The notes under the pieces were generated by a model that ran no database searches, was not told the origin of the DNA, and was given only the letters and a program-made list of their open reading frames with translations. Below, one piece after another: positions 1 through 43,361 of a stretch of 43,361 bases of DNA. How positions within the stretch are numbered: position 1 is the first letter of the stretch; every line of letters starts with the position of its first letter. Position numbers and translations under genes: made by a program. Source of the DNA: an uncultured Bacteroidales bacterium (GTDB lineage Bacteria > Bacteroidota > Bacteroidia > Bacteroidales > UBA932); the NCBI GenBank assembly GCA_900317925.1, contig ONIQ01000032.1:1-43361 (forward strand), written 5' to 3'.

Positions 1-7
1 CTTCCTT

Positions 8-50
8 CGGATAATGGGACTTATTACAGACGCTATTCGCTGATTATCCG
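8..50. repeat. 8-bp inverted repeat at the window edge
   Basis: The arms CGGATAAT (8-15) and ATTATCCG (43-50) are perfect reverse complements separated by 27 bases. They lie just upstream of the putative promoter of the first gene. This could be an operator, an RNA hairpin from an upstream gene or chance; nothing else distinguishes these. Confidence 0.35.
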
Positions 51-61
51 GCGAAAATTAT

Positions 62-69
62 TATATTTA
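62..69 (+). promoter_or_regulatory. possible -7 promoter box
   Basis: TATATTTA differs from the Bacteroidetes -7 consensus TAnnTTTG only at the last base. It lies 25 bases before the ATG at 95, which favours that start over the upstream TTG at 74. I see no clear -33 TTG. Confidence 0.3.
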
Positions 70-94
70 CAAATTGAATAAAACCTTTGATAGT

Positions 95-775
95 ATGCCT
101 GCTAAAGAACCCGGATACGTTTACATTCTCACCAATCCTAGTTTTCGTGAAGACTGGGTCAAGATTGGCAAGAGCTCTCGTCCTGTAGATATTCGCTCTA
201 AAGAACTTGACAACACAGCTGTTCCGCTCCCGTTTGAAATCTACGCGACTCTTAAGACTGTCAAATACGACATTGTTGAGAAAAAGATTCATAAAGCCAT
301 TGATCGGCTAACTGATTTACGTATTCGACAAAATCGTGAGTTCTTTAACATTAAACCAGAGCTAGCATTGGAGATCCTTCGTGATGAGGCAATGGTGCTT
401 GACGATGCTGAGGTTACTCTTTATAAGGACAACAAACCTGTTAAGCCTGTTGATCCTAACAAGCCGATAGACCCCATCCCGCCGATTCCTCATCGCCCGC
501 GTTTCAAATTCAGCATGGTCAATATCCCCATTGGCTCTACATTGACCTTTGTACCTACAGGAGTTAAAGTTAAAGTTGCAAGCGATGATCAGATTGAATA
601 TGATGGTCGTATCTACAAGCTTTCTCCTTTCGTGGGAACGTTTATGCCTGCAGAAAAACGTAATACATCTGGGGCGTATCAGGGCTCCAAATATTTTACT
701 TTTAAGGGGGAAATACTGGATGACATTCGATCTCGCCTTGAAGCATCCTCTGTTGAAGTGCTAGCAGCGGAATAA
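95..775 (+). CDS. GIY-YIG/T5orf172-type nuclease with modified-DNA-reader-like C-terminal domain
   Basis: A 226-residue protein in three parts. Residues 1-95 carry a GIY-YIG nuclease fold of the T5orf172/Mug113 kind: GYVYIL at 7-12, KIGKS at 23-27, Arg34, His66 and REFF at 81-84. Residues 114-136 form a proline-rich linker with repeated K-P and D-P steps. Residues 140-216 resemble the RAMA/DUF4357 group thought to read modified DNA: a GSTLTF strand, then DGRIYKLSPF, and an ending of the GEILDDIRSRLE type. The first domain is recognisable from family motifs; the assignment of the C-terminal domain is inference from pattern. It probably cuts or nicks DNA in the cytoplasm, perhaps as a defence or mobile-element function. 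A TTG at 74 would add seven residues; the ATG at 95 is preferred because of the promoter-like box at 62-69. The base composition is more AT-rich than the backbone, consistent with transfer. Confidence 0.65.
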   Translation: MPAKEPGYVYILTNPSFREDWVKIGKSSRPVDIRSKELDNTAVPLPFEIYATLKTVKYDIVEKKIHKAIDRLTDLRIRQNREFFNIKPELALEILRDEAMVLDDAEVTLYKDNKPVKPVDPNKPIDPIPPIPHRPRFKFSMVNIPIGSTLTFVPTGVKVKVASDDQIEYDGRIYKLSPFVGTFMPAEKRNTSGAYQGSKYFTFKGEILDDIRSRLEASSVEVLAAE

Positions 776-779
776 ATTG

Positions 780-911
780 ATGCCCCGTATCGCTTTCAAC
801 TGTACTGGGCGGTTCGTTATTGGCCTTGCTGCAGACATTAAGATTCTGGAAGGAAAGGAACTCCTGGATTACATTAAGAAATACGAGAAGAAATACATTC
901 AGAAACTATAG
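780..911 (+). CDS. small ORF, unknown (43 aa)
   Basis: A 43-codon open frame begins four bases after the stop of the GIY-YIG gene and ends two bases before the next small ORF, as expected for an operon. The product begins MPRIAFNCTGRFVIGLA and ends in a lysine/tyrosine-rich helix. I recognise no family. It could be a real small protein or the remnant of a longer gene. Support is only the tight packing and the absence of a stop. Confidence 0.35.
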   Translation: MPRIAFNCTGRFVIGLAADIKILEGKELLDYIKKYEKKYIQKL

Positions 912-913
912 CC

Positions 914-994
914 ATGCCCGAGAATAAAGTACTAGAAGTCAAGCGAAAACCTCGCATTATGAATGACCGACTCCGAGACTTGTTCCAATCGTAG
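914..994 (+). CDS. very small ORF, unknown (26 aa)
   Basis: A 26-codon frame (MPENKVLEVKRKPRI start) begins two bases after the preceding small ORF and ends 19 bases before the ATG at 1014. The packing suggests a translated link in the operon, but at this length it may be chance. No family is recognised. Confidence 0.25.
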   Translation: MPENKVLEVKRKPRIMNDRLRDLFQS

Positions 995-1013
995 CGCAAA
1001 ACAATTCACGAGA

Positions 1014-1643
1014 ATGACAGAAGAGCGTATCAATTCAATGGCACAGGGGGTCTATGACTACCTGAAACGCGACTGCATCGGCGTCCAGACGTGCACCGCC
1101 GATGCCGTTGAGGCTGTCTTCCCGGGTGTTATAACCCCGGGCTCCGATGAGGATTTGTGGGCAATCCATGATGCCCTTTATCACCTTGTTTCGAAAGAAC
1201 GAAAATACGTCCTCGATGCCGGAGAAGAAACCGACTGCTACATAGGCCCTGCATACGTCTGCTCGTTCCAGCTTCGGCCACGCGCTGCCAAAAGCTCGGC
1301 TTGGAAGATTCGGATTCCATACTTCAATACGGGAGAGGAATACTTTGACTGGATAGCCAAAATACGAGAATTCGGTTCCCTAGAAATCGGCATCCCAGAA
1401 GCATATCTCCAATATTTCCGAGGTCTCTATGACGCAACCCTCCACAAGGGGTACGAACGCCCTATCAAGAAGGAAAAGATGATCAGGGCGCTGAAGCGCT
1501 CTCAGCGCACAGGAGAGATGATAGACATCGTTCCGGATAAAGAGTTCCTCCCGGGCGGTGCCAGAGAAGGCCAGTGTGACGGCTGGACATACCACATCGA
1601 GTTTGTCTCCATGCGGGACTATTTCTCCGCTGATATCACTTAA
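1014..1643 (+). CDS. hypothetical protein (209 aa)
   Basis: Soluble-looking protein with no signal peptide or membrane segment. It starts MTEERINSMAQGVYDYL and has an acidic/aromatic middle with two cysteines and a GPAYVC stretch. No known family is recognised. The frame stays open upstream to an ATG at 963, which would add 17 residues and overlap the 26-codon ORF in another frame; the ATG at 1014 fits operon spacing better. It is the last gene of the leftmost cluster, followed at once by the 31-bp tandem duplication. A function cannot be given; the position behind a GIY-YIG gene hints at a mobile or defence-linked cargo. Confidence 0.5.
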   Translation: MTEERINSMAQGVYDYLKRDCIGVQTCTADAVEAVFPGVITPGSDEDLWAIHDALYHLVSKERKYVLDAGEETDCYIGPAYVCSFQLRPRAAKSSAWKIRIPYFNTGEEYFDWIAKIREFGSLEIGIPEAYLQYFRGLYDATLHKGYERPIKKEKMIRALKRSQRTGEMIDIVPDKEFLPGGAREGQCDGWTYHIEFVSMRDYFSADIT

Positions 1644-1646
1644 TAA

Positions 1647-1708
1647 GGGATTCTTCTTCCTGTTAAGATACATAAGAGGGATTCTTCTTCCTGTTAAGAT
1701 ACATAAGA
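1647..1708. repeat. 31-bp tandem duplication
   Basis: Two identical 31-bp copies, 1647-1677 and 1678-1708, each starting GGGATTCTTCTTCC and containing TTAAGATACATAAGA. They sit directly behind the stop codon at 1641-1643. This looks like a recent replication-slippage duplication in a non-coding spacer. Confidence 0.9.
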
Positions 1709-1754
1709 AAGAAAAAAAATTGTGCCATTATATATTCTTATAAAGAAAAAACCG

Positions 1755-1762
1755 TATTTTTG
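1755..1762 (+). promoter_or_regulatory. -7 promoter box before the 1781 operon
   Basis: TATTTTTG matches TAnnTTTG exactly and lies 18 bases before the ATG at 1781, a usual distance in Bacteroidetes. No TTG sits at the expected -33 distance; the surroundings are very AT-rich. Confidence 0.5.
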
Positions 1763-1780
1763 TATGTTTAGTATTTAAAG

Positions 1781-2080
1781 ATGGCTGGAACAAACAAAAT
1801 ACGCCCTACGGCTCATGAGGCTGTGCTCAATAGTGCTGATGGCTTCACGGCTTTCAGTTTCGGGGGGTATAATATCCGTTTCAAGGCTCCTTACAGCCTG
1901 GAGCGGTATATTGATGTCGTTAAGTGGGATGATGGTTATCTGATAGTTTTGGCCAAATACCGTCATAATGACGAACCAGAGGAGGAGTACATAGATCTCA
2001 AACCTATCCTTGACGGCCTATATATTGACTCCAAATCTTTTCTAAAACCCATCAAAAGAGTTCGCATAGCATATGCCTGA
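1781..2080 (+). CDS. hypothetical protein (99 aa), small-operon gene 1
   Basis: A 99-residue soluble protein rich in aromatic and charged residues, with the patterns LERYIDVVKWDDGYLIVLAKY and EEEYIDL, followed by a basic end (LKPIKRVRI). I recall similar short proteins on Bacteroides accessory DNA but cannot name a family with confidence. It is preceded by a good -7 box and its last eight bases overlap the next gene, so the two are translationally coupled. No catalytic motif is visible. Confidence 0.6.
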   Translation: MAGTNKIRPTAHEAVLNSADGFTAFSFGGYNIRFKAPYSLERYIDVVKWDDGYLIVLAKYRHNDEPEEEYIDLKPILDGLYIDSKSFLKPIKRVRIAYA

Positions 2081-2294
2081 TATCAAGACCATTGCCGACG
2101 GGGCAGATATTATCGTGAACGGATACGCCTTTACCCGTGAAGGCGAGCGCGTCCATGTACTCAATCTGAATTGTCCGGACAAGGCTGTCGTTTTCAGCTG
2201 GGATGGAGAAGTGCTCGAGACCACAATGGATAACATTGAACTCTCCATTGCCAGCCGTTACCTCCAGCAAAACAGGAAATACATGGAGGACTAG
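2073..2294 (+). CDS. hypothetical protein (73 aa), small-operon gene 2
   Basis: The ATG lies inside the end of the previous gene (8-bp overlap in another frame), a sign of coupling. The 73-residue product looks like a small beta-rich protein (DIIVNGYAFTREGERVHVLNL, then AVVFSWDGEVLET), with no signal peptide. Family and function are unknown. The next gene starts two bases after its stop, so 1781-2575 reads as one three-gene unit. Confidence 0.6.
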   Translation: MPDIKTIADGADIIVNGYAFTREGERVHVLNLNCPDKAVVFSWDGEVLETTMDNIELSIASRYLQQNRKYMED

Positions 2295-2296
2295 CT

Positions 2297-2575
2297 ATGC
2301 CAAAGTATTTTGATTTCAAGGTGGTAGGGTACTACCTTTATTTCACGTCCTTCTGTGTTGTTGAGTGTATGCACGTCCATGCCAGCGACAGTAAACTCAC
2401 AGAGGCTGGCTCGGCGAAATTCTTCGTTAAGAGCAACGGCGATACCGTACTCCAGAATCGCGGTATACTCAGTGACCGCGAAATAGCCAGAATCTCAGAG
2501 TTCATCAAGGACCATTATCAGGAAATGTACATCCGCTGGTCCCAGTATAGCGATAAGGGCTACTACGAGAAGTAA
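2297..2575 (+). CDS. DUF4160-like protein (92 aa)
   Basis: The order of features fits DUF4160: an N-terminal YYLYFTS strand, an MHVHA motif near residue 27, a strand ending AKFF, a VLQNRGILSDREI segment, and a closing helix EFIKDHYQEMYIRW. DUF4160 proteins are short and often lie beside DUF2442 genes in toxin-antitoxin-like pairs; no DUF2442 is visible here, so the neighbours at 1781 and 2073 may fill that place. The function is unproven. It is the last gene of the 1781-2575 unit. Confidence 0.6.
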   Translation: MPKYFDFKVVGYYLYFTSFCVVECMHVHASDSKLTEAGSAKFFVKSNGDTVLQNRGILSDREIARISEFIKDHYQEMYIRWSQYSDKGYYEK

Positions 2576-2935
2576 CCGTATCAAACGAATAATTGCCCGA
2601 GCAGATATTGTTTCTGTCGGTAAATTGCTTTTTCGAATCTTTTGACAAGCCTCCATGATGCGTTTCACACCCGAACCCCAACTTTCCCAGATGGACGATT
2701 CGTTCCCTGGTGACTTGTAAGTGTCAGGAGAATTCACTATGTTTGTATTTTGATAAAGCCTTGATAGTGAACGTTATCACCGCAAATCCTACAAACGCAA
2801 ATACGCTTTCCTGTTTCCGGGGGGGGTATAATCGCTTTATAATCAGCAACTTATATAATAGCCGTTGCGGACTCCGAAAGGAGTTCCGCTGCTTTCCGTG
2901 TGCCTTGATGAACACAAAATCAATCAAATAAGCTT
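2576..2935. other. 360-bp spacer without an intact gene
   Basis: Apart from the regulator relic on the minus strand, it holds a run of seven G at about 2820, two TATAAT-like stretches, and an imperfect hairpin at 2867-2889 (GCGGACTCC paired with GGAGTTCCGC, one bulge). No convincing promoter for the downstream lipoprotein operon is visible, though the TATAAT-like stretches are candidates. Confidence 0.4.
2636..2737 (-). pseudogene. relic of an AlbA_2/HATPase_c_4-type regulator
   Basis: On the minus strand the frame reads NSPDTYKSPGNES then IWESWGSGVKRIMEACQK. The WGSG-K-RI-EAC pattern is typical of the C-terminal ATPase-like domain of DNA-binding proteins of the AlbA_2/HATPase_c_4 group (often annotated as RecG-like or ATP-binding regulators). 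Whole family members are several hundred residues; here only about 35 residues survive, with no matching sequence on either side, so this is a decayed fragment. It shows that the accessory region has lost genes. Confidence 0.5.
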
Positions 2936-3073
2936 ATGGAACGAAACAAAATAGAAATGTACCTCTCACCGGAGGTCAAGACCGTCGAGGTGAAAATCGT
3001 AGGCGTCGTCTGTCAAAGTCCCGGTAGTGCCGAAGTCGAGGACTACAACTGGAACCCGCCGGTAATCGAGTAA
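2936..3073 (+). CDS. short Bacteroidetes peptide preceding a fimbrillin-like gene (45 aa)
   Basis: A 45-codon ORF eight bases upstream of the fimbrillin-like lipoprotein gene. The peptide has the layout of short Bacteroidetes proteins often found in this spot: an early YLSPEVKTVEV segment, a short hydrophobic patch ending in VVCQSPGSAE, and an acidic/aromatic tail. I infer that it belongs to this group from layout, not from a search. The role is unknown; it has no signal peptide. Position and spacing imply co-transcription with the lipoprotein. Confidence 0.6.
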   Translation: MERNKIEMYLSPEVKTVEVKIVGVVCQSPGSAEVEDYNWNPPVIE

Positions 3074-3081
3074 GTAAACCC

Positions 3082-4734
3082 ATGAAAACGAAGAAAGCAA
3101 TGAAAAAGATTACACACATCGGCATGGCCGCCCTCGTTGCCATGGGCGTGCTTGGGTCCTCCTGCAACAAGGCGGAGAGCCCGGAGATTGAAACTCCTGA
3201 AACTCAGAAAGAAAACATCGTCACCCTGACCACCACAGTGGGCTTCGCTGCGGACGACACCAAAGCACTGACCGGCGCCGGCGTAAAGACCTTCGCCGAA
3301 GGCGAGAAAATGGTGCTCCGCTACAAGAACACGAAGGGTGATTGGGTGAAGGCGGTGAGCAATGCGCTGGAGGTAGGAGATATTGCCGACGGAAGCAAGT
3401 CCGCCACATTCACCTTCACCCTGACCAACCCCGACAAGACGAAGAACGTGGACTACATCTACCCAGCAGCGATAGTTAACGAACTCGGCAACATGGACGA
3501 GGCCGCCCTCTTCGGGAGTCAGGACGGTACGCTCAATAAAATCGCAAGCACATTCGACTACAGCAGGAAGATAGGCGCATGGGACGGCGAAAACCTGCCC
3601 TCGCTGACGCTGGAGAACCAGCTGGCCATCCTCGCCATCACACTGACGAACGCTGACGGCAGCAGCGACATCACCAGCAGCATCACGGGCCTGACCCTGA
3701 GCGACGGCACCAAAACCTACAACGTCACGCCCTCGGCAGCCGAAGGCCCCATCTACGTCGCCATCTTCCCTACAGAGGATGCCACCATCACGGTTGCCGC
3801 CACCGACGGCTCGAAGAACTACGCCAAGACGCTGACCGGCAAGACCTACGCAAAAGGCAACGGCTACCCGGTGAGCTGGAAGATGGCGAAGGTTATCAGC
3901 CTCTCGGGCAGATATCCCGGTGACGATGAGTTAGTGATTGCCGACGGCTGCATCCTGACGGGTTATGCTGTCGGTTCTTCTTGCAAGGTTTCCATCGCAG
4001 ATGGCGCCACTGTGACGCTCAGGGATGTGGAAAACAACGGGAAGATTGTGGACCACGGGACCATTTTGGAATGCCGCCCCGGCATCAAATGTTTAGGTGA
4101 TGCCACCATTATCCTGGAAGGTAATAACACCGTGACGGGAGGAGACCAATATGCCGGCATCTATGTGCCAGGAGATAAAACGCTCACCATCCGTGGCACA
4201 GGCTCACTCAACGTTACGGGTGGCTCCAGCGCAGCTGGCATCGGTGGCAACGCAACTGGCGACGCCAACTGCGGCAGCATCGTCATCAGCGGCGGCACCG
4301 TGAAGGCCACGGGAGGTTCCGGCGGAGCCGGCATCGGCCTCGGAGCCAATGGTGGGGGCTGCAAAGCTATCACCATCAGCGGCGGCACCGTGACGGCCAC
4401 GGGAGGTTCCGGCGGAGCCGGCATCGGCCTCGGAACCAGTTGGGGGGGCTGCAAAGCTATCACCATCAGCGGCGGCACCGTGACGGCTAAGGGTAGCGAA
4501 AATGCACCCGGAATCGGCGGTGTAGAAGGAGTTTACGAATCCATCACCATCACCGGCGACGTAACCAAAGTGACAGCTACCAAGGGTCCATTGGCCCAAT
4601 ACAGCATTGGAATCGAGGATGACTATTCTTGGGAAGACTGCGGCCCGATAACCATCGGCGGCACGGTGTACTTTGACGAGGGGAACTTCACGAACAATGA
4701 CCTTATGACCAGCTCGTTCGTATATCAGCCGTAA
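3082..4734 (+). CDS. fimbrillin-like lipoprotein with beta-helix-type glycine-rich repeats
   Basis: A 550-residue surface lipoprotein. The signal peptide has a lipobox at LGSSC with acylated Cys28. Residues about 45-270 have the fimbrillin-like (Mfa-like) layout, with a TTTVGFAAD strand, TKALT, and a YPVSWKMA ending. Residues about 290-520 are a second module made of short repeated strands (ISGGTVTATGG, GAGIG) like the Cthe_2159-type carbohydrate-binding beta-helix. A 90-bp tandem repeat encodes 30-residue units here. Such proteins are exported to the cell surface and may be adhesins or glycan binders. A 45-residue peptide gene lies 8 bases upstream and a strong hairpin terminator about 60 bases downstream. 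The last part of the coding sequence shares 41 identical bases with a broken gene tail at 5611-5651. An earlier ATG is not available in frame; an internal ATG at residue 7 is possible. Confidence 0.85.
   Translation: MKTKKAMKKITHIGMAALVAMGVLGSSCNKAESPEIETPETQKENIVTLTTTVGFAADDTKALTGAGVKTFAEGEKMVLRYKNTKGDWVKAVSNALEVGDIADGSKSATFTFTLTNPDKTKNVDYIYPAAIVNELGNMDEAALFGSQDGTLNKIASTFDYSRKIGAWDGENLPSLTLENQLAILAITLTNADGSSDITSSITGLTLSDGTKTYNVTPSAAEGPIYVAIFPTEDATITVAATDGSKNYAKTLTGKTYAKGNGYPVSWKMAKVISLSGRYPGDDELVIADGCILTGYAVGSSCKVSIADGATVTLRDVENNGKIVDHGTILECRPGIKCLGDATIILEGNNTVTGGDQYAGIYVPGDKTLTIRGTGSLNVTGGSSAAGIGGNATGDANCGSIVISGGTVKATGGSGGAGIGLGANGGGCKAITISGGTVTATGGSGGAGIGLGTSWGGCKAITISGGTVTAKGSENAPGIGGVEGVYESITITGDVTKVTATKGPLAQYSIGIEDDYSWEDCGPITIGGTVYFDEGNFTNNDLMTSSFVYQP
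4285..4489. repeat. 90-bp tandem repeat inside the lipoprotein gene
   Basis: The block starting ATCAGCGGCGGCACC occurs at 4285, 4375 and 4465, an exact 90-bp period over about 2.3 units with few substitutions. It encodes the 30-residue ISGGTV...GAGIG units. High DNA identity between copies means the repeat number can change by slippage or recombination, always in frame. Confidence 0.85.
4643..4683. repeat. 41-bp direct repeat, copy 1 (inside lipoprotein gene)
   Basis: Begins GCCCGATAACCATCGGCGGC and ends TTTGACGAGGGG(A). The same 41 bases recur at 5611-5651. In this copy they encode part of the C-terminal end PITIGGTVYFDEG of the intact lipoprotein. Confidence 0.95.
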
Positions 4735-4795
4735 GCCCCGCTCGCATGGCGTCTGACACTTTATGAGGCAGATGCAATGGATTCCTGAATCAAGC

Positions 4796-4828
4796 GCAAA
4801 AGCGACCCCGGGGAAGGGCCGCTTTTGC
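4796..4828 (+). terminator. hairpin terminator after the lipoprotein gene
   Basis: GCAAAAGCG (4796-4804) pairs with CGCTTTTGC (4820-4828), with further pairing through CCC/GGG inward and a loop of a few bases. The T-rich 3' arm serves as the U-tract. It closes the 2936-4734 unit. Confidence 0.75.
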
Positions 4829-4922
4829 TATTCATGTCCACTCTTCGGATAGCATCCCACGGAACTTTGGTGAGCCCTATTGGCTCACTGATGTTTTGTG
4901 CGTCAATATCTTACGAAATAAT

Positions 4923-4939
4923 TACACTTTTATAGTGTA
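4923..4939. promoter_or_regulatory. palindromic operator upstream of higBA
   Basis: TACACT (4923-4928) and AGTGTA (4934-4939) are perfect inverted arms with a 5-bp centre, placed about 20 bases before the -7 box, where the -33 region would be. HigA-type antitoxins with a helix-turn-helix bind such palindromes to repress their own operon; assigning this site to the HigA here is inference. Confidence 0.55.
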
Positions 4940-4957
4940 TTATTGAAATAAAGTTTG

Positions 4958-4966
4958 TACCTTTGC
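4958..4966 (+). promoter_or_regulatory. -7 promoter box of higBA
   Basis: TACCTTTGC matches TAnnTTTGc and lies 15 bases before the higB ATG. The palindrome at 4923-4939 overlaps the -33 zone, as expected for autorepression. Confidence 0.7.
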
Positions 4967-4981
4967 ATAAAGATTTGAGCG

Positions 4982-5296
4982 ATGCAGATAGTTTTCAAGC
5001 AAGAATACTTGTCCAGCCTCTATTACGAGCAGACTGCCGATAAGAAACATAGGTTTCAGCCGGAAGTCATCAAGAAGTACATAAAGGTTGTGAACATCTT
5101 GAAGAACGCCAGGGCGGTTGAGGACTTGTTCCCTTTCAACTCCTTGAACTATGAGAAACTATCCGGGGACAAAGCCGGGATAGAATCCGTGCGCGTCAAT
5201 GACAAATATAGGCTGGAGTTCCAAACGGAGCGCGTTGAGGGCGAAGTCATTGTAACTGTCTGCAATATTTTGGAATTGTCAAACCATTATCAATAG
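4982..5296 (+). CDS. higB: HigB-type toxin (RelE/ParE superfamily)
   Basis: A 104-residue protein with the order of features of Bacteroidetes HigB toxins: an N-terminal helix (LSSLYYEQTADKKHRFQPEVIKKY), a middle with LFPFNSLNYEKLSGDKAG, the core strand SVRVNDKYRLEF and the end ILELSNHYQ. Toxins of this superfamily are ribosome-dependent mRNA endonucleases; the Arg residues in the RVNDKYRLEF strand are the likely active-site residues. The toxin precedes its antitoxin by five bases, the usual order for higBA. An exact -7 box and a palindromic operator precede it. It acts in the cytoplasm and is held inactive by the HigA product. Toxin activity itself cannot be read from sequence. Confidence 0.85.
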   Translation: MQIVFKQEYLSSLYYEQTADKKHRFQPEVIKKYIKVVNILKNARAVEDLFPFNSLNYEKLSGDKAGIESVRVNDKYRLEFQTERVEGEVIVTVCNILELSNHYQ

Positions 5297-5301
5297 GCAC
5301 T

Positions 5302-5619
5302 ATGGCACAAAAGAATTTCACTCCCACCCATCCGGGCGAGGTCATAAAAGATGAATTGATAGCGCGGGGGATCTCCCAAAAGGATTTTGCCGAGCGCATC
5401 GGTGTCCCTTATACTATGCTCAATGATATTTTGAACGAGCGCAGACCCTTGTCGGCTGCTACGGCCTTGTTCATCGAATCTGCATTGGGTATCTCTGCGG
5501 AGCTGCTTATGGGGTTGCAGTCGGACTATACTATGCAGCACACTCGCAATAATGCGGAAGTAAAGCGGAAGATGCGGAGTGTCCGTCCCTATTCTTCCCC
5601 TGCGGCTCCTGCCCGATAA
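5302..5619 (+). CDS. higA: HigA-type antitoxin (XRE helix-turn-helix)
   Basis: Begins with the hallmark FTPTHPGEVIKDELIARG of HigA addiction-module antitoxins, followed by a helix-turn-helix (SQKDFAERIGVPYTMLNDILNERRPLS, about residues 25-51) and the region SAATALFIESALGISAELLMGLQSDY. It neutralises HigB and probably represses the operon through the palindrome at 4923-4939. The last residues (after about residue 95) and the stop codon lie at the join with the broken lipoprotein tail: the stop is made by bases of the 41-bp repeat read in another frame, so the natural C-terminus may have been replaced by a few foreign residues. The core fold is complete, so the protein is probably functional. 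Confidence 0.85.
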   Translation: MAQKNFTPTHPGEVIKDELIARGISQKDFAERIGVPYTMLNDILNERRPLSAATALFIESALGISAELLMGLQSDYTMQHTRNNAEVKRKMRSVRPYSSPAAPAR

Positions 5620-5651
5620 CCATCGGCGGCACGGTGTACTTTGACGAGGGG
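5611..5651. repeat. 41-bp direct repeat, copy 2 (after higA)
   Basis: Identical to 4643-4683 over all 41 bases. The sequences differ on both sides, so this is not a long local duplication but a shared segment of two related lipoprotein gene tails, or a recombination footprint. Confidence 0.95.
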
Positions 5652-5675
5652 GACATCAAGAACGAAGCACTCTGA
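5613..5675 (+). pseudogene. orphan 3' end of a second fimbrillin-like gene
   Basis: In the same codon phase as the intact lipoprotein, this stretch reads PITIGGTVYFDEG and then ends differently (DIKNEAL, stop TGA at 5673-5675). The rest of the gene is missing and the higA end occupies its place. It shows that a paralogue once stood here and was cut off by the arrival of higBA or by a deletion between repeated gene tails. Confidence 0.65.
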
Positions 5676-5706
5676 TTGCATTTTTAAGTGCCTCATAATG
5701 AAGTTG

Positions 5707-5744
5707 TTCCTAAAAAGCCGGTTCTCGAAATTTGGGCTCACCGG
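5707..5744 (+). repeat. IS left terminal inverted repeat
   Basis: Pairs with 7292-7328. The inner 30 bases match with one indel and one substitution. A close copy of its outer part also occurs at 17139-17158 in reverse orientation. Confidence 0.8.
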
Positions 5745-5811
5745 GTTTTTTCCGTGGGAAATAGGTTCTTAGTAGGTGTCTGATTCCGTGTAAAGTTATA
5801 ACTTTGCACAC

Positions 5812-6249
5812 ATGAAAAAGACATCATTAGACCCACAAACGTATGTATTTATGTCCAGCTTCCTTCTCCCCGAAGGGATGCTGGACTTTTTTGATGTAGT
5901 ACGTATTGATGAAGAACCGTTACCTCAGGAGAAAGTATACCGTGGCGGGATCCTTCACATCTATTTGGACGAGCTCGACAATCGAAGTAAAGAGCAGGGG
6001 GCATTGATTCCCAATGGCTTTACCGAGCCCACTTTGATCAATGATTTTCCGATTAGGGACCGGAAGGTTGTTCTTCATGTCCGTCGTCGTCGCTGGCTGG
6101 ACGCCGAAGGGCACAATGTCGTTTTGAATGTATACAACCTGGCAACCCAAGGGACCCGCTACTCGGAAGAGTTTGCGGCTTTTTTAAAAGAGCGTCTTGG
6201 ATACCTCCCCAGTGACGGCACGTTCGCTGGAGTATTATTACAAGATTAA
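5812..6249 (+). CDS. IS N-region protein (transposase ORF 1)
   Basis: A 145-residue ORF matching in layout the N-region proteins of ISAon1-type elements: an initial LPEGMLDFFDVV segment, LHIYLDELDNR, a conserved GFTEPTLINDFPIRDRKV block, and RRRRWLD. In this group the N-region provides the DNA-binding part of the transposase. Its frame overlaps the second ORF by 53 bases with a +1 relation; its C-terminal end LKERLGYLPSD would run on naturally into the SLEYYYKINGDTLERAY start of ORF 2 if the ribosome shifted near 6200-6225. No obvious slippery run is present there, so separate translation is also possible. A -7 box precedes the start codon. Confidence 0.8.
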   Translation: MKKTSLDPQTYVFMSSFLLPEGMLDFFDVVRIDEEPLPQEKVYRGGILHIYLDELDNRSKEQGALIPNGFTEPTLINDFPIRDRKVVLHVRRRRWLDAEGHNVVLNVYNLATQGTRYSEEFAAFLKERLGYLPSDGTFAGVLLQD

Positions 6250-7252
6250 CGGAGACACACTGGAGCGGGCCTACAAGGATCATTTGAGCGGCTATATGCA
6301 ATGGGAGGATAAGTCCCATGCCGACAAGTACTTGGTCTTTCCGGAGAACTTTGGCCCCCAGATGAGCATCGATGAGACCTCGACCAAGGACGGGGAACTA
6401 TTCACCATCCTATCAAACAAAGAGGGACATGGCCGTAAAGGAAGTATTGCCGCCATCATCAGCGGCACCCAAGTAGAAGATGTCGTGGCGGCATTGAAAC
6501 TTGTGCCGGAGATAGTACGGAAACAGGTTGGGGTCATCACGATGGACTTCTCAAGCAGCATGGCCGCCATCGCAGAAGAGGTCTTCCCCTGGGCATACAG
6601 AGTACTCGACCGGTTTCATATGCAGAAGATGGCCGTCGACGCGGTCAACAACCTGAGGATACGGCATAAGCGAGAGGCAACGAAGGCCGAGAACGCAGCC
6701 AGAAAGGCGTTCAAACAAAAACAGAAGGCCCGAAGGACAAAGATGAAAAAAGCGCCGTACTTCCGTGATGGGAAACACAACCTCCCTCAAATGAAAGCCT
6801 TCGTCCCAGAGCGGCTCGCCAACGGTGATACGCTCCCGGAACTCCTTGCCAGATCCAGATACTTCCTCATGATGTCTCCAGAGAAATGGACTGACAAACA
6901 GAAGGCAAGGGCAAAACTTCTCTTCGAACTATATCCGGACATCAAGACAGCCTTTGGACTGTCTCATTCCCTCAGGGTCATCTTTAACAACAAACAAGCG
7001 ACGGTTGAATCAGCAAAAAAAAGCCTCTCCGAATGGTACCAGAAGGTGAAAAAGTTCAAGAACGATGACCTTGATGTCCTTGCTGAAACACTACAGGTCA
7101 GAGAAGATGACCTGCTTAACTTCTTTCTCTTCCGACGAACCAACGCTTCAGCAGAAGCCCTGAACACTAAAATCAAAGCGTTCAGGGCTCAACTTAGAGG
7201 TATTATTGACTTGAAGTTCTTTCTCTTCAGACTAACACGAATCTATGCGTAA
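6197..7252 (+). CDS. IS transposase catalytic protein (ORF 2, DDE, ISL3/ISAon1 type)
   Basis: A 351-residue DDE transposase reading from a TTG; the real start may be a frameshift from ORF 1. First catalytic Asp in MSIDETS (near residue 58), second in the ITMDFSSS segment followed by the family signature RVLDRFHMQK, last acidic residue in the RRTNASAEALNTKIK motif near the C-terminus. A basic insertion (RKAFKQKQKARRTKMKK) lies in the middle. All landmarks are present, so the element may be active. The two-ORF arrangement is as known for this group. Confidence 0.85.
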   Translation: MDTSPVTARSLEYYYKINGDTLERAYKDHLSGYMQWEDKSHADKYLVFPENFGPQMSIDETSTKDGELFTILSNKEGHGRKGSIAAIISGTQVEDVVAALKLVPEIVRKQVGVITMDFSSSMAAIAEEVFPWAYRVLDRFHMQKMAVDAVNNLRIRHKREATKAENAARKAFKQKQKARRTKMKKAPYFRDGKHNLPQMKAFVPERLANGDTLPELLARSRYFLMMSPEKWTDKQKARAKLLFELYPDIKTAFGLSHSLRVIFNNKQATVESAKKSLSEWYQKVKKFKNDDLDVLAETLQVREDDLLNFFLFRRTNASAEALNTKIKAFRAQLRGIIDLKFFLFRLTRIYA

Positions 7253-7291
7253 ATCAACATCTTACTTTTAATCTGTAAACACGGAAATTAT

Positions 7292-7328
7292 CCGGTGAGC
7301 CGAAATTTGAGAACCGGCTTTCCGGGAA
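7292..7328 (-). repeat. IS right terminal inverted repeat
   Basis: Reads CCGGTGAGCCGAAATTT then GAGAACCGGCTTT, the inverse of the left end. It marks the right border of the accessory block. Confidence 0.8.
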
Positions 7329-7363
7329 ATGACTGTATTTCAAGTATTTAAAAATGTGGGGGC

Positions 7364-8509
7364 TTAACCCAAGAAGCTCAGCAAGATACCGGCGGCGACG
7401 GCAGAGCCGATTACGCCGGCCACATTGGGACCCATTGCGTGCATGAGCAGATGGTTCGAAGGATCGCTCTCCCGTCCGACGACTTCCGACACACGGGCGC
7501 TGTCCGGCACGGCGGAAACACCGGCATTGCCGATGAGCGGGTTGATTTTCCGGGCCGGATTCTTGATAAAGAGGTTCATCAGCTTCACAAAGAGCACGCC
7601 GCAGGCGGTGGCGATCACGAAGGAGAGGAGACCCAGTCCGAAGATCTTCAGTGACTTCACGCTCAGGAACTTATCGGCTTGCGTAGATGCGCCGACCGTG
7701 AGTCCAATCAGGATGGTAATGGTATCGATGAGCGGTCCGCGAGCGGTCTCGGCGAGACGACGGGTTACGCCGCTTTCTTTCAGCAGGTTGCCGAAGAAGA
7801 GCATACCCAGCAGGGGAAGGCCGGACGGCACGATGAAGGCCGTGGTCAGGAAGCCCACCACCGGGAAGATGATCTTTTCTTTCTGGCTGACCTGGCGCGG
7901 GGCCGGCATCCGGATGAGCCGCTCTTTCTTGTTGGTAAGGGCCAGCATGATGGGCCGCTGGATCACGGGGACCAGGGCCATGTAGGAATAGGCCGATACC
8001 GCAATGGCACCCATGAGGTCCGGTGCCAGTTTGGAACTCAAGAAGATAGCCGTAGGACCGTCTGCACCGCCGATGATGCCGATGGCGCCTGCCTCGTTGG
8101 GCATGAAGCCCAGCAGCAGGGCCAGCAGATAAGCACCGAAGATACCCATCTGGGCGGCGGCTCCGATCAGGATCAGGCGCGGCTGCGAAATCAGGGCCGA
8201 AAAATCCGTCATGGCGCCGATGCCCAGGAAGATGAGCGGGGGATACCAGCCCTGCTTCACGCCCTGGTACAGGATGTTCAGCACCGAATTGTCTTCATAG
8301 ATGCCGATATTCAGTCCCGGGAACATGGGAATGTTGCCGATGATCATGCCGAAGCCGATGGGAACCAGCAGCATCGGCTCCCATTCCTTGACGATGGCCA
8401 CGGTTACGAACGCAATGCCGATTGCGATCATAATGAGGTTCTGTACCTGGACGTTTGCAAATCCAGTATATTCCCAGAACTGGGCCAAGGAATTGATAAT
8501 CTGCTCCAT
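7364..8509 (-). CDS. mmdB: sodium-pumping decarboxylase beta subunit
   Basis: A 381-residue polytopic membrane protein of the OadB/MmdB/GcdB family. It decarboxylates carboxybiotin and couples this to export of Na+ across the inner membrane. The family signature GGADGPTAIF starts at residue 147; Asp150 is the equivalent of the Na+-binding Asp of the Klebsiella enzyme. GNAGVSAVPDSARV near the end is the second conserved motif. About nine hydrophobic segments are visible. It is the last gene of the operon mmdA-oadG-mmdC-mmdB, starting six bases after mmdC. With a methylmalonyl-CoA-type alpha subunit upstream, methylmalonyl-CoA decarboxylation to propionyl-CoA is the likely reaction; an oxaloacetate or glutaconyl-CoA enzyme uses the same beta subunit. 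Confidence 0.9.
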   Translation of the reverse strand: MEQIINSLAQFWEYTGFANVQVQNLIMIAIGIAFVTVAIVKEWEPMLLVPIGFGMIIGNIPMFPGLNIGIYEDNSVLNILYQGVKQGWYPPLIFLGIGAMTDFSALISQPRLILIGAAAQMGIFGAYLLALLLGFMPNEAGAIGIIGGADGPTAIFLSSKLAPDLMGAIAVSAYSYMALVPVIQRPIMLALTNKKERLIRMPAPRQVSQKEKIIFPVVGFLTTAFIVPSGLPLLGMLFFGNLLKESGVTRRLAETARGPLIDTITILIGLTVGASTQADKFLSVKSLKIFGLGLLSFVIATACGVLFVKLMNLFIKNPARKINPLIGNAGVSAVPDSARVSEVVGRESDPSNHLLMHAMGPNVAGVIGSAVAAGILLSFLG

Positions 8510-8515
8510 AGGGTA

Positions 8516-8968
8516 TTAGGCGATGGTCACGATATCGGCGCCCTCCAGCACGGAGTCGCCTTTGTTTACGTGGATGGCCGTTACGGTACCGTCACTTTCG
8601 GCCGCAATCTCATTCTCCATCTTCATGGCCTCGATGACCGCCACCTTCTGGCCGGCCTTGACCGCCTGCCCTTCCTTCACGCTCACCTCGATGATGACGC
8701 CCGGAAGCGGGGATTTGACGGCCTTACCAGCGCCTGCCGGCTTGGCGGCGGCGGGGGCGGCGGCAGCTGCGGGGGCAGCGGCTGCAGCGGGAGCCGGAGC
8801 GGCCTGGGCTGCGGGTGCGGGAGCGGCAGTGCCCGGCGACGCGAAACCGTCGGCAAGCTCTACATTGTAGCCGACGCCATTCACGGTCACATCCGCCACA
8901 CCGTCTGCGATGCCATTCACCGCCACAACATACTCATTTCCGTTGATCTTGAATTTGTACTCTTTCAT
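8516..8968 (-). CDS. mmdC: biotin carrier subunit of the decarboxylase
   Basis: A 150-residue biotin carrier. The first 45 residues form a small beta domain (YKFKINGNEYVV), followed by an Ala/Pro-rich flexible linker (about residues 48-82) and a biotinyl domain. The biotin attachment motif EAMKMEN is at 113-119 with Lys116 as the modified residue. The domain shuttles carboxybiotin between the carboxyltransferase (mmdA product) and the membrane beta subunit. The linker is made of low-complexity GC-rich codons, which causes long false ORFs on the other strand. Confidence 0.9.
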   Translation of the reverse strand: MKEYKFKINGNEYVVAVNGIADGVADVTVNGVGYNVELADGFASPGTAAPAPAAQAAPAPAAAAAPAAAAAPAAAKPAGAGKAVKSPLPGVIIEVSVKEGQAVKAGQKVAVIEAMKMENEIAAESDGTVTAIHVNKGDSVLEGADIVTIA

Positions 8969-9003
8969 ATCGATACTTTTTTATTATTCGGATTGGGGGA
9001 TAA

Positions 9004-9912
9004 TTATTTCGGCAACTGCCTGAATGTCTGTCCTTTGCGGTTCCAGGCCGAGGGCTGCATCCGGTAGGTGAGGACGAAGCTCTCACTATCGTGTACGCAC
9101 TCGTTCAGGTACTGGTCCAGGGCCAGGCCGATGGCGGCATAGACTTCGCCGCCCAGTTCCTGCTCCAGGGCCAGCGAAATGGCTGCTGCCACCTCGGGCG
9201 AGAGGGAACCGGCCGGTGCTTTTTTCACCTTCGGGGCCTTGGGCTTCTTGGGGGAGAAGAGCGAATTGAACAGGCCCCAGAGAATGGCCAGGGCGCAGAA
9301 TACGACCGAAATGGAGGTGATGGCCAGGATGAATCCGTGGGGATCCAGGCGGCTCATCTTCTGGGCCTTGCTTTCGGAATTGGGATCCTTGTTGGGCGCG
9401 CCCGGGGTCGGAACGGCGGCATCGGCCTGAGCCTCAAAGACTTTCTCCCGCAGGTCGATGGCTTTTTTGACCACGGACTTGCCCGCGGTCAACTGGGCCG
9501 GAATGGCCAGGGAGTCCACGATGGTGCGTCCGTCGTTGCTCACCAGATAGATGGTGGAACCCGGACGAAGGGTGAAGCCGGCATAGAAGGTGCCGTCATG
9601 GCCGTTGCCAGAAGCAAAGAAGACGACGCTCTGGCGGGGACCCAGCTTGGTGCGCAGGTCCGTCGGCGGAATCAGGCTCTTTTTCAGGTTGTTACGGTCG
9701 TCTGTCAGGAAGCATCCGCCATAACTGACGGTACCCGTAGAGGTATTGTACAACTCAATCCACCCGCTGCGTCGCCCGTAGTCGTCCAGCAGTCCCGTGC
9801 TGTCGGGCTGGGCCAGGATCTCGGCGATAATCAGGTCCGAGACGTTCTGGGCCCCCAGCAAGCGGGGCAGGACCAGCAGGCAGGCAGTCAAGATGATGTT
9901 TTTGACTTTCAT
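9004..9912 (-). CDS. OadG-family gamma subunit with N-terminal lamin-tail domain
   Basis: A 302-residue fusion. Residues 1-21 are a signal peptide. Residues about 25-150 are a lamin-tail (LTD) domain: LIIAEILAQPDSTGLLDDYGRRSGWIELYN pattern, FLTDDRNN, then GSTIYLVSNDG. Residues 193-219 form one membrane helix, followed by a lysine/proline-rich segment and a cytoplasmic tail (EVAAAISLALEQELG) as in OadG subunits. Ordinary OadG is about 80-100 residues without the LTD. The LTD would face the periplasm and could anchor or stabilise the pump. This fusion is known in Bacteroidetes; it is part of the operon (12 bases after mmdA). Confidence 0.8.
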   Translation of the reverse strand: MKVKNIILTACLLVLPRLLGAQNVSDLIIAEILAQPDSTGLLDDYGRRSGWIELYNTSTGTVSYGGCFLTDDRNNLKKSLIPPTDLRTKLGPRQSVVFFASGNGHDGTFYAGFTLRPGSTIYLVSNDGRTIVDSLAIPAQLTAGKSVVKKAIDLREKVFEAQADAAVPTPGAPNKDPNSESKAQKMSRLDPHGFILAITSISVVFCALAILWGLFNSLFSPKKPKAPKVKKAPAGSLSPEVAAAISLALEQELGGEVYAAIGLALDQYLNECVHDSESFVLTYRMQPSAWNRKGQTFRQLPK

Positions 9913-9924
9913 ACGCGGGTCTGC

Positions 9925-11487
9925 TTAAAGGGGAAGGTTGTCGTGTTTCTTGGCCGGAACGGTCTGTTTCTTGCCGGCGAGCTGCTCCAGGGCGCGGATC
10001 ACGCGGAACCGGGTGTTGCGCGGCTCGATCACATCGTCAATATAGCCTTTCTGCGCAGCCTGGTAGGGGTTGCTGAAGAGGTCTTCGTACTCCTGCTTCT
10101 TTTCCGCGGCGATGCGTTTCTGCTCGGCGGGGTCTTCGACCGCCTTGATCTCCTTGGAATAGAGCACGTTCACGGCACCGTCGGCACCCATCACGGCAAT
10201 CTGCGAGGACGGCCAGGCATAGTTGAGGTCTCCCCGCAACTGCTTGCAGCTCATCACGATGTGTGCGCCGCCGTAGGATTTGCGCAGGGTCACGGTTACC
10301 TTCGGAACGGTGGCCTCGCCATAGGCATAGAGCAGTTTGGCGCCGTTGGTGATGATGGCTCCGTATTCCTGCTGCGTTCCGCACAGGAAGCCCGGCACAT
10401 CCACCAGGGTGACCAGCGGAATGTTGAAGGCGTCGCAGAAGCGCACGAAACGGGAGGCTTTGCGCGAGGCGTTGATATCCAGCACGCCGGCCAGCACTTT
10501 GGGCTGATTGGCCACCACGCCCACGCTGCGTCCGTTCATGTGGGCGAAGCCGACGATGATGTTGCGGGCGAACTGGCTGTGTACTTCGAAGAACTTGCCG
10601 TCGTCCACGATACTATTGATAATATAGTACATATCGTACGGCTTGTTCGGGTTGTCGGGAATGATATCGTTGAGCACATCGTCCACGCGGGAAACCGGGT
10701 CGTTGGTGGGCATCACGGGCGCCTCTTCCATGTTGTTCTGCGGCAGGTAGGACAGCAGCTGCTTGATGGTGGCGATGCCTTCCTCTTCGGTATCGGCCGC
10801 GAAATGGGCCACACCGCTCTTGCTGGCGTGCACGCTGGCACCGCCCAGGGACTCCTGGTCCACTTCCTCTCCCGTGACGCTCTTCACAACGGCCGGACCG
10901 GTCAGGAACATGTAGGAAGTGTTTTTGACCATCAGGGTAAAGTCCGTGAGGGCGGGGGAGTACACCGCACCGCCGGCGCAGGGACCGAAGATTCCGCTGA
11001 TTTGCGGGACCACACCGGAGGAAAGGATGTTGCGCTCGAAAATCTCACCATAGCCGGCCAGGGCGTCGATTCCCTCCTGGATACGGGCGCCGCCCGAGTC
11101 GTTCAGACCGATGCAGGGGGCTCCGTTCTTGAGGGCCATGTCCATGACCTTGCAGATCTTCTCGGACATGGTCTTGGAAAGGGATCCGCCGCTCACGGTG
11201 AAGTCCTGGGCGAAAACATACACCAGACGGCCGTCGATGGTACCGCTGCCGGTCACCACACCGTCTCCGTCGAAATGCTGTTTCTCCATGCCGAAGTTGG
11301 TGCAGCGATGCTGGACGAACATGTCGAATTCCTCGAAACTGCCTTCGTCGAGCAGCAGCTGCAGGCGCTCACGGGCAGTGAGCTTGCCTTTAGCATGTTG
11401 TGCGTCAATCCTTTTCTGGCCGCCGCCCATGCGGGCACCGGCACGCCGTTCCACCAACTCCTTGATCTTTTCCTGTTGGATGCTCAT
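9925..11487 (-). CDS. mmdA: acyl-CoA carboxyltransferase subunit (methylmalonyl-CoA decarboxylase alpha)
   Basis: A 520-residue carboxyltransferase of the propionyl-CoA carboxylase beta/MmdA family, of usual length. Landmarks: [19 protein letters not shown] at the N-terminus; the first acyl-CoA oxyanion-hole region ending [24 protein letters not shown]; and in the second half [13 protein letters not shown] and [11 protein letters not shown]. It moves the carboxyl group from methylmalonyl-CoA to biotin on the mmdC product. The set mmdA, gamma, biotin carrier and beta lies in one operon with 6-35-base gaps, which indicates a Na+-pump decarboxylase instead of a biotin-carboxylase-dependent enzyme (no carboxylase gene is here). 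A propionyl-CoA carboxylase role cannot be excluded from this subunit alone. Confidence 0.9.
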
Positions 11488-11504
11488 ATTCTCGATTTAT
11501 CTAA

Positions 11505-11534
11505 AAGAGGATGGTTCAGGAGAGCCATCCTCTT
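11505..11534 (-). terminator. hairpin terminator between yebC and mmdA
   Basis: AAGAGGATGG (11505-11514) and CCATCCTCTT (11525-11534) pair perfectly over ten bases with a 10-base loop; on the minus strand a TTTT run follows. It terminates the yebC transcript 18 bases before the mmdA start, so mmdA needs its own promoter or depends on read-through. Confidence 0.75.
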
Positions 11535-11553
11535 ATTCTTTTCCTATTATTGA

Positions 11554-12309
11554 TTATTCTTCGGGTTTCAAGGTCGTATAGACGTTGGTCACGTCCTCGT
11601 CGTCCTCCAGCAGGTCTGTCAGCTTCTGGAGCGTTTCGCGCTGCTCGGAGGTGGCGTCCTTCAAATCCACGTTCGGAATGCGCTCAAAACCACCGGAGAT
11701 GAGGTCGTAGCCGTTGTCCTCGATGTATTTCTGGATAGCGCCGTAGGCGGTGTAGTCGCCGTAGATGTAGATTTCGCTGGTCACGTTCTCATCCTCGTCC
11801 TCCACTTCCTGGCGGAAAACCTCGTCGGCACCGAAGTCGATGAGTTCGAGTTCGAGCTCATCCACGTCGATGGGCTTGGCGGGATCTTCTTTCAGACGGA
11901 AAACGCATTTGTGATCGAACATGAAGCTCACGCTGCCGCTGGTCCCCAGCGTGCCGCCGCATTTGGTGAAGTAGCTGCGGACGTTGGCCACCGTACGGGT
12001 GTTGTTGTCCGTGGCGGCTTCTACCAGGTAGGCGATGCCGGCGGGGCCGTAGCCTTCATAAACCAGTTCCTTGAAGTCTCCCTGGTTCTTCTCGCTGGCA
12101 CGCTTGATGGCGCGCTCGATGTTCTCCTTCGGCATGCTCTCGTTGCGGGCCTCGGCGATGAGGGCGCGCAGACGCGGGTTACCTACGACATCGGGACCGC
12201 CCTGCTTGACGGCGATGGTGATTTCCTTGCCGATCTTGGTAAAGACCTTGGCCATGTGGCCCCAGCGCTTGAGTTTGCGCTCTTTGCGGAATTCAAATGC
12301 TCTTCCCAT
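11554..12309 (-). CDS. YebC/PmpR-family protein
   Basis: A 251-residue member with the family start MGRAFEFRKERKLKRWGHMAKVFTK-type, the block GGPDVVGNPRLR, NTRTVANVRSYF and GSVSFMF. YebC proteins bind DNA or the ribosome; recent work links the family to translation through proline stretches, older work to transcription control. The length is normal. It starts nine bases downstream of the TPR gene and is followed by a strong terminator. Confidence 0.92.
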   Translation of the reverse strand: MGRAFEFRKERKLKRWGHMAKVFTKIGKEITIAVKQGGPDVVGNPRLRALIAEARNESMPKENIERAIKRASEKNQGDFKELVYEGYGPAGIAYLVEAATDNNTRTVANVRSYFTKCGGTLGTSGSVSFMFDHKCVFRLKEDPAKPIDVDELELELIDFGADEVFRQEVEDEDENVTSEIYIYGDYTAYGAIQKYIEDNGYDLISGGFERIPNVDLKDATSEQRETLQKLTDLLEDDEDVTNVYTTLKPEE

Positions 12310-12318
12310 GGCACCGGC

Positions 12319-12999
12319 TTATTTGGAGTTGATGCGGGAGATGTATTTGTCCACGTCGTAGCCTTCGATGGACTGGGGATATTTCTCCTTGATCTGCTTG
12401 TACAGCGAGAGGGCCTTGTCGGTGTCACCGAGTTCTTCGCAGACCTGGGCGGCCTTCAGGAGGTAGGTGGCGGCGAACATGTTGTCGGCCTTGGCAGCGG
12501 CTTTCTCGAAATAGCCGAGGGCGGCCTTGTAGTCTTCCAGACCTACATAGGCGTCACCGGTAGCGGCGAGGGCGCGGGCGGCCAGGATGGGCTCTTTGCC
12601 ATCGTATTTCTTCAGATAATCCAGGGCGGACTGCCAGTTACCGGCTTCCAGTTCGCAAACACCGGCATACAGATACACGGCGGCGCCGGCTTTCTTGCCA
12701 TAGTCCTTGATAATCTGGGCGAAACCAGCTACGTTGCCGTCGCCGTTCAGGGCCAGGTCGTATTCACCGGAACGGAAGCTTGCCTCGGCCGGATACAGCT
12801 GGGCGAGGGCCTCCGCCTTCTTGGGCTGGAGATAGAATTTCTGATAGGCCAGCACGGCAAGGCCGATGACGATAATGGCGCACAGTACGCCGTAAATGGT
12901 TTTCTGGTTGTCGTTGAAGAACTTCTCAATCTTCGAGACGCTCTCGACGACTTTCTCCTGACGCTCGATCTCGAGCTCTTTCTGATTTTCTTTTGCCAT
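12319..12999 (-). CDS. TPR-repeat membrane protein
   Basis: A 226-residue protein with a charged N-terminus (MAKENQKELEIERQE), one membrane helix at about 35-52 and three to four TPR-like helical pairs (e.g. GDAYVGLEDYKAALGYFEKAA, ELGDTDKALSLYKQI). The single-helix plus TPR layout is like YfgM, a chaperone-linked inner-membrane protein, but this is common in Bacteroidetes without known function. The promoter TTTG-N20-TATTTTTGC at 13038-13070 (minus) fits the consensus very well. Confidence 0.8.
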   Translation of the reverse strand: MAKENQKELEIERQEKVVESVSKIEKFFNDNQKTIYGVLCAIIVIGLAVLAYQKFYLQPKKAEALAQLYPAEASFRSGEYDLALNGDGNVAGFAQIIKDYGKKAGAAVYLYAGVCELEAGNWQSALDYLKKYDGKEPILAARALAATGDAYVGLEDYKAALGYFEKAAAKADNMFAATYLLKAAQVCEELGDTDKALSLYKQIKEKYPQSIEGYDVDKYISRINSK

Positions 13000-13037
13000 A
13001 TTGTTGTTGTTTTTTTATAATTCTTGCAAAACAGACT

Positions 13038-13070
13038 GCAAAAATATGAAAAATTGTCCCAGCAAGCAAA
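13038..13070 (-). promoter_or_regulatory. promoter of the TPR-yebC operon
   Basis: On the minus strand TTTG (13067-13070), a spacer of 20 bases and TATTTTTGC (13038-13046). This is a near-perfect Bacteroidetes sigma-70-type promoter. It is divergent from the recF promoter. Confidence 0.8.
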
Positions 13071-13088
13071 TATTATTTATATATTTGC
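13054..13088 (+). promoter_or_regulatory. promoter of the recF operon
   Basis: TATATTTGC at 13080-13088 with a TTG at 13054-13056 (23-base spacer), 15 bases before the recF ATG. It overlaps the divergent TPR-gene promoter, so the two may compete. Confidence 0.75.
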
Positions 13089-13103
13089 ATAGATGAATTA
13101 AAA

Positions 13104-14201
13104 ATGCCGACACTTGAAAAAATCATAGTCCAGGATTTTCGGAACATCGCTTTCCAGGAGCTTTCCTTCTCTCCCAATGTAAATTGCATTTCCGGCGGGA
13201 ACGGAGAAGGCAAAACCAACCTGCTGGATGCGGTGTACTACCTTTCTATGACCAAGAGCGCCTTCTCGCCGTCGGACCGTTTCAACTTCCGGTACGGGTG
13301 CGATGCGTTCTCCCTTGCGGGGACGTACGCCATGCCGTCGGGCCTCTCCAGCGTGATCACGATGAGCGTGTCGTCCTCGGGCGAAAAAAAGGTCCGCCGG
13401 GACGATAAACCCTATGCCCGCGTGTCCGAGCACATCGGCCTGCTACCGGTGGTGATGGTGTCCCCGTCGGACAGCGCGCTGGTGAGCGAATCCGGGGAGG
13501 AACGCCGGCGGTTTATGAATGCGGTCCTGTCGCAGATGGACCGGGAGTATCTGTCTGATGTCCAGCAGTTTAACCGCCTTCTCGCCCAGCGCAACCTGCT
13601 GCTGAAAAAGGGTACGCCGGAAGAGGATTACCTGGAGGTGCTGGACCTGCAGATGAGCGGTTATGCGCAGCGCATCCACTCGGCCCGAAAGGCTTTCGCC
13701 GCCCAGCTGACCCCCGCGGTGTCCCGTTTCTACGGGATCCTTTCCTCCGGGCGCGAGGATGTGTGCGTGGCGTATCGGTCCGATATGGACCAGGCGCCGC
13801 TGGAGGAGTTGCTGCGCGGCTGCCGGGAGCGCGATTTTGCGATGCGGTTTACCACCGCCGGTCCCCAGCGGGACGACCTGGTTTTCCTGATGGACGGCCA
13901 CCCCATCCGCCGCGCGGGTTCGCAGGGCCAGCAGAAAAGTTTCCTGGTATCGCTGAAGTTCGCGCAATATGAAATCATGAAGGAGAAGTACGGTTTCGCG
14001 CCCATCCTCCTGTTGGACGATGTGTTCGACAAGTTGGACCTGGGGCGCATTTCGAACCTGCTTTCCATGGTGGCGGGCAGCGATTTCGGGCAGATTTTCA
14101 TTACCGATAGCAACAAGGTCCGCATGGCCGGAATCCTGGATACATTTACGTCGGACCGGGCTTATTTCGAATGCACGGGCGGAACTTTTAAAGAGTTGTA
14201 G
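13104..14201 (+). CDS. recF: DNA replication and repair protein RecF
   Basis: A 365-residue SMC-like ATPase of usual length. Walker A GGNGEGKTN at 31-39, ABC-type signature around GSQGQQKSFLVSL, Walker B ILLLDDVFDKLD near residue 300-312, and the final TDSNK segment. RecF helps load RecA at single-strand gaps (RecFOR pathway). It starts 15 bases after a good promoter and is followed three bases later by a DUF721 gene, an order common in Bacteroidetes. Confidence 0.95.
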   Translation: MPTLEKIIVQDFRNIAFQELSFSPNVNCISGGNGEGKTNLLDAVYYLSMTKSAFSPSDRFNFRYGCDAFSLAGTYAMPSGLSSVITMSVSSSGEKKVRRDDKPYARVSEHIGLLPVVMVSPSDSALVSESGEERRRFMNAVLSQMDREYLSDVQQFNRLLAQRNLLLKKGTPEEDYLEVLDLQMSGYAQRIHSARKAFAAQLTPAVSRFYGILSSGREDVCVAYRSDMDQAPLEELLRGCRERDFAMRFTTAGPQRDDLVFLMDGHPIRRAGSQGQQKSFLVSLKFAQYEIMKEKYGFAPILLLDDVFDKLDLGRISNLLSMVAGSDFGQIFITDSNKVRMAGILDTFTSDRAYFECTGGTFKEL

Positions 14202-14204
14202 GAG

Positions 14205-14537
14205 ATGGAAACGTACCGGATTCACCGAAAGCAGGCCTTGGGCATGGAGGAAGTCATCGACCAGTATATCCGGTCGATGAAACTGGCGGCGGGGCTGAAT
14301 ACCCAGCGGGTGTTTGCGGCCTGGGACGAGGTATCGGGAGCCGCTTCGGCCACCCTGCGCCGCTATTACCGCGACGGGGTGCTCCGGGTGAGCCTGGCAT
14401 CGTCGGTGCTGCGGTTCGAACTGGGGTTGCAGAAAGCGCAGATGATTGAGCGGATGAACGCCTGGCTGCTGCAGGACGACCTTTTTGTCAAGGACGATCC
14501 GAAGGTGGGCCTGGTTAAGGATATCATATTGAAATAA
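14205..14537 (+). CDS. DUF721/DciA-like protein
   Basis: A 110-residue protein with the DUF721 layout: an N-terminal helix (ALGMEEVIDQYI), LNTQRVFAAWDEVSG, and the strand pair GVLRVSLASSVLRFELGLQKAQM. The family includes DciA, a loader of the replicative helicase DnaB. Location directly behind recF supports a DNA replication role. The last base of its stop codon is shared with the pdxB start codon. Confidence 0.85.
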   Translation: METYRIHRKQALGMEEVIDQYIRSMKLAAGLNTQRVFAAWDEVSGAASATLRRYYRDGVLRVSLASSVLRFELGLQKAQMIERMNAWLLQDDLFVKDDPKVGLVKDIILK

Positions 14538-15586
14538 TGTTATTTAAGAAACCGAAAATTATTGCGGACAAGGCGATTCCCTTCCTGGAAGGTGTGCTGG
14601 AACCCTACGCCCGCATGGTCTATAAAGAGGGGAGGGAAATCGGTCCGGAAGATGTCCGGAATGCCGATGCCCTGCTGATTCGTACCCGTACCCGTTGCGA
14701 TGCCGCCCTGCTGGACGGTTCCTCGGTGAAAATCATCGCCACGGCGACCATCGGAACGGATCATATCGATATTCCTTATTGCAATTCGCGGGGGATTGTG
14801 GTGGTGAATGCGGCCGGATGCAATGCCGGCGGCGTGATGAATTACGTGTTCTCGGCCCTGTACGGGACGGCGGCCCGCAAATCGCTGCGCCTGGAGGGAA
14901 AGACGATGGGGATTATCGGCGTGGGAAATGTGGGGAAACGCGTGGAGCGGATGGCGCTTTACCTGGGGTTCAAGGTGCTGAAATGCGACCCGCCCCGCAT
15001 GGAGGCGGAGGGACCGGACGGTTTCTGCGACCTGGACACCCTGCTGGCCGGGAGCGATATCGTCACGCTGCATGTGCCGCTGCTGCCGGAAACCCGCGGG
15101 ATGGTGAACCGGGAATTCCTTTCCAAGATGCGTCCGGGGGCGTTTTTTATCAACGCTTCGCGCGGGGAGGTGGTGGACGAATCGGCTCTGAAAGAGGCCA
15201 TTCCGAACCTCGGACCGGTGATCATCGACACGTGGAACAACGAACCGGACATAGACCGGGAGCTGCTGGAAAAGGTGGATATCGCCACGCCGCACATCGC
15301 GGGTTATTCCTATCAGGGGAAACAGAATGGTACGGCGATGTCGGTGCGCTCCCTGGCGCGTTTTTTCCGGTTCCGCCAGCTGTATGAGTTTTTCCCGAAA
15401 ACCGAGGTCCTGGAGCTGGAATCCATCAAACTGGACCTGGAAGGGCGCACGGAAGGGGAAGTGGCGTCGGTGTTGCAGTACAATTATCCCATTTTTACCG
15501 ACGATTTCATGTTCCGGATGGATCCGGGAGCCTTTGAACGCCTGCGCTCCCAGTATCAGTACCGAAGAGAATTTTACGTAGATTAA
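14537..15586 (+). CDS. pdxB: 4-phosphoerythronate dehydrogenase
   Basis: A 349-residue D-isomer-specific 2-hydroxyacid dehydrogenase. NAD-binding GVGNVG at 128-133; catalytic Arg209 (NASRGE), Glu236 (NNEPD) and His253 (PHIAGYS). The C-terminal part (about 285-349, FPKTEVLELESIKLDLEGRTEGE) is the PdxB dimerisation region, which separates it from other dehydrogenases of this fold. It oxidises 4-phosphoerythronate in the pyridoxal phosphate pathway. Overlaps the DUF721 gene by one base and is followed six bases later by the DUF4301 gene. Confidence 0.92.
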   Translation: MLFKKPKIIADKAIPFLEGVLEPYARMVYKEGREIGPEDVRNADALLIRTRTRCDAALLDGSSVKIIATATIGTDHIDIPYCNSRGIVVVNAAGCNAGGVMNYVFSALYGTAARKSLRLEGKTMGIIGVGNVGKRVERMALYLGFKVLKCDPPRMEAEGPDGFCDLDTLLAGSDIVTLHVPLLPETRGMVNREFLSKMRPGAFFINASRGEVVDESALKEAIPNLGPVIIDTWNNEPDIDRELLEKVDIATPHIAGYSYQGKQNGTAMSVRSLARFFRFRQLYEFFPKTEVLELESIKLDLEGRTEGEVASVLQYNYPIFTDDFMFRMDPGAFERLRSQYQYRREFYVD

Positions 15587-15592
15587 TCACAT

Positions 15593-17089
15593 ATGGACAC
15601 TAAAACTTTGGCTCAGATTGAGCGTTTTCGCAAGGGTTTCCCCTGGTTGGATATCGTGGCTCCGGCTACGCCCGGGAAGGGGATAGAGGTGTTGGACGAA
15701 CAAGCCGCTTCGGAGGCTGCCGCGTATGCGGATAAGGCCCGGGTGGCGGGGAAATGCAAGTTTGTCCCGGCTTCGGGCGCCGCTTCCCGGATGTTCAAAG
15801 ATATTTTCGCGGGGTTGGATGTTTTGCGCGGGGGCGCCGATGTGCCCGCGGGCTCGCCGGTGGCGCGTCTGGCGGCATCGATCCGAGACTTCGCCTTCTA
15901 TACGGAGGAGGTGTTCGGGACCCCGGAAGACAGCCCGGCCTATCGCCGCAAGGTGGCCGAGAACTTGCTCACGGACAGCGGGTTAGACTATGGCTCCAAA
16001 CCCAAGGGCGTGCTGAAGTTCCATCGTTATCCGCAGGAGGTGCGGACCGCCCTGGCCGAGCATCTGGTGGAGGCGCAGGAGTATATGCGCAACGCCGACG
16101 GAAGCTGCAACCTGACGGTGACCATTTCGCCGGAGCACCGGCCGCTGTTTGAGGCGGCTCTGGCTGAGGTGAAGCCGGTTTTTGAGCAGCGTTACGGCGT
16201 CCGGTACAACCTGACCTTTACCTATCAGGACAAGGCGACCGATACCGTGGCGGTGACCCCGGACAATGAGCCTTTCCTGGACGAGAACGGGCAGATTCTG
16301 CGCCGTCCCGCCGGCCATGGTGCCTTGATTTACAATTTGAATCAGGTGGAAGACGAACTGGTCTCCATCAAGAATATCGACAATGTGGCCCACGAGCGTT
16401 TCCTGCCCGTGACGGCCCGCTACAAGAAGGTGCTGATGGGCCGTGCCCTGGCCCTTCGGGATCGGATTTTCGGCTTCCTGCAGGCTTTGGATGTCGAATC
16501 GGATCCCTGCTCCGCCTCCTGCATCGCCCTTTGTGATCAGATCGAAGCCTTCCTCGCCAACACCCTCTGCGTCTCCCTCCCCGGGGTTGCGGCGGGTCCT
16601 GCCGGTGCTACTGCTAGCGCTTCGGCTGCGGCTGCGCGCGTCGCTCTGCTACGTGCCAAGCTGAACCGTCCCATCCGCGTCTGCGGCATGGTCAAAAACC
16701 AAGGCGAGCCAGGCGGCGGCCCCTTCATCATCCGTGCAGCCGACGGCTCCACATCCCTGCAAATCCTTGAAAGTGTGCAGATTAACAAAGATAATCCCGC
16801 GGCTGTAGCGGCTCTTTCATCGGCAACCCATTTCAACCCGGTCGATCTGGTTTGCTGCCTGCGCAATTACAAGGGCGAGAAGTTTAACCTGCTCGAGCAC
16901 GTGGACGAAGAGACCGGTTTCATTAGCAGCAAGAGCTACAAAGGGCGCGAACTGAAGGCCCTGGAACTGCCCGGCCTGTGGAACGGCTCCATGTCCGATT
17001 GGAACACTCTTTTTGTAGAAGTTCCCCTGGAAACCTTCAACCCCGTCAAAACAGTCCTCGACCTCCTTCGCCCTGCCCACCAGGCCTAA
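15593..17089 (+). CDS. DUF4301 family protein
   Basis: A 498-residue protein with the DUF4301 pattern: TLAQIERFRKGFPWLDIV at the N-terminus, KFVPASGAASRMFKDIF, the block KGVLKFHRYP, GHGALIYNLNQ (nucleotide-transferase-like) and IRVCGMVKNQGEPGGGPF near residue 365. The GASR and GHGAL blocks resemble sugar-nucleotidyltransferases, so an enzyme on a phosphorylated substrate is possible, but the reaction is unknown. An alanine-rich stretch at about 330-355 (AAGPAGATASASAAAA) is low complexity. It is the last gene of the recF unit; a 600-base spacer with the first hairpin array follows. Confidence 0.85.
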   Translation: MDTKTLAQIERFRKGFPWLDIVAPATPGKGIEVLDEQAASEAAAYADKARVAGKCKFVPASGAASRMFKDIFAGLDVLRGGADVPAGSPVARLAASIRDFAFYTEEVFGTPEDSPAYRRKVAENLLTDSGLDYGSKPKGVLKFHRYPQEVRTALAEHLVEAQEYMRNADGSCNLTVTISPEHRPLFEAALAEVKPVFEQRYGVRYNLTFTYQDKATDTVAVTPDNEPFLDENGQILRRPAGHGALIYNLNQVEDELVSIKNIDNVAHERFLPVTARYKKVLMGRALALRDRIFGFLQALDVESDPCSASCIALCDQIEAFLANTLCVSLPGVAAGPAGATASASAAAARVALLRAKLNRPIRVCGMVKNQGEPGGGPFIIRAADGSTSLQILESVQINKDNPAAVAALSSATHFNPVDLVCCLRNYKGEKFNLLEHVDEETGFISSKSYKGRELKALELPGLWNGSMSDWNTLFVEVPLETFNPVKTVLDLLRPAHQA

Positions 17090-17138
17090 GGACTTGTCCT
17101 TGCTGCCTGTTCCGGTCTAAGTTGGAGCACCCATTCCT

Positions 17139-17158
17139 GAGAACCGGATTTTAGGAAC
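17139..17158 (-). repeat. solo copy of the IS left end (relic)
   Basis: GAGAACCGGATTTTAGGAAC is nearly the reverse complement of the outer left end of the IS at 5707-5726, with one substitution and one missing T. No transposase sequence is beside it. Either a leftover of an excised or decayed IS or a short chance match. Confidence 0.4.
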
Positions 17159-17238
17159 TTGCTCATTACTAAGTACTTAACCTGAACAACTCCTGACAGT
17201 GTTCTCCCAGCCTGCTCAAAGAAGTGCCTGTTTCAAAG

Positions 17239-17484
17239 GGACCATCCATGTTAGAGGGCGTTTTCCAGGAAGGTCAAGGTGTTTTGAAGAGGACCTTCCA
17301 TGTTAGAGGCCGTTTTCATGGAAGGTCGGGGTGTTTTGAGGGGGACCTTCCATATTAGAGGGGGTTTTCATGGAAGGTCAGGCTGTTTTGAGGGGGACCT
17401 TCCATGTTAGAGGGCGTTTTCATGGAAGGTCAAGTTGTTTTGAGGGGCACCTTCCATGCTGGGGGCCGTTTTCATGGAAGGTCA
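17239..17484. repeat. 52-bp hairpin tandem array A (5 units)
   Basis: Units start at 17239, 17291, 17343, 17395 and 17447, an exact 52-bp period. Each unit has arm GACCTTCCATG, a 14-base loop with TTAGAGG..GTTTT, the inverse arm CATGGAAGGTC, and a linker with TGTTTTGAGGG. Units 2 and 4 have perfect 11-bp stems; units 1, 3 and 5 carry one or two changes. Each second arm can also pair with the first arm of the next unit (16-base loop). No unique spacers, no ORF. Confidence 0.95.
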
Positions 17485-17655
17485 CGGGGCGGGGAGCGGG
17501 TTTTTGATCCTAGTCTGCTGTTTTTTTTCTAGAGTAAGATCAGTGGGACCTGGTTGCCGTGGGGTCTGGGTGCAGGGCTAGGGGGTGGAAATGGTGAAAA
17601 AGTGGGGTGTAGGCTTGTCGGAGTCAAAAAGACTGACTATCTTTACGCCGGGAAG

Positions 17656-17677
17656 GAGTTTTGGACTCCATTTTTTA
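17656..17677 (+). terminator. terminator-like hairpin in the lysA leader
   Basis: GGAGT (17656-17660) pairs with ACTCC (17666-17670), followed by TTTTTT at 17672-17677, directly before the lysA start. An upstream GGAGTC at 17620-17625 could pair instead with GACTCC at 17665-17670, so an alternative fold exists. A -7-like TATCTTTA at 17638-17645 lies between these parts, so the upstream partner would be in the transcript only if transcription starts earlier. Confidence 0.35.
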
Positions 17678-17695
17678 TAATATGATTTGTCAAGC

Positions 17696-18860
17696 ATGGT
17701 AATTAACGACGAAAACACGTTCCGGCGCATCCGGACCCCTTTTTATTATTATGATATGCCGCTGCTGGAGCAGACGGCCGATACGGTAGCCGAGCTCTGC
17801 CGCCGCTATGACATCCATGTCCACTATGCGGTGAAAGCCAATTATGGCCGCCGGGTGATGGAAGTCCTTTCTTCCCGTGGATTCGGGGCCGACTGTGTGA
17901 GCGGCAACGAGGTGGTCCGCGCCTTCGAATGTGGCTTCCAGCCGTCCCGGATCATGTTTACGGGGGTAGGGAAGACGGACGCCGAGATGGCGGCCGGCCT
18001 GCGTCTGGGCATCCAGGCCTTTAATGTGGAATCGATGGAAGAACTGGCGGTCCTGGATGGCCTGGCCGGACGGATGGGCGTGGTAGCCCACGTGGGCCTG
18101 CGCATCAATCCGGGCATCGACGCCCATACCCATAAGTTCATCACGACGGGCCTGACCGGATGCCGTGATCGATGCCTTGCGGGAATGCAAGAATGTTTAC
18201 TTCGAGGGACTTCAGTTCCATATCGGCTCGCAGATTACCGACATCGAGGGCGTGTATGCGCACGAGTGCCGGCGGGCCGACGAGGTGGCCGACTACTTCG
18301 AGCAGAAGGGTATGCCGGTGCACAACCTGGATCTGGGTGGTGGCCTGGGTGTGGATTATGACGATCCGGATACCCATCCCATTCCGGAATTCGAGCGCTG
18401 GTTCAAGGTGGTGGATGCCTCGCTGAAGCGCCGCAAAGACCGCCGCATCCATCTGGAGCCGGGACGGGCGCTCGTGGCCCAGTGCGGCACGCTGGTCAGC
18501 CAGGTGCTGTATGTGAAGCATGCTGCCGACAAGGATTTCCTGGTGCTGGATGCGGGCATGAACGACCTCATCCGCCCGGCCCTCTATGGCGCGCGGCACC
18601 GCATCATGAAGTTTTTTGCCGCTCCGGACACGCCGATGCATCGTTACGATGTGGTCGGACCCGTGTGCGAATCGTCCGATGTATTCGCGGAAGGGGCGTT
18701 GCTGCCGCAGTGCCAGCGGGGCGACCTGGTGGGCCTGCGCAGTGCCGGTGCCTATGGACAGGTGATGTCCAGCCGATACAACCTGCGCGATATGGCGCCG
18801 TCGGTTTTCTCGGACCGTCTGGCCGTTGCGCCCATGCGTGAGAGTTTCCCGGAAAAGTAG
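17696..18860 (+). pseudogene. lysA: diaminopimelate decarboxylase, broken by a small deletion
   Basis: Two halves in different frames together make LysA, the last enzyme of lysine synthesis. The first half (17696 to about 18160) holds the PLP lysine in HYAVKAN and the segments DCVSGNE and INPGIDAHTHKFITTGL. The second half (from about 18156 to 18860) holds GLQFHIGSQI, NLDLGGGLGVDY, HLEPGRALV, LDAGMNDLIRPALY, and GPVCESSDVF. At the join (ACCGGATGCC, about 18155-18164) the expected segment with the KFG motif of the family is absent: about 26-29 bases appear lost between two CCGGA-like repeats, shifting the frame. All other motifs are intact and undegraded, so the event is recent or an assembly error. 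A restart at the GTG at 18165 would yield only the C-terminal half, without the PLP lysine. A TTG at 17687 in frame is an alternative start. Confidence 0.8.
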
Positions 18861-18868
18861 TATATTTG
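18860..18868 (+). promoter_or_regulatory. -7 promoter box of ffh
   Basis: TATATTTGC fits the consensus exactly and lies 19 bases before the ffh ATG. It begins at the last base of the lysA stop codon, so ffh can be expressed regardless of the lysA lesion. Confidence 0.75.
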
Positions 18869-18887
18869 CAGGCTAATTTTTACGATT

Positions 18888-20213
18888 ATGTTCGAGAACT
18901 TACAGGAACGACTGGAACGCTCTTTCAAGATACTGAAAGGTGAAGGGAAGATTACCGAGATCAATGTAGCCGAGACGCTGAAGGATGTCCGGCGGGCGCT
19001 GCTGGATGCCGATGTGAGCTATAAGGTGGCCAAGGAGTTCTGTGACTCGGTGAAGGAGAAGGCCATGGGCCAGAACGTGCTGACGGCCGTGAAGCCGCAG
19101 CAGATGATGGTGAAGATCGTCCACGACGAACTGGCTGCCTTTATGGGCGGCGCCTCCACCGACATCAACGTGAAAGGCAATCCCGGTGTGGTGCTGGTGG
19201 CCGGTCTGAACGGTTCCGGTAAGACGACATTTTCGGCCAAACTGGCCTTGAATATCAAGAGCAAACGCGGCATGCAGGTCTTGCTGGCCGCTTGCGATAC
19301 CTTCCGCCCTGCCGCAATCGACCAGTTGAAAGTGCTGGGCGAGCAGATCGGCGTTCCGGTCTATACCGAAGAAGGGGAGAAGGACCCGGTGAAGATTGCC
19401 CGCGCGGCCATCGCCAAAGCCAAGTCGGAAGGAATCCCCGTGGTGATTGTGGATACCGCCGGCCGTCTGGCTGTGGACCAGGAGCTGATGGATGAGATTT
19501 CGGCCCTGCACCAGGCTGTACAGCCTACCGAGACCCTCTTCGTGGTGGATGCCATGACGGGTCAGGATGCTGTTGAAACGGCCAAGGCCTTCAACGATCG
19601 TCTGGATTTTGACGGCGTGGTGCTGACGAAGATGGATGGCGACACCCGTGGCGGTGCGGCCCTTTCCATCAAGTATGTAACCGGCAAGCCCATCAAGTAT
19701 ATTTCCACGGGCGAGAAGATGGAGGCCCTGGATGTGTTCCACCCGGAGCGTATCGCCGACCGAATCCTGGGTATGGGCGATGTGGTTTCCCTCGTGGAGA
19801 AGGCGCAGGAGCAGTTCGATGAGAAGGAAGCCCGCGAGTTGAAGAAGAAACTGGCCAAGGATAAATTCGGCCTCTGGGACTTCTACAACCAGATCCAGCA
19901 GGTGAAGAAGATGGGCAACATCAAGGACCTCGCTTCCATGATCCCCGGTGTGGGGAAAGCCATCAAGGATGTGGATATTCCGGACGATGCTTTCAAGGGC
20001 ATCGAGGCCATTATCCTTTCCATGACGCCCGCCGAGCGGGACAATCCCGATATCTTGAACGGCAGCCGCCGCAAAAGAATTGCAGACGGTTCTGGAACTT
20101 CCCTTCAGGAAGTGAACCGTCTGCTCAAACAGTTTGAGGGTACGCGCAAGGCCATGAAATCTGTCATGACCGGCAACCTCATGGATAAGATGCGCGGCAT
20201 GCGCCGGCGCTAA
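18888..20213 (+). CDS. ffh: signal recognition particle protein Ffh
   Basis: A 441-residue SRP54 GTPase of normal length. N domain 1-90, P-loop GLNGSGKTT at 106-114, G3 region DTAGR near residue 190, TKMDGD near 247, and a methionine-rich M domain from about 300 with LASMIPG and NGSRRKRIADGSG. It binds signal sequences and 4.5S RNA and delivers ribosomes to FtsY. The SRP RNA gene is not in this window. It abuts the convergent DUF4251 gene with no base between the stop codons. Confidence 0.97.
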   Translation: MFENLQERLERSFKILKGEGKITEINVAETLKDVRRALLDADVSYKVAKEFCDSVKEKAMGQNVLTAVKPQQMMVKIVHDELAAFMGGASTDINVKGNPGVVLVAGLNGSGKTTFSAKLALNIKSKRGMQVLLAACDTFRPAAIDQLKVLGEQIGVPVYTEEGEKDPVKIARAAIAKAKSEGIPVVIVDTAGRLAVDQELMDEISALHQAVQPTETLFVVDAMTGQDAVETAKAFNDRLDFDGVVLTKMDGDTRGGAALSIKYVTGKPIKYISTGEKMEALDVFHPERIADRILGMGDVVSLVEKAQEQFDEKEARELKKKLAKDKFGLWDFYNQIQQVKKMGNIKDLASMIPGVGKAIKDVDIPDDAFKGIEAIILSMTPAERDNPDILNGSRRKRIADGSGTSLQEVNRLLKQFEGTRKAMKSVMTGNLMDKMRGMRRR

Positions 20214-20720
20214 TCATTTTGCCGATTGGTTTGTCTCGAGCTGTCCCAGGAAGGTGATGGCTTCGCGATTGCGGCAGTTTATATTGATCGAAGCGGAACC
20301 ATTGTCGTACAGGCGGATGTTGTACTCGTAGGTATCTTCGCTATTCGACGCGACGACCTTGATGTCATAGACACCCGGCTTGACTTCCTTCCAGTTGTAG
20401 GAAGTGATTTCCGTCTTGAAATCCAGCGCATTTCCACCTCCGTAGGGAATGTTGGTGGCGCGCCCGAAATACGGCAGCGCAGACTCCAGGCAATTGTCCT
20501 CCACCTTGACGAAATACGGATCGGTAAGCGTCTTGCTCGGAGCGCGAAGGGGAATCATCTCCGTGGCGATGATTTTGAAAGAAGCCGCGGGAACTTGTTC
20601 ACGAACGCTCTTGGCGATGGCAGCCTGCTCGGCGGCTCGCTGCTCGCTGGTCTGTTTCGTGGCGGCGCAGCCAGCCAGCAACAAGGCGGCTGCACAAAAG
20701 AAAAGAAGATGTGCTTTCAT
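20214..20720 (-). CDS. DUF4251 lipoprotein
   Basis: A 168-residue lipoprotein: signal peptide with lipobox LLAGC (Cys18), then an Ala/Gln/Glu-rich helix, and the DUF4251 core with PYFGRATNIPYGGGNALDFKTEI, ending in strands such as SASININCRNRE. DUF4251 proteins occur widely in Bacteroidetes; their role is unknown. The protein faces the periplasm or outer-membrane inner leaflet. It follows the 5'-nucleotidase gene by 21 bases and is probably the last gene of that operon. Confidence 0.85.
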   Translation of the reverse strand: MKAHLLFFCAAALLLAGCAATKQTSEQRAAEQAAIAKSVREQVPAASFKIIATEMIPLRAPSKTLTDPYFVKVEDNCLESALPYFGRATNIPYGGGNALDFKTEITSYNWKEVKPGVYDIKVVASNSEDTYEYNIRLYDNGSASININCRNREAITFLGQLETNQSAK

Positions 20721-20741
20721 GTGAAATGATCGGGAAAGGGG

Positions 20742-22475
20742 TTATTGATGTTGAAATAACAGTTGCATGTCTGCGGCGATGCCTTTCGCGGCCAGGCCTT
20801 CCGGCACGAAACGCCAGCGGCCGATACGCGCGGGGTCTCCGATGACAGCCGGGTCGATGCTGCCGTGCTCCAGCAAGTAGTTGTAGAGGATGTTCCGGAT
20901 TTCCGGGTAGTATTCCACAACGCGGTCGGTAATCTTGTCGGTATCGATGCCGATGGCCTGCAGGATGCCGCCGCCACCGCTGGCGCGGTAGGACGTCATG
21001 GCCACGAAGTAGGTCTTTTCCGGGTCAAAGGGCTGCCCGCCGGCCATCGAAGCAATGTCCACGCGGCTGCCGGAGGGCTTCGTGACATCCACGGTATAGT
21101 TGATGCCGGCGGCGGAGTCGAAGTTGTAGGAACGGTTCACAAAGGACCATCCCTGCTGTCCGGTTCGGCTGTCATGGCGCGGGGTGATCTTCAGGATATG
21201 TTCGCCCGGTCGGGACACGGTATTGATCCACTGGTCGTATGAATACTCCAGATAATCATGGATCTCGCGGCCGGTCATCTTGACCACATAGAGCTGATTC
21301 TCAAACGGATAGATGGTGAACAGGTCATTATACACCAGGGTCCCGGCCGGTACCGTCCCATTGTAGGTGAGCGGGGCGGCAAAGGAAATCTGTGCGGGGG
21401 AGCAGCCCAGGCACAGGGTGTGGACCAGGTTGAGGTAGTCGCACATGCCGGCATAGCCGTCGCGGGTGCGCAATTCGGCCTTCAGCTCTCCTACTTCCTT
21501 AAGGGTGAAAGCCTTGACGGCTTCGTAATCGGGATGGAATTGCTTTTCCATCACCGTATCCACCTTGCATTTATCTATCGGAATCAGATCGGCCTCGGTC
21601 TCGCGGGCGACAACTTTTCCACCCTTCACGGTCAGGCGGATGTGTCCGTGACCCATGAAGCGGCAATGGCTGCCGGAGTTGATGAGGGCCGTGTTCCCCC
21701 GGGAGACGACATAGGGATGGTGATCGTGCGAGCAGACAAGGAAATCAACCCCTTCCAGCGAATGCAGCAAGTCCATTCCCTGGCTCTCCAGCGATGCTTC
21801 GCCCTCGCGGCCCGTTCCCGAATGGACGGCTACGATGATGACCTGCGGTTTTTCCTTGGCCCGGACGGCATCCACCGTCTGCTGGACACGCGGAATAAGG
21901 GATTCGAAGGTGATGCCGCGCCAGACGCTTTCGGCCAGCCAGTTCTTCATATTCGGGTTGGTGAAGCCGAGGATGGCAATCTTGATTCCATTGCGTTTCA
22001 GCAGGGTATATTCCGGGAAATACGGGCTTCCGTCGCTGTCTTTGCGGGCATTCCCTGCCAGGAAGGGGATGCCGGCCGCTTTCATCTCCCGGGCGATGCG
22101 GTCATAGACCGGGTGTCCCGTTTCAATGTCGTGGTTGCCCACCGCGATGGCATCGTACCCCATGTAGGCGGCCATCCGCGTGTACACGTGCGTTTGCGTG
22201 GTATCCACGTAGTTGAAATAGTAGGCGGCATTGTCCCCCTGGAGGATGTCGCCGGCATCGACCAGAATGACGTTTTCCTTACCCACGGCGGCACGTACGC
22301 TATCCACGCTCCATGCTACGGCCATCAGCGATTTACGGGTTTTGGCCGACGTGTAGGTGGAATCGAAATAGGTTCCGTGTACGTCGTTGGTGGTGAGCAG
22401 CTCGAAGGCGTATTCACCATCTTTTGGCCCGCAGGCGCAAACGAGCGCCAGGGCGGCAATGAGCATTTTCTTCAT
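20742..22475 (-). CDS. 5'-nucleotidase/metallophosphatase lipoprotein (UshA/CpdB type)
   Basis: A 577-residue secreted enzyme. Signal peptide with a lipobox-like end ALVCAC near residue 15. The metallophosphatase domain has TTNDVHG near residue 30, DAGDILQG, GNHDIETG, and the late HSGTG and CSHDHHPYV motifs. The C-terminal half (from about 340) is the 5_nucleotid_C substrate domain (FAAPLTYNG, NQLYVVKMTGREI, SYRASGGGG). It dephosphorylates nucleotides or nucleotide sugars outside the cytoplasm, feeding nucleoside uptake. Its start codon shares one base with the stop of the upstream porin-like gene (TGATG), so translation is coupled. Confidence 0.92.
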   Translation of the reverse strand: MKKMLIAALALVCACGPKDGEYAFELLTTNDVHGTYFDSTYTSAKTRKSLMAVAWSVDSVRAAVGKENVILVDAGDILQGDNAAYYFNYVDTTQTHVYTRMAAYMGYDAIAVGNHDIETGHPVYDRIAREMKAAGIPFLAGNARKDSDGSPYFPEYTLLKRNGIKIAILGFTNPNMKNWLAESVWRGITFESLIPRVQQTVDAVRAKEKPQVIIVAVHSGTGREGEASLESQGMDLLHSLEGVDFLVCSHDHHPYVVSRGNTALINSGSHCRFMGHGHIRLTVKGGKVVARETEADLIPIDKCKVDTVMEKQFHPDYEAVKAFTLKEVGELKAELRTRDGYAGMCDYLNLVHTLCLGCSPAQISFAAPLTYNGTVPAGTLVYNDLFTIYPFENQLYVVKMTGREIHDYLEYSYDQWINTVSRPGEHILKITPRHDSRTGQQGWSFVNRSYNFDSAAGINYTVDVTKPSGSRVDIASMAGGQPFDPEKTYFVAMTSYRASGGGGILQAIGIDTDKITDRVVEYYPEIRNILYNYLLEHGSIDPAVIGDPARIGRWRFVPEGLAAKGIAADMQLLFQHQ

Positions 22476-23674
22476 CAGATGGCAGCTTTAAAGCGGTATG
22501 TGGTTACTTTTTTGGCGGGTTTCTTGTTGAGGATCCGGTCCAGGGAGAAGATCAGGGAAACGACTTCCTGATGGCCATGGAAGCCGTCCTCGAAGTGGAA
22601 AACCGTGCCTAGTTTCAGGTCCAGGAAGGAGGCGATGCGGGGTTGCCACCAGGCTTCCACGCGGTCGTAAACTCCTGATTTTCCGGCTTCCCGGCCGATG
22701 CGGTAAAAGGGCGAGCCCATGTAGAGGTCGCTCCCGTAAGAGGTGCCCGCCACGCTGGGGTTGGTGTACAGCGGCATCAGGTTTTTGCCGGCATAAAAGC
22801 GGTTCACCAGGCTGATGTTCCAGTGACGGGCCTCGGCATAGACTTCGGCGCCGCCGGGCGTGAGCGTTCCGGATTGCTGCACGCGATCTCGCTGCATGGC
22901 CTGCAGCCAGCCCAGGCGCAGGGTCAGCAGTTGGATGCCGGCCATCTTCCCGGCATTCAGCTGGGCGAAGGGCTCCACGAGATTGTCATCCACCACGCCA
23001 GGGTATTTGTACGATCCGGCAAAGTGGTGGAAGGTGCCGGCCCAGCCCAGGGTTAGCCATTCTTTGGGCGTCCATTCGCCGTAGGTGAAGATGACGAATT
23101 CTTCGCGGCGGAATTCGCTCTGGTGGCCTTTCCAGTCACATCCCACTTCGAAGAAGGCCTTGGACGTCTGCAGTTGCAGCAGGGCGCCGTCGAAGTTGCG
23201 GTCCAGGTGGCGGAGAGAATCCGACCAGAAAGCCTGGGAATAGTTCCCCTGCGAGAGGCTGCGCGGATAGGCGCCGAACACGCCGGTCAACTTGGCTTTG
23301 GAGAAAGTGAGGTCGAAACGATACCAGAGCGTGATTTCGCGAAGAAGGCGCGTGTTCTCCAGTCCCCGGTCGGCATCGTCCGAACCGGCGGCCGCAGGGG
23401 TGCGCACGGGGTATTCCCCCATGTTCTTGATAATGTCCAGGCCCGCCATCACCTGATGGACGTTGCGGGCGTTCTGCTTGATGCGAAGTCCTACGGACGG
23501 GGTCAGGAAGGCTGTGTTGATGGTCATGGAACGGGTAAATGCCTCTTTCCCCGCGTCCATTTCGCGGTTGTCGAAATAGAATTCGAAACCGGCATCGTAC
23601 ACGAATTCCGGTTTCTGCCCGAAAGCGGACTGGGCCGCCAGCACCGCCAGCAGCAGGAACAAACATCTTCTCAT
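22475..23674 (-). CDS. outer-membrane beta-barrel protein, unknown
   Basis: A 399-residue protein with a signal peptide (about 19 residues, ending AFG-Q) and alternating aromatic strands (e.g. EITLWYRFDLTF, FVIFTYGEWTP, LLTLRLGWLQAM, VVSLIFSLDRI) typical of porin-like barrels. No named family is recognised. It is coupled to the 5'-nucleotidase by the TGATG overlap, so a pore for nucleotides or phosphate is an attractive but unproven idea. A TATTTTTGC box sits only 3 bases before its ATG, which would give a leaderless or very short leader. Confidence 0.65.
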   Translation of the reverse strand: MRRCLFLLLAVLAAQSAFGQKPEFVYDAGFEFYFDNREMDAGKEAFTRSMTINTAFLTPSVGLRIKQNARNVHQVMAGLDIIKNMGEYPVRTPAAAGSDDADRGLENTRLLREITLWYRFDLTFSKAKLTGVFGAYPRSLSQGNYSQAFWSDSLRHLDRNFDGALLQLQTSKAFFEVGCDWKGHQSEFRREEFVIFTYGEWTPKEWLTLGWAGTFHHFAGSYKYPGVVDDNLVEPFAQLNAGKMAGIQLLTLRLGWLQAMQRDRVQQSGTLTPGGAEVYAEARHWNISLVNRFYAGKNLMPLYTNPSVAGTSYGSDLYMGSPFYRIGREAGKSGVYDRVEAWWQPRIASFLDLKLGTVFHFEDGFHGHQEVVSLIFSLDRILNKKPAKKVTTYRFKAAI

Positions 23675-23677
23675 ATT

Positions 23678-23697
23678 GCAAAAATAATAATTTTTGC
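23678..23697. promoter_or_regulatory. -7 box within an 8-bp inverted repeat
   Basis: GCAAAAAT (23678-23685) and ATTTTTGC (23690-23697) form an inverted repeat with a 4-base centre. On the minus strand it contains TATTTTTGC (23678-23686) for the barrel gene. The symmetry may be chance in AT-rich DNA or an operator over the promoter. Confidence 0.5.
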
Positions 23698-23708
23698 TGA
23701 TACGTTAC

Positions 23709-25784
23709 CTAAAAGGATATGGAATACTTAATTGTAGGTAATATGGGAAGCAAGGATATCTGTTTCCAACGTTCCTCGTCAATATCATAGACAAGGGTTA
23801 TGGGATTGTGCCGGTTGGTCGCATTATACACTCCCAAATATAGTTTTTGAGTACATTTTTTAGTTGTCCGGGAAAAAGTGCATCCCAAATCGAGCCGGAA
23901 ATAAGATGGCATACGGTAATTGTTGATTCCGGAATAGTATTCAATCTTGGTTCCTTCCTGTAATTCAAACATCCAGGGATGAAAAACACCTTCCGGCAGC
24001 GTCTCCCAACTACCTGATTGGTATGTCAGCAAGCCGGACAGGATAAAGTCAAAAATATCATTATGCCACAAACGTCCGTTGCCGGTAACATTGAGGATGT
24101 GTGTCCGGTCAAATTGAAAAGGGAACGCGATCCCATCGTTGATATAGGGGAACTGTCTGTCTGTCTTGGATAGCGTATAAGCAATACGTAAGGTGGTTTC
24201 CCCATGTATGTATTCTGCAAGAACTTCCAATCCCTTTGATGAACCTGACCCAATATCAACATCGCTTTTCCAACCGGCCAAAGACGGACTGAACAGATTG
24301 ATGGCATTCCGGTAGCAAACCAGATTCTTCATACTTTTTGAGTAGGCGTTAACCGATAAAGACAGCGCCCCTTTTTCGAAAAAGAGGGAACTGCTATATT
24401 GAATGGATTCTTCCGGGAGAAACGATTCGTCTGAAGGGACTATCAAATCCAAAGACCAGCCGGTAGGCAGACCGTCAAGCAAATGATGGAACTGTTTCCG
24501 TTTGTCTATTGAAACTTCAAGGCCAAAACCGGGAAGGAAATACAGGCGTCCCGTGAGATCGTATTCCGGATGAAATGAAAGGTCATGCGTCTGGTCCGTC
24601 TGGTAAAGATTCAGGCGTCCGGATGTGCGAATAAGGTAAAGATTGTTTTTGCCCTTTTCCCACTGGACGGAAAGGGTGCCAATTCTTGAATAAAGGGAGG
24701 ATTCTGAAAAGCTGCTGGTGTGAATACCCGGTCTGCGGACATCTGTCAAGCTGAAATAGGCGTTTGGTAAGTAGGATGACTGCGTAAACAATAGACCGAT
24801 ACGGAAAATATCAGCACCAATAAGCGGATACGAAGCAGAAAAACGGGCAGACCATTCGGATAACGAGTTTGTCATTCCCAATAAGTTATCGGCCTGCACA
24901 GACTGTGTTTGTCCTTGTTGGGAATACAACCGATTCCAGGATAATCCTGCATCCAGACAACCGGTTTGCGAGTCAAGATGATATTTGAGATTAAGAATCG
25001 AATTCTGCCAAGACATCTCAGCCTGTGTCTGTCTCCAAGTATAATCGTAAGAATCTTTTGAATGAAAGTAACTTAAAAAAATGCGTTGCTTTCCTGAAAT
25101 ATTCCAGTTAATCTTTCCAAATAAATCGTAGACGGTAGCTTTCGTGTCTTTTAAATCCACACCTGAAATATGGTCTTGTAACTTAAATCCATTCCAAATC
25201 ATGGCTGTGGGTGACCATCGGGCAGAACCAATAACGGATAGCCGTTCCTTTACAATGGGGACTTTGGCGAGGGAAGATATAAAGGCCGGACTAACGGAGA
25301 ACGTTCCGGAGAAATGGTTCGCAATCCTGTTTTGAGTCGTCATGGAAATATAGGCATCAGTAAAATCACCTTCATCGGCCGGGAAACCGCTAATACGCAC
25401 ATGCGCATCTTCCATTATTTCCAAGGGAACGGATTGGGTAAACCCTAACAAGTGTGTATTTCCATAGACGGGAACACCATCAAGGGTGATTCTCGTCCCT
25501 CCCATATTCCCACCACGGATGTATGCGGCAGAAGAGCCCTCTGCTCCCATGGACACTCCTGGAAGAACTTGAATATATTTTATTATATCGGCTTCTCCAA
25601 TGGGAGAAATTAGATTATGGACATCTCCGATTCGAACCTGATAACCGTTTATTCCAGAGTTTACAAAACGGGAAGCTTCCTTAATTGACGCAGAAAGTGT
25701 ATCTCTGACTTCTTCTGTTCGTTGAGCGTAAGCATTGAATGTGAATAACAGAGACAAGACAAAGATATGGAGAATATTTTTCAT
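23709..25784 (-). CDS. TonB-dependent receptor without N-terminal carboxypeptidase-like domain
   Basis: A 691-residue receptor. Signal peptide 1-20 (NAYA-Q), then after a short lead the plug domain (YIQVLPGVS, AAYIRGGNMGG, LDGVPVYGNTHLLGF) at about 60-170, and a beta-barrel ending in the C-terminal KYSISF. Most receptors paired with DUF4249 proteins carry an extra CarboxypepD_reg-like domain at the N-terminus and exceed 750 residues; here it is absent. It takes up an unknown ligand with TonB energy. The start overlaps the DUF4249 stop by four bases (ATGA). Base use is clearly more AT-rich than in neighbouring genes, suggesting transfer. Confidence 0.88.
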   Translation of the reverse strand: MKNILHIFVLSLLFTFNAYAQRTEEVRDTLSASIKEASRFVNSGINGYQVRIGDVHNLISPIGEADIIKYIQVLPGVSMGAEGSSAAYIRGGNMGGTRITLDGVPVYGNTHLLGFTQSVPLEIMEDAHVRISGFPADEGDFTDAYISMTTQNRIANHFSGTFSVSPAFISSLAKVPIVKERLSVIGSARWSPTAMIWNGFKLQDHISGVDLKDTKATVYDLFGKINWNISGKQRIFLSYFHSKDSYDYTWRQTQAEMSWQNSILNLKYHLDSQTGCLDAGLSWNRLYSQQGQTQSVQADNLLGMTNSLSEWSARFSASYPLIGADIFRIGLLFTQSSYLPNAYFSLTDVRRPGIHTSSFSESSLYSRIGTLSVQWEKGKNNLYLIRTSGRLNLYQTDQTHDLSFHPEYDLTGRLYFLPGFGLEVSIDKRKQFHHLLDGLPTGWSLDLIVPSDESFLPEESIQYSSSLFFEKGALSLSVNAYSKSMKNLVCYRNAINLFSPSLAGWKSDVDIGSGSSKGLEVLAEYIHGETTLRIAYTLSKTDRQFPYINDGIAFPFQFDRTHILNVTGNGRLWHNDIFDFILSGLLTYQSGSWETLPEGVFHPWMFELQEGTKIEYYSGINNYRMPSYFRLDLGCTFSRTTKKCTQKLYLGVYNATNRHNPITLVYDIDEERWKQISLLPILPTIKYSISF

Positions 25785-26845
25785 TGCTCAATAAAATCTC
25801 CATTATAGCCTCGGATGGCCGACTCTTCGCTTCTATATAAGATGGCTCCGAAAATGCCAACACCACCGGAAATATTCGTATAGGCATTTTCGTGATTATA
25901 GATATACCGCATATCCCTGCCTTTATCCAGTTCCCTTTGATAGATATCTTTCAAGTATAAATCAAGTTCATCGGAGACAATACGTATGTCGAATAAATCA
26001 CCTTGGTTTGGTGAACATGTGAGAGGGAAATCCGCCAAGAAAATAAAACTACGCGTAGTATATAACGGGTTATTGCTAATGGATAACGGGTCTTCTCCGT
26101 TATCAAATAATTGCGGTGAAGGGATGCGGACGAAACCGTCATGCAAGGGGAGGCTTTGATAGGAATCCTTCATCCATCGTTTTGCTTCATTTAGAGAGAG
26201 ACTCCATAATTTCATGGAATCTAGACTGAAACAGGGAAATGTGCCGACAGTCTTTGAGATTAAGTTGAAATCATCTGCATCAGGATGAGTAGTCCCGATC
26301 AGGTTCCCTTCTTTTGGAAAGACCCAAAGATTAGCGCTTCCGTCAAATGGCGCACCAGCACGAACGTCGAAACCTTCGGAGTCTTTATAGGGAATTCGTA
26401 ATTCGCAGGAATAATATAAATGATCAATTAAGGCTCCTTTTCGTCGTTTCATAAATTGCTTGATATAGACGTTTGGAGGAAAGGTGGTCTTGGCACAAAT
26501 TATCTCTTGTCCATCTTTCTTTATGGATAAAGAGTATTTCTCTCCATACGCAGGTGTCATTTCTGCATTCCAACGGGTATTATCCTTCTGTTGGAAAGAA
26601 CATATTGTTTCCCCCCTTGCATTCATAAGTTCTACTGATAAATCAGAAAGAGAGATGTCTCTGTTTTTTCCGTAGGAAGTCGCGGGGCGAATGTCTATTT
26701 CCTGGATATCTGATTCCGTTAAGATACAGTGTACGGACAATGGTGTTGGGTATCCTGTGTCAAAATCGATTGATTCCACGCAGGAAACAATCACGGTTGA
26801 CAAGAGTGCCAACCGTGCGGTTAGAGAAATAATCTTATTCCTCAT
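25781..26845 (-). CDS. DUF4249 lipoprotein (partner of the TonB receptor)
   Basis: A 354-residue lipoprotein: signal peptide with lipobox VIVSC (Cys near 22), then the DUF4249 order of features: VHCILTESD, a strand region with SVELMNARGETI, PAYGEKYSLSIKKDGQEIICAKTTFP, and a C-terminal NISGGVGIFGA motif. DUF4249 proteins are surface or periplasmic partners of TonB receptors, possibly binding the ligand. A GTG at 26872 would put nine residues in front of the signal peptide; the ATG at 26845 is chosen as it begins directly with a proper signal sequence. It overlaps the receptor gene by 4 bases. Confidence 0.85.
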   Translation of the reverse strand: MRNKIISLTARLALLSTVIVSCVESIDFDTGYPTPLSVHCILTESDIQEIDIRPATSYGKNRDISLSDLSVELMNARGETICSFQQKDNTRWNAEMTPAYGEKYSLSIKKDGQEIICAKTTFPPNVYIKQFMKRRKGALIDHLYYSCELRIPYKDSEGFDVRAGAPFDGSANLWVFPKEGNLIGTTHPDADDFNLISKTVGTFPCFSLDSMKLWSLSLNEAKRWMKDSYQSLPLHDGFVRIPSPQLFDNGEDPLSISNNPLYTTRSFIFLADFPLTCSPNQGDLFDIRIVSDELDLYLKDIYQRELDKGRDMRYIYNHENAYTNISGGVGIFGAILYRSEESAIRGYNGDFIEQ

Positions 26846-26872
26846 AATAAATAAATGCACAGGCAGAATCAC

Positions 26873-27370
26873 CTAAAGGAGTATAGTAATTGCACCCAAT
26901 GGAGGTTGGAGCTTGTCCGCTGATTTTACCGGATACCGGAGTCCTGTAGTGGGCTGTTGGGGAATTTTAACATGGATCCATTCCGCTTCGTCATCCATTT
27001 CCCGTTCAACGGGATCAATGTATATTGCACCAGTCTTTGCGTTTACAAAAACGTAATGATAAATCCGAGTGGTATTTATCATACCCGGGTTAGGGGACAT
27101 GATGACAAGCCATGAACTATAATCAGGAGAATAATATGGATCTTCAAACTGGTCCGCAAAGCTTTGCTTTATTCTTGTGGATGGAGAAAGGATATCTTTC
27201 GAAATGACCACAAAATCGAACATACTCCACAGGTCTTCGGTAAGATCGCGGGCCTGTTCCCAGGTTAGCAGACTTCCGTCCGGGTTGTAGTAATCGGATT
27301 TGTCCTCGTCTTCCTTGCGGCAAGCTAATGCAAGTACCATAATGAGAGAGAGATAGATGAATTTTTTCAT
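26873..27370 (-). CDS. small lipoprotein of the TonB receptor operon (165 aa)
   Basis: Starts with a lipoprotein signal peptide, lipobox LALAC (Cys17), followed by a charged stretch and a folded part with SWLVIMSPNPGMINTTRIYHYVFVNAKTGAIY. I do not recognise the family; the end YVFVNAKTGAIYIDP resembles peptidase-propeptide-like folds, which is only a hint. It is the first gene of the operon 27370-23709 and ends 27 bases before the DUF4249 start codon. It is probably a third surface component or an inhibitor-like domain. Confidence 0.6.
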   Translation of the reverse strand: MKKFIYLSLIMVLALACRKEDEDKSDYYNPDGSLLTWEQARDLTEDLWSMFDFVVISKDILSPSTRIKQSFADQFEDPYYSPDYSSWLVIMSPNPGMINTTRIYHYVFVNAKTGAIYIDPVEREMDDEAEWIHVKIPQQPTTGLRYPVKSADKLQPPLGAITILL

Positions 27371-27444
27371 ATAATAGCGTGTTTATGAAGCGCAATTTAC
27401 TAATTTTAATCTAAAAAACGGATACTAATCTTATGAAAAAAAGA

Positions 27445-27453
27445 TATCTTTGC
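27445..27453 (+). promoter_or_regulatory. -7 promoter box of the GSCFA gene
   Basis: TATCTTTGC matches the consensus and ends three bases before the ATG at 27457. It lies inside the coding frame if the ATG at 27433 were used, which argues for 27457 (or 27460) as start. Confidence 0.6.
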
Positions 27454-27456
27454 GCT

Positions 27457-28323
27457 ATGATGATAAAATGGCAGACACCCGTCGCGGAAGAGAAGTGTCC
27501 CGTGCCCCTGCGTGCCGGGGATGAAATAATGGTCCTGGGCAGTTGTTTCGCCGACGAGACCGGCCGCCGGCTGGCTGAGTGTGGTTTGGATGTGTGTGTG
27601 AATCCGTTCGGGACCCTGTACAATCCCGTCTCCGTGTGCAACAGCATCTCGCGCCTGCAATGCGGCGTCCCCTTTACGCGCGAAGATTGCGTGGGAATGG
27701 GGGCCGGCGCGGGTCTGGTGTGTTCGTTCAGCCATCACACCTCCTTTGCACGCCCTACACCGGAGGCTTTCCTGGAACACGCCAATGCGGCCCTGGAAGC
27801 GGCTTCGGCCCGGTGGAAATCAGCCTCGAAGGTGCTCATTACCCTGGGCACCGCCTGGTGCTGGCGGCATCTGCCGGAAGGGGAAATCGTATCGAACTGC
27901 CTGAAACGGCCAGCGGGGGAGTTTTCCCGCGAGCGGCTGACGGTGCCGCAGACGGCGGCCCTGCTGAAATCGCTGGTACAGCGCTATCCCGATAAGTTTT
28001 TCGTTTTTACGGTGAGCCCCATCCGCCATCTTTCCGACGGAGCGCACGGCAACCAGGTAAGCAAATCCATCCTCCTGCTTGCCCTGGAGGAGGTCTGCGC
28101 CGCCTTCCCGGACAGGACGGCCTATTTCCCTGCCTACGAAATCCTCCTGGACGAGTTGCGGGACTATCGGTTCTATGCCGAGGATATGGTCCACCCGTCC
28201 CTGCAGGCGGCCGAATACGTATTCGGGAAGTTCCTTTCCTTTGCCTTTCCGGACGAAGAACGCTCCCGGTTGGAGGAGCGTCGCAGGGCCTTCAAGGCGT
28301 CACAGCACCGTCCGATGCATTAA
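27457..28323 (+). CDS. GSCFA domain protein
   Basis: A 288-residue protein of the SGNH/GDSL-like GSCFA family; the name-giving motif GSCFA occurs near residue 24 (MVLGSCFADETGRRL), followed by NPFGTLYNPVS, ITLGTAWCWRH, FTVSPIRHLSDG and an end block with AYFPAYEILLDELRDYRFYAEDMVHPS. The GSCFA serine and the late DMVHPS Asp/His suggest a hydrolase or acyltransferase. The substrate is unknown. No signal peptide. It overlaps the convergent dsbD gene by four bases. Confidence 0.88.
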   Translation: MMIKWQTPVAEEKCPVPLRAGDEIMVLGSCFADETGRRLAECGLDVCVNPFGTLYNPVSVCNSISRLQCGVPFTREDCVGMGAGAGLVCSFSHHTSFARPTPEAFLEHANAALEAASARWKSASKVLITLGTAWCWRHLPEGEIVSNCLKRPAGEFSRERLTVPQTAALLKSLVQRYPDKFFVFTVSPIRHLSDGAHGNQVSKSILLLALEEVCAAFPDRTAYFPAYEILLDELRDYRFYAEDMVHPSLQAAEYVFGKFLSFAFPDEERSRLEERRRAFKASQHRPMH

Positions 28324-30194
28324 TCCAGGCCGGATTGCAGGAAGGCGATGAAGCGGTCGATGTTGAGGTCGTATCCGCGAACGGGGGTGAGTTGATTCCC
28401 GTTCGCATCCAGAATGACATAGGCCGGTTGAGCGTTGATCCCGAAACGCGTCCGGGCGATATAGGAGTTGACCTTCCCCATTTTCACGAGTTCTTTCCCC
28501 TCGGGGGTGACGATGCGGTCCTGCGGGGCGGCGTCGTATTTTTTCTCATCGGTATAAAGGGAGGCGATGATGAAATGCTCCCTCAGGAGGTCCTGTACCT
28601 TCGGGTCGCTCCACACGCGGGCCTCCATCTCCCGGCAGTTGGTGCAACCATGGCCCGTAAAATCGGCAAAGACGCGTTTCCCTTCTGCCTCGGCGCGTTC
28701 CAGCGCCTCGCTGAGCGAGAAACACCCCGGCAGTCCGTGGGGGATTTCCAGCTCATTTGTGCGGGTATAGGAGCGTTCCTGGTATTTCATGGGCGGAAGA
28801 TAGCCGGAAAGGGCTTTCAGCGGGGCGCCGAACAGGCCTGGAATCATATAGAGGACAAAGGTGAACACCCCGATGCCCAGCCCCAGTCGGGTCAGGCCGA
28901 TGCCCTCAGGGGCTTCTTCTCCTTTGAACCGAAGCCAACCCAGCAGATAGCAGCCCAGCAGGCTGAAGACCACGATCCAGATGGCCAGATAGACTTCGCG
29001 ATCCAGCAGGCCCCAGTGGTAGGTCTGGTCGGGAATGCTGAGGAATTTCAGGGCGAGGGCCACTTCAATGAAGCCCAGGATAATCTTGACCTGCCCCAGC
29101 CAGCTGCCGCTCTTGAGTTTCTTCAAGATGGACGGGAAGAGGGCCAGCAGGGTGAAGGGGAGGGCGAAGGCTACGGAGAAGGCGAGCATGGTGACCATGG
29201 GCGTCCAGAACTGTCCCTGGGTAGATTTGATGAGGACTGTTCCTACGATGGGGCCCGTGCAGGAGAAGGAGACCAGCACCAGGGTCAAGGCCATGAAGAA
29301 AACGCCCACCAGACCGCCCCGATCTGCGTTTTTGTCGCTCTTGTTGACCAGGGAAGAAGGAAGGGTTATTTCAAAGGCGCCGAAGAAGGAGGCCGCAAAA
29401 ATGAGGAAGACGGCAAAGAAGATGAGGTTGGGAAGCCAGTGGGTGGCCAACCAGTTGAATATATCTGCCGTGACGGCCGCGCCGCCAATCAGGCGGGTCA
29501 GGCCGATGATGAGGCAAATGGGGAGCGTGTACAGCAGGACGATGAAGAGGCCGTACATAAAGGCTTTGAAGCGTCCGGCTGCGGGGGAGGCGGATCCTTT
29601 GAGGAAGAAGGATACCGTCATCGGGACCATCGGGAAGACGCAGGGGGTCAGCAGCATGGCCAGTCCCCAGAGGATGGCTTCCAGGACCAGGGCCCAGAGA
29701 GAGCCGCCGGCCGTCCCGTTGTCCTCGGAAACCGGCTGGGCTTCCTGCAGGGAAGCGGTTTGGGTGGGAATCAGGGGAATCTCAAAGCCCCAGTTCTCCG
29801 GGGCGGCGCACAGGGTGTCGTTGCAACTGTTCCAGGTGATGGATCCTTTTAGGACCGCACCTTCGCCGGCGGTACGTACCTGCTGGACCAGGATGATGCG
29901 GCGTTCGAAAATCAATTCGCCCGAGGCGGTCTGCCGGGGTTCTCCCACTTCCTGTAGCGCTCCTTCCAGGGTAAAGCCTTGGGGCTCAGCGAAGTCGATC
30001 TCGGTGGCCGAATACTCGTCGCGGAGGCTGTAGGTGTGCCAGCCGTCGAGAATCTTACCGGTAAAACGGACTTCCAGCAAGCCGTCTTTCAGGGCGGAAA
30101 CGCTTGTGCTCCAGGTGACCGTTTGTTCCGGAGCCTGGGCAAAAGTGGCGGCGCTGAAAAACAGTACCGCCACCAATATTAGCATTCTTCTCAT
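28320..30194 (-). CDS. dsbD: thiol:disulfide interchange protein DsbD
   Basis: A 624-residue three-part protein. Signal peptide 1-20; periplasmic N domain with Cys124 and Cys129 (WNSCNDTLC); membrane part from about 165 to 465 with LTPCVFPM (Cys185) and SCTGP (Cys312); and a thioredoxin-like C domain with the pair Cys517-Thr-Asn-Cys520. It passes electrons from cytoplasmic thioredoxin to the periplasm. All redox cysteines are present. It lies between rny and the convergent GSCFA gene. Confidence 0.93.
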   Translation of the reverse strand: MRRMLILVAVLFFSAATFAQAPEQTVTWSTSVSALKDGLLEVRFTGKILDGWHTYSLRDEYSATEIDFAEPQGFTLEGALQEVGEPRQTASGELIFERRIILVQQVRTAGEGAVLKGSITWNSCNDTLCAAPENWGFEIPLIPTQTASLQEAQPVSEDNGTAGGSLWALVLEAILWGLAMLLTPCVFPMVPMTVSFFLKGSASPAAGRFKAFMYGLFIVLLYTLPICLIIGLTRLIGGAAVTADIFNWLATHWLPNLIFFAVFLIFAASFFGAFEITLPSSLVNKSDKNADRGGLVGVFFMALTLVLVSFSCTGPIVGTVLIKSTQGQFWTPMVTMLAFSVAFALPFTLLALFPSILKKLKSGSWLGQVKIILGFIEVALALKFLSIPDQTYHWGLLDREVYLAIWIVVFSLLGCYLLGWLRFKGEEAPEGIGLTRLGLGIGVFTFVLYMIPGLFGAPLKALSGYLPPMKYQERSYTRTNELEIPHGLPGCFSLSEALERAEAEGKRVFADFTGHGCTNCREMEARVWSDPKVQDLLREHFIIASLYTDEKKYDAAPQDRIVTPEGKELVKMGKVNSYIARTRFGINAQPAYVILDANGNQLTPVRGYDLNIDRFIAFLQSGLD

Positions 30195-30206
30195 AACGGG
30201 AAGGAA

Positions 30207-31742
30207 TTATTTTGCGTAGGCCACCGAACGGGTTTCGCGGATCACGGTAATCTTTACCTGACCCGGGTAGGTCATTTCGTTCTGGATCTTCTGGGCGATG
30301 TCGGCCGAGAGGGCGGCGGCCTGCTGGTCGCTCACTTCCTCTGCGCCTACGATCACGCGCAGCTCACGGCCGGCCTGGATGGCGTAGCTCTTGGTAACGC
30401 CCTGATAGGAGGCGGCCAGGTCTTCCATGCCTTTGAGCCGTTTGATATAGGATTCGATCACCTCGCGGCGGGCACCCGGGCGGGCACCGGAAATGGCATC
30501 GCCAATCATCACGATGGGGGAGATGATGGAGGTCATCTCGATTTCCTCGTGGTGGGCGCCGATGGCGTTGCAGATTTCGGGTTTCTCCTTGTACTGTTCG
30601 GCCAGTTTCATACCCAGCAGGGCGTGCGGCAGGTCGGGATCATCCTCGGAAACCTTGCCGATATCGTGCAGCAGGCCGGCGCGTTTGGCAATCTTCGGGT
30701 TCAGGCCCAGTTCGGATGCCATGATGGCGCTGATGTTGGCCACCTCGCGGGAGTGCTGCAACAGGTTCTGGCCATAGGAGGAACGGTATTTCATGCGGCC
30801 GATGAGTTTCACCAGCTCGATATTCATTCCATGGATACCCAGGTCGATGCAGGTGCGTTTTCCGGTTTCCAGAATCTCATCTTCCAGCTGCTTCTGTACC
30901 TTGGTCACGACTTCTTCGATACGGGCCGGGTGGATGCGGCCGTCCACCACCAGCTGGTGGAGGGACAGGCGGGCCACTTCGCGGCGGACCGGGTCGAAGG
31001 CGGAAAGCAGGATGGCGTCCGGGGTATCGTCCACGACGATTTCAACACCGGTAGCGGCTTCCAGGGCGCGGATGTTGCGGCCTTCGCGGCCGATGATGCG
31101 GCCTTTGATTTCATCGCTCTCGATGGGGAAGGTGGTAACGGCGTTTTCGATGGCGGTTTCGGAAGCGGTACGCTGGATGGTGTTGATAACGATGCGTTTC
31201 GCTTCCTTGGTGGCGTTCAGACGGGCCTCGTCCATCATATCGTTGATGTAAGCCTGCGCCTCGGTGCGGGCCTCGGCCTTCATGTTCTCTACGAGCATGT
31301 TCTTCGCCTCGGCGGCTGTCATGCCGGCAATGGCTTCCAGCTGTTTGTTGGCCTGGGCACGCAGTCCTTCGAATTCTTCGGTCTTGCGGCGGAGGTTCTC
31401 CTGCTGGGCCTGGAGGCTGTTCTGCAGATTTTCGGTGTCGCGGAGCTTTTTCTGGAGGTCGGCATTCTGCTGGCCCAGGGCGCTCTCTTTCTGTTTGATC
31501 CGGTTTTCGGCCTCGCGCAGCTGGTTGTTCTTTTCGTTTACATGCTGTTCGTGCTCGGCTTTGAGCTGGAGGTATTTCTCCTTGGCCTGCAGGATCCTTT
31601 CTTTTTTAATCTGTTCCCCTTCCGCTTCGGCGGCACGGAGAATTTCGGCTTTCTGGCCTTTCAGCAGCAGCTTCCTGACCACTATGTAGACAGCCAGCGC
31701 GACGATTGCGCCGATGATGGCTCCTATCAAATACTGTAACAT
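30207..31742 (-). CDS. rny: ribonuclease Y
   Basis: A 511-residue membrane-anchored endoribonuclease: N-terminal membrane helix (about 3-22), a long coiled coil (about 25-200), a KH RNA-binding domain ([22 protein letters not shown]) and an HD domain with HDIGK. It starts mRNA decay. It lies downstream of the 6S-like RNA, as in other Bacteroidetes, and 12 bases upstream of dsbD. Confidence 0.95.
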
Positions 31743-31777
31743 ACAAATATATCGTTAATTAAGTGTTTCCTGTCAGG

Positions 31778-31960
31778 AAAAAACCGCCGGTCGTTTGTCT
31801 TAGACCTTACCATGTAAGATTTGGGTTCCGCTCCGTTTCAAACTTCCGGTGGAGATGCAAAAAAGCACCTGACCCGAAGGCCCGGCCTGTCATCCTGGAG
31901 CGAGAGGGCCCGGTTCCGAAGAACTTTGTTGAAATAAGCACGCGGGACCGGCGGGATGTT
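31778..31960 (-). ncRNA. ssrS: candidate 6S RNA
   Basis: A non-coding stretch of about 180 bases between zapA and rny, read on the minus strand. Its ends pair: CCGCCGGTC (31954-31946) with GACCGGCGG (31792-31784), a perfect nine-base stem, and a run of six T follows (31783-31778). In between lie further complementary stretches including a hairpin GGTG...CACC with an A/T-rich loop (about 31849-31869). The length (E. coli 6S is 184 nt), closing stem with an open middle, U-tail and location next to zapA match 6S RNA, which binds RNA polymerase. The call is inference from shape and synteny. No promoter of perfect match was seen upstream. Confidence 0.6.
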
Positions 31961-31970
31961 TCCTGCTATG

Positions 31971-32252
31971 TCAAAGTTGGGAGAGATAGTCGTCCGTGTC
32001 CTTTTTCAGGCGTGCGGCTTCATCGGCAAGGGCTTCCATCTTGCGTTGTGTGGCCAGGCGGCTGACGGTTTCGTTCAGTGCCACGAAGGAAAGCTTGTCT
32101 GCGAGGGATCGCTCCGGAAAACGGGCATCGTACGCGGCGATCTTTTTGTTGATCGTCTCGGCGGCGATCCGCATCAGCTGTTCCATCTCGGGAGAGCTGG
32201 CTTTCAGCGGATAATCCGTTCCTGCAATCTTTATGGTAATACTCTGTTCCAT
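31971..32252 (-). CDS. zapA: cell division protein ZapA
   Basis: A 93-residue protein: ITIKIAGTDYPLKA at the N-terminus, EQLMRIAAETINKKI, then a coiled coil to the C-terminus (SRLATQRKMEALADEAARLKKD). ZapA bundles FtsZ at the division ring. The frame stays open 25 codons upstream, but these overlap the neighbouring gene; the ATG at 32252 gives the family start MEQSITIKIAG. It follows the coiled-coil gene by one base and precedes the 6S-like RNA. Confidence 0.88.
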   Translation of the reverse strand: MEQSITIKIAGTDYPLKASSPEMEQLMRIAAETINKKIAAYDARFPERSLADKLSFVALNETVSRLATQRKMEALADEAARLKKDTDDYLSQL

Positions 32253-32253
32253 C

Positions 32254-32526
32254 CTACTTTTCCAGCAAGGAGATGCATCGGTCGATCTCCCGGATGAGTT
32301 TATCCATCTTTTCCTTGGCGACGACATTGCTGCCGGCGGGGGCCATAAACGCCGCGGAGAGTTTCATCGTGTCGATTTGCTGCTCCAGTTCGGCTATCTT
32401 CTCTCTGCAGTCCGTATTCCGTTGCTCGCTTTGTGCCAAAGCCTGGCGGAGCGATTCGCACTCCGCTTTCCGAGCCTCGTACAAGGCGATCAGCCGTTCG
32501 ATATTTTGTTTAACATCTTCCAGCAT
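32254..32526 (-). CDS. small coiled-coil protein upstream of zapA (90 aa)
   Basis: Almost wholly helical with heptad spacing (IERLIALYEARKAECESLRQAL, KIAELEQQID, DKLIREIDRCISLLEK). Position directly before zapA suggests a division partner similar in role to ZapB, but length and order alone cannot prove this. A -7 box TATATTTGC lies at 32549-32557 on the minus strand. Confidence 0.7.
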   Translation of the reverse strand: MLEDVKQNIERLIALYEARKAECESLRQALAQSEQRNTDCREKIAELEQQIDTMKLSAAFMAPAGSNVVAKEKMDKLIREIDRCISLLEK

Positions 32527-32548
32527 GTTCCGGAACTCTGCAATTTAT

Positions 32549-32557
32549 GCAAATATA
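32549..32557 (-). promoter_or_regulatory. -7 promoter box of the coiled-coil/zapA operon
   Basis: On the minus strand TATATTTGC, 22 bases before the start codon at 32526. Divergent to the symporter promoter. Confidence 0.7.
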
Positions 32558-32601
32558 ACAAATTATTCTCATTAATGATAACAGTATTGGGGATTTTTTT
32601 C

Positions 32602-32609
32602 TACCTTTG
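32602..32609 (+). promoter_or_regulatory. -7 promoter box of the symporter gene
   Basis: TACCTTTG matches TAnnTTTG, 20 bases before the ATG at 32630. Confidence 0.65.
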
Positions 32610-32629
32610 AGAAAAATAGACCCAACGTG

Positions 32630-33793
32630 ATGAAGGAGATTCATTTCGGCTTGCTGCCGCGGATTCTCGTGGCGATTGTCCTGGGCATCGGCTTCGGTTG
32701 TTTCCTGCCGGGTGTCGTGGTTCGTGGTTTTGCAACGTTCAACAGCATTTTCAGCCATTTTCTCCAGTTCCTGATTCCGCTCATTATCATCGGCCTGGTA
32801 ACGCCTGCCATTGCGGAAATCGGAAAGGGTGCGGGCGTGCTGCTGGCCATCACCGCCCTGATCGCCTATCTGGATACGGTTTTTGCGGGCTGTTTTTCCT
32901 ATCTGACCAGCGTGCTGGTCTTCCCGAAACTGATTACCGGCGGACCGTCGGTGTCGGAAATCGCACAGGCGGAAGAAGTCCTGCCCTTCTTTACCATCGA
33001 GATTCCGCCGATGACAGATGTGATGACGGCCCTTGTCTTTTCCTTCACGCTGGGCCTGGGCATGGCCTTTTTCGGCTCGCAGCAACTCAAGGGGCTGGCG
33101 TCCGAATTCAAGGACATCGTGGTTAAAACCATCGAAACGGCCATCCTGCCCCTGCTGCCGATTTATATTTTCGGCATCTTCCTGAGCATGACCTATACCG
33201 GACAGGCCTGGAGCGTATTGAAAGTTTTCGTTTCCATCATCGGGGTGATTTTCCTGATGCATATCGTCCTGCTGGTGCTGCAGTTCTGCGTTGCGGGTGC
33301 TGTTACGCACCGCAATCCCTTCCGGCTGCTGGGTACGATGATGCCGGCCTATTTTACCGCGCTGGGAACCTCTTCCTCGGCGGCGACCATCCCCGTAACC
33401 CTGAACCAGACCCTCAAGAACGGGGTTTCCGCCGAAGTGGCGGGCTTCACCGTCCCTTTGTGTGCAACCATCCATTTATCGGGCAGTACGCTCAAGATTG
33501 TCTCCTGCGCGGTGGCGCTGATGATGATGCAGGACATGCCCTTCGACGCGGGAATGTTCCTCGGCTTCATTCTCATGCTGGGCATCATGATGGTGGCGGC
33601 TCCGGGCGTGCCGGGCGGCGCCATTATGGCGGCCCTGGGCGTACTGGGCTCCGTGCTGGGCTTCGGTGAACAGGAACAGGCGCTGATGATTGCCCTGTAT
33701 ATTACGATGGACAACTTCGGCACGGCCTGCAACGTGACGGGGGACGGTGCCATTGCCCTGGTGATTGATAAATTTTTCCGAAAAAGAACGTAA
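32630..33793 (+). CDS. dicarboxylate/amino acid:cation symporter (DAACS)
   Basis: A 387-residue transporter with eight or so membrane helices and the two re-entrant loop motifs: the serine-rich GTSSSAATIPVT near residue 246 and NFGTACNVTGDG near residue 362. It imports glutamate, aspartate or C4-dicarboxylates with Na+ or H+. It is somewhat shorter than the usual 400-430 residues. A GTG at 32627 precedes the ATG; the ATG is preferred. The next gene, nadE, uses deamidation and needs aspartate-derived NAD precursors, but a functional link is speculative. Confidence 0.9.
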   Translation: MKEIHFGLLPRILVAIVLGIGFGCFLPGVVVRGFATFNSIFSHFLQFLIPLIIIGLVTPAIAEIGKGAGVLLAITALIAYLDTVFAGCFSYLTSVLVFPKLITGGPSVSEIAQAEEVLPFFTIEIPPMTDVMTALVFSFTLGLGMAFFGSQQLKGLASEFKDIVVKTIETAILPLLPIYIFGIFLSMTYTGQAWSVLKVFVSIIGVIFLMHIVLLVLQFCVAGAVTHRNPFRLLGTMMPAYFTALGTSSSAATIPVTLNQTLKNGVSAEVAGFTVPLCATIHLSGSTLKIVSCAVALMMMQDMPFDAGMFLGFILMLGIMMVAAPGVPGGAIMAALGVLGSVLGFGEQEQALMIALYITMDNFGTACNVTGDGAIALVIDKFFRKRT

Positions 33794-33799
33794 GAGCAT

Positions 33800-35773
33800 A
33801 TGAGAGATTACGGTTATCTGCGAATCATGGCCTGCTCGCCCCGGGTGCGGGTGGCCGACGTCCGTTTCAACTGCGAGACCATTACGGAAGCCATCGAAGC
33901 CGCCGATGCGGCCCGGGCCGCCCTGGTCGTGTTTCCGGAACTGTCGCTGACCGGCTATACCTGCGGGGACCTCTTTGGACAGAACCTGCTCATTGACAAG
34001 GCGGAAGAGGCTGCAAAGGAAATTGTCCGCGTGTCGCGCGCCAAGGCGGTGACCATTGTGGTGGGCGTTCCCGTCCGTTTTGGCGGGCACCTGTACAACT
34101 GTGCCGCCGTCATCCGCAACGGCCGTCTCAAGGGCCTGGTGCCGAAAACCTACCTGCCTACGTATAATGAATTTTACGAGGGCCGCTGGTTCGCTTCGGG
34201 TGCCGCCTTCCTGGGCTCTCCCGAGACGGTGAAATATGCCGGACAGACCTGTGTACTGGCTCCGGCGCAGTTGTTCAGCATCGGCAAGGCCTCCTTTGCC
34301 GTGGAACTGTGCGAAGACCTCTGGACCCCGGTTCCGCCGTCTTCCTGCCACGCCCTGGCCGGCGCCGAGGTCATCGTGAACCTGAGCGCCAGCAACGAGG
34401 TCCTGTTGAAACACACGTACCGCCGCAGCCTGGTGGCGGGCCAGAGCGCCCGGACCGTGAGCGCCTACGTGTATTGCGGGGCGGGTTATGGCGAATCGAC
34501 CCAGGATGTGGTGTTCGCCGGCTCCTCCTTCATTTGCGAGAACGGAACCTTCCTGGCCGAAAACGAGCGTTTCCGGATGGACGGATCCTCGGTGGTGGCC
34601 GATGTGGACATCGAAAAACTGACGGTCCTCCGCCAGAAAGAAAATACCTTCCAGGCCATCCTGCCCGATGGTCATCCGCTGCAGGACAATTATTTACGGG
34701 TCGATCTGGGGGAGGGTCCCCAAACCGACTTCGAGGAAAAACTGTATCGGACCGTGGACCCGCATCCCTTCGTTCCGGAAGGAGATGCGGCCGAGATTGA
34801 CCGGCGTGCCCGCGAGGTGCTTTCCATCCAGGTGACGGGGTTGGTTTCCCGCCTGGAGCACATCGGTTGCCGGACGGCTGTGATCGGGATTTCCGGAGGT
34901 TTGGACAGCACCCTGGCCCTGCTGGTGACGGCCCTGGCCTTCGACCAGCTGGGATGGTCGCGGGACCGCATCCTGGGCATTACGATGCCGGGACTGGGTA
35001 CCTCCGGCCGTACCAAAGGGAATGCGGTGGACCTGATGGCCGCCCTGGGCGTGACCGCGCGCGAGATCTCCGTGGTTCCCGCCGTGGAGCAGCATTTCAA
35101 AGATATCGGCCACGATCCCAAGGTACTGGATGCCACCTATGAAAATGCACAGGCCCGCGAGCGTACGCAGATCCTGATGGATGTGGCGAACCAGGAGAAC
35201 GGGATTGTGATCGGGACGGGAGACCTGTCTGAACTGGCCTTGGGCTGGTGTACGTACAATGGGGACCAGATGTCCATGTACGGCGTGAATGCGGGGGTTC
35301 CCAAGACCCTGGTCATCCACCTGGTACGCTGGGCGGCGGAAAACCGTTTCGGCGAAGCTGGCGGTCATGCCGGCCGGCCGGTTCGGGAGATCCTCCTGGA
35401 CATCGTGGATACGCCCATCAGCCCGGAACTGACTCCCTCCGACGCTTCGGGAGCCATCGCCCAGAAGACGGAAGACCTGGTGGGCCCGTACGAGCTGCAC
35501 GACTTCTTCCTGTATCATTTCTTCCGTTTCGGCACGTCGCCGGCCAAGTTGTATTTCCTTGCCCGCAAGGCGTTTACGGACAAATACGACGAGGAAACCC
35601 TCCAGAAATGGCTCCGGAAATTCTACTGGCGGTTCTTCAGCCAGCAATTCAAGCGTTCGGCCCTGCCGGACGGACCCAAGGTAGGGTCGGTATCCCTCTC
35701 GCCCCGCGGTGACTGGCGCATGCCGTCCGATGCCAAATCCAGCCTGTTTTTGGCCGAACTCGACACCTTATAG
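33800..35773 (+). CDS. nadE: NAD+ synthase, glutamine-hydrolysing
   Basis: A 657-residue two-domain enzyme. The N-terminal nitrilase-type glutaminase has the triad Glu47 (FPELSLTGY), Lys116 (VPKTYLP) and Cys171 (ELCEDLW). The C-terminal synthetase has the P-loop GISGGLDS at about 363-370 and the segment GTGDLSELALGW. It makes NAD+ from deamido-NAD+, glutamine and ATP. Length and motifs are complete. It begins seven bases after the symporter stop, so both may be co-transcribed. Confidence 0.96.
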   Translation: MRDYGYLRIMACSPRVRVADVRFNCETITEAIEAADAARAALVVFPELSLTGYTCGDLFGQNLLIDKAEEAAKEIVRVSRAKAVTIVVGVPVRFGGHLYNCAAVIRNGRLKGLVPKTYLPTYNEFYEGRWFASGAAFLGSPETVKYAGQTCVLAPAQLFSIGKASFAVELCEDLWTPVPPSSCHALAGAEVIVNLSASNEVLLKHTYRRSLVAGQSARTVSAYVYCGAGYGESTQDVVFAGSSFICENGTFLAENERFRMDGSSVVADVDIEKLTVLRQKENTFQAILPDGHPLQDNYLRVDLGEGPQTDFEEKLYRTVDPHPFVPEGDAAEIDRRAREVLSIQVTGLVSRLEHIGCRTAVIGISGGLDSTLALLVTALAFDQLGWSRDRILGITMPGLGTSGRTKGNAVDLMAALGVTAREISVVPAVEQHFKDIGHDPKVLDATYENAQARERTQILMDVANQENGIVIGTGDLSELALGWCTYNGDQMSMYGVNAGVPKTLVIHLVRWAAENRFGEAGGHAGRPVREILLDIVDTPISPELTPSDASGAIAQKTEDLVGPYELHDFFLYHFFRFGTSPAKLYFLARKAFTDKYDEETLQKWLRKFYWRFFSQQFKRSALPDGPKVGSVSLSPRGDWRMPSDAKSSLFLAELDTL

Positions 35774-35782
35774 GTTGCGGGA

Positions 35783-35796
35783 ACCGCTTTAGCGGT
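35783..35796. terminator. small hairpin between nadE and the convergent gene
   Basis: ACCGCT (35783-35788) and AGCGGT (35791-35796) pair with a two-base loop at the convergent junction. It could stop both transcripts weakly; it has no T-run. Confidence 0.3.
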
Positions 35797-35965
35797 CGTA
35801 TTTGCGGTGGACGGTGAGGTAAATGCCTCGCCCAAGGAAGTACACCCCGATGAGCAGGATGGCGATGAAGGTGAAGGTCTTGCCTTCGCCGTTCACCAGA
35901 CCGGCTATGCCCCAGCCCACGGCAATCAGTCCCATGATGTAATACAGGAAAAAGAGGTATTTCAT
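35789..35965 (-). CDS. small membrane protein (58 aa)
   Basis: Begins MKYLFFLYYIMGLIAVGWG and holds two hydrophobic helices separated by a short loop (NGEGKTF), ending in a basic tail (HRKYDR). No family is recognised. An upstream ATG at 35983 would add six residues inside the PNP gene; the ATG at 35965 is preferred. It follows the PNP gene by four bases, so it is the last gene of that operon. Confidence 0.6.
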   Translation of the reverse strand: MKYLFFLYYIMGLIAVGWGIAGLVNGEGKTFTFIAILLIGVYFLGRGIYLTVHRKYDR

Positions 35966-35969
35966 ATCG

Positions 35970-36827
35970 CTACAGGGCTTCAATCATTTTTTCGAAGAGG
36001 GCGGCCATCTTGACGGCGGCCGCGTCTGCGGCTTTCACCACGTCGTCTCCGTCGTTCACATAATCCTCGGCATAATCGTCGTGCGCCTCGTTGGTGATGA
36101 CGGACATGCCGAACACGGGCACGTCTGCGTGGCGGGCTACGATAACCTCGGGGATGGTGGACATTCCGGTGGCGTCGCCGCCGATGATGCGGATGTATTT
36201 GTACTCGGAAGGGGTTTCATAGGTGGGGCCGGTGCCGCCGTAATAGACGCCTTCTTTCAGGGGGATGTTCATCTGTGCGGCCAGCTTTTTCGCCAGGGCG
36301 ATCAGCTTCAGGTCGTACGGGCGGGTCATATCCGGGAAGCGCGGGCCGAATTCATCCATGTTCGGTCCGATGAGCGGATTCGGGAGCTGGTTGATGTGGT
36401 CGCGGATGATCATCAGGTCGCCCACGTGGAAATCGTAATTGACACCGCCGGCCGCGTTGGAAACGAAGAGGGCTTTGATGCCCGCCAGGATCATGACGCG
36501 GATGGGGAGGGTGACCATTTCCATCGGGTACCCTTCATAATAATGGATGCGTCCCTGCATGGCGATGACGGTCTTGCCGCCCAGCTTGCCAACCAGGAAG
36601 TTGCCTTTGTGGCCGATGGCCGTGGACACCGGGAAGCCCGGAATCTCGCGGTAGGGGATGATGACGGGATTCTGTATTTTCTCACCGAGGCGTCCCAGGC
36701 CGCTACCCAGGACGATGCCCACCTCCGGCTGAAGGCGGTTGTCTTCGATCACTTTTTTCACGTAGGCGGCTGCCTTGCGGATGTGCTCCAGACGCTCCTG
36801 GAGGATTTCAGCGGTATTGTATAGCAT
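35970..36827 (-). CDS. purine-nucleoside phosphorylase
   Basis: A 285-residue trimer-type PNP. Motifs: VLGSGLG near residue 42, [43 protein letters not shown] and the late VITNEA with the purine-binding Asn. It splits purine nucleosides with phosphate into base and sugar-1-phosphate. It lies six bases behind the deaminase gene, suggesting joint purine salvage or removal of methylthioadenosine products. Confidence 0.94.
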
Positions 36828-36833
36828 ATTGAA

Positions 36834-38105
36834 TTATGGGTTAATCAGTTTCTTAAGCATATCCTGGGCGTTGTGGAGGATGTCCTTTTCGCCTTCCACC
36901 TGCCCGTCGCGCATCAGGACGCGTCCACCCCGGATGACGGTGCAGATGCAGTCGCTGTGGGCGGAGTAGATGAAATTGGCTGCGAAGGGGGCGGGGGACA
37001 GGAAGAAGGTATTGTCCGTGTCCACGAGGAAAAAGTCTGCCAGGCAGCCTTCGGCGATGCGTCCGGCGTTGAGGCCCAGGGCTTTCGCGCCGTTCACGGT
37101 GGCTGTGCCGATCAACTCGTTCAGCGGCAGGGCGGTAGGGTCGCTGCGCCAGGCTTTCTGGATGATGGCCGAGGTTTTCATGGCTTCCAGCATGTCCAGG
37201 TTGTTGGACGATGCGCAGCCGTCCGTGCCCAGGCAGACGTTCGCACCGGCATCCCGCAGTTCCTGGTAGCGGAACCGGTATCCCGAGGCGAGTTTGGTGT
37301 TGGAATTGATGTTGTGCACGCAGGTAACGCCCCGCTGTCCGAGGATCTCTACATCTTTGTCGCTGAGCCAGAGGGTGTGGGCGGCAATGACGTCCGGTCC
37401 CAAAACACCCAGGCGGTCCAGGTATTCGACAGGGGAGAGACCGCCGTGAAGTTCCTGGCAGTCAGTCACTTCCTTCTGCGTCTCGGAAACATGGATGTGG
37501 ATCTTGAGGCCGTGTTTGCGGGCGAATTCCGCTGCCCAGACAAGGTTGGATTCGCTGACGGTATAGACGGCGTGGGGGGCAACCGCGAATTGTGCATCCC
37601 CCTCCCAGCGGAGCGAGCGCTCATACTGGCTTTCGCATTCCTCCCGCTGGCGGCTGATGGCCGAAGGATCCCCGTGGTCCAGCAGTACATAGGAAAGGAC
37701 GGGACGTACCCCCATCTCCCTGGCGGCCCGGCAGGCTTCGTCCGGAATCCAATACTGGTCGTTGAAGGTGGTGGTTCCCGTCTTGATCATCTCCAGACAG
37801 GCTACCTTTGTGCCCCAGTAAATGAAATCTTCGTCAATTTTGGACTCCAGGGTCCAGATGTCGTCCAGCCATTCGTGCAGGTCGCGGACATCCTCCGCGA
37901 TACCGCGCATCAGGCTCATGGACGAGTGGGTATGCATGTTGATGAAGCCGGGAAAGGCTACCAGCCCGCCTGCATCGAGGATTTCTACCCCTTCCGGGAT
38001 GGGAAGGTTCCCCGTGGGAGCGATGCGGAAAAACCGTCCGTCCCGGATGTCGATATCGCTCGGGCGTCCTTCGACGGTAACGTTCTTGATAAATATTGAA
38101 TTCAT
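36834..38105 (-). CDS. MTA/SAH-deaminase-type amidohydrolase
   Basis: A 423-residue amidohydrolase. Metal ligands: His58 and His60 (NMHTHSSM), a His in IHIHVSETQKE, a His in AAHTLWL, and the Asp in CLGTDGCASSNN. The segment TTTFNDQYW and the order match MtaD-like deaminases of 5'-methylthioadenosine and S-adenosylhomocysteine; 5'-deoxyadenosine is another possible substrate, and guanine or related deaminases are less likely. It is the first gene of an operon with PNP. A -7 box TATCTTTG lies at 38125-38132 on the minus strand. Confidence 0.85.
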   Translation of the reverse strand: MNSIFIKNVTVEGRPSDIDIRDGRFFRIAPTGNLPIPEGVEILDAGGLVAFPGFINMHTHSSMSLMRGIAEDVRDLHEWLDDIWTLESKIDEDFIYWGTKVACLEMIKTGTTTFNDQYWIPDEACRAAREMGVRPVLSYVLLDHGDPSAISRQREECESQYERSLRWEGDAQFAVAPHAVYTVSESNLVWAAEFARKHGLKIHIHVSETQKEVTDCQELHGGLSPVEYLDRLGVLGPDVIAAHTLWLSDKDVEILGQRGVTCVHNINSNTKLASGYRFRYQELRDAGANVCLGTDGCASSNNLDMLEAMKTSAIIQKAWRSDPTALPLNELIGTATVNGAKALGLNAGRIAEGCLADFFLVDTDNTFFLSPAPFAANFIYSAHSDCICTVIRGGRVLMRDGQVEGEKDILHNAQDMLKKLINP

Positions 38106-38124
38106 ATCCTTGTGGTCAATTTCT

Positions 38125-38132
38125 CAAAGATA
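38125..38132 (-). promoter_or_regulatory. -7 promoter box of the deaminase-PNP operon
   Basis: On the minus strand TATCTTTG, 19 bases before the start codon at 38105, in the short gap behind the Wzi-like gene. Confidence 0.55.
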
Positions 38133-38136
38133 CGAA

Positions 38137-39552
38137 TTATTTTTTGAAAAAGGAAAAACGAAGGCCTACCTGGGCGCCGAAGTGGTTGCCGGAGACATCT
38201 CCGAAATCGGCAAAAAGGCCGTAGGTGATGCGGGCGAATTTGAGCACGCCGTCCACCTCTCCCATGAAACCGGTATAGATCTGGTTGGCGGGCTCGACGG
38301 GCCGGAGGTAAGTACCCCAGGTGCGGGTTCCGGTCAGCATCAGCTTGTAGGGATACCGTTCATCTTTCAGCAGATAGCCGCTGCAGGCAGCGTGGAAGGC
38401 CACCAGCCGGTTGTTCCAGACGGGGCTGTTGCCTACGGCGTAGGAACCGGTCTTGATGAGGGACGGATCGAACAGGAAGAGGGACGTTCCGAGGACGCGT
38501 CCGTAGTGGGTCCAGCCGCTGCGATACTCCAAGTGGTTGAAATAGTTGTCGTCCCCACCCAGCACAATCCTGCCATAATACGGGTCGGAGGGGTCCTGGG
38601 CCGCTTTTTCTTCCGGAGTGGCCGGTCGGTCGTGGGCCTCGCCGGACTGGGAACGGGTATATTGGAATTCAACGAGGGCATCCGTAATCCAGTCCAGGCG
38701 TTTGTGCCGATGAACATGGACCGTCCAGTTTCCGTCCGGGAAGTTTTGGAAGTACAGGCCGGACTTGTCCTCGAAGGGAGAATCCTGCTGGAGATTCAGG
38801 GTCCAGGTATCGAACCGATAGCTGAGCTGGAAGGATTTCAGGCCGATGTGGTTGCCCAGCCGGCTCTCTTGCGATCCGGCCGAGGCATCGTCGCCACCGG
38901 AGGAGAAAGTGATGATTTTCAGGTAGTTCTTCAGGGTGACTTTGCCCAGGTCGTACCCGTTGTCGCCGCCCCACAGTGTCCACAGTTCCAGGGATCCGGT
39001 GAGTTTGAGCCGGTCTCCGATGTCGATGCGTCCGCCAATGAGGGAATTGTGCACCAGGGCGTTCTTGGCAAAGCGGGCATCCATGGTGCGATAATCACCG
39101 AAACGGCCGAATAACCAGACGATTTTGCGGGTTCCCGGGATGGCGAACGGGGCGATATCCAGGCTGTAACCCGGCATGGAACGGGCATTCCCGCTCATGA
39201 TGAAATTGCCGCCCGTGAGCGACAGGGTGCCCAGGGAAGGGCGGTCTGCCAGATAGCGCTGGGGGTGCCGCCACAGGCCGGCATCCAGGCTGATTTTCTT
39301 CCAGCGCAGGCCGGCATAGAGTTCGTCGGCAAAGAAGTCGCTGTTCCGGGACAGATTTCCGGCGACGGCGGCTCCGGCGTGCCACTGAATGGTATTTGCT
39401 TCGTTATAAGGAAGTTTCGCGCCTACCAGTGCGACGGTGGAATAGGCTCCTTCCGGGAAGATACCGTATTGGTTTGCCCCCATCCAAAAAGGCGAACTGC
39501 CACCGCTTGCAGCGGCAGCAGTCAGCCAGGTGTAAATGATAATGTCTTTCAT
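38137..39552 (-). CDS. Wzi-like capsule assembly outer-membrane protein
   Basis: A 471-residue barrel. After a short signal-like start comes the group hallmark SSPFWMGANQYGIFP, followed by many aromatic strands (e.g. LSLTGGNFIMSGNARSMPGY, LDWITDALVEFQYTRSQSG) and the C-terminal LRFSFFKK. Wzi-type proteins bind capsule at the cell surface; many Bacteroidetes members have no capsule genes nearby, as here. The first 20 residues are short for a signal peptide. It directly abuts the DUF3276 gene (no gap), an unusual pairing of a surface protein with a nucleic-acid-binding protein. Confidence 0.8.
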   Translation of the reverse strand: MKDIIIYTWLTAAAASGGSSPFWMGANQYGIFPEGAYSTVALVGAKLPYNEANTIQWHAGAAVAGNLSRNSDFFADELYAGLRWKKISLDAGLWRHPQRYLADRPSLGTLSLTGGNFIMSGNARSMPGYSLDIAPFAIPGTRKIVWLFGRFGDYRTMDARFAKNALVHNSLIGGRIDIGDRLKLTGSLELWTLWGGDNGYDLGKVTLKNYLKIITFSSGGDDASAGSQESRLGNHIGLKSFQLSYRFDTWTLNLQQDSPFEDKSGLYFQNFPDGNWTVHVHRHKRLDWITDALVEFQYTRSQSGEAHDRPATPEEKAAQDPSDPYYGRIVLGGDDNYFNHLEYRSGWTHYGRVLGTSLFLFDPSLIKTGSYAVGNSPVWNNRLVAFHAACSGYLLKDERYPYKLMLTGTRTWGTYLRPVEPANQIYTGFMGEVDGVLKFARITYGLFADFGDVSGNHFGAQVGLRFSFFKK

Positions 39553-39858
39553 TTAAAACTCATCCTCCCGCTCAACATGCTCGTGCTCTACGATGGGTTC
39601 TCCATGCAAGCACTGTACCTTGATGTACTCGATGGCATCGTTCAGCCCTTCCTTGAATTTTTCGAAATCTTCCTTGTACAGGAAAATCTTGTGTTTATCA
39701 AAGACAAAATTTCCGTCCCGTTCTTGTCTGCGCTTGCTTTCCGTGATGGTAAGATAAAAGTCCTTGTTCCCACGGGTGGCCTTTACATCAAAGAAGTAGG
39801 TCCGCTTGCCGGCGCGCACCGGTTTGGAATAGACATCCTCAGCATCTTCTCTATACAT
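39553..39858 (-). CDS. DUF3276/PUR-domain nucleic-acid-binding protein
   Basis: A 101-residue protein with the PUR-repeat pattern: VYSKPVRAGKRTYFFDVKATRGNKD, YLTITESKRR, FDKHKIFLYKEDFEKFKEGL. Proteins of this family bind single-stranded DNA and RNA in Bacteroidetes and spirochaetes (Borrelia BpuR). It is probably a regulator. Promoter TATTTTTG at 39885-39892 (minus), divergent to nusB. Confidence 0.9.
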   Translation of the reverse strand: MYREDAEDVYSKPVRAGKRTYFFDVKATRGNKDFYLTITESKRRQERDGNFVFDKHKIFLYKEDFEKFKEGLNDAIEYIKVQCLHGEPIVEHEHVEREDEF

Positions 39859-39884
39859 AACTCACTGTTTTATAAGTCAATGCA

Positions 39885-39892
39885 CAAAAATA
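39885..39892 (-). promoter_or_regulatory. -7 promoter box of the DUF3276 gene
   Basis: On the minus strand TATTTTTG, 26 bases before the start codon. Confidence 0.6.
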
Positions 39893-39914
39893 AGGAAATT
39901 TCTGAAATTCTGCA

Positions 39915-39922
39915 TAACTTTG
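39915..39922 (+). promoter_or_regulatory. -7 promoter box of nusB
   Basis: TAACTTTG matches the consensus, 23 bases before the nusB ATG at 39946. Confidence 0.65.
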
Positions 39923-39945
39923 TAAAAATATTTTGACAGATTTTT

Positions 39946-40881
39946 ATGCTCAACCGAAGGATACTGCGGATCAAGGCTTTCAAAATTCTTTATGCGTATG
40001 CGGAGAATCCGGCCATGACCCTGAAAGAAGCGCTGAAACAGCTGGCCATCTCTTGTGAGGCCACGCAGGATTTGTATCTCTATATGCTGGGAATCGTGGC
40101 GCCGCTTACGCAAGAGGCGGCCCTGCGCATCGAGGCGGCTCGCGGGAAATTCAACCCCACCGAGGAGGAACGCAACCCCAATATGAAGTTCGCCCGGAAC
40201 GCCCTCGCACCGCTGCTGGCGGAAGATATCGACCTGCAGAAGTTGTTGGAAAAGAAAAAACTTTCCTGGGAGCAGCAGGATGCGTTCCTGTACAAACTGT
40301 ACGCATCCATCCGCACGAAAGATTATTTCCGGGCTTATATGGAGAACCCCGGAACGTCGCTGGAAGAGGATGTGGCCCTTTTCGTCCGCATTTTTGAGGA
40401 AGAATTCGTGGACAGCCCCGAACTGGCATCCATCCTGGAGGATATGAGTATCTGGTGGAACGATGACCTGGCCTATGCCTTGACCCTGTGCTGCCAGTCC
40501 CTGGAGAAACTGGCCAAAGGTGGCCGCTGGACCCTTCCGCCGTTGTACAAGAATACCGCCGACGCCGATTTTGTGACCAAACTGCTGACCTCGGCCATGG
40601 CGGGTTACGGGCGCTATTCGGAGATGGTGGCTTCCCATACGGCAGAGTGGGAACAGGACCGGCTTTTCGCCACAGACGTGGCCCTGATTGCCATGGGTCT
40701 GGCCGAGGCCGTGACCTTCCCGGAGATTCCGGTGAAGGTGACCATCAACGAGTATGTGGAGATTTCCAAGTTTTACAGCACGCCCCGCAGCCGCTCTTTT
40801 GTGAACGGGCTGCTGGACAAACTCATCGGAGAGATGGGCGCCGAGGGCCAGGTGGTAAAATCGGGCCGCGGACTTTTGTAG
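39946..40881 (+). CDS. nusB: transcription antitermination protein NusB (long form)
   Basis: A 311-residue protein, about twice the size of E. coli NusB; Bacteroidetes NusB proteins carry this N-terminal extension. The start MLNRRILRIKAFKILYAYAE is NusB-like, and the C-terminal part has the core helices (DVALIAMGLAEAVTFPEIPVKVTINEYVEISKFYS). It forms the NusB-S10 complex on boxA RNA for rRNA antitermination. First gene of a unit with yajC and the YbbR gene. Confidence 0.92.
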   Translation: MLNRRILRIKAFKILYAYAENPAMTLKEALKQLAISCEATQDLYLYMLGIVAPLTQEAALRIEAARGKFNPTEEERNPNMKFARNALAPLLAEDIDLQKLLEKKKLSWEQQDAFLYKLYASIRTKDYFRAYMENPGTSLEEDVALFVRIFEEEFVDSPELASILEDMSIWWNDDLAYALTLCCQSLEKLAKGGRWTLPPLYKNTADADFVTKLLTSAMAGYGRYSEMVASHTAEWEQDRLFATDVALIAMGLAEAVTFPEIPVKVTINEYVEISKFYSTPRSRSFVNGLLDKLIGEMGAEGQVVKSGRGLL

Positions 40882-40917
40882 ATTTTTTAGTAGATTTTCA
40901 ACCTTAATTAAATTAAT

Positions 40918-41235
40918 ATGAATATGTTAATGATTCTTCAAGCGGCCCAGCCGACTGGGGGAGGAAATGGCTCTTTCCTCATTATGATGATTGCCATCTT
41001 TGCGGTGATGTGGTTCTTCATGATCCGCCCGCAGCGCAAGCAGCAGAAGGAGCTGGAGAAATTCCGCAATGAGTTGAAGAAAGGCGACAAGGTCGTAACC
41101 GCCGGCGGCATCTACGGAACCGTCGATGAGATCAAGGAAAGATACGTCCTGCTGAAGGTGGATGGTGAAACCCGCCTGCGCGTGGACAAGAACTCCCTCG
41201 TCCGGGATTATTCGGATGCCCAGCAGCAGCAATAG
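40918..41235 (+). CDS. yajC: preprotein translocase subunit YajC
   Basis: A 105-residue protein: one membrane helix (about 18-36, FLIMMIAIFAVMWFFMIRPQRKQQKE), then the small beta domain with GDKVVTAGGIYGTVDEI. It associates with SecDF. The start could be the ATG at 40918 or 40924. It is followed by a YbbR gene that overlaps its end by 20 bases. Confidence 0.95.
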   Translation: MNMLMILQAAQPTGGGNGSFLIMMIAIFAVMWFFMIRPQRKQQKELEKFRNELKKGDKVVTAGGIYGTVDEIKERYVLLKVDGETRLRVDKNSLVRDYSDAQQQQ

Positions 41236-42175
41236 GAAACGAGGAAGGGACCTTGCGGGTCTGCTGTTCTCGCTCCTGTTGGCTTTCAGTATCTGGCTGA
41301 TCCATAATCTTTCGCTGAATTACACCCAGGTGATCGCCGTTCCCGTAACGGCGCGCAGCAACATCGAGGGACATCAGGAACTGTCTTCCAATTCCTGTGA
41401 AGTGGCGGCCCGCTGCCGGATGAACGGTTTCGCATTATTGCGGCACCGTAACCGGTCGCATACCGAAACCTACACGGTTTTCTTCGATGCGGCCGACCTT
41501 CGTCCGGATGGCGGAGACCTTTTCTCGGTGGTATCCGAACAGCTGGTCAATTATTTCAGCGAGATTTTCGGCGACGGTGCCATCCTGGAGTCGATGGTGT
41601 CGCGGAGCGTCCAGTTCCGCTTCCCGTACGAGAATCACCGGAAGGTCCCGGTGGTTCCCGTGCAGTCGTTGTCGTTCCGTCCGCAATATATGGCGCTTTC
41701 GCCCATGGTGGTGCAGCCGGATTCGGTTACCATCTACGGCGAGCCCTATCAGGTCGATGCCGTGGACGCGGTCTATACGCGGACCATCGAACTGAATAAC
41801 GTCCGCAGCGGCGTGCATGGGATCGTCCCCATCAACCCGGTGAACGGCATCCGCATGAGCGCGACCGAGGTGAGTTACTCGATGAGCGTCACGCGGTATG
41901 TGGAGGTGACCGCGAGCCTGCCGGTTTCGGTACGCGGGGTCCCGGCGGGCAAGACGCTTTCCGTCTATCCCTCGCAGGCCGAAGTAACCTTCCGCTGTGC
42001 GTTTCCGGTGCTGGAGAGTCCCGAGGAAAAAACGCGCTTGTATATTGACTATGACGATTTTGCGAGTTCCATCAACGGCCGATGCGTGGCGCGTCCGGCA
42101 GGTTTGCCGATGGGCGTTATCGAATGCCGGATCGAACCGCAGGTTTTTGAGTGTGTAGAACGAGGGAGACACTAG
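41216..42175 (+). CDS. YbbR-domain membrane protein
   Basis: A 319-residue protein with a basic N-terminus, one membrane helix (about 10-30, DLAGLLFSLLLAFSIWLIH) and YbbR-like repeats outside (VVPVQSLSFRPQYMALSP, DSVTIYGEPYQVDAVDAV). In Firmicutes the family member CdaR regulates the cyclic-di-AMP synthase; no such gene is here. The ATG at 41216 lies inside yajC (20-base overlap); the frame is open further upstream but only as a shadow of yajC. Two bases separate it from coaE. Confidence 0.82.
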   Translation: MPSSSNRKRGRDLAGLLFSLLLAFSIWLIHNLSLNYTQVIAVPVTARSNIEGHQELSSNSCEVAARCRMNGFALLRHRNRSHTETYTVFFDAADLRPDGGDLFSVVSEQLVNYFSEIFGDGAILESMVSRSVQFRFPYENHRKVPVVPVQSLSFRPQYMALSPMVVQPDSVTIYGEPYQVDAVDAVYTRTIELNNVRSGVHGIVPINPVNGIRMSATEVSYSMSVTRYVEVTASLPVSVRGVPAGKTLSVYPSQAEVTFRCAFPVLESPEEKTRLYIDYDDFASSINGRCVARPAGLPMGVIECRIEPQVFECVERGRH

Positions 42176-42177
42176 GC

Positions 42178-42783
42178 ATGAAAACGGTCTTGGTTACAGG
42201 CGGAATCGGCAGCGGCAAATCGGCTGTCTGTGCCTACCTTGCGTCTCGTGGCGTTCCGGTCTATGATTCTGACAGCCGCACCAAGGCGCTCTATGATACG
42301 GATCCGGCCTTGTTGCCGGCTCTGGAAAAGGCGTTCGGTACCTCGCTGCGCTCTCCGTCCGGGAAATTGGACAGGGCGGCGCTGGCGGCCGTCATTTTTG
42401 CCGATGCGGGAGCCCGTACAACCTTGGAAAAGATTGTCTATCCCGTCGTGCTGCGGGATTTTCTATCCTGGAAGGACGCCTTCTCACGGCAACCCTGGTG
42501 CGGCTACGGGACGGTTCCTTTCGTGGTGATGGAAAGCGCCGTAGCTGCCCACAAGGCCCCGTTCGATGCCGTCTTCGACAAGATCGTTGCGGTAGCGGCG
42601 CCCCTGGAGACACGCGTTCTTCGGGCGACGAAACGGGACGGGACAACGCCGGACCTGGTCCGGCAGCGCATTCGAAGCCAGCAGGACGCCACGGCCCTTG
42701 CCGATGCCGTTTTTGACAACGGCGGCCCAATTGCCTCCATCCCTTCCCTCGCCGATCAACTTTTCCTCCATCTCTGGCAATAA
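42178..42783 (+). CDS. coaE: dephospho-CoA kinase
   Basis: A 201-residue kinase: P-loop GGIGSGKS at 8-15, then VYDSDSRTKAL, and the adenine-region block with RVLRATKRDGTTPDLVRQRIRSQQ. It makes CoA from dephospho-CoA and ATP. The ATG at 42178 fits family starts (MKTVLVTGGIGSGKSA); nine in-frame codons upstream lie in the YbbR gene. A GGGAG lies nine bases before it. Confidence 0.93.
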   Translation: MKTVLVTGGIGSGKSAVCAYLASRGVPVYDSDSRTKALYDTDPALLPALEKAFGTSLRSPSGKLDRAALAAVIFADAGARTTLEKIVYPVVLRDFLSWKDAFSRQPWCGYGTVPFVVMESAVAAHKAPFDAVFDKIVAVAAPLETRVLRATKRDGTTPDLVRQRIRSQQDATALADAVFDNGGPIASIPSLADQLFLHLWQ

Positions 42784-42792
42784 TCCCATCCC

Positions 42793-42828
42793 TGCCTTCA
42801 CTTCTGCCTTCACTTCTGCCTTCACTTC
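42793..42828. repeat. 12-bp tandem repeat (3 copies)
   Basis: TGCCTTCACTTC repeated exactly at 42793, 42805 and 42817, followed by a partial copy. It lies just behind the coaE stop codon and before array B. Confidence 0.9.
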
Positions 42829-42881
42829 CGCCTTCCCCCGGAAATTCCTGCGGTCCCCGGAAGGTCCTGCGCTTTTCAGGG

Positions 42882-43282
42882 GGACCTTCCATGCTGGAGG
42901 CTGTTTTCCCGGAAGGTTCTGCGTTTTTCAGGGGGACCTTCCATGCCAGCGCCCATTTTCCCGGAAGGTCCTGCGTTTTTCCGGGGGACCTTCCATGCCA
43001 GCGCCCGTTTTCCCGGAAGGCCCTGCGCTTTTCCGGGGGACCTTCCATGCCAGGAGCCATTTTCCCGGAAGGTCCTGCGATTTTCCGGGGGACCTTCCAC
43101 GCCAGAGGCCATTTTCCTGGAAGGTCCTGCCTTTTTCCGGGGGACCTTCCATGCTAGGAGCCATTTTCCCGGAAGGTCTTGCGCTTTTCCGGGGGACCTT
43201 CCATGCTAGAGGCCATTTTCCCGGAAGGTCCTGCGCTTTTCCGGGGGACCTTCCATGCCAGAGGCCGTTTTCCCGGAAGGTC
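42882..43282. repeat. 52-bp hairpin tandem array B (8 units plus partial)
   Basis: Units start at 42882, 42934, 42986, 43038, 43090, 43142, 43194 and 43246, an exact 52-bp period. Each has arm GACCTTCC(ATG), a loop with AGGCC-TTTTC, the inverse arm GGAAGGTC, and a linker with CTGCG-TTTTCCGGGG. A half unit precedes the first. The arms and geometry equal those of array A; loop and linker differ consistently (CCCGGAAGG here against CATGGAAGG there). The repeat lacks stop codons in several frames, so long false ORFs arise. Confidence 0.95.
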
Positions 43283-43361
43283 CCTGTCCAAGTGCTCTTA
43301 GTCTGCGCTATTTCGGGACACCTGGAACGAAAAACGCTCGTTTTGCTCCTGGTCTACACTA

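Follow-up and report, generated by a model that had tools for sequence, protein, structure and literature searches.

Array B, a run of hairpin repeats near the end of a 43,361-nucleotide contig of an uncultured Bacteroidales bacterium (the whole of this stretch is called the window here), is probably a REP-like element, amplified in tandem, that belongs to a divergent clade of RAYTs (REP-associated tyrosine transposases, or TnpA-REP), by which it would have been mobilised. This REP-like, RAYT-linked reading of the arrays, which we consider likely, rests on their dispersal in the genome, on the RAYT clade itself and its fold, on the pitch of the repeats beside RAYT genes, and on the links to two individual RAYT loci, termed L162 and C22 below. 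The features of the window on which the argument draws are as follows.

42856..43283, + strand: array B, eight 52-bp units, each with the arms GGAAGGTCC and GGACCTTCC in turn, separated by 14 nt and 20 nt; a ninth GGAAGGTCC closes the array
43247..43282, + strand: one exact hairpin GACCTTCC-20 nt-GGAAGGTC, in the same register as the RAYT-side copies
43284..43361, + strand: flank from array B to the contig end, containing GGACACCTGGAAC and GCTCCTGGTCT and overlapping the end of contig C14
42151..42783, + strand: coaE, dephospho-CoA kinase, upstream of array B, its stop codon 73 bp ahead of the array; given as context
17238..17484, + strand: array A, of the same family as array B and another subfamily, with hairpin GACCTTCCATG...CATGGAAGGTC; of the arrays in this genome, the one most like the doublet beside the L162 RAYT

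Tandem Repeats Finder (TRF) assigned array B a 52-bp period with 8.2 copies and 89% matches, and each of the eight units, when read directly, has the form GGAAGGTCC-14 nt-GGACCTTCC-20 nt; the eight 52-bp units described in the first-pass annotation are thus borne out. Two registers are possible, with either the 14-nt or the 20-nt spacer as loop. The former, chosen in that annotation, stands as one of the two, whereas the hairpins beside RAYT genes have the 20-nt spacer in the loop, and six exact hairpins of this latter form (GACCTTCC-20 nt-GGAAGGTC) lie within array B. Since both spacers recur in every unit rather than being unique, a CRISPR array was ruled out. Rfam gave no match at gathering threshold anywhere in the window, and the DNA of array B had no match among phage and plasmid records. 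Only 78 bp separate the end of the array from the end of the contig, and the GGACACCTGGAAC and GCTCCTGGTCT found there are motifs of a hairpin family that flanks a RAYT gene on contig C21 of the same genome. On the other side, between coaE and array B, a 12-bp tandem repeat, CTGCCTTCACTT, occupies window positions 42792-42835 with 3.7 copies, and a similar stretch also precedes the array in a related genome (L055 in G041, see below).

Array B is one member of a dispersed family. In the window's own genome (G000; 2.18 Mb in 75 contigs), a query with array B matched 20 places, and exact hairpins of the pattern GACCTTCC-N14-22-GGAAGGTC number 61, as against none for the reversed-pattern control. 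Thirteen array pieces of at least two units together hold 65 units; these counts and the array lengths are lower bounds, because 6 of the 13 pieces (B, C44a, C50, C75, C14 and C29) are less than 100 bp away from the end of their contig. Pieces B and C14 probably represent a single locus, which would give 12-13 loci: they have 84 of 87 bases in common after the array (three mismatches, last arm included) and both align to a single locus in G041, a related metagenome-assembled genome (RUG14513) reached through L018, so that C14 probably represents the other end of array B, as a copy or strain version with slight differences. Array A (4.8 copies by TRF) is related to array B beyond the arms, with 75% identity over 246 bp (E = 1.9e-41). 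The first-pass annotation was therefore right that A and B share period, arms and a common ancestor, and its expectation of many arrays per genome is borne out by these numbers. The arrays that were inspected are intergenic by coarse ORF calls, which are too crude for anything beyond this statement, and the orientation of the surrounding genes was left unused. With the whole of array B as DNA query, none of 40 relatives matched, 24 of them of the same genus; the exact hairpin pattern occurs 13 times in G041, again with none in reverse.

Some other repeats and irregularities were seen along the way. A lysA-like reading runs in two frames (window 17687-18361 and 18165-18860, within 17687-18860), as a frameshift in the assembled genome or a broken gene would produce; a 90-bp tandem repeat at 4284-4518 lies within an ORF (3082-4734) with beta-helix repeats (PF18889); and a short tandem repeat, GGCACGCCGCC, accompanies the C65 array (L013, around 1900-2000) in a gap that contains several more hairpin families.

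How the arrays relate to each other was judged from their units. Over all 65 units, mean identity is higher within arrays than between them (0.838 versus 0.784), a difference of 0.054 which none of 1000 label shuffles attained; the comparison of within- and between-array identity thus has the expected sign and a slight margin. Array B was said to be uniform inside, to have a consensus of its own and to have been locally homogenised, and none of this is supported. Its units have a mean pairwise identity of 0.83 among themselves and differ in their linkers; they match those of C44a (0.88), C75 (0.87), C48 and C29 (both 0.86) as well as each other, and the consensus is shared with several arrays, the units of C44a lying nearer to it than array B's own (0.93 versus 0.90). 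Array A is the outlier, at 0.70 to the units of array B. Moreover, the orthologous arrays of G041 are equally similar: A and its counterpart A' stand at 0.85 with 0.82 among the units of A, and B and its counterpart B' at 0.826 with 0.83 among the units of B. To judge by these identities, the within-array excess is better read as dispersed subfamilies than as recent array-by-array homogenisation.

Four arrays (A, B, C50 and C51a) occupy the same positions in G041, and at two more sites the flank on one side is shared with it; with at least four arrays thus kept in place, movement must be slow. The two related genomes do differ in unit number, a point that had been proposed for checking (8 versus 6 for array B, 5 and 5 for array A, at least 7 versus 3 for C50). 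The C44b array is absent from G041, where 26 unrelated bp stand in place of 339 bp of G000 between flanks that are 94% and 98% identical; from the alignment, this is a presence/absence difference and no clean excision. Arrays C44a and C48 have 226 bp of adjacent flank in common (90% identity), and a second hairpin, GTTCCGAAAAACC...TTTTTCGGAAC, adjoins C44a, C48, C74 and C29, which indicates that arrays travel or recombine with their neighbours as mosaics, as in BIMEs. Several hairpin families with no relation to each other are found together in the same gaps.

For the proteins to which the arrays would be linked, a search with the Pfam model Y1_Tnp (PF01797) gave weak matches in most same-genus genomes, two of them in G000, and a profile of four sequences then gave five RAYT-like genes in G000, on contigs C21, C66, C46, C22 (truncated by the contig end) and C19. 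All five proteins score below the Pfam cut-off and two have no Y1_Tnp match at E 0.1; some same-genus relatives pass the cut-off, with up to 41.9 bits. The clade is present in 87 of 101 same-genus genomes with 1-12 matches each; G041 has four, two of them weak. Its proteins measure about 280-310 amino acids, and M46, N48, H49, H51, Y108, N112, Y124 and W126 do not vary among the 42 sequences aligned. When the L162 protein was modelled with AlphaFold (mean pLDDT 91.8), a search of PDB structures with the model returned a single match at E <= 0.001, the complex of a RAYT with a REP hairpin in 4er8 (E 5.8e-4; 138 columns; TM-score 0.55 by target length); the remaining C-terminal half of the protein has no counterpart in this match. 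By sequence profile, the PDB gave no match below E 0.07, with ISDra2-type transposases at 0.18. The predicted structure together with the HUH and Tyr residues shows the clade to be a divergent RAYT with the RAYT (TnpA-REP) fold. As a curiosity, the C66 gene (L044, 3040-4095) has at its end copies of the repeat that flanks it, GGACCTGGTCC, read in frame and encoding PGPGPTT-type repeats, as if the gene had captured them. A second HUH clade occurs in the same genus (L035, L037, L038 and L073; about 305-365 amino acids, with N-H-x-H and Y-x-x-N-N), and its gene in L073 sits between terminator-like inverted repeats.

Beside these RAYT genes, repeats recur at the pitch of the arrays. Direct 9-mer repeats at 51-53 bp were found at 26 of 57 RAYT loci, counted after removal of the near-duplicates L108, L110, L111 and L129, with none at 48-50 bp and none at 54-56 bp (L044 also gives a 48-bp spacing under another flank cut); at the sensitivity used, the other 31 loci have no 51-53-bp repeat. 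Dinucleotide-shuffled flanks gave 0.45 such loci on average and two at most. Ordinary genes of G000 served as controls, and 4 of 222 show the pitch once the 24 of 246 with GACCTTCC or GGAAGGTC in a flank are left out (Fisher P 7e-17, which is too optimistic given residual kinship among the 57 loci); with these 24 included, the figure is 15 of 246. A second set of loci, collected independently by means of the C22 protein once the hypothesis had been noted, has 51-53-bp repeats at 7 of 28 (P 2.6e-5). Loci lacking an ORF that passes the HUH/Tyr filter were dropped (L109, L117 and L130, or 3 of 36, from set 1 and L160, or 1 of 29, from set 2). Within G000, three of the five RAYTs have 9-mer direct repeats at 51-53 bp in the formal test and two do not; those on C21, C66, C46 and C22 have family-like hairpins (perfect arms of at least 8) within 350 bp, and the hairpins beside the C19 gene are shorter and were seen by eye. 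The canonical GTAG/GTGG tag is not enriched, lying within 6 nt of the stem in 2 of 94 RAYT-flank hairpins versus 4.5 expected. A shared loop motif (RGSSGTTTT or GCGTTTTT) was convincing by eye and was dropped, with 10 of 57 RAYT loci against 19 of 246 controls, and 7 against 10. Another hairpin family, CCACCAAAA...TTTTGGTGG, forms pairs 46 and 51 bp apart (L099, 5298-5377, and L100, 117-197), and no RAYT was found for it.

A further question is whether the arrays themselves, and not just their pitch, can be connected to a RAYT. The best case is L162, the RAYT of another species of the genus (G108), whose protein is 37% identical to that of C22. Downstream of its gene stand GACCTGCCATAAAACAGGCCTTTTTATGGAAGGT, a linker and GACTTTCCATAAAACAGGCGTTTTTATGGAAGGTC, two hairpins whose alignment to array A spans two units and takes in arms, loop and linker. 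This flank scores highest of all, with 101 against the consensus of array A and 75 against that of array B, where the 222 control flanks average 25.8 (sd 4.9) with a maximum of 43 for A and reach a maximum of 51 for B; the search for GACCT[GT]CC came after the flanks were sampled, which makes L162 a case that was found and not one that was predicted. Second best is the flank of the C22 RAYT of G000, which carries a sister repeat of 51-bp pitch (61 for A, 72 for B) whose copies read GACCTGCC and not GACCTTCC. Copies of this repeat lie on C23, C15 and C27 of G000 and on C7 of G041, and the latter, itself an array-B match, is by its sequence a bridge between the C22-repeat and array-B versions. 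L135 scores 56 (A) and 54 (B), and the arms at L177, which have long loops, are marginally above the controls at 51-52. A RAYT gene stands beside members of the superfamily (L162, C22) and not beside the GACCTTCC arrays of G000: no GACCTTCC hairpin lies by any of the five RAYTs there or the four in G041. The GACCTTCC words near the RAYT of L151 were not counted as support, being part of another, imperfect repeat; at that locus, imperfect GC-rich repeats of another kind (CCCGTCCTGG...) extend over several hundred bases on both sides of the RAYT of G062. RAYT similarity and flank similarity are correlated (Mantel rho 0.21, with none of 999 permutations as high), and we call this correlation weak because it is carried by orthologous pairs, rho falling to 0.11 over 491 pairs once those with similarity >=0.6 are removed.

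If the arrays arose in this way, a RAYT would bind the hairpin in single-stranded DNA, for example in the lagging-strand template or a displaced strand, nick next to it and join it elsewhere, thereby seeding intergenic doublets. From two head-to-tail units, an array could then grow by replication slippage, unequal recombination or repeated RAYT processing, and such arrays may outlast any neighbouring RAYT. A passive satellite would do without a transposase altogether, i.e. an intergenic hairpin serving as terminator or mRNA-end stabiliser could have multiplied by tandem slippage and spread by recombination. The intergenic position of the arrays (on coarse ORF calls), the orthologous arrays that stay in place while unit number changes, and the lack of a GACCTTCC array by any RAYT in G000 all agree with such an origin; it leaves unexplained, however, why the same two-unit element adjoins a RAYT in another species (L162) and why the flanks of RAYTs, specifically, have the 51-53-bp pitch, and we regard it as unlikely.

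The dispersed structural element suggested at first, i.e. a nucleoid, segregation or recombination site or an RNA decoy subject to local homogenisation, could draw on the many intergenic copies and on the slightly higher identity within arrays, but array B has no consensus of its own, there has been no homogenisation since the split from G041, and the absence of a DNA match in 24 same-genus genomes would be odd for a site that organises the chromosome. This makes it highly improbable, and a link to RAYTs fits the anatomy of the arrays better than a nucleoid or segregation site, an RNA decoy or a recombination hot spot. Alternatively, the arrays might be non-autonomous elements of some other transposase or of an integron-like system, their nearness to RAYTs being secondary because both settle in permissive gaps. 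That several unrelated hairpin families occupy the same gaps speaks for this, yet permissive gaps would give no sharp 51-53-bp pitch beside RAYTs only (controls 4 of 222), and it too seems quite improbable.

More tentatively, and as a serious possibility short of a likely one, the RAYT-linked arrays may belong to a distinct REP/RAYT class, in which the long and mostly unannotated RAYTs of one Bacteroidia genus recognise two head-to-tail hairpins with a constant spacing of about 52 bp, with no GTAG guide and with hypervariable arms of each lineage's own, one genome housing several of these systems (with up to 12 RAYT matches) and some of them escaping as long tandem arrays. About 52 bp corresponds to five turns of B-DNA. 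RAYTs have been described as domesticated transposases, and both their benefit to the cell and their choice of substrate are poorly understood. A clade that is present in most sampled genomes of a genus, with a strict pitch and varied arms, thus amounts to a natural experiment on repeat recognition by RAYTs, and it would also account for the origin of assembly-breaking hairpin satellites, as at the 6 of 13 array pieces located at contig ends.

Of the groups described so far, TnpA-Y1 subclass 2.6 (Bertels group 5) of Bacteroidetes comes closest; its members have a median of 179 amino acids and an HuH-Y distance of 82, and 'atypical secondary structures' that recur at other genomic sites flank their genes (PMC6006769). 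By this published description it differs in both measures from the present clade, with its about 280-310 amino acids and an HuH-Y distance of 59 (H49 to Y108). TIRYTs and TIRtrons, defined by long TIRs with a GGGGWSAS motif, are similar in that RAYT-like genes are flanked by non-GTAG terminal repeats able to form families (PMC3733652). The REPINs of Pseudomonas fluorescens SBW25 are inverted REP doublets 71 and 110 bp apart, and there, too, doublets are the apparent unit of spread, tandem arrays occur and a RAYT is nearby (PMC3116915); here, in contrast, hairpins lie head to tail 51-53 bp apart and have hypervariable arms; they are near-symmetric, so that their orientation rests on loop and linker. 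In the literature searched, with subscription papers thinly covered, no account of hairpins spaced 51-53 bp apart next to RAYTs was found. REPtrons are reported from Escherichia coli, Stenotrophomonas and Marinomonas (PMC8266576). From the REP/RAYT systems the present one differs in the missing GTAG tag, in the direct 51-53-bp pitch of its hairpins and in its longer protein, with an extra C-terminal half as compared to the 165 residues of the 4er8 chain; as the canonical GTAG/GTGG tag is lacking, the array family is not filed as canonical REP. The E. coli type of BIME, with alternating REP orientation and two alternating linkers in tandem, finds a likeness here in layout only. What is common to REP/BIME and RAYT systems and to this one are short dispersed intergenic palindromes, alternating orientation with two linkers, and family-specific repeats by a Y1 HUH transposase gene whose predicted core fold is that of the REP-system RAYT 4er8. 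By its anatomy, the array family would work like REP.
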